Shown: positions 1-42,200 of the stretch, one piece after another | How the letters are laid out: each line of letters starts with the position of its first letter | Numbering within the stretch: the first letter of the stretch is position 1 | Assembly (NCBI GenBank): GCA_017617575.1 | Contig: JAFZVY010000128.1 | Coordinates: 1-42,200, forward strand | Direction: 5' to 3' | DNA length: 42,200 nt | DNA from: Bacteroidaceae bacterium | Lineage (GTDB): Bacteria; Bacteroidota; Bacteroidia; Bacteroidales; Bacteroidaceae | The notes under the pieces: model-generated | What the model was told of the DNA's origin: nothing | Database searches by the model: none | Seen by the model: the letters and a program-made list of their open reading frames with translations, nothing else | Position numbers and translations under genes: made by a program

Positions 1-152
1 AAATAGAGAAACACACGAATATAGGTAAATAGACTTAAAGAAATATACAGCAATATAATTATATAAAATAACATTTATATATTTATATACATATACAACG
101 ATATAAACATATAAATGTTATGATGTTGAGATATAAGAACTTAAATAAAGAA

Positions 153-875
153 TCAAAGGATATTCTTAATATCCAAGAGCCTGTTTACCTCAAAAGTAAC
201 GGGTTCAGGAGCGGTAAAATCAGCTGGATGAGCGTTAAAAAAGAGGGTATCTATACCATAATTCTTTGCTCCCATGATGTCAGTATTGAAATTATCGCCA
301 ATCATAATGGTAGAATCGACAGAAGCAGAAGACATCTTTATGGCATAATCGAAGAACTCCTTATGTGGTTTGTTGAAACCTGCATCCTCTGAAAGTATCA
401 CAGAATCAAAGAAAGAGAACAATCCGCATGACTTCAGCTTCTTATATTGTACCTCATGAAAGCCATTGGAACAGATATGAAGACGATAACCCTTGTCGTG
501 AAGATATTCTACAATCTCGTGAGCTCCATCTATGACACCAGGTTTACAAGAGCATAAATCGAGGAAAACGTCACTTATCTCAAGGCAAAACTCACGAGTA
601 GGGGAGAAATGCGTGCCATCAGGACACATTCCCACAGACAAAGGACGACGGAAACGCTCTACAATAAGATAATCACGGTCAATCTCACCCTTTGCATATT
701 GTGACCAAAGCACAACGTTCTCGTACCAATAGGAGTCATAGAACACCTTTGGGTCATCGAAATACTGTCCGAGATTATACTTGTCAAATAACTCCGAAAG
801 GGCTAAGACAGCATTGCCATGTGTATCATAAAGAGTATCGTCAAAATCAAAGAAAATGTCCTTATATCTTTTCAT
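153..875 (-). CDS. HAD-superfamily phosphatase, YjjG-like
   Basis: This 240-residue cytoplasmic protein has all four HAD motifs in order: DFDDT at residues 10-14 (nucleophile Asp10, acid Asp12), SNG near 136, the conserved Lys169 in FNKPHK, and the GDN acidic motif at 193-195. The long alpha-helical cap between motif I and motif II (about residues 20-110) is the type found in subfamily IA enzymes such as the pyrimidine nucleotidase YjjG. The expected reaction is hydrolysis of a small phosphate ester, possibly a nucleoside monophosphate; the substrate cannot be read from sequence. The ATG at 875 gives a normal start directly before the nucleophile strand. It lies alone, about 190 bp beyond the end of the pectate lyase gene on the same strand, with a hairpin between them, so it is probably transcribed separately. 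Family is sure, substrate is inference. Confidence 0.88.
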   Translation of the reverse strand: MKRYKDIFFDFDDTLYDTHGNAVLALSELFDKYNLGQYFDDPKVFYDSYWYENVVLWSQYAKGEIDRDYLIVERFRRPLSVGMCPDGTHFSPTREFCLEISDVFLDLCSCKPGVIDGAHEIVEYLHDKGYRLHICSNGFHEVQYKKLKSCGLFSFFDSVILSEDAGFNKPHKEFFDYAIKMSSASVDSTIMIGDNFNTDIMGAKNYGIDTLFFNAHPADFTAPEPVTFEVNRLLDIKNIL

Positions 876-1009
876 ACTTATATGTATATAGAGAGATAGA
901 TTTATATAAAATTATAAATTAAATGAATTGCAAGATATTCAATAATTAGCTAACCATTTAATATTCTTTAGAATATTAGCAAACTGGAACATTGAGAAAA
1001 GAACAAAAT

Positions 1010-1051
1010 AGAAACATACACTTATATACAAATATAAATGTATGTTTCTAT
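1010..1051 (-). terminator. Hairpin terminator after the pectate lyase gene
   Basis: The arms AGAAACATACA and TGTATGTTTCT form an inverted repeat (extended by TTATAT/ATATAA with one mismatch). On the minus strand it lies about 20 bp past the pectate lyase stop codon and is followed by a T-rich stretch, as expected for intrinsic termination. Confidence 0.6.
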
Positions 1052-1067
1052 ATTTGTAGTAAACTGA

Positions 1068-4000
1068 TTATAACTTAATCTTTTTATTATTGCGAATAAT
1101 AATCTTTCCGCTACGATTATTTGACCTAATACCATTCAAATCGAAGGAACGAGAAGCATCACGACTATCTGAGTCAACGGAACGAATACCTGTAGCAGGA
1201 TCTTCCACAACTCGGATGATACCCTTTGTGTAAAGCTCAGATGTGTCCCACATACGACCGTTACCAGGAACAGAAGGCTGAATGGTAGCAAATGAACCAG
1301 TAACCTTGCCAGAGAAGTTGAACAACTTAAACTCTGTTCCCACAGGAATATCAAGCTCTGAGTACAAATCCTCGAACGACAGATTGAGAACTGCCTTCGT
1401 GAGAGTCACATTACCAGTAAAGGTGATAGAGTTGATGCGCTTCTTGGCATCAGAATAAATAAGAGGAACAGTCACGATAGAACCAGAATTAGCCGTTACA
1501 GTACCCTTGATGGTGAGGGTTGACTTATTTACTACAAGAGTATCGCCAGCATAAAGCTCTGCACCTGAAAGAAGCGTTACAGGAGCAGCAATAGAACCAG
1601 TTCCTGCCAAAGTAGCATCCTTAGATACGGTAAACGTACCTGTTCCAGTATGAGAGCCATTTACGACAAGACGACCAGCCTGAACCTTTGTCGTTCCCTT
1701 ATAGTCATTCGTACCAGTAAGACGCCATACATTATCGCCCGACTTGATGATGTTTACAGTACCCACATGACCGTTTCCGCTACAAGACCAGTTGTTGATT
1801 GAGCCTCGGAAAGTCTCCTCAGTATTTGCTCCACCCACATTCCAAGTACAAGTAAAGCCGTCATTCTTCTTGCTCGAACCACTCAAACACGTTCCAGCAG
1901 CACCAGAAAGGCCTCCAAGGACATAATTGCCGTTAGTGTCCCATCCGCACAGGCGAATACCGTTCTTCAGCTCCAAAACAGCCTTTGGAAGGCTCTTTCC
2001 GTTAAGGAGAAGGAGATTACCCGAAGCACTTGCACTGCCAACGAGACGACCCGTGAAGTTATCCATCTCGCCTTGTACGTATTCGCGAACATAAGGAACG
2101 TTAATCTGAAGAGTACCAGAACCAGTAATCCTACTCTTAATGTAGCAGTTACGATTAGGAGAGAACTGAGAAACAGTACCTTCCTTCACCTCAATAGGGA
2201 AAGTAAAATTCTCGTAACCCTCTGTTTCTCCAGCCGTAACAAGGTGACCACCAGCAAAGACAAGCTTAGAGGAAGAACCAATACCAGCATTCGTGATGGC
2301 TGGGGTAGGGAGCTGAAGCTTTCCACCCTTTAATATGGTAGAACCGCTATACTTGAAGAAATCGACAGTATTAACCTTTACCGTTCCTTTTCCGTCAATA
2401 ATGAGGTTTCCGTCTCCCTCAAAACTACCGTTCATAGTGACAACAGATGACACTTGAGCGACAGATAGAGAACTTTCTGAGAGTACACGAGCCGAACGAT
2501 TGGTAGAAGTGGTAGAACCCGTATATTCATAAGTACCACCATCAAACACCCAGTTCTGTGCAAACTCCTCACTTGCTCCTATTGCAGAAGCCACGCCACC
2601 ATTCTTGAGCGTTGAGAATGAAAGAACTCCACGATGAAGAACCGTTGCACCCTTATAGTCATTCTGGGTAGAAACAGCCAACGTTCCGTCTCCATCCTTA
2701 TTTAGAGAGGTAGCTCCCGAAATCTTGCCAGAGCCATTAAAAGTTATCATTTTGTCGCCCTTCACAACTACTGCCTTTGGAGAAACAGCTTCTGTAATGG
2801 CAACTGTAGCATCCTTGTTCACGTCAAACAAGACGTTTGAACCATCCGAATAGAGGGACGATTCCGAATCCCAACCAGTGGTTGTCAAATCCCACTTCTC
2901 CACATTTTCCGTCCACTTGACATCAGGAACGTAAGTGTCCACATCCACAATTCCAGCTTCAACAGGACGAGTCTTGAACGTCACCACATCTGAATAATCA
3001 GAATACTTGTCACCCTTTACGGCACGAATACGAACCGAATAAGCCGTGGCAGGAGTAAGACCTGAAAGAACGAAAGAAGTGACATCCGAAGAAGTAGAAG
3101 CAACTTTTTCATACGAACCATTACCAGACTTCAACTCAATCTCGAAACCATCCTCTCCACGTGTCCAGTCATGCCAATTGATTGAAAGAGAAGTAGTAGA
3201 AGCCAATACAAGCTCCACATTTATAGGTTTGCGAAGGAAGAAGTCCGTACTTTCTTCTACAATTCCATTTAAGTAGTTTTCTATATTTGTATATCCGTTA
3301 GACGCAATCTTCATAGCGTCATTCTGGCTCGGATTGGTTCCGTTGGCATTCTCCCATTCATCTGGCATACCGTCATTGTCTGAATCCTGACGAGCATTTC
3401 CCTTCCATACCGTCCAAGAAGAAGGAACACCATAGAACAAGGAACCCTCATTTGAGATGAGAGCACCATCCTTGCCAAAGGATAGAAGTTCGTCAACAAG
3501 ATAGCAATCCACATAGTCACGATAAGGCAAAGACGCACCAACAGTAGGAATGAGATTATCTATGAGCGAAGTGGCAGAAACTGTAGGTAGGGTAGGGTAC
3601 TTGTAAGGAGTGGCAACCACATCCGAACCAGCAAAGAAGGTGATGGTACTCGGATTGAATACACCATCCTTGTTCTTATCCTGATAGTTGTCATTCACAT
3701 AGCAATGGAAATTCTTGTTTCCGTTTGAAAATCCCTCACCATTTCCCACAGGACCATTCACGAAAAGGTTGCCCACAATATTGCAGAAGCTCTCACCCTC
3801 AGAGTCGCCACCCATAATGTAAGCACCATCTTTCCAGTTGTAAACCACATTATTAACATACTGGTTGCGACCCTTCACCTTATTGTTACGAGTGGAGTTG
3901 TCACAATAGAAATTGCGATAGAGAGTGATACTGTCTGCCTGCATAAGTCCACCAGCAGAATGCGACATAAGTCCTTGACCTACAATACAGTTCTGAATGG

Positions 4001-4523
4001 TAATGCTATGGAGTGCGCTCTTTCCATCTGGGTTGATGGAGAATGTCTCGTCACGTCCCCAAGCAAAAGAACAATGGTCAAAAATCATGTTCGTACCACC
4101 AGCAAGGGCAGCACAATCCTTGCCATTATCACCTCCGGCACCCATGCGGAAACGCATATATCGACAAATAGTGTTGTTGGCATTTGAGAATGAAACACCA
4201 TTTCCGTAAACCGTAATTCCTTCACCCGGTGCTGTTTGACCTGCCACATACAGATTCTTGGCAAATGTCATACGGCTATTCAGCTTTATGACACCAGCAA
4301 CATCAAACACGACAATACGATTAGGTTGGGAAACAGCATCACGAAGCGAACCCGTGCCGCTATCATTAAGATTAGTAACATGATAAACAGAGCCATAGCG
4401 ACCTCCAACGGCATATCGTCCCCAACCTTCCGCACCAGGGAAGGCAAGTGTCTGAGCAACGATTTCGCCACAAGAGCCAACAACCAAAGCTCCACAAATC
4501 AGGCTTTTATAAAGAATGTTCAT
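1068..4523 (-). CDS. Secreted PL1-like pectate lyase with FnIII and beta-repeat tail
   Basis: This 1151-residue exported protein starts with a signal peptide (about residues 1-24) followed by a PL1-type pectate lyase domain (about 28-330): the opening FPGAEGWG, the NLNDSGTGSLRDA segment and the FDHCSFAWG strand are typical of Bacteroidota PL1 enzymes, which cleave polygalacturonate by beta-elimination. A calcium-binding-like DSDNDGMPDEWE motif lies near 385 and a fibronectin type III domain at about 430-520. The remaining half (about 540-1100) consists of repeated Gly/Thr/Val-rich strands such as NDYKGATVLHRGVL and NDYKGTTKVQAGRLVV, which match autotransporter-associated beta-strand repeats. 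The extreme C-terminus (FDLNGIR, then GKIIIRNNKKIK) resembles a shortened type IX secretion sorting tail. No other pectin genes are nearby. Pectate lyase assignment is strong; surface anchoring by type IX secretion is inference. Confidence 0.85.
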   Translation of the reverse strand: MNILYKSLICGALVVGSCGEIVAQTLAFPGAEGWGRYAVGGRYGSVYHVTNLNDSGTGSLRDAVSQPNRIVVFDVAGVIKLNSRMTFAKNLYVAGQTAPGEGITVYGNGVSFSNANNTICRYMRFRMGAGGDNGKDCAALAGGTNMIFDHCSFAWGRDETFSINPDGKSALHSITIQNCIVGQGLMSHSAGGLMQADSITLYRNFYCDNSTRNNKVKGRNQYVNNVVYNWKDGAYIMGGDSEGESFCNIVGNLFVNGPVGNGEGFSNGNKNFHCYVNDNYQDKNKDGVFNPSTITFFAGSDVVATPYKYPTLPTVSATSLIDNLIPTVGASLPYRDYVDCYLVDELLSFGKDGALISNEGSLFYGVPSSWTVWKGNARQDSDNDGMPDEWENANGTNPSQNDAMKIASNGYTNIENYLNGIVEESTDFFLRKPINVELVLASTTSLSINWHDWTRGEDGFEIELKSGNGSYEKVASTSSDVTSFVLSGLTPATAYSVRIRAVKGDKYSDYSDVVTFKTRPVEAGIVDVDTYVPDVKWTENVEKWDLTTTGWDSESSLYSDGSNVLFDVNKDATVAITEAVSPKAVVVKGDKMITFNGSGKISGATSLNKDGDGTLAVSTQNDYKGATVLHRGVLSFSTLKNGGVASAIGASEEFAQNWVFDGGTYEYTGSTTSTNRSARVLSESSLSVAQVSSVVTMNGSFEGDGNLIIDGKGTVKVNTVDFFKYSGSTILKGGKLQLPTPAITNAGIGSSSKLVFAGGHLVTAGETEGYENFTFPIEVKEGTVSQFSPNRNCYIKSRITGSGTLQINVPYVREYVQGEMDNFTGRLVGSASASGNLLLLNGKSLPKAVLELKNGIRLCGWDTNGNYVLGGLSGAAGTCLSGSSKKNDGFTCTWNVGGANTEETFRGSINNWSCSGNGHVGTVNIIKSGDNVWRLTGTNDYKGTTKVQAGRLVVNGSHTGTGTFTVSKDATLAGTGSIAAPVTLLSGAELYAGDTLVVNKSTLTIKGTVTANSGSIVTVPLIYSDAKKRINSITFTGNVTLTKAVLNLSFEDLYSELDIPVGTEFKLFNFSGKVTGSFATIQPSVPGNGRMWDTSELYTKGIIRVVEDPATGIRSVDSDSRDASRSFDLNGIRSNNRSGKIIIRNNKKIKL

Positions 4524-4765
4524 AATTAGTTGATTAGTAATTAAGTTTTATTCAAGGCATTTCATGCAAAAGCATCAGAACATGCCCAAAAGTAATTTGG
4601 GTGTAAAGTTAGGAAAAAACAAACAAAAATTACGCTCTTGATGGCTATAAGTTACAATAAACAGAAAAAGGTACATGGATTTACCTCTTGAATTACCATA
4701 AACACAAATCTATAAACATATATTTATATAGTATGTATAACTCATTCGCAAAACTCGCAAAACAA

Positions 4766-5118
4766 AATAATAGAATTCAAGTTTCGCAAGTTATGCTGAA
4801 GGTTTACTTGCAAGGAGTTAAAGAGGAATTAAAGAGACGAATGTCAATCGCAAAGTGGTTTGGAAAGAACAAAATTAATAAAATTAAAGAACTTTTCTCA
4901 CCGAAGGTAAAATTTGTTTTATCTCATTTTCTCTTGTTTTCGTTCTCATTTTTACGAAGAATATTATAAGAAATTTTCCTTAATTTTACCTACGGTGAGA
5001 AAAGTTCTAAATTTTCGTTCTTCAAAAAAATCTGCGAACAATCATACGTCTTTTTAACTTCATGTATAACTACAATTTAACTACAATTTAACTACAAAAT
5101 AAACCAGAATAATAGAAT
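4766..5118. repeat. MITE-like repeat family A, copy 1, with flanking 11-bp direct repeat
   Basis: The left arm (from GTTTCGCAAG at 4781) carries GGAGTTAAAG-type units; the right arm (about 5045-5097) carries TTTAACTACAA units at 11-bp steps. The core is bounded by a 27-bp inverted repeat (4889-4915 and 4981-5007, 25 matches). The 11-mer AATAATAGAAT stands directly outside both ends (4766-4776 and 5108-5118), as a target-site duplication would. Compared with copies 2, 3 and 5 the core of this copy is inverted. A 93-residue open frame inside is not a gene. Confidence 0.8.
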
Positions 5119-5136
5119 GATGCAAAAACAACAAAG

Positions 5137-6251
5137 CGACAGATTGAGAACTTTCAAAATAAAGAACGAGATAAGTTATCTTGAAACCATGAGACTAATA
5201 TGAGTCAGACATGAGACTATTCCAAGAATAATCAGAAATAGCCATAATTGTCGCTCGAAAAAGGTAAATGATAAATAATAATGGTGCACACATTATATAT
5301 ACTTCTCAATCTGTCACCCGAAATGCAAACAAACATATACCTGTCCATAATAAAAACGACAGATTGATAACTTTTATATATGCAAACAAGCAAGTCCACA
5401 CAGATAAAGCAAAAAAACAAAGAGTATTTTGACCGTTGAATGCTTTATGTAACCTGTATTTCGTGGAAAAAACTTCTCAATCTGTCGCTCTATAAAAAGA
5501 GAATCCAAATATAAACCCCAATTTATAGCCACATAGAACTAAAGCAGAACATCGGAAACAAATATGAAGAACCTATATTCGCACGACAGATTGATAACTT
5601 TTCAAGGAAAAACTTCTCAATCTGTCCCTTTGGGGCTGAAGTTATCATTTTGTCGACCGTATAAAGTCCTAAAAGTTCTCCATCTGTCACCCGAAATGAG
5701 AGGAAAAACACAGAAAAATAAATAAGTTATTGATTTATACCTACTATCAAAAAGTTATCAAATTGTCGCTCAAAAAACGTCAAAAAAGGCAAGTTCTATG
5801 ATTGTCCACCGAAAAATTGCAGATTTTTTCTAAATTTTTCGCTAAAAACCGATTGCGTTAGAAATAAAAGTTATATATTTGTCGCGGAATTAAGAATAAT
5901 GAGGGAAAATCGACAGATTGAGAACTCATATTTTTGTATTATCATTTAATCTAAAAAGATTTTAATTTAAATTTTAGGCTTTCGATTCGACTATATTTTT
6001 TATGTCTTTTAACATGTATTATATATATGTCGAAACGTAACTCTTTGAAAATCCGAATGTACTAAGCATTTGAAGCGACAGATAGATAAGTATGTGGCGA
6101 CAGATGTAGAAGTTAACGGAGACAGATTGAGAACTCAGAAGTGACAGAATGAGAACTTTTTGAGGGTAAATCGACAGATTGAGAAGTCTAAACCGACAGA
6201 TTGAGAACATTTCCACTTGTTGAACGTAAAAAGTTCTCATTTTGTCTCTCG
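5137..6251. other. Iteron-type replication origin
   Basis: I count about 19 copies of a 17-bp iteron, best form CGACAGATTGAGAACTT. Forward copies start at 5137, 5357, 5584, 5911, 6076, 6098, 6120, 6142, 6172 and 6194; reverse copies lie near 5301, 5471, 5611, 5639, 5671, 5750, 5791, 5867 and 6229, with a partial one near 5242. The promoter-proximal cluster steps by exactly 22 bp (6076, 6098, 6120, 6142; then 6172 and 6194). A very AT-rich stretch at about 5930-6050 between iteron clusters is a likely unwinding element. The last forward and the reverse iteron (6194-6251) form an inverted pair just before the rep start and probably act as an autoregulatory operator. This arrangement is known for Rep_3-family plasmids; function here is inferred. 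Confidence 0.85.
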
Positions 6252-6260
6252 ATATATATT

Positions 6261-7814
6261 ATGGAAAGTGAAAAGAAGCCAAAAAACGGTAAGGAGAAGG
6301 TCAAACCTATCGTTGTGTCGAAGGACAGTTTGCTTTATCAGCCTTGGAAGTTGATAAAGTCGGGTTATGATGCTACTGCTTTTCAGCAGGATGTAATCAT
6401 CTCTGTGCTCAGGAAGTTGAAGAACTCCCTTGCAGCCATGAGGGATGATTACTATGTGAGTGGTGCGCGTCAGCTCTCCCTTTTTGACACAAAGGAAGCG
6501 TCTTTGTTTCGTGACGAGGACGACTCTCTGACCTTTAATATACACATGAAGGAGTTGGGTGTTGAGCCCCAGAACTATCTTCGTGCCTTTAATGCCGTGT
6601 GCAACATTGGTGATATTGACGTGTGGGTTCCTGTTCCTAATCCTGATGGTGGAGAGGAGGAACTGGAGCGTGCTAAGTTGTTCTCAATCATTGTGAAGAA
6701 GGAGGATGTAATCCTTGACGAGAACAATCAAGTGATTGGCTACAAGTATGAGAAGCATAATCCTCAGGTCAAGCTCAAGCTTCGTCGCAACGTGGCAGAG
6801 ACGCTCTTCCAGGGACAGATTCATACATTCCTTGAGCAGACAGCCATGAATATATCCGAGAAGTTCCCAAAGCGACTTTATATGTACTTTGCTAATTATA
6901 AGAACATTGGACACTTGGAGATAAACTACTGGAAGTTCCGTCAGCAGATTGGATTTGATGACAAGGAGCCAGACAAGATTCAGTATCCTAAGTTCTATGA
7001 TTTCCGCAAGCGAGTTCTCGATCCGTCGGTCGAAAAACTTAGAAAGATGGCGGACATGGGACAGGCAGAGTATTGGTTTGAGTACGAGCCTGTATATAAA
7101 GGGTCGGGTAGGGCAAAGGCACCTGACCAGTTGCACTTCACCATTCACCTGAGCCAGATAGGCGAGGATTATGAGAAGAAGAAAGGCTCATTCCTTGAGC
7201 GTCAGGAGATTGAGGAACGTCTTGCAAATGTCTTTGACCAGACGACAGCACAGATTCGCAAGCTCGTCAATAGCATGAAGCCAGAAGATTATCCTTATTT
7301 CAAGGATAAGCTCACGGAACTTGAGCGATATTTTGCGAACAATCGTGGCAAGATAAAGGACAAGCGTTCGTATGCCAACAAGGTTCTTACAGACTTTCTT
7401 ATTGAATCTAAGGAGAATAACCTCTTTAGGGAGCAGTTGGAGGGACAAAATGAGAACTCTAACATGGCTGGTTCATCATATCCTGGAGCGACAGATGGAG
7501 AACAATCCATGACAGTAAAGGAGAGTGGAGCGACAAATCGAGAACTTCTTACCATCATAGACAACTCCAAGATAGCATTCACGGATGAGGAGATGGAGCT
7601 TCTTGACAAGTACGTGGGTGAGTTGAAGGCTGATTCAAGTCGCAAGATAGTATTGGAGGCATTCAAGCTTGCCAAGAGAGAGACAGAATATTTGCTTTAC
7701 ATTCCAGCGATGGCAACATACGAGACATTCCAAAGTATGTTCGACTCAATAGCCAATGAGTTGAAGGACAGACTTGGCAAGGATGTGAAGCTTCGTATCT
7801 CGGAGCATGCGTGA
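6261..7814 (+). CDS. Rep_3/RepB-like replication initiator protein
   Basis: This 517-residue protein is likely the initiator that binds the iterons directly upstream. I chose the ATG at 6261 (MESEKKPKNG); an in-frame TTG at 6201 would lie inside an iteron. After a charged N-terminus, two winged-helix-like regions are visible: about residues 25-170 (with ARQLSLFDT and a FNIHMKELGV segment) and about 180-340 (LYMYFANYKNIGHLEI, YPKFYDFRKRVLDP, PDQLHFTIHL), the last part matching how Rep_3 proteins place their second DNA-binding domain. A polar linker (about 395-430) is encoded by three iteron copies, and a C-terminal extension of about 90 residues follows, longer than in small plasmid Rep proteins. 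Expression is probably self-limited through the inverted iterons at the start. The replicon could be a plasmid, an integrated element or a secondary chromosome. Confidence 0.85.
   Translation: MESEKKPKNGKEKVKPIVVSKDSLLYQPWKLIKSGYDATAFQQDVIISVLRKLKNSLAAMRDDYYVSGARQLSLFDTKEASLFRDEDDSLTFNIHMKELGVEPQNYLRAFNAVCNIGDIDVWVPVPNPDGGEEELERAKLFSIIVKKEDVILDENNQVIGYKYEKHNPQVKLKLRRNVAETLFQGQIHTFLEQTAMNISEKFPKRLYMYFANYKNIGHLEINYWKFRQQIGFDDKEPDKIQYPKFYDFRKRVLDPSVEKLRKMADMGQAEYWFEYEPVYKGSGRAKAPDQLHFTIHLSQIGEDYEKKKGSFLERQEIEERLANVFDQTTAQIRKLVNSMKPEDYPYFKDKLTELERYFANNRGKIKDKRSYANKVLTDFLIESKENNLFREQLEGQNENSNMAGSSYPGATDGEQSMTVKESGATNRELLTIIDNSKIAFTDEEMELLDKYVGELKADSSRKIVLEAFKLAKRETEYLLYIPAMATYETFQSMFDSIANELKDRLGKDVKLRISEHA
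7443..7547 (+). repeat. Three iterons inside the rep coding region
   Basis: GGACAAAATGAGAACTC at 7443, CGACAGATGGAGAACAA at 7489 and CGACAAATCGAGAACTT at 7531 match the upstream iteron in orientation and core (GACAnATnGAGAAC). They encode the repeated GATDGEQ and GATNREL peptides of the linker. Spacing is 46 and 42 bp, about two iteron steps. Confidence 0.75.
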
Positions 7815-7865
7815 GATTTGAGTTTTTAAGTTTTTCAGCTTTTATGTTTTTGCGGTTTTTTTTTT

Positions 7866-8185
7866 ATCGCTCCAAAGGAGCGGACGAAGAAAAAACCGAT
7901 AAAAACATATAAAAACCGATAAAGACAAGTGGTGAGTTTATAAGTTCTTGTTTTTGGGGATTCTTGTGGATAGTGGAAAAAATACTACCTCCGAACCATA
8001 GGAACATAAAAACAAGAATTAACAAATTAACAAACTCACATGCTTAACAACAAAGCAACTAAAAAGCCTGCAAACTTAATAACTCATAAACTTACGAACT
8101 TACGAGCTCAAAAACTCTCCCCCTGTTTTTATATGTTTTTCCCTGTTTTTATCGGTTTTTTCTTCGTCCGCTCCTTTGGTGCGAT
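7866..8185. repeat. Large inverted repeat between rep and pncC
   Basis: The gap between the two genes is dominated by a palindrome. The left arm (7866-7916) contains CGCTCCAAAGGAGCGGACG, then AAAAAACCGATAAAAACATA. The right arm (8124-8185) is its near-complement, with one extra CCCTGTTTTT unit. Inner parts also pair (AAGTTCTTGTTTTT near 7943 with AAAAACAAGAATT near 8010). The outer arm contains its own small hairpin, CGCTCCaaaGGAGCG. A third copy of the arm motif is at 13632-13700, so this is an interspersed repeat and not unique to the origin. Confidence 0.75.
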
Positions 8186-8262
8186 AGTGACAACAAGAGC
8201 GATAGAAATTCCGTGACAACATAAAAACTTACAAACTCAGGAACTTATAAACTAAAAAAATA

Positions 8263-8754
8263 ATGACCACAGATTCAGAGGACATAGAACTGGCAGAACG
8301 ACTTCGCATTATGATGGTGGAGCGAGGCAAGACGGTATCGACGGCAGAGAGCTGTACGAGTGGACGTATTGCTTCCACTCTCACGAGCGTAAGTGGTGCG
8401 TCAGATTATTTTCTGGGAGGCTTGGTTGCATATCAGGACGAGGTTAAGATTGCACATCTGGGTGTTACAGCCGAGATGATAGCCAAGCACGATGTCGTGA
8501 GTCGCGAGGTTGTAGAGCAGATGGTTCGAGGTGCTTGCCGATTCTTTGGTTCTGATTACGCCCTTGCTTCCACGGGTTATGCTGGAGGAGGAACGGAAAG
8601 CATACCTTCAGGCACAATATGGATAGGATGGGGTAGTGATGGAGACGTCCATTCATTAAGGCTATCGAAGGATGAGGGACGAGAAAAGAACACTTCCAAT
8701 GCGGCAAAGAAGGCAATCCAATCCTTTATTGAGTCGTTGGAAACATTAAAATAG
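8263..8754 (+). CDS. pncC: Nicotinamide-nucleotide amidase (PncC/CinA C-terminal family)
   Basis: This 163-residue cytoplasmic protein matches the stand-alone CinA C-terminal domain, which deamidates nicotinamide mononucleotide to nicotinate mononucleotide in pyridine nucleotide recycling. Diagnostic stretches are TVSTAESCTSGRIAS at residues 25-39 with the catalytic serine region, YFLGGLVAYQDEVKIAHLGV at about 47-66, the DVVSREVVEQM helix and the STGYAGGG loop (normally GIAGPGG). Length is the usual 155-165 residues and there is no CinA N-terminal MoCF domain. The ATG at 8263 is preceded by an A-rich stretch with no purine-rich ribosome site, normal in this phylum. It is alone, about 450 bp after rep and separated from it by a large palindrome; co-transcription is unlikely. 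Confidence 0.9.
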   Translation: MTTDSEDIELAERLRIMMVERGKTVSTAESCTSGRIASTLTSVSGASDYFLGGLVAYQDEVKIAHLGVTAEMIAKHDVVSREVVEQMVRGACRFFGSDYALASTGYAGGGTESIPSGTIWIGWGSDGDVHSLRLSKDEGREKNTSNAAKKAIQSFIESLETLK

Positions 8755-8874
8755 AATGATTTTTTTCTGATTTTTTCTCATGTGAAATCGAAGAAACATA
8801 CGTTTGAGCAAATAAAAAAACAAAGAAATAGATAAGCTTTTAGGCTTATAAACGATATTAAAGTGAGAATTTTG

Positions 8875-8932
8875 GGTACAGCCGGCGATATTTTTCAAGA
8901 AAAAGACTTTCAAAATATCTGTTGGCTGTACC
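8875..8932. terminator. Long hairpin downstream of pncC
   Basis: GGTACAGCCGGCGATATTTT at 8875 pairs with AAAATATCTGTTGGCTGTACC ending at 8932 except for a short internal mismatch, leaving a 16-nt A-rich loop; ATTTTTAT follows on the plus strand. It lies 120 bp past the pncC stop, so it may end that transcript or be a separate palindromic repeat. Confidence 0.5.
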
Positions 8933-9128
8933 ATTTTTATGGTCTTTGCAGAAAACCAAGGAATTAACTATGAAAGTGAAAACGAAAATGCGTTCAAAAT
9001 GAAAATCAAAAAAGATAAAATGTGACCATTTTAACGTACGAATTGCATAAATGAAACATTAAAAACAACATTTGTTGCAGAATGAAATGTGAAATGTTGT
9101 AAATTGAAATATAATCACCCCAAAAAAA

Positions 9129-9160
9129 TTTGGTGGGAATAAAAAAAGTCCCTATCTTTG
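9129..9160 (+). promoter_or_regulatory. Strong Bacteroidota-type promoter
   Basis: TTTG at 9129-9132 and TATCTTTG at 9153-9160 are separated by 20 bp and match the Bacteroidota primary sigma consensus (TTTG, 19-21 bp, TAnnTTTG). It is the best promoter match I found in the window. Transcription would start near 9167. Confidence 0.8.
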
Positions 9161-9166
9161 CAGTAC

Positions 9167-9314
9167 AAAAAATAAAAAGAATAGATATTCAGGTAAACAT
9201 AAGGGGTTTAATAATTAAGGGTTTTGTTTTTCAGGATAGTTAGTTAAGGGTTATAAATATAGATTAAAGGTATTGAAGTAGGAAGTGCTTGTGAAAGTAC
9301 TTCCTATTTTTTTT
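9167..9314 (+). ncRNA. Candidate small RNA of about 150 nt
   Basis: A consensus promoter and a textbook intrinsic terminator enclose about 150 nt with no credible open reading frame. The transcript contains two copies of TTAAGGGTT (near 9218 and 9245) in otherwise AU-rich sequence. The next gene starts 320 bp beyond the terminator, so this is more likely a discrete small RNA than a leader. I cannot assign a family; a lineage-specific regulatory RNA or a divergent housekeeping RNA are options. Confidence 0.65.
9280..9314 (+). terminator. Intrinsic terminator of the 9.2-kb small RNA
   Basis: AGGAAGTGCTT, loop GTGA, AAGTACTTCCT, forming an 11-bp stem with one G-U pair, followed after one A by eight T residues (9307-9314). 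Confidence 0.88.
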
Positions 9315-9418
9315 GTATCTATCCTATTCTATTCTATCCATGTTTTATCCATGTTTGAGACGCATAGTTGAAACACATAGCTCACGGAGTTTTTCATGGG
9401 CTGTGCATGCGTATAAAG

Positions 9419-9495
9419 GAGCCTGAAAGGCTGGTGAGAATACAGGACGGGGGGTAGCCTATGTTCTTTCAGCCCTTCGGGCTTTGCTATCCAGA
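9419..9495 (+). repeat. REP-like palindromic repeat (GCCTGAAAGGCTG type)
   Basis: The sequence AGCCTGAAAGGCTGG followed by ACAGG and, after a spacer, TTCAGCCCTTCGGGCTTTGC recurs at 41924-42150 with the same order of motifs. Internal pairs GCCTgaaaGGC and AGCCCttcgGGCT form hairpins. It is an interspersed repeat, not coding. Confidence 0.65.
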
Positions 9496-9582
9496 AGCTT
9501 TTGGTACATTATTTCTCGCACAAAAATATAATGGTGGGGTAATTATGTTTCCATTTTTTCATGTTTATGTTGATATTATAAT

Positions 9583-9590
9583 TACCTTTG
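9583..9590 (+). promoter_or_regulatory. -7 element for the small lipoprotein gene
   Basis: TACCTTTG matches TAnnTTTG and lies 45 bp before the ATG at 9635. There is no clear TTTG 19-21 bp upstream, so only the -7 half is supported. Confidence 0.4.
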
Positions 9591-9634
9591 CCTTGTCTAA
9601 ATACCGAAGGAGTATAAACTATAAAATATATTAT

Positions 9635-10108
9635 ATGAAATACATTGTCATATCGTTCTCATTTGCAGTCTTGTGCCTATGCTCATGCAATGGCAGTGGG
9701 GCACAGTCTTCTGACTCCCAGACGGAGGGAGAGGACACAACGGCAGTCGAGTGTGACGCATCATCACCAGCTGCAAATAATGCAGATACTTTGTGTACGT
9801 CTGATGCCGGGGAAACAGCAGGCGACAATCATGGCGTGATAACCGAGGAACAGGCGTACGAGGGCGTGAACAACTATTGCCACAAGGAGTACGACTGGAG
9901 TGTGGCAGAGGACAACCCATCCATCATGTATGTGGAAAAGGGTGAGGAGACGGAATCAGAGTATCAGGTCATCTTCCGTAGCTATACCGGTGCTTTCGTC
10001 TATTTCTATGTCAACAAGGCAGATGGCAAGACAAGGATGGTGGAACATGTTCCGTCACTTAACGTGACGAGCGAGGCTGGCACCATCAACCTGTTCGATT
10101 ACTTGTGA
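9635..10108 (+). CDS. Small lipoprotein of unknown function
   Basis: I place the start at ATG 9635 (MKYIVISFSF), because it gives a lipoprotein signal (FAVLCLCSCNGS) with a lipobox cysteine at about residue 18-19; an in-frame upstream start at 9461 would bury the signal inside repeat DNA. The mature part (about 138 residues) begins with a long acidic Ser/Thr/Asp-rich linker (to about residue 70) and then a compact domain (about 75-157) with YEGVNNYCHKEYDW and EYQVIFRSYTGAFVYFYVNKADGKTRMV, a beta-hairpin-rich pattern like small periplasmic or surface-lipoprotein domains. I do not recognise the family. It is a single gene convergent with the GH2 gene, with a strong hairpin between them. Confidence 0.72.
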   Translation: MKYIVISFSFAVLCLCSCNGSGAQSSDSQTEGEDTTAVECDASSPAANNADTLCTSDAGETAGDNHGVITEEQAYEGVNNYCHKEYDWSVAEDNPSIMYVEKGEETESEYQVIFRSYTGAFVYFYVNKADGKTRMVEHVPSLNVTSEAGTINLFDYL

Positions 10109-10164
10109 GCATGTACGGTGTCTATTTGAACTCTTTAGCATTAGCCATAGTTGTTTGGTGCTAT

Positions 10165-10505
10165 AACCGCGAACCTGCATGTTAATTACTTCCCTTCGGT
10201 CTGCGAGGCTGCATGTTAATTATTAATTACTTCCCGTTGGTCAGTGAGCCCGCTTCGCTTAGTTGTTAATAGTCAAATAGATTCTTTTTGTCCTAGTCTG
10301 CTATTAGTCTTAAAGCATCGCATTTTACAAATGATAGCCGATTCTCACTTCTTCTCAAATTTACAAAAATGTCCGAAAATCTTAAAAAGATTTTCGGACA
10401 TTTTTTGTATTGTTAATCTGCTAATTTGATAGTCTATTATCGTGAACCAGCATGTCAGTTACTTCCCTTCGTCAGTGAGCCCTCTTCGCTTAGTTGTTAA
10501 TATGT
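10165..10505. repeat. Interspersed TTAATTACTTCCC repeat, tandem partial copies
   Basis: Related units with ACTTCCC, TCAGTGAGCC and TTCGCTTAGTTGTTAAT occur around 10180-10270 and again at 10448-10505. Reverse-complement relatives are at 34147-34215 and at the very end of the window (42165-42200), and a related stretch at 13740-13785. They are noncoding and sit only between genes. Confidence 0.6.
10365..10406. terminator. Bidirectional intrinsic terminator between convergent genes
   Basis: AAAATGTCCGAAAATCTT pairs perfectly with AAGATTTTCGGACATTTT around a 3-nt A loop, with T-runs on both strands. It lies between the lipoprotein gene and the GH2 gene that face each other and can serve both. 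Confidence 0.85.
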
Positions 10506-10574
10506 TAACATGTTAATTTGTTAACCGTGAACCAGCATGTTAATTTTTAATTATTAATTGTTAATTATCAATTA

Positions 10575-12989
10575 TCACTTCGTGCTATGTATCGTCACTT
10601 CGGCATCCTTGAGCAGTGGGCTGGTGAACTTGACCTTGATGTCACCCTCGCCAGTGGTGCGGATGTAGGTGAGGAGCTGACCGTTGAATACGCGCTGGCG
10701 GTTGTCACGGTAGTTGCCCATGTCAGTGTTGTCGCTGCCCTCCATGCCGAGGAGACGACCTGCTCCGGTCACGTCGCACCTTATGTTGTTGTCGGCAAGA
10801 CGGACGAGGACGTCGTTCTCATCCTTCACCTGTACGGTGATGTGGACAACGCGGTTCTTGCCTTCTACGGTCGTCTTGTCAGCCACGGCTGTAATCTTGT
10901 ACGGACGTCCGCTCGTGGCTATGCTGTAGCTGCTCTCCACCTTGCCGTCCTTGCTGAGTCCCTCGCACACGAGAGTGCCTGCCTCGTATGGGATGTCCCA
11001 GTATATCACTCCGTTTCGGTCGTCGTAAGGCTTCGTCTCGCCCACCTCCTTGCCGTTGAGGAGCAGGCGTGCCTGTGGCGAGTTGGTGTAGCATACCACT
11101 CTCACCTTGTCGCCCTCCTCATAGTTCCATGTGTCGAGAGCCTCGGTGCTCACGGGTATGGTGAGGCCGCCCCTGCGTGGTCCCCTGCTCCTTGTGGAGT
11201 AGGTGCCGATGTAGGTCACGGGCTTGGTGCTCCAGAGTGATGCGCGGAACCATCCGCGAGGCTTCTTGAAGCTGCCGAAGTCGAGGAGACCAGTGTTGAG
11301 TCCTCGTGAAGGCCACCTGCCGCTCTCGCCAAGGTAGTCGGTACCCGTCCAGATGAACTGTCCGAAGATGTGCTTCTTGTCCCTCACTCCCTTCCAGCTG
11401 TCGAGTCCCACGCCCGTCTCGCTGCCGTATATGATGCGCTTAGGGTAGAGGCGGTGGTCCTCGTCATATCGGTTCTCGGTATAGTTGTAGCCCACCACGT
11501 CGATGGCCTCGGGATATTCCGTCTGGTTGCTCATCACCACTCCTGCGAGTGCGCCAGTCACCGGACGTGACGTGTCGATGCTCCTCACCACGGCTGCGAG
11601 CCTCTTGGCTATCTTGCCTATGCGCTCGGCATTAGGCGCATCCTTCTTGTAGCCTCCGAACATAGGCTGGTTGATGGCGGCATTGTTGCCGTCGAGCACA
11701 GGGTGAGAGTATGGGTCGTTAGGGTAGTCCACCTCGTTGCCTATGCTCCAGAGGAACACGCAAGGGTGGTTGCGGTCGCGACGAACCATGTCTGCCACGT
11801 CGCGGTCAATCCATTCCTCGAAGAAGTCGAACGTGCCGAAGAAGGCAGGCTGTCCTGCGTTCCAGCCCTCTATCCACTTGCGCTTTGGGAACTCCCACTC
11901 GTCGCTTGCCTCGTCCATGACGAGCAGTCCGAGCTCGTCGCACAGGTCATACACGTCGGGAGCTTGTGGGTTGTGGCTCATGCGTATGGCATTGGCACCC
12001 ATCTCCTTGAGGTTGACGAGGCGTCTGCGCCACACGTCCTTTGGCACCACGGCTCCGAGCACTCCTGCATCGTGGTGGAGGCACACGCCCTTCACCTTGG
12101 TGTTTATGCCATTGAGGAAGAAACCGTTGTTCGCATCGAAGCGGAGGGTCCTGAGACCCACCTTGCAGCTTGCATGGTCTATCTCCTTGTCGCCCTCAAG
12201 CAGGGTGGTGCTGAGGGTATAGAGGTAAGGCGACTCGATGTCCCACATCTGTGGCTTGCCCACCTTGAGCGAGGTGGTCACCTTGCCCTCGGAGCATCTC
12301 TTGCTTGCCTTTGCCACCACGTTGCCCTTGGCGTCCGTCAGGCTTGCCACCACCATGAGGTCGCCCCTTGCATACATGGCACCCTCCACGTTCATCTCCA
12401 CATCCACCGTGGCTGATGACTTGGTGATGTTCCTTGCCTGCCATCCGAGTCCCCACTGGCCGAAGTGCGTCTTGCCCGAGCTGACGATCCACACGTCACG
12501 GTATATTCCGCTACCCGTGTACCAGCGGCTGTCGGCAAGCTGGCTGTGGTCCACTCGGACGAGTATCTCGTTCTCGCCCTCGCTCAGGTAAGGCGTCATG
12601 TCGTACATGAAGCTTGCGAATCCGTTTGGACGGAATCCGAGCTTCTTGCCGTTGAGATAGACCGTGGAGCGGCAATAGACGCCCTCGAAGTAGATGAAGT
12701 GGAGGTCATCCTTGTCGGTCACCTTGAACACCTTGCGATACCAGCCTATGCCTCCGGGCAGGTAGCCCTGGCAACTTGCGAGCGAAGGGCTCAGCTGTCC
12801 CTCTATGCTCCAGTCGTGCGGCAGGTTGATGTGTCGCACGTCCTGCTTTCGCACGAAGGCGAGGCTATCGTCGCCAAGATGAAACTGCCAGTTGTCGTTG
12901 AATTTTTGTGCTGTGCCGAACGACACCTGTGCCTGTGAGCACAGAGTCATTCCCAATGCGAATAATGTAGTTATCAGTCCTCTTTTCAT
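10575..12989 (-). CDS. GH2 beta-galactosidase-like glycosidase, exported
   Basis: This 804-residue protein has a Sec signal peptide (about 1-20, cleavage after CSQA) and the standard GH2 order: jelly-roll sugar-binding domain (about 25-175), Ig-like domain (about 180-285) and TIM barrel (about 290-590), then C-terminal beta domains. Catalytic residues are visible: acid/base Glu419 in WSIGNE and nucleophile Glu524 in YGSETG. Typical landmarks LPHDW, GGIGWYRK and RMSHNP are present. Members of this Bacteroidota type act mostly as periplasmic exo-beta-galactosidases, though beta-glucuronidase and beta-mannosidase are relatives; the specificity is not certain. The gene is clearly richer in GC than its neighbours, so that long open frames appear on the opposite strand. 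It stands alone, ending at a bidirectional terminator and starting next to a family A repeat. Confidence 0.88.
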   Translation of the reverse strand: MKRGLITTLFALGMTLCSQAQVSFGTAQKFNDNWQFHLGDDSLAFVRKQDVRHINLPHDWSIEGQLSPSLASCQGYLPGGIGWYRKVFKVTDKDDLHFIYFEGVYCRSTVYLNGKKLGFRPNGFASFMYDMTPYLSEGENEILVRVDHSQLADSRWYTGSGIYRDVWIVSSGKTHFGQWGLGWQARNITKSSATVDVEMNVEGAMYARGDLMVVASLTDAKGNVVAKASKRCSEGKVTTSLKVGKPQMWDIESPYLYTLSTTLLEGDKEIDHASCKVGLRTLRFDANNGFFLNGINTKVKGVCLHHDAGVLGAVVPKDVWRRRLVNLKEMGANAIRMSHNPQAPDVYDLCDELGLLVMDEASDEWEFPKRKWIEGWNAGQPAFFGTFDFFEEWIDRDVADMVRRDRNHPCVFLWSIGNEVDYPNDPYSHPVLDGNNAAINQPMFGGYKKDAPNAERIGKIAKRLAAVVRSIDTSRPVTGALAGVVMSNQTEYPEAIDVVGYNYTENRYDEDHRLYPKRIIYGSETGVGLDSWKGVRDKKHIFGQFIWTGTDYLGESGRWPSRGLNTGLLDFGSFKKPRGWFRASLWSTKPVTYIGTYSTRSRGPRRGGLTIPVSTEALDTWNYEEGDKVRVVCYTNSPQARLLLNGKEVGETKPYDDRNGVIYWDIPYEAGTLVCEGLSKDGKVESSYSIATSGRPYKITAVADKTTVEGKNRVVHITVQVKDENDVLVRLADNNIRCDVTGAGRLLGMEGSDNTDMGNYRDNRQRVFNGQLLTYIRTTGEGDIKVKFTSPLLKDAEVTIHSTK

Positions 12990-13051
12990 ATCATTGAGAG
13001 AGTTAGTGATTATTGCTTATTGCTTTTTGTTAGTAAATGAATTGTTCGTAA

Positions 13052-13382
13052 ATCAACTTTCGCAAGTTCAGCTGACGCTTTATTTGCAAGGAGTTAAAGA
13101 GGAGTTAAAGAGGAGTTAAAGTGGAGTAAAAGAGACGAATGTCCATCGCAAAGTGGTTTTGGTTAAACGAAAATTTATAAAATTAAAGAAAATTTCTTAT
13201 AATATTCTTCGTAAAAATGAGAACGAAAACAAGAGAAAATGAGATGAAACAAATTTTACCTTCGGTGAGAAAAGTTCTAAATTTTCGTTCTTCCCCCAAA
13301 AACAGCGAATAATCAAACGTCTTTTTAACTTCCTATATAACTACATTTTAACTACAATTTAACTACAAGCTAAACTTGAATT
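13052..13382. repeat. MITE-like repeat family A, copy 2
   Basis: It runs from CAACTTTCGCAAGTTCAGC to GCTAAACTTGAAT. The left arm has three GGAGTTAAAGA units in an 11-bp tandem plus one degenerate unit; the right arm has TTTTAACTACA units at the same period. The core (about 13190-13275) is the reverse complement of the core in copy 1. No clear flanking duplication remains. It lies just upstream of the GH2 gene start. Confidence 0.8.
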
Positions 13383-13419
13383 AGTAAAATAGTATTTTTC
13401 CGTTTGATATAGTATGTTG

Positions 13420-13800
13420 GAAATAGTTTAAATGCTCAGGCCACGAAGACCTTCCCCCCAGTCCCCTTTCCTCCGTCGAGCAGGGCACAGCTCTCCCCTC
13501 ATTTCGGGACGGAGGGACATTCAGTCTCTCTTCTGCCCCCTCATTCGCCTTTCTGGGCGGGGGTAGATACTTTGTTCACCCAGTTGAGTTGGGGCGAAAA
13601 TTGGAGAAATCTGTTACGTTATTTGCGGTATTATCACACCAGAGGTGCGGACGAAGAAAAAACATGGAAAAACCGATAAAAAACAGTTGAAAAACAGTTG
13701 ACTGAAGCCGCTTGTTGTAGGACTGAATTTCCAACATTCCTCTCTGGGCGTAGGAAAGTAATTAACGTGCAGCCTCGTGGTTAACATCATTAAAAAATAC
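13420..13800. repeat. Gene-free repeat-rich stretch
   Basis: This holds a C-rich block (13455-13570) with small palindromes such as CGCCTTTCTGGGCG, then a copy of the GTGCGGACGAAGAAAAAAC motif (13650-13668) shared with the palindrome beside rep, two adjacent copies of AAAACAGTTGA, and a stretch (13735-13785) related to the ACTTCCC repeat family. I see no gene here; an 88-codon minus-strand frame across it follows repeat sequence. Confidence 0.55.
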
Positions 13801-13807
13801 AAAGAGT

Positions 13808-13850
13808 ATGCCATCACAACCATTGCGGATGTTGATGGCATTTTCTCTTT
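13808..13850 (+). terminator. Possible terminator hairpin
   Basis: ATGCCATCA at 13808 pairs with TGATGGCAT ending at 13841, followed by TTTTCTCTTT. No gene directly upstream is identified, so what it terminates is unknown. Confidence 0.4.
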
Positions 13851-13971
13851 ATATATATTAATAAGGTATAATATAGGCAATGTGTCGCGAAGTTATTTTA
13901 TTAATAATGTTAGTGTTATGAAAAACTTCCGTCTGAGAAAGCGCCAATTCCTAACGTGTGAGAGTTATTTT

Positions 13972-13979
13972 TATATTTG
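13972..13979 (+). promoter_or_regulatory. -7 element for the 14.0-kb gene pair
   Basis: TATATTTG matches TAnnTTTG and sits 25 bp before the ATG at 14004. The -33 half is not clear. Confidence 0.45.
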
Positions 13980-14003
13980 TTAAATTTAAAACAGTAAAAG
14001 ATT

Positions 14004-14390
14004 ATGACATTAGATTTCGTACAGAATAACGACAAGCGACTTTGCAATATGTATAAGGAGCTACAGGATTTGGAATATCTCATAGATGAGGATATCAACA
14101 ATACCACGATAGACTCAATACAGAAGAAGGAGGTCGAAACACAAGAGAGAGCGATAGGTGTGTATCAGGATTACGTCAAGCGTATAGAACAGTATTCTGA
14201 AGAGCTTGAACGCATAAGGCAATGTGATGGCATAAGTCCCCAGCTCATTGAGCAGGTTAGAACTTCCATCGACTATTACAGGAAGACTCTTCCTGTCCTT
14301 ATAAATCATTGTCGTAAGTGCATCGAGCTGCGCGAGAACCTCATCCGTGAGTTATGCGAGGTACTGGGAGAAAAATATTACGAAGAGTAG
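14004..14390 (+). CDS. Hypothetical helical (coiled-coil-like) protein
   Basis: This 128-residue protein has no signal peptide or membrane segment. It is almost entirely charged helix: NDKRLCNMYKELQDLEYLIDED at the N-terminus, then long Glu/Lys/Arg-rich stretches (about 40-75 and 95-125) with heptad-like hydrophobic spacing. I do not recognise a family. The ATG at 14004 is preceded 25 bp upstream by a -7 element. Its stop lies 26 bp before the membrane protein gene on the same strand, so the two are probably co-transcribed and may work together, with this one as the cytoplasmic partner. That link is inference from spacing only. Confidence 0.6.
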   Translation: MTLDFVQNNDKRLCNMYKELQDLEYLIDEDINNTTIDSIQKKEVETQERAIGVYQDYVKRIEQYSEELERIRQCDGISPQLIEQVRTSIDYYRKTLPVLINHCRKCIELRENLIRELCEVLGEKYYEE

Positions 14391-14416
14391 TTTAACTTTT
14401 TTGACGAAAAAATATT

Positions 14417-15043
14417 ATGAAGATAATACAACTAATAGTGCAACTAATAGTGAAAATAATGCTTCTAGTAGGCAAAATCGTGGCATGGGTGTGTGCTGGA
14501 ATACTCCCGCAGCTTTTTTGTAAAGTAGATTTTTTCCGAACATTATGGCTGAAGCTAATCTTGACTGGGCTGGCATTATGGCTAATATTCCAGCATGGCA
14601 CATCAACCATGGAGTATTCCTTGGCGTATCTGTTGGTTGTCGTGGTGTTAGCAACCATAAGGATCAAAGAGATGATTTTCCTCTTCAGGTATGGGGAGGA
14701 ATGGAGTATTCAAAATATAAGTCAATACAAGTATTTCAAGGAAATGCAGTGGGTATCCCGACTCTGGTATAAGTTGTCAGTATCGAGTAGATTTGCTTGT
14801 ATAGAGAATATGAGGTTTAATAGCCAAACGGACAGATACTACTATCTGACAAATTTCAGGGAAGAGAACCACGTATGCGATCCGAGGATAGCGCAATTCT
14901 TAAGAGTCCCATCATCCGGTTGGATGCCAATAGTATTGGATGTTGTGCTTATCGTACCTGTGATAGTCAACTTGTCTTTGAGCTTAATAGTCATATCTGC
15001 GGATATGTATTATCTTGCCGATTATTGCGTTGAGGCAGCGTAA
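14417..15043 (+). CDS. Hypothetical membrane protein with about four transmembrane segments
   Basis: This 208-residue protein shows hydrophobic segments at about residues 3-33 (LIVKIMLLVGKIVAWVCAGI), 42-58, 66-88 and 170-200, with a polar central loop (about 90-165) containing YKYFKEMQWVSRLWYKLS and a Cys/Asp-rich stretch. I do not recognise the family. It follows the helical protein by 26 bp, an operon-like arrangement, and a family A repeat begins about 65 bp after its stop. Start ATG 14417 leads straight into the first membrane segment. Function unknown. Confidence 0.6.
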   Translation: MKIIQLIVQLIVKIMLLVGKIVAWVCAGILPQLFCKVDFFRTLWLKLILTGLALWLIFQHGTSTMEYSLAYLLVVVVLATIRIKEMIFLFRYGEEWSIQNISQYKYFKEMQWVSRLWYKLSVSSRFACIENMRFNSQTDRYYYLTNFREENHVCDPRIAQFLRVPSSGWMPIVLDVVLIVPVIVNLSLSLIVISADMYYLADYCVEAA

Positions 15044-15108
15044 AAAAAAGGAATGTCTGAAAGACATGACACTTGAAACAAAGTGAAACATCTTGCAGGA
15101 GTTCCGTG

Positions 15109-15363
15109 TTAAATTTAATAATTCAAGTTTCGCAAGTTCAGCTGACGCTTTACTTGCAAGGAGTTAAAAAGGAGTTAAAGAGACGAATGTCTATCGCAAA
15201 GTGATTTTGGAAGAACGAAAATTTATAAAATTAAAGAAAATTTCTTATAATATTCTTCATAAAAATGAGAACGAAATCTGCGAACAATCAAACGTCTTTT
15301 TAACTTCCTATATAACTCCATTTTAACTACAATTTAACTACAAGCTAAACTTAAATTTAATAA
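15109..15363. repeat. MITE-like repeat family A, copy 3, with flanking 13-bp direct repeat
   Basis: It has the same arms as the other copies (GTTTCGCAAGTTCAGCTGAC on the left, TTTTAACTACAATTTAACTA on the right), but the core is cut short: it breaks off after AAAAATGAGAACGAAA. TTAAATTTAATAA occurs on both sides (15109-15121 and 15351-15363), as expected for a target-site duplication. It separates the membrane protein gene from the 15.4-kb gene. Confidence 0.8.
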
Positions 15364-15382
15364 CAACAAAAAAAAACAGGTT

Positions 15383-15763
15383 ATGAAAGAAAAAATGATT
15401 ACAAGCAGCAATCCTACAGGATTGAGCAGTAAAGGAACAGACATCATGTCTAATTCAATCCATGTGTTCCAGCAGGTTTTGGAGTCAATGGATAATGCTG
15501 AGGCTCGCAATGAGTCTGTGATTAACGAGAACGAGGCACTTGTCACTGGATACATCAAGCGGAGACTTGATGCTGACGACCTCACGCGTGAGGAAGGCAT
15601 AGAGCTTGTCAAGGTTCTCACAAGCGTGTCGGCACAGAAAAGTGAGCGTTATGCGCAATCCAATAACCAGCGCACGACGAAGATTGCCACGGCAGCATCC
15701 ATCGCCATCGCCTATGGCGTTGCCGACTATCTTATCAAGAACACAGGCAGCAACCGCTTTTAG
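15383..15763 (+). CDS. Hypothetical protein, 126 residues
   Basis: No known family is recognised. The N-terminal third is Ser/Thr/Asn-rich and polar, the middle (about 35-85) is charged helix (LESMDNAEARNESVINENEA, DLTREEGIELVKVLTSVSAQ) and the C-terminus has one short hydrophobic segment (IATAASIAIAYGVADYLI, about 101-118) that could be a tail anchor or an amphipathic helix. The ATG at 15383 is directly after a family A repeat, with an A-rich leader. No partner gene is adjacent. Possible phage- or conjugation-related origin cannot be shown. Confidence 0.55.
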   Translation: MKEKMITSSNPTGLSSKGTDIMSNSIHVFQQVLESMDNAEARNESVINENEALVTGYIKRRLDADDLTREEGIELVKVLTSVSAQKSERYAQSNNQRTTKIATAASIAIAYGVADYLIKNTGSNRF

Positions 15764-16380
15764 GTTCGTGTGCTCCAGTTCTGACAAGGGTGTCCGCATC
15801 ACAGAACGACACGGATTGAGTCACTAATGAAAAAAGTTTAGTACAAACTGAAAAAAACTTCGCAATCAGAGCGCATATTGTCCAAGAATCATTATCTTTG
15901 CATCGGCTTCATAAGATGAGGTCATGACATAATAACGATCCGTTCTTTCCGATAATCCTAAAAATCGGCAAAATTTTAAGACTTTATCACAAGAAAGAAC
16001 AGGACAATGGCGCTCGTTTTTATAAGGCTCCACATCTCATGCTCTTGTGGCATGAGATGATTGGGGGCACTATATAAAAAGCGGAGATGTTGTATCTGTT
16101 CATTAGTGATAAAAGGTGTTTGCCGATACCTTGGGATTATGATGGACAAGCAACGTCTTCGCTCTTTTTGTTCTCCATCAATTAACCAGCCGAGTGCTAA
16201 AACAAAATCATGAAGAAACAGGAATATATAAACACAATAAAACACGAGTTGTCATTTGACGAAATTGTAGTTAATTTATATGTTTAATCATTGTTATATT
16301 CTTGGGTGATTCTATAGACTTGTACATTGTTTAAATAATATTTATGGTGCAGTAATGTACCGATTAAAAACTTTAAATAT
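15764..16380 (+). other. Gene-free stretch with a -7 motif and hairpins; possible RNA
   Basis: No credible gene. TATCTTTG at 15893 fits a -7 element, and hairpins follow: CCGAT/ATCGG near 15950-15968 and the perfect CATCTCATGC/GCATGAGATG (16033-16042 and 16050-16059). There is no clear terminator, so a transcript boundary cannot be drawn. An 89-codon minus-strand frame through it has no recognisable protein. Confidence 0.35.
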
Positions 16381-16728
16381 ATGAAAAATTATGGAAAAGA
16401 AGTAGAGAAGCACAAAAAAGACTTCTCTGAAGAAGGTATGTGGAACAAGCTTGCGAAGTATGCCAAGACTGCCGGTCGTGAACTTGTAGAGAATGTTTTG
16501 ATTTTATGGTATGCATTTCCTGATGCGTCCGCAACAGACAAGGCTATTATATTGGGTGCAATTGGATATTTCATCTCGCCAATTGATGCGATTCCCGATT
16601 TAATGCCTATAGTTGGTTACTCGGATGATGTTGGTGTTGTTGCATGGGCTGTAGCACGTATCCGAATGCATGCTTCGTCATCAGCTATAGAGAAAGCAAA
16701 GCGGAAAGCTAATGAGTATTTCTCATAA
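16381..16728 (+). CDS. DUF1232 (YkvA-like) small membrane protein
   Basis: This 115-residue protein has a charged N-terminal helix (about 1-35) followed by the DUF1232 signature: KAIILGAIGYFISPIDAIPD (about 59-78), then LMPIVGYSDDVGVVAWAVAR. The conserved Y-x-x-S/P-x-D-x-I-P-D pattern is characteristic of YkvA-type proteins, which are small helical membrane-associated proteins of unknown function common in Bacteroidota. Length is typical. It is a single gene, closed by a hairpin terminator about 55 bp after its stop. The start at 16381 is the only one that keeps the N-terminal helix. Confidence 0.82.
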   Translation: MKNYGKEVEKHKKDFSEEGMWNKLAKYAKTAGRELVENVLILWYAFPDASATDKAIILGAIGYFISPIDAIPDLMPIVGYSDDVGVVAWAVARIRMHASSSAIEKAKRKANEYFS

Positions 16729-16784
16729 ATATTGAATAGGTGACAGCATTTAGCATCAACACCAAGATGCATTTTAAATGTGAA

Positions 16785-16816
16785 AAGAGGATGTGCCTAT
16801 TTGGGCATATCCTCTT
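16785..16816 (+). terminator. Terminator-like hairpin after the DUF1232 gene
   Basis: AAGAGGATGTGCC pairs with GGCATATCCTCTT with a single G-U pair and a 6-nt loop. It resembles the hairpin at 24693-24720, so it may belong to a repeated hairpin family. Confidence 0.65.
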
Positions 16817-17527
16817 AAATAATAGGTGTTATTCGTCCTATTCATTGCATTCTGTCTTGTCAAATCTGCCGAATAATTTTGTGACTGATTACAGAATGTG
16901 TCAATTTATACTCCGATTTTGACTCTCCATAAAAAGGGCGAATGACATTTGTTTTATCCACAAAAATATGATAAGGTCTGCGTGCATAAATACATATCGG
17001 ATTGTCCTTTAAAAATTCAGCAAAAAGCCGCATTTTTTTTCCTCGCCAGAAAAAAAATTTTACCTCACCAGAAAGTTTAAATTACTTCGTGAGAGAAAAA
17101 ATATTTTATCGTGATATAATTTCGACTTTCTCGTTATTTTCGTGATTTTTTATCTCAAAAATTTACGATAAGTCCCTCCCTAAATTGCAAAACAGAATCG
17201 TACAAAAAGAACAAGTGTATTGACTTTACATTTTACCTCATTTACTTAATGAACTCTTACATGAAAATAACCTATTACCAATTATCACAACTCGTTCCGT
17301 TGTGAAGCTGACTATTTGTCCTTACTCTGCTCCATCAATGCTTGGTATTCCGTTCCTATATCAAATAGTATAAGCGTGATGGACGAATAAGAAGAACGTA
17401 AAGTGGATGGAAACAGAAAAGTCGAATAGGACAAAAGAAAACAAATAGAGAAAGCTTGACTCACTTTTTTTGCATTCTTAATATCGTACCGCTCTTACAT
17501 ATTATTGATTATGCACAACATAGCAAA
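16817..17527. other. AT-rich gene-free DNA with one DnaA-box-like site
   Basis: No gene found. It includes a perfect DnaA-box consensus TTATCCACA at 16954-16962 and a strongly AT-rich block (about 17020-17170) in which TTTTACCTCACCAGAAAG and related C-poor motifs recur. A single DnaA box does not make an origin; I note it because it precedes the 22-bp repeat array. Confidence 0.4.
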
Positions 17528-17625
17528 CCATATCTTCTCTTTGAAAAAAGATATGGGTGTAAATGTCGGGAGATATGGGTATAAAACCAAAAAGATATGG
17601 GGTCTGTAGTAGAATGATATGGGTC
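17528..17625. repeat. GATATGGGT array at 22-bp period
   Basis: ATATGG(G) occurs at 17551, 17573, 17595 and 17617, steps of exactly 22 bp, with different sequence between copies. An inverted copy, ACCATATCTT at about 17527-17537, faces the first repeat to make a palindrome. Further single copies of ATATGG follow at 17688 and 17698. Spacing of two helical turns suggests a protein-binding array, similar in period to the rep iterons but with a different motif. Confidence 0.65.
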
Positions 17626-17913
17626 TCTCTGTAAACAGATGTACCCTATGTCATGAGATAGGACAAAACGAAACATGCAGTCTCTTGATATGGCAAAATA
17701 TGGATGTCTATGAATGTAAAAAGGAGAATGGGCAGCATAAGGAATAACATGAAACATCGAGACACAAGTACATTTACTTTTATCTATGGATTCATGACAA
17801 AAGAAGTTTGTGATATAGGTGAAAAGCTCATTTGTATGCTTTCCTATCGCTTTTTTCAAAATTTTCTTTGAAACAAAATACATAATCACAAAAAAAGTCT
17901 TATTTTTGCATAA

Positions 17914-18211
17914 GTTTCGTGAAGCCTATGCTTAGGTAACGGAACAACTACATTGTGGAAAAGCGGCACTATACGCTTTGTTTTTGGTCGTTTGAACTAC
18001 CACTTCAATTTCCAAACAAAGACAAATGCAGAGGTGATGCTATAGGGTGTATATATAAGTGCATCCAGTAGTGTGCAGGAGGGCGTTGCTCTCGTGCACA
18101 CGTTTCGGGTGTATTATATAGGCTTATGAGGGTATCGAATCTGTTTGTTCTATTGAGAGGGCTGTGGTAGGCCTAAAAGACGGAACGAGCAGAGGAGATA
18201 CCCTCTTTTTA
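17914..18211 (+). ncRNA. Candidate highly structured RNA of about 300 nt
   Basis: A -7 motif TATTTTTG (17901-17908; no good -33 at the usual distance) precedes a gene-free stretch with many consistent helices. AAGCCTAT (17922-17929) closes with ATAGGCTT (18118-18125). Inside are CTTTGTTTTTGG/CCAAACAAAG (17976-17987 and 18012-18021) topped by TTGAA/TTCAA, GATGC/GCATC (18036-18040 and 18061-18065), and GTGTGCA/TGCACAC (18071-18077 and 18095-18101). A 3' domain GAGGGTATC/GATACCCTC (18128-18136 and 18197-18205) contains an 11-bp helix (18140-18150 with 18183-18193) and ends in TTTTT. It does not show tmRNA, RNase P RNA or SRP RNA signatures that I know. hxsA starts 63 bp later, so it could be an independent RNA or a leader. 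Confidence 0.65.
18128..18210 (+). terminator. Terminator domain of the structured RNA
   Basis: GAGGGTATC and GATACCCTC enclose an 11-bp inner helix and a small GGCT/GGCC hairpin; five T residues follow at 18206. The large apical structure is unusual for a simple terminator. Readthrough would reach hxsA. Confidence 0.65.
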
Positions 18212-18273
18212 TAAGCAATTATATTAATTGAATTGGGGGGCGCTTGTTTGATTAACGCATAACAATATAAAAA

Positions 18274-19215
18274 ATGGACACATCTCATAAAGGATTGCTA
18301 AAATCTATTTTGCTAACATCAATAGCAGCCTTGGGAACTTCTCCATCAAATGCAGCAGAAGTTCGTCCTATGGTGGCATATAGCAAACATGAAAATAATG
18401 GTAATAGTGATAACTCTTCATTTATGGAACGATTAAATTCTGGAGTGTTAGCAAGTTATTCTAATCCTTCGGAAGTTACCGGACATAGTTCTCATCGTTC
18501 TCATAGTTCTCATCGTTCACACACATCTTCTGGTGGTGGAGGAGGTGGAGGTTTTGGTGGAATTAATGGTAAGACAGTTGGTGTTTCTTTAGGTGCAATT
18601 GCAGGTGGAGTAACCATCTATTACGTTATTAAGGCAATTTGTAAGTCTGTAAAATCTCACAAAAAAACAGTTTCTGCAGAACGTTCGGTATACAATAAAT
18701 ATGTTTACATCAAATATGGAAGTCGAGAAATCCGTAAAGGAGTTTATGGAAGTGATGTGGATGAAATGATTGATTCTTTATGTGCTAATGGTGTTCTTTT
18801 TAGAAAGAAACTTAAAAGAAAAAATAGTTACCATTATAAATATAATTATGCTGCCAAACGTGCTGTGAAGCGAATGCAAGTAAGAATGGGAAGAAAGAAA
18901 ACATCATACGCATCGAAAACATTCCAGATGGATTTGAAAAACTGGAAACAACGTCGTAACTATTACGATAGTTTGTTGTCTGCGGATTCTATTTGCATCG
19001 AACAGAATAAGAATGCTCTTACTGCCGTTGCAATATTGCTCGTTGAGAAGGGTTTTCTAAAAGAGTACGATGCGGATAATATCATGGATATTGATATGAA
19101 AAATAGGGTTATAAATGCTTATAATGATTTTCAAAAGAGTGCTGGCTTAGAAGTTTCATGTATCGTGGATATGCAAACACTTGCAAAATTATATTCACTC
19201 CCGACTGTAAAATAA
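18274..19215 (+). CDS. hxsA: HxsA: His-Xaa-Ser repeat precursor protein
   Basis: This 313-residue protein is the probable substrate of the two radical SAM enzymes encoded downstream. Residues 1-28 look like an export signal (LLKSILLTSIAALGTSPSNA). Residues 71-85 are five perfect His-Xaa-Ser triplets (HSS HRS HSS HRS HTS), followed by seven glycines (87-93) and a hydrophobic segment (about 102-121, VGVSLGAIAGGVTIYYVI). A basic region (about 125-225) leads to a C-terminal domain (about 245-305) that resembles a peptidoglycan-binding type 1 fold: AVAILLVEKGFL, a variable loop, then FQKSAGLEVSCIVDMQTLAKL. That layout matches the HxsA family. Its stop overlaps the start of hxsD (TAATG). In the family the repeats are thought to be modified, but the chemistry and function are not settled. 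Identification is from memory of the family and the operon. Confidence 0.85.
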   Translation: MDTSHKGLLKSILLTSIAALGTSPSNAAEVRPMVAYSKHENNGNSDNSSFMERLNSGVLASYSNPSEVTGHSSHRSHSSHRSHTSSGGGGGGGFGGINGKTVGVSLGAIAGGVTIYYVIKAICKSVKSHKKTVSAERSVYNKYVYIKYGSREIRKGVYGSDVDEMIDSLCANGVLFRKKLKRKNSYHYKYNYAAKRAVKRMQVRMGRKKTSYASKTFQMDLKNWKQRRNYYDSLLSADSICIEQNKNALTAVAILLVEKGFLKEYDADNIMDIDMKNRVINAYNDFQKSAGLEVSCIVDMQTLAKLYSLPTVK

Positions 19216-19553
19216 TGAAATCATTTAGAATTATAGATGCACATAATGCTCAATTGGAAATTGATACATCTTTGTTTTCAAAGTCTGTTGTTACAAAAGT
19301 ATTGTATTGGTTAAACAATAATTATACTGTTATGTTATCGTGTGACGATAACATAATTAAGATGGAACTTGAATGTGTCCATGAACATGATTGGGATAAA
19401 GTTAAGAAAGATATTTCTACGATGTTGAGTGATTATCAAATGCGTGAACTCATTGAACAAGAAACTCGCGACATTCGTAATATATTGTATGTTAAAGCAT
19501 TTGCAAATGTTGATGAATTAACGGATTATAGCGCAGATAAAGATGTCATATAA
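19215..19553 (+). CDS. hxsD: HxsD: small His-Xaa-Ser system protein
   Basis: This 112-residue protein starts at ATG 19215, sharing one base with the hxsA stop; an earlier in-frame start would overlap hxsA more deeply without reason. It begins with a short beta-rich part (about 1-50: VVTKVLYWLNNNYTVMLSCD) and ends with the conserved-looking helix RELIEQETRDIRNILYVKAF (about 77-96), which fits the HxsD family as I recall it. Members are small soluble proteins always encoded with HxsB and HxsC. A role in presenting the precursor to the enzymes, like a RiPP recognition element, is an inference. It overlaps hxsB by 11 bp, so translation is probably coupled. Confidence 0.8.
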   Translation: MKSFRIIDAHNAQLEIDTSLFSKSVVTKVLYWLNNNYTVMLSCDDNIIKMELECVHEHDWDKVKKDISTMLSDYQMRELIEQETRDIRNILYVKAFANVDELTDYSADKDVI

Positions 19554-20946
19554 GTTGCTTCCCTTTAGATTTACTCGTATAGGGACTAAAGAACTAATTG
19601 TTAACGAGGTCGGTGACTTTGTTTTTATGCCCTTTGGTACTGTTAGAAGGTTACTTAAGGGAAATATTGATGTGCGTTCTGAGGTGTATAAGGATTTGCT
19701 TTCTAAATATATTGTTTGTGACGAGTACAATGGATTTCTTCAAGATGTTATTGCGACTAGAATAAGAACCAAGAAATCTTTTCTTGATGGGTTTACAGGT
19801 TTGCACATATTTGTGCTTACCTTGCGTTGTAATCAGAAATGTATTTATTGTCAAGCAACAAGTAAAGACTGTGGCTGTTCTTGTAAAGATATGGAGATTA
19901 AATACCTTGATGACGCAATTCGCTTGATGCTAAAGTCACCAAATCCGCATATTACAATGGAGTTTCAGGGAGGGGAGTCTTCATTAGTTCCTAAGTTGGT
20001 GGAATATGCTATTGTGGAAACTGAACGACAGAATAAGGAAGTGGGGAAGGATATTACATATGTTATGTGTTCAAATATAATAAACTTCCCTGAGGAACTT
20101 TTGCGTTTGTGTGTTAAATACAATGTATTTGTATCAACGTCACTTGATGGACCTGAATTTATTCATGACCATAATAGGGGGGTAAGTGGCAGTTATATGA
20201 ATTTTGTTGCATCTTTGACAAGAATAAAAGAACGGCTTGGAGATGATAGGATTTCTCCGTTAATGACTACTTCTTCTTTATCTTTGGATTTCCCGATCGA
20301 AATCATTGATTCATATCGAAGTCTTGGCTTTCATTATATTTTTTTGCGCCCGTTGAATCCATATGGAAGGGCAAAAGGAATTGTTGACTGGAATTTGTAT
20401 TACGACAAATACATAGATTTCTATAAGAAATCCTTAACTTATATTTTGTCTTTAAACAGATCTGGAGAATGCTTTGTGGAAGGTTTTACTACTATGGTTA
20501 TGAAGAAAATCCTGACTCCATTCCCCGTGGGCTTTGTTGATTTACAATCACCTGCTGGCATTATTAATAGTGTTGTCGTGTATAATTATGATGGATATGT
20601 GTACTGTTCTGACGAATCACGTATGATGGCAGAATGTGGTGATTATACTTTTCGCTTGGGACGAGTTTCTGATAAATATGAGGATGTGTTTTATGGTAGA
20701 AAGAGTCAAGAACTATCAAAAGTTTGGGCTACGGAATATATTGCAGGCTGTTCGGATTGTGCATATCAACAATATTGTGGAGCAGACCCAGTAAGAAATT
20801 ATTCCACTCAAGGTGATTGGTATGGTCATAGACCTAGTAGCTTATATTGCAAGTTTCATAAGGCTATTTTTGATTATCTGTTTGAACTTATTGACAAAAG
20901 TGGTGACGAAGTGTTGCCAATATTTAGAAAATGGATTTATGATTGA
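19543..20946 (+). CDS. hxsB: HxsB: radical SAM/SPASM maturase of the His-Xaa-Ser system
   Basis: This 467-residue protein has an N-terminal substrate-recognition-like region (about 1-85), then a radical SAM core with the cluster motif C96-x3-C100-x2-C103 in TLRCNQKCIYCQ. Next comes a glycine-rich SAM-binding stretch (FQGGESSLV, about 147) and a C-terminal Cys-rich SPASM-like region (GCSDCAYQQYCGADP, then a YCKFH Cys) that would bind auxiliary iron-sulfur clusters. Such enzymes modify ribosomal peptides by radical chemistry; here the presumed substrate is the HxS repeat of HxsA. It overlaps hxsD by 11 bp and hxsC by 8 bp. Radical SAM/SPASM assignment is certain from motifs; the Hxs assignment rests on the neighbours and the overall layout. 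Confidence 0.88.
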   Translation: MSYKLLPFRFTRIGTKELIVNEVGDFVFMPFGTVRRLLKGNIDVRSEVYKDLLSKYIVCDEYNGFLQDVIATRIRTKKSFLDGFTGLHIFVLTLRCNQKCIYCQATSKDCGCSCKDMEIKYLDDAIRLMLKSPNPHITMEFQGGESSLVPKLVEYAIVETERQNKEVGKDITYVMCSNIINFPEELLRLCVKYNVFVSTSLDGPEFIHDHNRGVSGSYMNFVASLTRIKERLGDDRISPLMTTSSLSLDFPIEIIDSYRSLGFHYIFLRPLNPYGRAKGIVDWNLYYDKYIDFYKKSLTYILSLNRSGECFVEGFTTMVMKKILTPFPVGFVDLQSPAGIINSVVVYNYDGYVYCSDESRMMAECGDYTFRLGRVSDKYEDVFYGRKSQELSKVWATEYIAGCSDCAYQQYCGADPVRNYSTQGDWYGHRPSSLYCKFHKAIFDYLFELIDKSGDEVLPIFRKWIYD

Positions 20947-21814
20947 TAAATTTTATAAAGGAACAAATAACAATGCATTGTTTGTCACATCCTTTTGTTC
21001 AAATAGATGTGTTATGTGTTGTCAGCCACCATTGACAGAAGAGAATCAAGCAGAGCTTTATGATAGGAATATAAAGCTAATTGCTTCTGCAGATAGTGAT
21101 ACTGATTATGTCTGTATTACAGGTGGCGAACCCACTTTGATAGGTGAACGTTTGTTTGAATACATGAATAAGATTTGGAAACAAATGCCGCATTGCTGTA
21201 TTCATTTGCTGTCAAATGGCAGATCGTTTTCCAAACCAAAATATATCGAGAGATTTTATGAAGAAACTAAAAGCCATCTCGTTATAGGCATCCCTCTACA
21301 TTCTGATAATTATTTGGATCATGATTTAATCGCAGGCTCAAAAGGTGCTTTTTATGAGACAATAAAAGGATTACATAATCTGGGAGTTCTTGGATACGAG
21401 ATTGAGTTACGAGTCGTAATCTTAAAACAAAACTATAAACGTTTGGATAAAATAGCGGAGTTTATTATTCATAATTTGCCGTTTGTCTCTCAGGTCTCTT
21501 TTATGGGATTGGAAGTCGTGGGAAATGCTTATGGAAATTTCTCAAAAGTATGGGTAGAGTATGCTGAATTTCGTTCCATATTAGAGCGTGCTGTGTTTTT
21601 ACTTGACAGTTGTAAAATACAGGTGAGAATTTTTAACATACCACATTGTTGCTTACCTATATCTTTATGGACTTTTTCATGTAAGTCTATTTCTGAATGG
21701 AAAAAGACAAATACAAAAGTCTGTAATAAATGTGTTTATATTGAAGATTGTTGTGGAATTTTTTCTACGTCAAAATATATAAGTTCAGAAATAAAGCCAA
21801 TAGTATATAAATAG
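20939..21814 (+). CDS. hxsC: HxsC: second radical SAM enzyme of the His-Xaa-Ser system
   Basis: This 291-residue protein starts at ATG 20939 inside the last codons of hxsB; longer in-frame extensions would overlap hxsB by 130 bp and add no domain. The radical SAM motif C20-x3-C24-x2-C27 (SFCSNRCVMCCQPP) is almost at the N-terminus, with CVTGGEPT-like SAM-binding residues (CITGGEPTLIGE) near 62. The C-terminus carries further cysteines (KVCNKCVYIEDCCGIF) that may hold an extra cluster. The CCQPP motif after the cluster is characteristic of HxsC. It is shorter than HxsB and lacks its N-terminal domain. Pairing of two radical SAM proteins suggests two modifications or two steps; which enzyme does what is unknown. 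Confidence 0.86.
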   Translation: MIDKFYKGTNNNALFVTSFCSNRCVMCCQPPLTEENQAELYDRNIKLIASADSDTDYVCITGGEPTLIGERLFEYMNKIWKQMPHCCIHLLSNGRSFSKPKYIERFYEETKSHLVIGIPLHSDNYLDHDLIAGSKGAFYETIKGLHNLGVLGYEIELRVVILKQNYKRLDKIAEFIIHNLPFVSQVSFMGLEVVGNAYGNFSKVWVEYAEFRSILERAVFLLDSCKIQVRIFNIPHCCLPISLWTFSCKSISEWKKTNTKVCNKCVYIEDCCGIFSTSKYISSEIKPIVYK

Positions 21815-21820
21815 TTGTAT

Positions 21821-23101
21821 ATGAATAAGGTTTGGACGTGGTCTTTACATGTTCCATACATATTGTTCTTTGTGTGGTATCTTGTGGCAAGTTTTGTCAA
21901 TGTTTATGCGTGTGATGATTATTGGCATGGAACAAATGTTCACTTGTATGGTTTTGAAAACGCACAATTGTATTATTGGTACAATTGGGAAGGCTCGTTT
22001 ACACATACATTTTTGGCGACACTGCCACATATTTTCAGTTTCGAAAGGATGCCTTTTATTTGTAACCTTATTTCATTGCTTTTTTTGTTGTTGTCGGTTA
22101 TGACTTTTTTAAGGACTTTTTACTGTTTAACAAGGATTAAGGCATTTATTTGTTCGTGTTATTTAGTTGCATTTCTATATACTTTTACAACAGGAAAGGC
22201 GGAAATTCGTTTTTGGGTGTGCGCAAATGTTACGTATCTTTTTGGGGTTTCTACAACTTTAATTTTCTTGTCCTTATATCATGTTTATGACTATTCAATA
22301 AAGAAAACAACCATTTTAATATTGTTAATGGTGGTAATTGTTGGAAATAAAATATCATTCGTATATATGCTTTTTCTTGTAACTATATGTCATGACATTG
22401 TATATGGTCGACTTACAAAAAAACGTTTCTTTTTTATGTCTTTGTCTATTTTGTTCCTGTCTATGTTTAATATTCTTGCGCCTGGTAATGTTATTCGTAT
22501 GATACAAAATTTGGGAGATAGTGAAGAATGTAGGATGACATTTGAAGAGGCAATAACGGATCGTTTTTTCCGCTTACTTCCGTTTGTTAAACATTTATTT
22601 CTTTTGACTCCAATTTGTAAGTTTTTGAATGTTACAATAAGTAAAAGTACAATTGTGATTCTTACCCTTGCATTTGTTTTTATTTTTGTTGGAGATACTA
22701 CGATTATGTACCTATGCTTTCATGATAGTGGTCCAATGAGAACAAATATAACACTTGAAGTGTCAGCTGTATTGTATTCGATGTCATTAATATGTTATTT
22801 TAATGCATATTTGAAGTCCCCAAAATTGAAAATAATATCATGGTTACTCATAATGGTATTCGCAGCTTATGGTTGTCGTAATATGTTTCTAATAAAGCAA
22901 TCGTATGAATATTCAAGATTAGCGAAAGAACGTGAAAGAAAAGTGTTGTCAAGTAATGATGAAAAAGAATTGTTTTTGTCTCCTTTGCCAAATTCAGGTT
23001 TACTACTTTCGTATTTCTGTAATGACAAGGAATGGCTTGAAAATGTTTATATTCCATACTATAACAACAAGACATCCGAAGTGTTTGTATCTTGTGAATG
23101 A
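21821..23101 (+). CDS. Polytopic membrane protein, GT-C glycosyltransferase-like, in the hxs operon
   Basis: This 426-residue protein begins at ATG 21821, 6 bp after the hxsC stop. It has about ten hydrophobic segments spread over its whole length. The first is followed by CDDYWHG at residues 31-37 in the first outer loop and then NWEGSFTHTFLATLPHIF; a paired Asp in that loop is the hallmark of GT-C polyprenyl-phosphate-sugar-dependent glycosyltransferases and of the related DUF6056 proteins. If that reading is right it transfers a sugar on the outer face of the inner membrane. Its position at the end of a tightly packed operon suggests a link with mature HxsA. The fold is inferred from motif and topology; the link is inferred from spacing. 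A plain uncharacterised membrane protein remains possible. Confidence 0.68.
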   Translation: MNKVWTWSLHVPYILFFVWYLVASFVNVYACDDYWHGTNVHLYGFENAQLYYWYNWEGSFTHTFLATLPHIFSFERMPFICNLISLLFLLLSVMTFLRTFYCLTRIKAFICSCYLVAFLYTFTTGKAEIRFWVCANVTYLFGVSTTLIFLSLYHVYDYSIKKTTILILLMVVIVGNKISFVYMLFLVTICHDIVYGRLTKKRFFFMSLSILFLSMFNILAPGNVIRMIQNLGDSEECRMTFEEAITDRFFRLLPFVKHLFLLTPICKFLNVTISKSTIVILTLAFVFIFVGDTTIMYLCFHDSGPMRTNITLEVSAVLYSMSLICYFNAYLKSPKLKIISWLLIMVFAAYGCRNMFLIKQSYEYSRLAKERERKVLSSNDEKELFLSPLPNSGLLLSYFCNDKEWLENVYIPYYNNKTSEVFVSCE

Positions 23102-23133
23102 TTTGTTTTTGCCACTTTTACAATTTTTTAGAA

Positions 23134-23964
23134 GGTATTGATGCAAAGTTAATTACTTTTTGGTGCGGATTCAGCCGTTCCAACCTTATCTATATGCGTA
23201 AGTTTTATTTGACTTTCCAAAAAAGTGAGACACTGTCTCACAAATTGACGTGGAGTCATTATTTTGAATTGCTAAAGTGAGAAGACACTTTAGAAATGCA
23301 GTTCTATATGAAGGAATGCGTCAAAGATGGATGGAGTGTTAGAGTATTGAAACGTCAGATTAACTCTTCTCTTTTCCAAAGACTTGCGCTTAGTACAGAT
23401 AAAGAAGGTGTACTTGCTCTTGCAAATGAAGGTCATCGGGTTATGTCAGCAGCTGATATTATACGCGACCCATACGTTTTGGAGTTTACTGGTTTGCCAC
23501 AGCGAAAACAATATAAGGAATCTGATTTGGAGAAGGCCTTAAAGATTAATATGGAACAATTTCTGTTGGAATTGGGTAGAGGCTTCGCATTTATGGGACG
23601 TCAGTATGTCATACCAGTAGGAAGCAGGCGTTTCAAAGTGGATATGGTATTCTATAATGCTATATTGAAATGTTATGTTTTGATTGATTTGAAACGAGCT
23701 GAAATAAAGCATGGGGATATAGGTCAAATGAATCTCTATCTGAATTACTTCAAGAATGAAATTTGTCAGCCAGACGACAATCCTCCGATAGGTATTGTAT
23801 TGGGTGCAAAGAAAGATGAATTGTTGATGGAATATGCTCTTCAGAGCATAGACAATCAGTTGTTTGCTGCTCGTTATCAACTTTATCTTCCTAATCGAGA
23901 GGAACTACAAGCCCAATTGGACTTGTTACTTGACAATACAAAAAACAATACTACAGATGAATGA
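23134..23964 (+). pseudogene. Decayed DUF1016 (YhcG-type PDDEXK nuclease) gene
   Basis: Two open frames in the same reading frame, split by one TGA (23278-23280), together match the C-terminal two thirds of a DUF1016 nuclease. The first piece includes GFSRSNLIYMRKFYLTFQKS and LSHKLTWSHYFELLK; the second includes GWSVRVLKRQINSSLFQRLA, the nuclease core (FKVDMVFYNAIL, then VLIDLKRAEI) and the DNNPPIG-like end. The N-terminal part of the family (about 80-100 residues) is missing, because the frame begins right behind the hxs membrane gene. A functional copy is normally about 330-380 residues. The remaining nuclease domain (from 23296, 222 residues) has an intact-looking active site and could still be translated, but is most likely a remnant. 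Confidence 0.8.
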
Positions 23965-24016
23965 GGAGGAACTATCCAGAAGTGCAATTTGGCGGACAGA
24001 TTCCTTTTAGTTCTTT

Positions 24017-24639
24017 GTGTTTCATGTATTGTGCGTATATGGGCACAAAAGCCTAATTGTCCATAACTGTCATAATTGTCGTTGGGGTACAGGTGTTAGT
24101 CGTATGGTTGAATCATGCAAAAATGTAGGATTGCCAGAACCTGAATATGGGACAGATGGCACATTTGTCTGGATCATATTCAAGCGTCCTAGCTTAGACA
24201 CTAACTTAGACACTTATTCCGATTCTACACAAGAATTATCCGAAAGACAAAAGGAGGTGTTGGCTTATTGCATGATCCCAAGAAGTAGTAGGGATATATT
24301 GGAGCATATTGGATTGGCAAATCACACCAAGAATAGAGATAAGTTCATCATTAACCTTGTTGATCTATAGAGGAAGTCATTACTGAAAAAAACGGCAATG
24401 CGTCGGAAGAAAGTACATTGAAAAGTACATTGAAAAGTACATTGAAAGGAACTCAATTGGATATTGTGAAATGTATGTTAAACGATGCAAGTGCATCTAT
24501 TCCACAAATTGCGAATCAATTGCAGTTGCATCCAAGAGGAATCGCGAAACACATAAAGAGTTTGCAGGAACAAGGCATTATTCGCAGAGAAGGTCCAGAC
24601 AAAGGTGGTATTTGGGTTGTACTCGAGAAAACAGAATAA
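24017..24639 (+). pseudogene. Decayed AlbA_2/COG2865-type ATP-binding regulator
   Basis: Two fragments match the C-terminal half of proteins with an AlbA_2/Schlafen-like domain, an ATPase part and a winged helix. The first (24017-24370) contains WGTGVSRMVESCKNVGLPEP, the typical end of the ATP-binding part, and SERQKEVLAYCMIPRSSRDI of a winged helix; its first 20 residues are not homologous and it ends early at TAG near 24368. After a frame change the second (24418-24639) encodes another winged helix (QIANQLQLHPRGIAKHIKSL, REGPDKGGIWVVLE). The N-terminal half (about 250 residues) is absent. Proteins of this type are accessory, mobile and often defence-linked. The gene is broken and probably not functional. 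Confidence 0.75.
24411..24446 (+). repeat. Short tandem repeat in the broken regulator gene
   Basis: The 12-mer GAAAAGTACATT is repeated three times (first copy one A shorter), encoding STLKSTLKSTLK. It may have arisen by slippage and marks the junction of the two gene fragments. Confidence 0.7.
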
Positions 24640-24692
24640 AATGGATGCATAGAAATAAATAATCCATGGCATCGGACAAATCTGTGGAAAAA

Positions 24693-24720
24693 GAGGGTGT
24701 GTCAAAATAGGCACATCCTC
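24693..24720. terminator. Hairpin between convergent genes at 24.7 kb
   Basis: GAGGGTGTGT at 24693 pairs with GCACATCCTC ending at 24720 (two G-U or mismatch positions) around an A-rich loop. It separates the decayed regulator from the convergent AAA ATPase gene and resembles the hairpin at 16785. Confidence 0.55.
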
Positions 24721-24771
24721 CTCATTGTATGTGGTATTGTTCTTATTTTGCACAGAGGAACGCTTCTCGTA

Positions 24772-26058
24772 TCACAAAGCACATGCAGCATACAAAGGAT
24801 AGTTTGTCATCCATCCTTGGTCTATATAGTCCTTCATCGAAAGGCGTAAACCTTTTAGTTCTGGATTATTGCTGACAAATATTCTAAGAGATTTTGACTT
24901 CACATTTACCTCTGCCTTGACTTCTATAGGGACAACAGATGTGCCACTCTGCATGACAAAATCAAGTTCTATACTTGAATTATCCACGCTGTGATAATAC
25001 AACAAGTGACCACCACAAACAAGTTCGTTATGTACGTATAATTCAGTAAACGCTCCTTTGTATTCGCTGAAAATATTGTTACCGACGATAATGGCATCGG
25101 CTGGTGCGTCAACCATTGCACCCATAAGTCCTATGTCGAGCATGAATAACTTGAAAGCATTAATGTCTTCATAAAACTTGAGTGGCATCTTTACTTCGTT
25201 CACACGATTGACCTTATATACAAGCCCGGAGTCAATCAGCCATTGAATAGCAATCTCAAACTCAGATGCTCTCGCTCCCTTTTTCATTGCACCATACAAG
25301 AATTTCTTGTTTTCACGTGCAAGTTGTGAAGGGATGCTATTCCACACCATATTTATTCGTGGCACTTGAATTGATGGAGCATGCTTTGAGAAATCTCTCT
25401 GGTAATCGAAGAGTATCTGATTTTGTATTCTACGCACCTCATTAAGTCCCTTACCTTCGACAAAGGTCTTTACTGCTTCTGGCATTCCACCAACATAATA
25501 ATATTGACGCAACAGTTCCTTGTACGACTCACTCAATGTGGATATTGTTTCATAGTCATGACTGTGAAGCAACTCTGCCATAGTCTCCTTTCCCAAGGCA
25601 TAAAGCCATTCCTCGAAATTCATAGGATAAATCCTGAGCATATCAACCTTGCCAACTGGGAATGAGGCATTCTCATGTAAAGACACTCCAAGAAGAGAGC
25701 CTGCAACTACGACATGATAGTCATTGGCTTCCTCGCAGAAGTATTTCAAGGCAGACAAAGCCTCTGGACATTCCTGTATTTCGTCCAAAAAGATAAGTGT
25801 GTCATCAGGTGTAATATGTACTCCACTAATGGCAGAAAGGGACAGAAGAATATTTTGGACATTTGTTTTCTTCTGAAACACGCTTCGTACTTCCAAGTCT
25901 CTGTCCAAAGAGAAATAAACCATTTTGGCGTATTCGTTCTTGCCAAATTCCTTTAAAATATAGGTCTTACCCACTTGTCTTGCACCATTCAAGATAAGTG
26001 GTTTACGTACAGAAGATGACTTCCATTGGATAAGTTTGTGATAAACAATACGCTTCAT
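24772..26058 (-). CDS. AAA ATPase with DUF4143 C-terminal domain
   Basis: This 428-residue protein contains a Walker A motif GARQVGKT (25-32), a Walker B motif LIFLDEIQ (88-95), a sensor-1-like VVVAGSLLGVSL, and a DUF4143-type C-terminal domain ending in a PDDEXK-like strand (SSIELDFVMQSG, then VVPIEVKAE). Such proteins are very common in Bacteroidota and other gut bacteria; their role is unclear, with defence or toxin-antitoxin-like functions suggested. I place the start at ATG 26058 (MKRIVYHKLI). A longer frame to 26124 would merely translate the upstream repeat (IRPKKC twice), so it is not used. The four 33-bp-period repeats directly upstream are the likely control region. Confidence 0.85.
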   Translation of the reverse strand: MKRIVYHKLIQWKSSSVRKPLILNGARQVGKTYILKEFGKNEYAKMVYFSLDRDLEVRSVFQKKTNVQNILLSLSAISGVHITPDDTLIFLDEIQECPEALSALKYFCEEANDYHVVVAGSLLGVSLHENASFPVGKVDMLRIYPMNFEEWLYALGKETMAELLHSHDYETISTLSESYKELLRQYYYVGGMPEAVKTFVEGKGLNEVRRIQNQILFDYQRDFSKHAPSIQVPRINMVWNSIPSQLARENKKFLYGAMKKGARASEFEIAIQWLIDSGLVYKVNRVNEVKMPLKFYEDINAFKLFMLDIGLMGAMVDAPADAIIVGNNIFSEYKGAFTELYVHNELVCGGHLLYYHSVDNSSIELDFVMQSGTSVVPIEVKAEVNVKSKSLRIFVSNNPELKGLRLSMKDYIDQGWMTNYPLYAACAL

Positions 26059-26067
26059 ATACAATTC

Positions 26068-26185
26068 ACACTTTTTTGGACGAATATCTGCGGCAAAGTT
26101 ACATTTTTTTGGACGAATAATCAATGAATCACTACACTTTTTTGGACGAATAATTGCATAAACATTACATTTTTCTGGACGAATG
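26068..26185 (-). promoter_or_regulatory. Four direct repeats at 33-bp period before the AAA ATPase gene
   Basis: The 19-mer ACACTTTTTTGGACGAATA (plus-strand reading) occurs at 26068, 26101 (one change), 26134 and 26167 (few changes); starts are exactly 33 bp apart, three helical turns. Between copies the sequence differs. The array starts 10 bp before the gene start and spans its promoter region, so it is probably a protein-binding operator array; whether it represses or activates is unknown. Confidence 0.75.
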
Positions 26186-26226
26186 CTTCGGAATGTGTAT
26201 TCAAGTTACGATGGTATGCTGATGGG

Positions 26227-26270
26227 ATAATGAAAGGGTGGTGACGAATCAGTCACCACCCTTTCATTAT
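26227..26270. terminator. Perfect 19-bp hairpin after the GH36 gene
   Basis: ATAATGAAAGGGTGGTGAC pairs without error with GTCACCACCCTTTCATTAT around the 6-nt loop GAATCA. It is about 45 bp beyond the GH36 stop on the minus strand, so it closes the mannan cluster. Confidence 0.85.
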
Positions 26271-26313
26271 TCATATAGGATTGTTCTTGTTTGCCACTGA
26301 AGAACGATGCGGT

Positions 26314-28560
26314 TTAATCCACGGCTTTGAGGCTTATCACCCTACTTGCCCAGTCGTTCTGTTTGTGGTATTCAACGGAGTGCTTATATGGTATCTCAAG
26401 TCCGTTGGACATGAGGTAGGCACCTGTGAAGGTCTTGCCTTCGCAATCGAGTGGGCGGTTGTCTATACGGTTAAGCTCATGGACGGTGTACAGTTTGTCT
26501 GGGTCGAGTCCTGCCATCTTGATGCGTGGAAGGTGCTGGTTGCAGAAGGTCTCAAGCTTGTACCAGTAGAAGACGGCTTCCTGCTTGTCCTCGGTTACGT
26601 ACATGAGTGAGGCTACATTGTCGCCATCGTATGGTGAGTGAAGGCGGTAGAGGTCGCCAAACTGCACGATGTGACGGATGGACTTGTAGTCGGCTATTGC
26701 CTTGCGACAGAGTGCCTTCTCCTCGTTGGTCATGTTCTTTGGCTGTATCTCCATGCCGAGACGTCCGCTCATTGCCACGTCGCACCTGTACTTGAGTGGT
26801 ATGGTACGGAAGGTCTGGTGGTTAGGTGTGGCTGATATGTGGCTTGCCATGGCTATTGCAGGGAAGAAATAGCTTGTGCCCCATTGCATATAGACACGTT
26901 GGAGTGCATCGGTGTCGTCGCTCACCCAGAACTCGTCGAAGTAAGGGAGCAAACCGTAGGTGGCGCGTCCTCCTCCGCTGGCACATGCCTGAATGACGAC
27001 ATCGGCATACTTGGCACGTATGCGCTCGCACACCTTCTGGAGTCCTCGGTGGTACTCGATATAGAGGTGCGACTGGTTAGCCATGGTGAGGTACTGCGAA
27101 CCGTGGTTCATGACTGGTGCATTGGCATCCCACTTGATGTAGGCTATGTCTGGATACTTGGTGAGGAGGTCGTCAACGATGCTGAACACGAAGTCCTGCA
27201 CCTTTGGGTTGGAGAGGTCGAGGACAACCTGTGAACCGCCTCGTCCGAGGATTGGCTCACGACCGGGAGCCTTGATAATCCAGTCTGGATGATGTTCGTA
27301 CAGCTCGCTTGTGGTGTTTGCCATCTCTGGCTCAATCCATATACCGAACTTGACCTTGTTCTTCTTGGCATCACGAAGGAGTCCCTCAATGCCCTCTGGA
27401 AGCTTGTTGCGGTCAACGGTCCAGTCACCAAGGGATGAGGTGTCGTTCCTGCGTGGGTATTTGTCGCCAAACCATCCGTCGTCCATCACGAACAGCTCGC
27501 CTCCCATGGATGCTATGTCTGCCATCATCTGATCCATGCCTTTCTGGTTGATGTCGAAATAGACTCCTTCCCATGAGTTGAGGAGTATGTCGCGTGGCTT
27601 GTCGCCATGACGAAGCTGGTAGTTGCGTCCCCATCGGTGGAAGTTGCGTGATGCACCAGAGAGTCCCTCATTAGAGAAGGTGTAGGCAACGTGTGGCGTG
27701 GTGAAGGTCTCGCCCTTGCGAAGTCGGTAGGACGAGTTGTCTGGATTGATGCCAGCGAAGTAATAATGATATTCGGAGTCGTCCGTGTCAATCGCCACAC
27801 GGTAGTTGCCTGAGTACATGACTGCCGTACCAATCACATTACCTGTGTTCTGCTGTCCCTTGCCGTCAAGGGAGAACATGACCTCGGAGCGGTCACTTGT
27901 GGCGTTGCGCACTCCGTCCTTGTTCTTGATGACGAGCATGCCGTTGTTGAGCCTTTCCTCGGTAAGTTGTCCTTCTGCTGCCCATGAGCCATGGAAATGG
28001 CTTGCCCATACGTTGCCGCGACGGATAGGCATGCAGGTGCTGTAGAACTGTGTGAGGGTGACGTCCTTCTTCTCATTGTTCTGTATGTCGCTCCAGCACT
28101 CAATCATATCCACGTCCTTGTAGGCAAGGTAGTAGAGATGGACTGATGTTGGATAGACAGGATCCTTGAGCGTGATGGTAAGGAGAGTGCCCTTGCGTGG
28201 CTTGCCATTGGGTGCCTTGTCGCTCACTTCGGTGAGGGCATAATCCTGCACGAGGAGGCTTGTGGACATATTGCCGTCGGCATGAGTCATGGCGAGTGCG
28301 ACCTCGCTCTGTGTGTGGTTGGCTCCGTAAGCTGGATAGAGGTCGAGGTGCGACCAGTTCTCCCTTGTAGGATCAGGAAGCGACTTGAGGTCCTGGGCAG
28401 AGAGCCTTGAACCGTAATAGACGAACTTAGGCTCGCCGTCTTTCCAGAGGTCAACGACGAGGCTGTTGGCTGGGGTGTGTATCTCCACCTTTTCAGCTGA
28501 TGCCGTAAGTGACATGGCGGCAAGGAAAGAGAAAAATGCTGATTTCAATTCATGATTCAT
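26314..28560 (-). CDS. GH36 alpha-galactosidase, exported
   Basis: This 748-residue enzyme removes alpha-1,6-galactose side groups from galactomannan or its oligosaccharides. It has a Sec signal peptide (about 1-22), an N-terminal beta-supersandwich (to about 310) and a TIM barrel with the GH36 landmarks LNSWEGVYFDINQ, VMDDGWFG (about 358-365), nucleophile Asp478 in YIKWDAN and acid/base Asp548 in WVSDDTD; a C-terminal beta domain ends the protein. Length is normal for bacterial GH36 (about 720-750). It is the last gene of the mannan cluster, after mannose-6-phosphate isomerase, separated from it by a large palindromic repeat, and followed by a perfect terminator hairpin. Signal peptide implies periplasmic action. 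Assignment by motifs is strong. Confidence 0.93.
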   Translation of the reverse strand: MNHELKSAFFSFLAAMSLTASAEKVEIHTPANSLVVDLWKDGEPKFVYYGSRLSAQDLKSLPDPTRENWSHLDLYPAYGANHTQSEVALAMTHADGNMSTSLLVQDYALTEVSDKAPNGKPRKGTLLTITLKDPVYPTSVHLYYLAYKDVDMIECWSDIQNNEKKDVTLTQFYSTCMPIRRGNVWASHFHGSWAAEGQLTEERLNNGMLVIKNKDGVRNATSDRSEVMFSLDGKGQQNTGNVIGTAVMYSGNYRVAIDTDDSEYHYYFAGINPDNSSYRLRKGETFTTPHVAYTFSNEGLSGASRNFHRWGRNYQLRHGDKPRDILLNSWEGVYFDINQKGMDQMMADIASMGGELFVMDDGWFGDKYPRRNDTSSLGDWTVDRNKLPEGIEGLLRDAKKNKVKFGIWIEPEMANTTSELYEHHPDWIIKAPGREPILGRGGSQVVLDLSNPKVQDFVFSIVDDLLTKYPDIAYIKWDANAPVMNHGSQYLTMANQSHLYIEYHRGLQKVCERIRAKYADVVIQACASGGGRATYGLLPYFDEFWVSDDTDALQRVYMQWGTSYFFPAIAMASHISATPNHQTFRTIPLKYRCDVAMSGRLGMEIQPKNMTNEEKALCRKAIADYKSIRHIVQFGDLYRLHSPYDGDNVASLMYVTEDKQEAVFYWYKLETFCNQHLPRIKMAGLDPDKLYTVHELNRIDNRPLDCEGKTFTGAYLMSNGLEIPYKHSVEYHKQNDWASRVISLKAVD

Positions 28561-28642
28561 AGAGTTGCAATTATTTGAGTTCTTGAGTTTTGGTTTGTAA
28601 GTTTTTAGGTTTGTGAGTTTTTAAGTTCTCGCGGAAGATAGG

Positions 28643-28912
28643 CTCAACACAGAGAGCACAGAGGGCACAGAGTTCTTCAAACCATTTTTTTGCACGAATT
28701 ATCATGTAATTGACCACGAATAATCATGAATATTTTTTTAACAATTTAATTATCACAAATAGATTTCGATGTCGAAATCATCATTAATGATAATTGGCTA
28801 CGCCGAGCTAAAGTTTAGTGTTAAAATTCATGACAATTTATGGCAAATTCGCGGTAATTCGTGTTCTCAAAAAATAACCCTCTCTGGGGGACTCTGTGTT
28901 CTCTGTGTTGAG
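28643..28912. repeat. Nested palindromic repeat between manA and GH36 genes
   Basis: The outer arms are CTCAACACAGAGAGCACAGA (28643) and the near-complement CTCTGTGTTCTCTGTGTTGAG (28892-28912). Inside lies a copy of repeat family B (about 28692-28864) with CACGAATTATCAT and CACGAATAATCAT on one side and ATTAATGATAATT, GGCAAATTCGCGG on the other, plus the small palindrome TTCGATGTCGAA. Family B recurs at 39650-39786. Noncoding. Confidence 0.72.
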
Positions 28913-28968
28913 AAGAAACAGCGAATGAGTAAAATATATTTTTCACTCTTCACTCCAACTTGTTGGCT

Positions 28969-29955
28969 TTACATCGTAGCGGTGAGGAAGGTGGCGTTGC
29001 CGAAGATGTAGAGTATGTTCTCGGATGCTGGGACGAGTACAGTCTCGCCTTGGCGTATGCTTATGCCGTTGATGTTAGCCTCTCCCCACAGACACATGAC
29101 GACAACGAAGGAGTCGCACTTGAAGTCAACCTGTGCCGCTACCTGTACCACGACACGATGGACGACGAAGTACGGACAGTTGATGAGTTGTGACGTTGGT
29201 TTGGTGGAGTCGTAGCTTGTACGATACTCTGGCCACACCTGATAGTCGATGGCATCCTTTGCCTGCTGCACGTGTAGCTCGCGTGGTTTGCCGTGGGCAT
29301 CCTTCCTTCCGAAGTCATACACACGGTATGTTATGTCGCTTGTCTGCTGTATCTCGGCAAGGAAATTGCCTGCTCCTATGGCATGGAGCCTGCCAGCAGG
29401 AAGGAAATAGAGGTCGCCATCATGGCTCTCGTGGGTGGCTATGACAGATGCCATTGGATTTTCACCACCGTCAGCCTTTGCGTCCTCGGTGTCACTCACG
29501 AGTCGTTCGTAGTCGTCGGGAGTGATGGACTTGCGTAGTCCGCTGTATATCTTTGCTCCCACATCAGCCTTGATGACGTACCACATCTCGGTCTTGCCTG
29601 CACAGCCGTGCCGCTCCATGGCAAGCTTGTCGTCTGGATGAACCTGCACGGAGAGGTCTTGGCGTGAGTCGATGAGTTTGACGAGGATTGGGAACTTATT
29701 GCCGTAGGTCTTATATACCTTGTCGCCAACGAGCAGTCCCTTGTACTTGTCGATGAGTTGGGTGAGGGTGAGTCCAACGTCAACATCATCAATGAGTCCG
29801 CGGTCTATGGCTACACTCTCATGTCCTGGTACGCCACTTATCTCCCAGCTCTCACCTATATTAGGCTGAGCCGTGTAGATACCCTTGAAGGGTGCTATCT
29901 GATAGCCACCCCACAGTGTGGTCTTTAGATATGGTTGAAATTTGTAGGGCTTCAT
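28969..29955 (-). CDS. manA: Mannose-6-phosphate isomerase, type I (ManA)
   Basis: This 328-residue cytoplasmic cupin enzyme interconverts mannose-6-phosphate and fructose-6-phosphate, so mannose units from the pathway can enter glycolysis. The zinc ligands of the type I family are visible: Gln104 and His106 in SVQVHPDD, Glu123 in GKTEMWYV and His192 in FLPAGRLHAIG. The opening KPYKFQPYLKTTLWGGYQI is typical of the short bacterial (class I, ~320-residue) enzymes. The gene lies between the epimerase gene (131 bp upstream) and GH36, on the same strand. The GH130 product mannose-1-phosphate would need a phosphomutase first, which is not in this window. Confidence 0.93.
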   Translation of the reverse strand: MKPYKFQPYLKTTLWGGYQIAPFKGIYTAQPNIGESWEISGVPGHESVAIDRGLIDDVDVGLTLTQLIDKYKGLLVGDKVYKTYGNKFPILVKLIDSRQDLSVQVHPDDKLAMERHGCAGKTEMWYVIKADVGAKIYSGLRKSITPDDYERLVSDTEDAKADGGENPMASVIATHESHDGDLYFLPAGRLHAIGAGNFLAEIQQTSDITYRVYDFGRKDAHGKPRELHVQQAKDAIDYQVWPEYRTSYDSTKPTSQLINCPYFVVHRVVVQVAAQVDFKCDSFVVVMCLWGEANINGISIRQGETVLVPASENILYIFGNATFLTATM

Positions 29956-30086
29956 GTTTTTTAATGAGTAATTAGGAATGAGTAATTAGGAATGGATAGT
30001 CTATCGCACAAGTGAAAAGTGAAAAGTGAAAAATATATTTTACTCTGTTCGCTATTTTACTCTGCTCTCTCCAATGTAATGATGAC

Positions 30087-31331
30087 TTACCCCTCCCTGT
30101 AGGGAGGGCCGGGGTGGGTCTTTCTCCTCTCCATAATCTCAAGACACATGCGGCTGTTGTGGTATGGACATTTCCAGAAGCCGGCATGGTCGTCGGTGGT
30201 GTTGAGGCGACCTTGGGCATCACGACTCCAGTACCACTCACCATGTTCGTAGTCGATGAGGTTGGTCTTGATGTACTGCCAGCAACGGAGGGACTTGTCG
30301 AGTGCGGACTCGTCACCGAAGTGCTGGTAGATGTTGTACCGGCCAACGACATTCTCTGCCTGTACCCACCAGTGGAGGTGGTCGTCCTTCGTTCCCGTGT
30401 CGAGGTTTGCCTCGTGTATCATGGAGCCGTCAGGATTGAGTCCCTTTTCACTTGCCTTGGCAATGAGGAGAACAAGTGGCTCGACCTTGGCAAGCACATC
30501 CTTGTCGCCAAGGACAAGGGCTGCCTCGTGGATGAGCCATGAACACTCGATGTCGTGACCATAGCTCTCAAGATGACCTGCACCACGTGTCCAGTCATTC
30601 TCGAAGAAGAGGTCGAGGTGATGGGTTACTGGGTTGAGTATCTTGTCCGTGAAGATGAAGATGAGGTTGCGCAGGGAGTGTTCCACCTTCTCGATGAGTG
30701 CCTTGTCCTCATAGCCTATCTCACGGAGGCATCGGAGGAGGTTTGTGTATGGCTCTATGATGTGAAGGTGGGTGTTCTGCGACTTGGGATAGTTGGCGTC
30801 AAGCTCGGAGAGACGCATATCGGCAATGGGTTGCCATGTGCGGGTCTGTGCTTCTATATAGCCATTGTTCTGTCTGTCGAGGGAGTGTGTTTCGATGCAC
30901 TCGTAGAGGCTGATGGACTGCTGGAGTGCCTCCTTGTCACGGGTGGCACGTACATACTCGCTGAGTCCATAGAGCATGAAGCCAAGGGCATAGAACTGCT
31001 TCTTGGTATCGACAGGCGTACCCTTATAGTCAAGTGCCCAGTATGTGCCTCCGTATTCCTTGTCGACGAAATACTGGAGTATGTAGTCCTTGGCACGTGT
31101 GGCGGCATCAAGGTACTCCTTGCGCTTGGTGACACGGTAGGCAGCTGAGAACGACCAAAGGATGCGTGCATTGAGGATGCCGCCCTTGTTGGCAGTCTTG
31201 ACGAGTGTGCCGTCACCCTTCATCTGACCATAGAAGCCGCCATGCTCATGGTCCTGCATATTGTTGAGCCAGAAAGAGAGGATGTTGTTGTGAAGAACAT
31301 CCTCCATTTCCTTTGTTAATTCATAATTCAT
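30087..31331 (-). CDS. AGE-family mannobiose 2-epimerase (cellobiose 2-epimerase type)
   Basis: This 414-residue enzyme of the N-acylglucosamine 2-epimerase fold should convert beta-1,4-mannobiose to mannosylglucose. The (alpha/alpha)6 barrel carries the expected catalytic histidines: His188/His190 in NTHLHIIEPY, His259 in GHDIECSW and His391 in CPYHNSR, plus WWVQAENVVG. Gene order GH26, GH130, symporter, epimerase is the same as in the Bacteroides fragilis mannan pathway (BF0771-BF0774), which defines the substrate better than sequence alone. The last residues (THPGPPYREG) are translated from a GC-rich palindromic repeat (30090-30120) and are probably not part of the fold. Cytoplasmic; 56 bp after the symporter gene. 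A true cellobiose epimerase for glucomannan disaccharides is also possible. Confidence 0.9.
   Translation of the reverse strand: MNYELTKEMEDVLHNNILSFWLNNMQDHEHGGFYGQMKGDGTLVKTANKGGILNARILWSFSAAYRVTKRKEYLDAATRAKDYILQYFVDKEYGGTYWALDYKGTPVDTKKQFYALGFMLYGLSEYVRATRDKEALQQSISLYECIETHSLDRQNNGYIEAQTRTWQPIADMRLSELDANYPKSQNTHLHIIEPYTNLLRCLREIGYEDKALIEKVEHSLRNLIFIFTDKILNPVTHHLDLFFENDWTRGAGHLESYGHDIECSWLIHEAALVLGDKDVLAKVEPLVLLIAKASEKGLNPDGSMIHEANLDTGTKDDHLHWWVQAENVVGRYNIYQHFGDESALDKSLRCWQYIKTNLIDYEHGEWYWSRDAQGRLNTTDDHAGFWKCPYHNSRMCLEIMERRKTHPGPPYREG
30088..30122. repeat. GC-rich palindromic repeat overlapping the epimerase stop
   Basis: CCCTCCCTGTAGGGAGGG is a near-perfect palindrome, followed by CCGGGGTGGGTC. 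The repeat supplies the stop codon and the last ten codons of the epimerase. The unit is of a kind widely repeated in this phylum; a distant relative (CCCCgTCCTgaaAGGAaGGGG) is at 35469-35489. Confidence 0.65.
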
Positions 31332-31386
31332 AATTCACAATTCATAATGCGTAATGGCGAGCCAAGTATGGCTCGCCTAAGAATGC

Positions 31387-32718
31387 TTATTTCTTGATTG
31401 GGTAGAGATAAGCCAAGTAACCCATGATAAGTGCTATGATGGCTGGGAATACAGAGAAGATAGCCCATATCATGCCCTTGACATTGTCGTCGATGGAGGC
31501 AACGTCGAGGGTGTTGTTCTCGTCCATCGTTGCTCCCGACATCTTGAGGAGGATGGCAATGAGGGAACCTGACACTGCACCTCCGAGCTTCTGGGACATT
31601 GTACCTGAAGAGAAGATGAGGCCAGTGGATGATGTGCCGTCCTTCTCGGTGGCGTAGTCAGCCACGTCGGCATACATTGACCAGAGCAATGGAGAGTAGA
31701 AGCCCACGCCAATGGATGTGAGGATGACAAGACCGACCATGACCCATATATATTCTGGATTCATAGGTACGAAGAAGAATGCCAATGAGAGGATGAGGCA
31801 TATAGCAGACGAATAGATGAATGCCATACGCTTAGAGCCTACCCACTTGGTGAACTTAGGTGACAAGCCTCCGAATATCATACATGTTACCTCGCCAAAT
31901 GCCATGAATACTGTGTAGTTGATGATGAGGCTACCGATGGTGACGTCGCCACCAAGACAGTATGTTATCATGTAGCTTGCCACGGCATAGCGGAAGCCAT
32001 TGAAGAAGTTGGTGCATATACCGATGAGGGTAAGGAATATCCATGGTTTGTTCTTGAAGAGGTTGCCAAACTGACGGAACGAGAAGCTCTCGGCACGTAC
32101 CTGCTTGACACGTTCCTTGGTCATGAGTCCGCATGCCAGTGTCATGATAGCTGCAAGGAGTCCGAAGCCAGCACCCAAGACGGCATACTGGTGGGCATCA
32201 GTGCCTCCGATAACCTTCTGAAGGTATGGGAATGAATAGAGGGTGATGAATCCCATGGCGTATGCGCCAACCATACGGTAGGATGAGAACTCATTCTTTT
32301 CGTTGTCATCCTCCGTCATGACTCCGAGGAGTGAACCGTAAGGTACGTTGACAGCCGTATATATTGCCATCATCATAAGGTAGAGTGAATAAGCATAGAT
32401 GCGCTTGCCCACAGGTCCGAGGTCTGGGGTGAAGAGCAGGAGCGCAAAGATGATGCCGAAAGGTATAGAACCGAAGATGAGCCAAGGGCGGTATGTGCCC
32501 CATCGTGACTGTGTACGGTCGGCGAGACTACCCATGATAGGGTCTGTGACGACATCAAACATACGTGCGATAAGCATAAGTGCGGCAGTATCTGCCAATG
32601 ATAGTCCAAACACATTCGTGAAGAAGAATGGGAATGCTATGGACATAATCTTCCATGTGATGCCGCCAGATGCTGCATCACCAAGTGCATAGCCGATTTT
32701 TTCTTTTAAGGTTGCCAT
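31387..32718 (-). CDS. GPH-family sugar:cation symporter (mannobiose transporter)
   Basis: This 443-residue inner-membrane protein has about 12 membrane segments and the glycoside-pentoside-hexuronide family signature: the N-terminal KIGYALGDAASGGITWKIMS, the loop DVVTDPIMGSLADRTQSRWG (about 55-74) with the family's conserved Asp and Arg, and PWLIFGSIPFG. It should import mannobiose or other short beta-mannan disaccharides into the cytoplasm with a cation. It stands between the GH130 phosphorylase and the epimerase, the arrangement of the B. fragilis pathway, which supports the substrate. Cation choice (Na+ or H+) cannot be read from the sequence. Confidence 0.9.
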   Translation of the reverse strand: MATLKEKIGYALGDAASGGITWKIMSIAFPFFFTNVFGLSLADTAALMLIARMFDVVTDPIMGSLADRTQSRWGTYRPWLIFGSIPFGIIFALLLFTPDLGPVGKRIYAYSLYLMMMAIYTAVNVPYGSLLGVMTEDDNEKNEFSSYRMVGAYAMGFITLYSFPYLQKVIGGTDAHQYAVLGAGFGLLAAIMTLACGLMTKERVKQVRAESFSFRQFGNLFKNKPWIFLTLIGICTNFFNGFRYAVASYMITYCLGGDVTIGSLIINYTVFMAFGEVTCMIFGGLSPKFTKWVGSKRMAFIYSSAICLILSLAFFFVPMNPEYIWVMVGLVILTSIGVGFYSPLLWSMYADVADYATEKDGTSSTGLIFSSGTMSQKLGGAVSGSLIAILLKMSGATMDENNTLDVASIDDNVKGMIWAIFSVFPAIIALIMGYLAYLYPIKK

Positions 32719-32749
32719 ACTTTCAGAGTTAAAAGTTAAAAATTAAAAG

Positions 32750-32912
32750 TTAAAAGTTTCGCAAGTTTTCAACTTGCTCCTTTATGGGAGTAAAAGGAAG
32801 TTAAAAGGAGTAAAAGGAAGTAAAAAGACGATAGTCTGTTCGTCGAATTATCCTGACATGGTAACGTCTCTTTACTCCTGTTTACTTCTATTTACTCCTC
32901 TTTACTACAGGA
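32750..32912. repeat. MITE-like repeat family A, divergent copy 6
   Basis: It begins with AAAGTTTCGCAAGTT and has GGAGTAAAAGGAAGTTAAAA units ending in AAAAAGACGATAGTC on the left. The right arm is GACGTCTC-like followed by TTTACTCCTGTTTACTTCTA. The arms are complementary but shorter and more divergent than in the other copies, and the core is only about 35 bp. It fills the gap between the GH130 and symporter genes. Confidence 0.65.
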
Positions 32913-32921
32913 GAAATATTT

Positions 32922-34118
32922 CTATTTTTTGTTTTTCCTTATCAATGCCTTGATGGACTGTACGCTTGCGGCGGTGGTGAAGCCATCGGCAGGGGTGTGG
33001 AGACAGTAGTCCACGAGTTGGTCGATGGTAGAGACAGCCACGTGCATGCGTGTGTCTGATGAGGCGTAGTAGATATATACCTTGTCATGGAGTGAGTGCA
33101 TGGCACCACCATGTGGGGCATCGTCACAGCCGTCGGCAATCCATCCGTTGGCAAACGTGACGTTCATAACGTCACCGATGTATTCGCCATCCTTTGGCAC
33201 GAGGAAATAGCCGCCTGGTTGGGCAATGACCTTTGTTGGGTCATCGAGGGCTGTCATGTACATATAGAGGACATAACGCAGGCCTGAGGCGCATCCGCGT
33301 ACTCCGTGGGCAAGGTGAAGCCATCCCTTTGGTGTCTTGATAGGATGAGGACCCTCGCCATTCTTGACCTCCATGATGGTGTGGTAATGGCGTGCGTTGA
33401 TGATGGTCTCTTCCTTTACCTCTGCGTGTTCGATGTCGTCAATGAGTGCCCAGCCTATGCCACCACCAGAGCCTGCATCAATGAAACCGTCCTGAGGACG
33501 GGTGTAGAGGGCGTACTTGCCGTTGACGAACTCAGGGTGAAGCACCACGTTGCGTTGCTGACACTTCGCCTTGAGGTCTGGGAGGCGTTGCCAGTTGACG
33601 AGGTCTCTTGTGCGTGCAATGCCACAAGTGGCAGTTGCGGCACTGAGGTCGTTAGGCATGGAGTCGTCGTGACGTTCCACGCAGAAGAGTCCGTATATCC
33701 AGCCATCCTCATGCTTGGTGAGACGCATGTCATAGACGTTAGTACCCGGTATCTCATCCTCTGGCATGGTGATAGGCTCGTCCCAGAAACGGAAATTGTC
33801 GATACCGTTAGGCGACTCAGCCACGGCAAAGAAGCTCTTACGGTCAGCCCCTTCGACACGCACCACGAGAACATACTTGCCATTCCACTTGATGGCACCA
33901 CTATTGAGGGTGGCGTTCATCATGATGCGTTGCATGAAGTATGGGTTGTCCTGTTCGTTGAAGTCATATCGCCACTCCAGTGGTGTATGCTCTGCCGTAA
34001 CGATAGGATATTTGTATCTTGTATATATGCCGTTGCCATCCTCCTCTGCCACGTTCTTACGTGTAAGAAGAGCTTCGTGATTGGCACGGACTTTGGTTAC
34101 TTTTTCGATAAATGACAT
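32922..34118 (-). CDS. GH130 4-O-beta-D-mannosyl-D-glucose phosphorylase
   Basis: This 398-residue cytoplasmic enzyme phosphorolyses mannosyl-beta-1,4-glucose to mannose-1-phosphate and glucose, the key step of the epimerase-based mannan route. It is a five-bladed beta-propeller of the GH130_1 type: the acid Asp130 lies in NVYDMRLTKHEDGWIYG, and TRPQDGFIDAGSGGGIGWA, HTIMEVKNGEGPHPIKTPKG and HGVRGCASGLRY are the usual conserved stretches. Its length (about 390) and the first residues (FIEKVTKVRANHEALLTRKN) fit the B. fragilis enzyme closely. It has no signal peptide. It lies between the GH26 mannanase and the symporter. Subfamily is from memory of the family and neighbours. Confidence 0.93.
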   Translation of the reverse strand: MSFIEKVTKVRANHEALLTRKNVAEEDGNGIYTRYKYPIVTAEHTPLEWRYDFNEQDNPYFMQRIMMNATLNSGAIKWNGKYVLVVRVEGADRKSFFAVAESPNGIDNFRFWDEPITMPEDEIPGTNVYDMRLTKHEDGWIYGLFCVERHDDSMPNDLSAATATCGIARTRDLVNWQRLPDLKAKCQQRNVVLHPEFVNGKYALYTRPQDGFIDAGSGGGIGWALIDDIEHAEVKEETIINARHYHTIMEVKNGEGPHPIKTPKGWLHLAHGVRGCASGLRYVLYMYMTALDDPTKVIAQPGGYFLVPKDGEYIGDVMNVTFANGWIADGCDDAPHGGAMHSLHDKVYIYYASSDTRMHVAVSTIDQLVDYCLHTPADGFTTAASVQSIKALIRKNKK

Positions 34119-34146
34119 AATTCAATTAGGAATTAGGAATGAGGAA

Positions 34147-34215
34147 CTAAGCGAAGCGGTCTCACTGACCGTAGGAAAGTAATTGTTACTCCCTCGCTTA
34201 GTGACTGCATGAAAA
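34147..34215. repeat. Interspersed repeat (AACTAAGCGAAGCGG / GGAAAGTAATT)
   Basis: It is a reverse-complement relative of the units at 10180-10270 and 10448-10505 and lies between the GH26 and GH130 genes. It carries TAAGCGAAG and CTTCGCTTAG-like palindromic parts, and no coding sequence. Confidence 0.55.
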
Positions 34216-34247
34216 TAATTTTGAATTTTGCATTATGAATTTTGCAT

Positions 34248-35387
34248 TTAATTCACGTCTCTCAGGAACAGGAATCTTTTGTCCTTTGCCCATGCCTTGA
34301 AGTCGTCGGCGGTCTTGGCATCCTTGCTTGCCCCGAAATGTTCCTTGCTATAGTTGCGCCAAGGCAGGAAATAGCAGATAGGATAGTTCTCGATGAGTGG
34401 CTTGAACACCCTTGTCCACCATGTAGCATCAGGGGAGTTCTGGTAGCCGCATTCGGTCATGGCAATAAGCTTGCAATGCTGGCTGGCAAATTTACTAATA
34501 AAATCGAGATCACGAGTAACACCAGCCTTAAAATCCGCTTCCGTTCCCCACTGATAGGCGTCAAGACCTATCAAATCGACACGACTGTCACCAGGATAAC
34601 GTTTCAGGAAGCGTGCCTCCGTCCAGTAGCCGTCAAGATTAGGGGAGTAGCTCCACACGATGCTCGTAGGCAGTTCCTTGTTCACATAGTCCTGCAGCAT
34701 GTTCCAGAGTGCATGAAACTCGTCATCGGTACAGTTGTTCTGTCCCCACCAGAACCATGAGCCGTTATTCTCGTGCCATGGACGGAAGATGACGGGAATA
34801 GGTGTACCCTTGCTGTCGGTAAGTGACTTGAGAAAGGCAGATACACGTTTCATCCATGTGACGAACTTTGCGTTCTGACTACCGCCTGGCAGTACTGAAC
34901 GGACGGTATGCTTAGGGTTGATGACCTGCTTAATCAGCTTATCGTGGTTGATGGCCTTGAGAGCATTGACGGCATTGTCATACTTCTCTATGTCCTTCTC
35001 AATCCATGCGGTAGTACCCGTGAGAGGGTTGCGTGGATGCCATGAGATGGTGATGATGCCGCCACGGTAGTAGTGGTTGATAATCTCGTCACGCATACGA
35101 TTGAACGGTACGCTGTCGAGATTCTTCTCGTCGCCCATCTCGATGCCTCCAAGATCGAAGCCCATCACGGCAGGATAGTCGCCCACCAGTTCCTTTGTAT
35201 CGCTGCGGTCGGTGTCCCACTCCCATGTGATGCCATAGAACGGGTCATCCTGATGGCCGTACATATAACCCTTCTGGTGTAGCTTCTGCAGACGAGCGAT
35301 AAGCTTCTCCGCAGGAGTCTTCTGTGCAGCACTCAATGTGAGGAAACACAGAAGGAATGTTGCGATAATAGAAAAACGAAGTTTCAT
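34248..35387 (-). CDS. GH26 endo-beta-1,4-mannanase, exported
   Basis: This 379-residue enzyme has a Sec signal peptide (about 1-21, ATFLLCFLTLSAAQ) and one GH26 TIM barrel. Catalytic residues are acid/base Glu206 in FRPWHENNGSWFWWG and nucleophile Glu312 in AMTECGYQ; TISWHPRNP and YMYGHQDDPFYG are also family marks. It would release mannobiose from beta-mannan or from mannooligosaccharides in the periplasm, which the following genes then use. It has no lipobox, so it is likely periplasmic, unlike the GH5 lipoprotein. It is in the same order with GH130, symporter and epimerase as ManA (BF0771) of B. fragilis. Confidence 0.94.
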   Translation of the reverse strand: MKLRFSIIATFLLCFLTLSAAQKTPAEKLIARLQKLHQKGYMYGHQDDPFYGITWEWDTDRSDTKELVGDYPAVMGFDLGGIEMGDEKNLDSVPFNRMRDEIINHYYRGGIITISWHPRNPLTGTTAWIEKDIEKYDNAVNALKAINHDKLIKQVINPKHTVRSVLPGGSQNAKFVTWMKRVSAFLKSLTDSKGTPIPVIFRPWHENNGSWFWWGQNNCTDDEFHALWNMLQDYVNKELPTSIVWSYSPNLDGYWTEARFLKRYPGDSRVDLIGLDAYQWGTEADFKAGVTRDLDFISKFASQHCKLIAMTECGYQNSPDATWWTRVFKPLIENYPICYFLPWRNYSKEHFGASKDAKTADDFKAWAKDKRFLFLRDVN

Positions 35388-35454
35388 GATTATACGAAAT
35401 TAAAAAGACTTGCTAAAGAAGCATATCGACCAACGACGGTCGGTATATGGGCTT

Positions 35455-35525
35455 TAGTGGTAACCTCTCCCCGTCCTGAAAGGAAGGGGCTGGGGGAAGG
35501 TCCAAGGGTTAGGGAGGGTCCGTCT
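35455..35525. repeat. Short GC-rich hairpin repeat between GH94 and GH26 genes
   Basis: CCCC-G-TCCT-gaa-AGGA-A-GGGG (35469-35489) is an imperfect hairpin followed by G-rich sequence. About 20 bp further upstream of GH26 (35427-35452) lies ATATCGACC/GGTCGGTATAT. Together they fill the 141-bp gap. Confidence 0.5.
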
Positions 35526-35528
35526 CTC

Positions 35529-38018
35529 TTACATCTTCACCTCCACCCTATGCTTGCCAGCCTCGCACTTGATGATGTTACCTGTGATAGGCTTGCCGTC
35601 AACGGTGATGCTCTTGACACCTTTCTGTGCTCCGTTAGGATTCTTGACGATGATGTCAAACTCGGCACCACGGAGAATGCGCTTAACACTATACTCCTTC
35701 ATAGTGGAAGGTATGCAAGGGTCAATCTCTATTCCGTCGAATGTAGGCTTGATGCCAAGGATGAACTGGGTAATGGTGTACCAGTTCCATGCAGCCGTAC
35801 CTGTGAGCCATGAGTTCTTGCCCTCACCAGGCTTTGCGGCATCCTTGCCTGCCACCATCTGTGAATAGACGTATGGCTCAACCTTGTGGAGACTTTGGTC
35901 TGTAATCCACGCTGGACATATCTTAGTGTAGTGTTCCCAAGCATCATTGCCACGTCCTGCCACGGTCTCACCAATGATAACCCAAGGGTTGTTGTGGCAG
36001 AAGATACCAGCATTTTCCTTGTAACCTGCAGGGTATGAACTTATCTCGCCCATCTCAACATGGTATGTTGTGTAGGCAGGCCAGTTGAGTACCATACCAT
36101 GCTCACAGTCAAGGTATTTCTTACATGAGTCAAGAGCCTTGTCCACCATGCCGTCCTCAAGGCCTATGCCCGCCATTGTGCAGAAGCCCTGTGACTCGAT
36201 GAATATCTTGCCCTCCTCATTTTCCTTTGAACCTATCTTGTTGCCGTAGAAGTCGTAGGCGCGCAAGTACCATTCGCCGTCCCAGCCGTCCTTCTTCACG
36301 GCATTGACCATATTGCTTATGTGTGTCTTGCAACGCTCTGCCTCCTCCTTCTTGCCGATATGCTCGCACAGTTCGATGTACTGGCGACCGCAGAGTACGA
36401 AGAGACCTGCTATCATGAGTGACTCTGCCTTTGAACCATCCGTCTTGTTCTCCGTTGTCTGGAAACTCTCGTTAGGGTCCCATGAGAAGCAGTTGAGGTT
36501 GAGACAGTCGTTCCAGTCGGCACGACCGATGAGAGGGAGGGCGTGAGGACCGAGGTTCTCCACCACGTGATTGAACGAAATCCTGAGGTGCTCAAAGAGC
36601 GTAACCTCTGAGCCTGGCTGATTGTCCCAAGGCACCATCTCGTCGAGGATGGATATGTCGCCCGTCTCCTTGATGTAGGCAACAGTACCAAAGATGAGCC
36701 ACATAGGGTCATCGTTGAATCCACCGCCTATGTCGTTGTTTCCACGCGTGGTGAGAGGCTGGTACTGGTGGTAGCATCCTCCGTCAGGGAACTGTGTGGA
36801 AGCAATGTCGATGATACGCTCACGTGCACGACTTGGCACCTGATGCACGAAACCTACGAGGTCTTGGTTGGAGTCACGGAATCCCATGCCACGACCAATG
36901 CCACTCTCGAAGAATGAAGCCGAGCGAGAGAAGTTGAACGTTATCATGCACTGGTACTGGTTCCAGATATTTACCATACGGTTGAGACGCTCGTTATCGC
37001 TCTTGACAATGTACTTGTTGAGCAACTCGTCCCACATCTGGTGAAGTTCGTCGAAAGCCTTGTCAACTGCCTCCACGGTAGAGAACCTGCTTATCGTGTC
37101 GAGTGCCTTCTTCTTGTTGACGAGTGTGACGTCGCTTGCCTGTGATGAGATAAGCTCACCCTTGGCCTTGCGTGCAATGTCCTCCTTGGAGAACTTCTCG
37201 TCCTGCTCATTCTCCACGTAGCCGAGGAGGAAGATGAAGTCCTTGCTCTCGTTAGGCTGAAGCTCAACCTCGATATAGTGAGAGGCAATAGGAGACCATC
37301 CGTGAGCAAGCGAATTGCCTGCCTTGCCAGCCATCACACACTGTGGGTCGGCAAACTCATTATAGAGACCGATGAAGCTTTCACGGTCGGTGTCATATCC
37401 CTGTATAGGAACATTGACTGAATAATAAGCGTAGTGATTTCTGCGCTCCTTGTATTCCGTCTTGTGATAGATGACGCTTCCGTCAATCTCCACCTCGCCT
37501 GTTGACCAGTTGCGCTGGAAGTTCTCCATGTCGGTGGCAGCGTTCCAGAGACACCATTCAGCAAAGGAGAAGAGCTTAATCTTCTTCACCACGTTGGTTG
37601 TGTTCCTGAGTGTTACCTTCTGTACCTCTGCCCATGTCTTGAGAGGCACGAAGAACAATACACTTGCCTCGATGCCGTTCTTAGCACCCGTGATGCGTGT
37701 GTAGTTCATACCGTGGCGGCACTCGTACCTGTCGAGGGGAGTCTTGCAAGGCTTCCATCCTGGGTTCCACACAGTGCCATTGTCATTTATATAGAAATAG
37801 CGACCGCCATTGTCCATAGGCACACCGTTATATCTGTAACGAGTGATGCGACGGAACTTAGCGTCCTTGTAGAAATCATATCCACCAGCCGTATTTGAAA
37901 TCAGTCCAAAGAAATCCTCATTTCCAAGGTAGTTAATCCATGGAAATGGTGTTGCTGGGTCGGTGATGACGTACTCTCTGTTTTCGTCATCAAAGTAACC
38001 GTAAGTCTTGTTAGCCAT
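35529..38018 (-). CDS. GH94 phosphorylase (cellobiose phosphorylase type)
   Basis: This 829-residue cytoplasmic enzyme phosphorolyses a beta-linked disaccharide, most likely cellobiose from the glucose-containing stretches of glucomannan, giving glucose-1-phosphate and glucose. I use ATG 38018 ([18 protein letters not shown]); six further codons to a TTG at 38036 do not belong. The N-terminal beta-sandwich (about 1-270) includes [20 protein letters not shown] and the (alpha/alpha)6 barrel contains the acid Asp in [12 protein letters not shown], typical of the family, plus [15 protein letters not shown]. It is between CE7 and GH26 on the same strand with a family A repeat directly before its start. 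Other GH94 specificities (cellobionate, cellodextrin) are possible but the closest layout is cellobiose phosphorylase. Confidence 0.9.
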
Positions 38019-38034
38019 ATTCTTTGTGTAGCTC

Positions 38035-38238
38035 AATTATTTTATTTAAGTTTCGCAAGTTCAGCTGACGCTTTACTTGCAAGAAGTTAAAAAGGAGTTA
38101 AAGAGTAGTTAAAGTGGAGTAAAAAAGACGAATGTCCGTTCTTCTTAAAAATAGCGAGCAATCAAACGTCTTTTTAACTTCCTATATAACTCCATTTTAA
38201 CTACAATTTAACTACAAGTTAAACTATAATTATTTTAT
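38035..38238. repeat. MITE-like repeat family A, copy 4 (core deleted), with 11-bp direct repeat
   Basis: Both arms are present (AAGTTTCGCAAGTTCAGC at the left, TTTTAACTACAATTTAACTA at the right), but the central core is gone, so the element is only about 180 bp. AATTATTTTAT stands on both sides (38035-38045 and 38228-38238). The right copy contains the stop codon of the CE7 gene. It fills the gap between the CE7 and GH94 genes. Confidence 0.78.
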
Positions 38239-39546
38239 ACTTAAATGTTTTAACAACCATCCCTGCCATTCGTCCCATTGTTCCTGATACCAGAAGTGGG
38301 CTGTCTGAGGATAGACGGATAGTGTCTTCTCTGCCGTCACGATATTGTATGTTCCGTAGGATGATGTAGGAGGAACAACATCATCGTTGTAGCCGAAGGA
38401 GAAATATCCCGGAACGGTTATACGTCGCGCGAAGTTCACGCCATCATAGTAACGCATGTTCTCTATGTCACGTGGGTCTGGATTGTCCACGTTGTAGAAG
38501 TAATGCGGCCATCCGCAGGCAACCTTCTTGCGTGAAGACTCGTGGTCGCAAAGTGCGGCATGAACAGCACCATAGCAGCTGACACGCTTGTCGAGGGCAG
38601 TGCATACGAGTGTGAGGAATCCGCCCTGACTCGAACCAGTCACTCCAAGGTTCTTACCGTCCCATCCTACATGGAGCGATGGGTTGAGGCTGTCAAGTGT
38701 TGCTATGAAGTCGATGGCACGAAGACAACCAGTAATCACCTTCTTGTAGTAACTCTTGTTCTTGTCATTCGTTCCGTACCACCAGTATTCATTGACGGCT
38801 GTCTGCATAAGTCGCTCATAATAGTCGCGCTCATAAATGACAGGAACACCGTGAATGCCTATCTCCAGAAGTATCGCGCCATTGCTTGCAAACCAGCTGT
38901 CGCCATTGTATGGGCGTGCTCCAGCTCCAGGAACACGGAGGAGTGCAGGATACTTGCCCGGCTTTGTAGGTACGTTGAGAATACCGTATATCCTGCGTCC
39001 CCACTGGTCATTCTGGAAACTTACCTGATATGTGTTGACGGCAGGTGTGCTCTTGAGAGGCAGAAGCTCGAACGTAGGTTCAAGACTTGTCCACCTTGCC
39101 TGTTCAACCGTCTTTGTCCAGAACTCGTCAAAGTCCTTTGGGCACTGGGTGCTCGGAACAATCTTCTCAGGTGAGACAGCCACGGTACACCAGTTCTCGT
39201 AATCCTTGCCTCCCACATGAGCTGTGACCTTCAACTTATAGAATCCCGGCTTGTTCATCTTGCCCGAAATCTTTGTGTTTCCAGTCTTGAGGTTCATGTC
39301 CTTCTTCACCTCTGGGTACATCTCTGGTCCCATCTCGTATGAGATGCTGGCATTGTCAAGCAGAGTGCTTGACTTGAGTACGCACACGTCATACTCAATC
39401 TTCTCGCCTACCTTGTAGTTCCAGTCCTTGTGGTCAGGCGTTACCGTAACGGTAATGTTTGTACCACGAACCTGTGCGTAAGTGTTCGTCACTGCCAATG
39501 CGCAGGTCAGAACCATTATCGTGATAATTGTATTTATTCGTTTCAT
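38230..39546 (-). CDS. CE7-like acetyl esterase, exported
   Basis: This 438-residue protein has a Sec signal peptide (about 1-24), an N-terminal Ig-like domain (about 25-125) and an alpha/beta-hydrolase domain of the acetyl xylan esterase/cephalosporin-C deacetylase family. The triad is visible: Ser306 in GVTGSSQGG, Asp in FGYNDDVVPP (about 388) and His417 in QTAHFW; RVPGAGARPYNGDSWF is the family's oxyanion region. In this place it probably removes acetyl groups from acetylated mannan or glucomannan, but the family is also known for xylan substrates. The gene is followed by the GH94 gene after a family A repeat and preceded by GH5 across a family B repeat. Confidence 0.88.
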   Translation of the reverse strand: MKRINTIITIMVLTCALAVTNTYAQVRGTNITVTVTPDHKDWNYKVGEKIEYDVCVLKSSTLLDNASISYEMGPEMYPEVKKDMNLKTGNTKISGKMNKPGFYKLKVTAHVGGKDYENWCTVAVSPEKIVPSTQCPKDFDEFWTKTVEQARWTSLEPTFELLPLKSTPAVNTYQVSFQNDQWGRRIYGILNVPTKPGKYPALLRVPGAGARPYNGDSWFASNGAILLEIGIHGVPVIYERDYYERLMQTAVNEYWWYGTNDKNKSYYKKVITGCLRAIDFIATLDSLNPSLHVGWDGKNLGVTGSSQGGFLTLVCTALDKRVSCYGAVHAALCDHESSRKKVACGWPHYFYNVDNPDPRDIENMRYYDGVNFARRITVPGYFSFGYNDDVVPPTSSYGTYNIVTAEKTLSVYPQTAHFWYQEQWDEWQGWLLKHLSIK

Positions 39547-39649
39547 ATTTTTATAATTGAAGACATTGAGCTAAACTGCTCTTAAATCTTAATTCTTAAC
39601 TCTTAGTAATGACAAAAAAATAACTTGGTACAAAATATGGCTTTTGTTT

Positions 39650-39786
39650 TTACACGAATTACCATTAATTAGCCACGAATTATCATAAATATTATTTGCG
39701 TAACGAATTAATTATCACAAAAAGATTCCGACATTGTCGAAATTAAAATTAATGATAATTCGTGGCAAATTCGTGATAATTTATGC
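39650..39786. repeat. Palindromic repeat family B between GH5 and CE7 genes
   Basis: Left arm: CACGAATTACCATTAATTAG then CACGAATTATCAT. Right arm: ATTAATGATAATTCGTGGC then AAATTCGTGATAATT; each arm holds two tandem units and the arms are complementary to each other. The centre has CGACATTGTCG. A second copy is nested at 28692-28864. Confidence 0.72.
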
Positions 39787-39815
39787 TAAAAATATTCCAT
39801 CTTATTTTTTGCTTG

Positions 39816-41186
39816 TTACTTAATTTTTTCAGCTGCTTTCTTTATAAGTTGAAGAGTGCTGCTGTCTGTACTGAACACGGAATTAAGTCCTTGCTCCTCT
39901 TGTGCAGGGTCGCAGACGTAGTCATCCCATCGTTGCCAGATGGTGTGCTTCACATCTGCTCTGCCTCCCCATCCCCAGAAGTTGCAGCCAGCAACCTTGC
40001 CAGTATCGTTGATGATGCTGAAGATATACTTGTAATATTTGTCTCGTCCCGTTGTTGGACTGTCCTTGCTAAACTTGAAGTTGTCGCGAGGATAGCCAAA
40101 CTCTTCAATTACTATCGGACGCTTTGCCTTGGACATAACACCATAAGCTTCGTTGACATACGATATCGTGCTGTCGCAAGCAGCCACCACCTTGCTCACT
40201 ATCGGGTCTTCGCCACCCGTAGCCTTATCTTCCTCCATGTTCTGGTTATATTCACCTAACCATCCCCAGTTGTAAGGCCATATATGAATACAAGCATAGT
40301 CTATGTTAGGAAGCGTGTGGATGGTCTTGAACAGTTCAAGGCTCTCCTCACATCCGTGCTTACCCTCCGAACCTGTCGTGACAAGGTGGTTTGGGTCAAG
40401 CGACTTGATAAGCGTACTCTGCTCGTCAATCCACTCCACGAACTTGGCTCTATGCAGGGAGTCATTGATGAAACAGCGTGGCTCGTTGGCTATCTCCCAT
40501 GCCATCAAGGCTGTCGATTCCGAATAAGGCTTGCCTGTTATGCTATTGGTGCGGGTCACTATGTTCCTTACGTGCTGGTTGGCAAGTTCCCTTGCCTTGT
40601 CGTTAGTGATGAAGTTACCCACATACTGCATGTATTCCCACCATCCGTCGTAGCTTGGGATAGGCGTCTGCTTAAAGTGCTTCAACCCAGAGCCGTCCGA
40701 ACTCATGACGCTACCCTTGAATCCTACCCAGTCGAGGTACGCACCATATCCGCCACTCCATTCCCATGCGTTATTGAGGTAGAGGACCGCCTTCATGTCA
40801 CGCTTCTCAAGCTCGCTCATCAGATAGTCAAGTCCGAGAAGAATGGTGTCGTTATAAACACCCGGGGACACCTGAAGCTTTGGCGCAATATGGGTAGGAA
40901 TGCCGTCACGTCCGTCGCCTCCCACGAGTACACGCACATTGTCTATGCCTATACCTTTCATGTCATCCAGTTCCTGTATGAGCCTTTCCCTATTGCCTCC
41001 GCACCCTTCGCTTGCAAGTATTGCACCATACCAGAAGTTTGTGCCTATGAATCTGTATTCCTTCTCACCATTGTAGAACTTACCGTATTTGACGGTAATA
41101 TATGGTGATGTGTTGTCAGTCGTGCTGCACGATGACATGACCATGAGTGCCATGAACAACATTATGTTATATACAACTTTCTTCAT
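39816..41186 (-). CDS. GH5 endo-beta-mannanase lipoprotein (GH5_7-like)
   Basis: This 456-residue enzyme starts at ATG 41186 (MKKVVYNIML); this gives a lipoprotein signal with the lipobox LMVMSSC and cysteine 20, while a longer open frame lacks a signal. The TIM barrel has the GH5 residues: acid/base Glu235 in AWEIANEPR, nucleophile Glu362 in VIEEFGYP, with HIWPYNWGW near 301 and NNAWEWSGGYGAYL near 138, features of mannanases and of the GH5_7-type. It is probably anchored in the outer membrane and starts backbone cleavage. It is the promoter-proximal gene of the cluster within this window, with a Bacteroidota promoter just upstream. Subfamily is from memory. Confidence 0.9.
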   Translation of the reverse strand: MKKVVYNIMLFMALMVMSSCSTTDNTSPYITVKYGKFYNGEKEYRFIGTNFWYGAILASEGCGGNRERLIQELDDMKGIGIDNVRVLVGGDGRDGIPTHIAPKLQVSPGVYNDTILLGLDYLMSELEKRDMKAVLYLNNAWEWSGGYGAYLDWVGFKGSVMSSDGSGLKHFKQTPIPSYDGWWEYMQYVGNFITNDKARELANQHVRNIVTRTNSITGKPYSESTALMAWEIANEPRCFINDSLHRAKFVEWIDEQSTLIKSLDPNHLVTTGSEGKHGCEESLELFKTIHTLPNIDYACIHIWPYNWGWLGEYNQNMEEDKATGGEDPIVSKVVAACDSTISYVNEAYGVMSKAKRPIVIEEFGYPRDNFKFSKDSPTTGRDKYYKYIFSIINDTGKVAGCNFWGWGGRADVKHTIWQRWDDYVCDPAQEEQGLNSVFSTDSSTLQLIKKAAEKIK

Positions 41187-41222
41187 TGGTTTCGCATGGA
41201 TGTTTAAGTTTTTAATACTTTG

Positions 41223-41252
41223 CAAATGTATGATTTTTTCATTATACACAAA
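41223..41252 (-). promoter_or_regulatory. Bacteroidota promoter of the mannan cluster
   Basis: On the minus strand TTTG (41249-41252) and TACATTTG (41223-41230) are 18 bp apart, close to the TTTG/TAnnTTTG consensus. The -7 element is 37 bp before the GH5 start codon. It is likely the promoter for the GH5 gene and perhaps the following genes. Confidence 0.65.
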
Positions 41253-41315
41253 GGATAATCTTGCATAAATCATGTACTTTTATTCGCAAAGGAAAATCAT
41301 TAGATAAAATAGTAT

Positions 41316-41620
41316 TATTCAAGTTTAGTTTGTAGTTAAATTGTAGTTAAAATGGAGTTATATAGGAAGTTAAAAAGACGTTTGATTGTTCGTTATTTTT
41401 AGAAGAACGAAAATTTAGAAAATTAAAGAAAATTTGTTTCATCTCATTTTCTCTTGTTTCCGTTCTCATTTTTGCGAAGAATGTAATAAGAAATTTTCTT
41501 TAATTTTCTAAATTTTCGTTTATCCAAAACGGACATTCGTCTTGTTAACTCCACTTTAACTACTCTTTAACTCCTTTTTAACTCCTTGCAAGTAAAGCGT
41601 TAGCGTAATTTGCGAAACAT
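41316..41620. repeat. MITE-like repeat family A, copy 5 (reverse orientation)
   Basis: The whole element lies in the opposite orientation to copies 1-4. Its core (41436-41490) is flanked by a perfect 30-bp inverted repeat at 41406-41435 and 41491-41520 (ACGAAAATTTAGAAAATTAA at the start of the first arm). Relative to its own arms, the core is oriented as in copies 2 and 3 and opposite to copy 1. The outer arms are GTTTAGTTTGTAG at 41322 and GCGAAAC at 41612. Confidence 0.8.
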
Positions 41621-41668
41621 GAAATTCGTCATTTTCACTTGTATTAATCAAGACGGATAACAGCAATG

Positions 41669-41770
41669 TGTTAGGTTCGCCTTAGGTGCACCTTAGGTTT
41701 ACCTTAGTTTCCCCTTCATTTCCCTTAGCAACCTAAGGCACACCTAAGGGACACCTAAGGGGAAGGTAAG
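41669..41770. repeat. CCTTAGG palindrome with 11-bp units
   Basis: CCTTAGG(T) units start at 41680, 41691 and 41702, and the complementary ACCTAAGG units at 41731, 41742 and 41753, all at exactly 11-bp steps, with a further degenerate unit at each outer end. The arms can fold on each other and also each unit is itself palindromic. It adjoins the family A copy and shares its 11-bp design though not its sequence. Confidence 0.72.
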
Positions 41771-41923
41771 GGAAACACGTCTGAATCACGATACAAAGAT
41801 ACGACATCAGCAAGGCTGTATCTCAGTAATACTTGGTGATACTCAGCAATAATCGGTAATTATCAGTAAAAAACGTCACTTTAGTGATGGCTTAAAAAAT
41901 CGAACTGTACGGTTGAGGATTGA

Positions 41924-42150
41924 AGCCTGAAAGGCTGGCAAAATTACAGGCAGGGCGTGAAGCGTAGCGAACCCCCTGTTATTGGCATTACGTCATCATA
42001 AGAACCCAGAATGGGTGACAGAACAAAAGCTTGGTTGTGTCTCTATTCTGTCACTCTTTCAGAGTTCTGAAAACTGGGTCGCATATTATCAGGGGTTCCG
42101 CTACGCTTCACGCCCTGCCTATGTTCCTTCAGCCCCTCGGGCTTTGCGTT
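41924..42150. repeat. Nested inverted repeat with REP-like ends
   Basis: CAGGGCGTGAAGCGTAGCGA (41951) with its following AACCCCCTG is almost complementary to CAGGGGTTCCGCTACGCTTC (42090) with ACGCCCTG after it. Inside, ACCCAG/CTGGGT and GTGACAGAA/TTCTGTCAC pair again. The left outside begins with GCCTGAAAGGCTGG, as in the repeat at 9419. No gene. The last 30 bases resemble the TCACTGACC.GGGAAGTAA repeat. Confidence 0.65.
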
Positions 42151-42200
42151 GGATTAGAAAAACAGTCAAGAACTCTCTCACTGACCAACGGGAAGTAAAC

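Follow-up and report, generated by a model that had tools for sequence, protein, structure and literature searches.

A minimal Hxs operon with a distinct HxsA and an additional membrane-protein gene in a Bacteroidaceae bacterium

The operon, its proteins and their relatives

We found a five-gene operon at positions 18274 to 23101 of a 42,200-nt stretch of DNA (hereafter, the window) on contig JAFZVY010000128.1 of a Bacteroidaceae bacterium (GCA_017617575.1). All genes lie on the plus strand. The first is hxsA (18274..19215; 313 aa), which encodes a protein with a His-Xaa-Ser (HxS) repeat. It is followed by hxsD (19215..19553; 112 aa), by two genes for radical SAM maturases, hxsB (19543..20946; 467 aa) and hxsC (20939..21814; 291 aa), and by ORF5 (21821..23101; 426 aa), which encodes a polytopic membrane protein. 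The coordinates reproduce exactly the layout given in a first-pass annotation of this DNA, with overlaps of 1 bp (hxsA/hxsD), 11 bp (hxsD/hxsB) and 8 bp (hxsB/hxsC) and a gap of 6 bp between hxsC and ORF5. A TTG at 21815 is a possible alternative start of ORF5. All five frames are open, and the overlaps and the radical SAM cysteines are intact.

The operon has a G+C content of 0.305–0.374 per kb. It is thus AT-rich, as the first-pass annotation had noted, but other parts of the window are AT-rich as well (e.g., positions 1-1000, 5001-6000 and 17001-18000). The claim that the operon sits beside decayed accessory genes is borne out downstream, where ORFs look truncated: a YhcG-like ORF retains 28 of the 137 DUF1016_N positions, and the ORF after it covers the final 34 of the 89 positions in HATPase_c_4. 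Remnants lie at 23296-24639: the YhcG-type nuclease has lost the greater part of its N-terminal domain, and an ATPase/HTH protein is present in fragments.

Hxs systems are predicted to use radical chemistry on the HxS repeat, with HxsD as a helper. The proposed membership in this family, with its two radical SAM enzymes, agrees with the NCBIfam models, whose cut-offs are exceeded by HxsB (TIGR03978; 516.9 bits, cut-off 370), HxsC (TIGR03977; 308.5 bits, cut-off 267.9) and HxsD (TIGR03976; 72.7 bits, cut-off 50). All four proteins had been expected to match such models, but HxsA reaches 36.4 bits against TIGR03979, over residues 10-90, where the cut-off is 121.65. This makes it a diverged family member and not a TIGR03979 equivalog. 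Cysteines C96, C100 and C103 of HxsB and C20, C24 and C27 of HxsC are invariant in the respective alignments. The window's HxsC lacks an N-terminal part of ~85 residues found in the longer HxsC of another Hxs subtype. The fold model of HxsD (pLDDT 87.5) has no match in the PDB at E <=0.001, and PqqD is absent from the 50 matches listed; HxsD may be a PqqD-like recognition domain, but these matches lend the idea no support.

To place the operon among its relatives, named genomes were scanned with an alignment of three HxsB proteins, and the best 80 of the 183 resulting loci were analyzed, taking the longest open frames as genes and clustering them by BLAST. Half of these loci (40/80) are shorter than 20 kb, and some of the 80 stem from genomes that are nearly identical or from a single genome (L071 and L072), or are repeats (L035 = L028, L067 = L027). 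Of the best 80 of 183 loci, 79 contain hxsC, 74 contain hxsD and 67 contain an hxsA assigned to a cluster, as a rule in a single run of overlapping genes in the order A-D-B-C. Two tandem hxsA genes precede hxsD in L049, L050, L052, L055 and L079.

In a quick tree of 88 HxsB sequences (SH-aLRT support, no bootstrap), the window's HxsB falls into a supported five-member clade with L032-L035. Its nearest relative is L032, from Candidatus Minthosoma caballi, with 79-80% identity. The hxsA frame of L032 (upstream of 4917) is interrupted by a stop codon immediately ahead of the repeat, which is either real or an assembly error.

All the features claimed for HxsA from the sequence are present: residues 71-85 form five tandem HxS triplets, and beyond them lie a run of glycines, a hydrophobic stretch at ~101-119 and a peptidoglycan-binding-like end. 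This last region matches PG_binding_1 at residues 285-306 with 24.8 bits, just over the Pfam cut-off of 23. We aligned 70 of 73 clustered HxsA rows (the window and 69 others), excluding L032 because of its stop codon, L097, and L072 as a copy of L071. The tandem HxS run is present in 70/70 rows, and H74, S76 and H77 are invariant across them. A TIGR03979 match is found in 67/70 at E <=0.001, which is an E threshold and not the curated cut-off. PG_binding_1 occurs in 59/70 rows and TonB_C in 2/70, which supports an envelope-type C-terminus of HxsA. However, basic residues behind the hydrophobic segment, judged by eye, suggest that the C-terminus could be cytoplasmic, which would conflict with display at the envelope.

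The hydrophobic segment sets the window's HxsA apart. A 19-residue stretch after the repeat has a mean hydropathy of 1.65-2.22 in the window, L033, L034 and L035 only, and the 19-residue mean is at most 1.49 in the remaining aligned HxsA proteins. This restricted occurrence indicates a clade with its own form of HxsA.

The gene hxsB is sparsely distributed. With an E-value of at most 1e-60 and including the window's own genome, it occurs in 12/301 genomes of the family and in 2/395 genomes of a phylum sample. Two of 20 other genomes of the same genus carry it (G238 and G274), and over the aligned parts their HxsB proteins are 37-49% identical to that of the window. In the own genome, a single hxsB exceeds the cut-off and a single HxsA-like match occurs, both of them inside the window. 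The patchy occurrence within the genus is in line with acquisition, which the first-pass annotation had considered likely, and the Hxs core was probably acquired horizontally.

Relatives of HxsB are also found on mobile elements. They occur in 405 of 72,556 plasmid records, of which 316 are from Klebsiella and 323 are typed as conjugative, and in 2 of 50,697 phage records. We rejected a viral origin, because the window's HxsB used alone finds no relative in viral contigs. The HxsB alignment finds one full-length relative there (46%) and two weak, partial ones.

The fifth gene and envelope enzymes at other loci

The ORF5 protein contains a CDDYWHG loop. It matches PF19528 (DUF6056) over nearly its full length (residues 11-417) with 25.0 bits, below the gathering cut-off of 27. 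Alignment by hhalign to nine DUF6056 members gives a probability of 95.5 over residues 14-232, and the columns that are invariant in the family (D-D, G, P and R) are present in ORF5 as well. These similarities support ORF5 as a putative distant DUF6056 relative. The original description of ORF5 as GT-C-like, a label for glycosyltransferases, is partly supported by this distant relationship. However, the match is below the Pfam cut-off, the fold model from a single sequence is poor (pLDDT 43.3), and no solved structure is credibly related to the profile of DUF6056 (best E 4.4). We infer that ORF5 may be a GT-C transferase.

ORF5 had also been regarded as part of the Hxs system, but it does not co-occur with hxs elsewhere. 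Relatives of ORF5 are absent from the ORFs of the 80 related hxs loci, from 300 other genomes of the family and from viral contigs, which rules out ORF5 as a conserved Hxs component as far as recognizable homologues are concerned. The first-pass annotation had itself named such a lack of co-occurrence as grounds for refuting its interpretation. A fifth gene with a role in glycosylation would thus be at best a private add-on. Among the polytopic hxs neighbors listed, only ORF5 has a PG..R motif. DUF6056 itself occurs in 14 of 151 family genomes, in 7 of them over the cut-off, and the same search finds no match at E 0.001 in the window's own genome.

Other hxs loci carry envelope enzymes of different kinds. 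Among the best 80 loci, MBOAT proteins occur in 8 (0.7 copies expected), AlgX-like proteins in 9, and a family that we take to be carbamoyltransferase-like in 7. All three are found together near hxs in scattered lineages (L055, L063, L075, L082, L083, L097 and L105). In L021 (399-2964) and L022 (5832-8398), which belong to the other subtype and are nearly identical to each other, hxsA is followed by a GT2 gene and a gene for a polytopic protein. The GT2 protein resembles polyprenyl-phosphate hexose transferases, with scores below all model cut-offs, and the polytopic protein has no family match. It is possible that the two form an independent lipid-linked sugar pair. Envelope-enzyme genes at other hxs loci lend indirect support to ORF5 as an add-on of this type.

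A different explanation is that ORF5 is an unrelated hitchhiker, i.e., a surface-glycan gene of the DUF6056 type that lies in a decayed region and is co-transcribed with hxs with no effect on HxsA. The lack of co-occurrence across the 80 loci and 300 family genomes fits this explanation, as do the truncated genes directly downstream. Moreover, DUF6056 occurs without hxsB: the 14 genomes with DUF6056 and the 12 with hxsB have none in common. On the other hand, ORF5 is full-length, on the same strand as hxsC and 6 bp from it, and envelope enzymes are carried by other hxs operons as well. We therefore consider a hitchhiking ORF5 to be quite plausible, if somewhat short of probable.

Channel, nuclease and phosphorylation genes beside related loci

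Clustering of neighboring genes revealed a group that accompanies hxs in Bacteroidales. It comprises a potassium channel, an Endonuclease_NS protein, a kinase, a VWA protein, a PP2C phosphatase and TerY_C, as well as three further families whose scanned representatives match no curated model. The channel (Ion_trans) occurs in 25 of the best 80 loci versus 0.38 copies expected, and Endonuclease_NS in 25 versus 0.42, where the expectation comes from 41 relatives of the window's genome and the hxs loci include other orders. The sequence TVGYGD is present in 25/25 channels, and many of the nucleases appear by eye to have a signal-like start. Channel and nuclease are found together in 15 of the best 80 loci. 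Each is in one run with hxs in 13/80, and 3/25 channel genes and 8/25 nuclease genes are oriented against hxsB.

A TerY-P system consists of a VWA protein, a PP2C phosphatase and a zinc-ribbon kinase, according to PMC11090510. A complete triad of this type is present in 16 of the best 80 loci (L050, L053, L055, L056, L057, L059, L060, L062, L064, L065, L067, L073, L074, L075, L079 and L101), always in one run with hxs and often along with TerY_C, the channel and Endonuclease_NS. The kinase of L027 has a zinc-ribbon match below the cut-off at residues 311-336. The triad is confined to one supported clade of 32 rows in the HxsB tree. The distributions require at least 11 changes on the tree for the triad, 17 for the channel and 17 for the nuclease, when cut flanks and seven not-yet-scanned rows of the other subtype are scored as absence.

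Channel and/or nuclease genes also occur in three loci with a Tubulin_2/papain-like set and in three with a DUF4236-AAA set. In L038, L040 and L058, hxs adjoins genes for a Tubulin_2 protein and a ~1170 aa protein with a papain-like peptidase. A scan for known defense systems gave weak matches for the kinase, among them PD-T4-6 and mad6, as well as for HxsB and HxsC, which resemble pVip weakly, and no match for the other proteins scanned. Among 14 plasmid or phage regions, the last of which is unannotated, one has a thermonuclease gene after hxsC, one has such a gene on the opposite strand and one has an HNH protein nearby. These 3 of 14 are too few to claim that nucleases generally go with Hxs.

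The recurrent association of hxs with genes for a potassium channel, a nuclease and a phosphorylation switch hints at a role in defense or stress. The window's operon might be what is left of a more extensive conflict or stress system, of which the peptide arm alone was kept. The 16 relatives with a full triad in one run with hxs and the 25 each with channel and nuclease, out of the best 80, are the basis for this idea. However, a tblastn search of the 42.2-kb window with members of these clusters finds no channel, nuclease, VWA, PP2C or kinase of the triad, and the window's four clade mates likewise have no channel, nuclease or triad. The same is true of nine loci of the other Hxs subtype (tblastn), among which L023 and L025 have only partial AAA/c7-like and c6-like pieces. 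Given that the triad is restricted to another clade of 32 rows, the minimal form may be the original one, and we think a vestige unlikely.

Proposed function and comparison with known systems

Our preferred reading, to which we assign a probability of roughly 0.5, is that the locus is an Hxs operon of the Bacteroidota type which is minimal and yet complete, whose HxsA has a peptidoglycan-binding-like end, is modified in its repeat and is placed at the envelope, with ORF5 as an optional decorating enzyme and with a probable horizontal origin. In the cytoplasm, HxsB and HxsC, with HxsD as a helper, would use radical chemistry to modify the repeat at His, Ser or both. The modified HxsA would then go to the cell envelope, where the hydrophobic segment and/or the peptidoglycan-binding-like end could anchor it. 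ORF5, which is placed for co-transcription with hxsC, would be a membrane enzyme of the DUF6056 type, most likely a lipid-linked sugar transferase predicted to work outside the inner membrane. As an optional local addition and not a core component, it is predicted to decorate HxsA or nearby envelope glycans. That the operon is instead decaying and non-functional is very unlikely: its neighbors are truncated, L032 has the stop codon in hxsA before the repeat and hxsB is split into two frames in G274 of the same genus, but the window's own five frames, overlaps and radical SAM cysteines are undamaged.

More speculatively, Hxs in gut and rumen Bacteroidales could be no self-contained peptide pathway but the part of a conflict or stress system that acts at the envelope. 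A phosphorylation switch of the TerY-P type would control a potassium channel of the voltage-gated type, a DNA/RNA nuclease that is probably exported, and an HxS protein that is radical-modified and bound to peptidoglycan. The enzymes that decorate the envelope would be exchangeable (MBOAT/AlgX-like sets at some loci, a DUF6056-type enzyme in the window). The window would then represent a reduced lineage, left with the modified protein and a single decorating enzyme. We would not expect this broader scheme to hold as a whole, although it has some chance of doing so.

Hxs genes are widespread and occur on conjugative plasmids, among other places. We found no function for Hxs in the open-access literature; most subscription papers were outside the search, so this absence is weak evidence. 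None of the open-access titles retrieved with Hxs motif or model names, or listed for TerY-P, TerB or radical SAM, is about Hxs. In PMC9062424, HxsA-type motifs putatively depend on HxsB and HxsC, with credit to Haft and Basu, and PMC8446631 lists hxs genes for Pseudomonas aeruginosa genomes. The genes carried by hxs relatives are a more interesting lead than the fifth gene, whose role is possible and lacks support from co-occurrence. The partnership of Hxs with channel, nuclease and TerY-P is a concrete functional lead that is testable in culturable Bacteroidota; one such organism, Segatella baroniae B14 (L055), has an hxs locus with triad and channel.

The operon can be compared with four known systems. 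In PMC7159879, a radical SAM enzyme is predicted to modify a peptide effector in one NTP-dependent conflict system. Hxs resembles these systems in that a radical SAM enzyme is predicted to act on a separately encoded peptide, and some of them have kinase, PP2C and vWA neighbors. However, the terms 'hxs' and 'His-Xaa-Ser' are absent from the PMC7159879 text. TerY-P triads are linked, in PMC11090510, to restriction and processing systems and in one variant to phage defense. Such a triad adjoins hxs in 16 of the best 80 relatives, but the window has no triad genes. With DUF6056 (PF19528), ORF5 shares a weak but full-length match and the D-D, G, P and R columns; it differs in scoring below the cut-off and in having no close homologue in 300 family genomes. 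Finally, the window shares with the Hxs system (TIGR03976, TIGR03977, TIGR03978 and TIGR03979) the gene set, the radical SAM motifs and the HxS repeat, and differs from it in an HxsA that is below the cut-off and has a hydrophobic segment after the repeat, in a short HxsC and in the extra ORF5. The window thus holds a true Hxs operon that belongs to a separate clade of minimal type and is new in its form of HxsA and in its extra gene.
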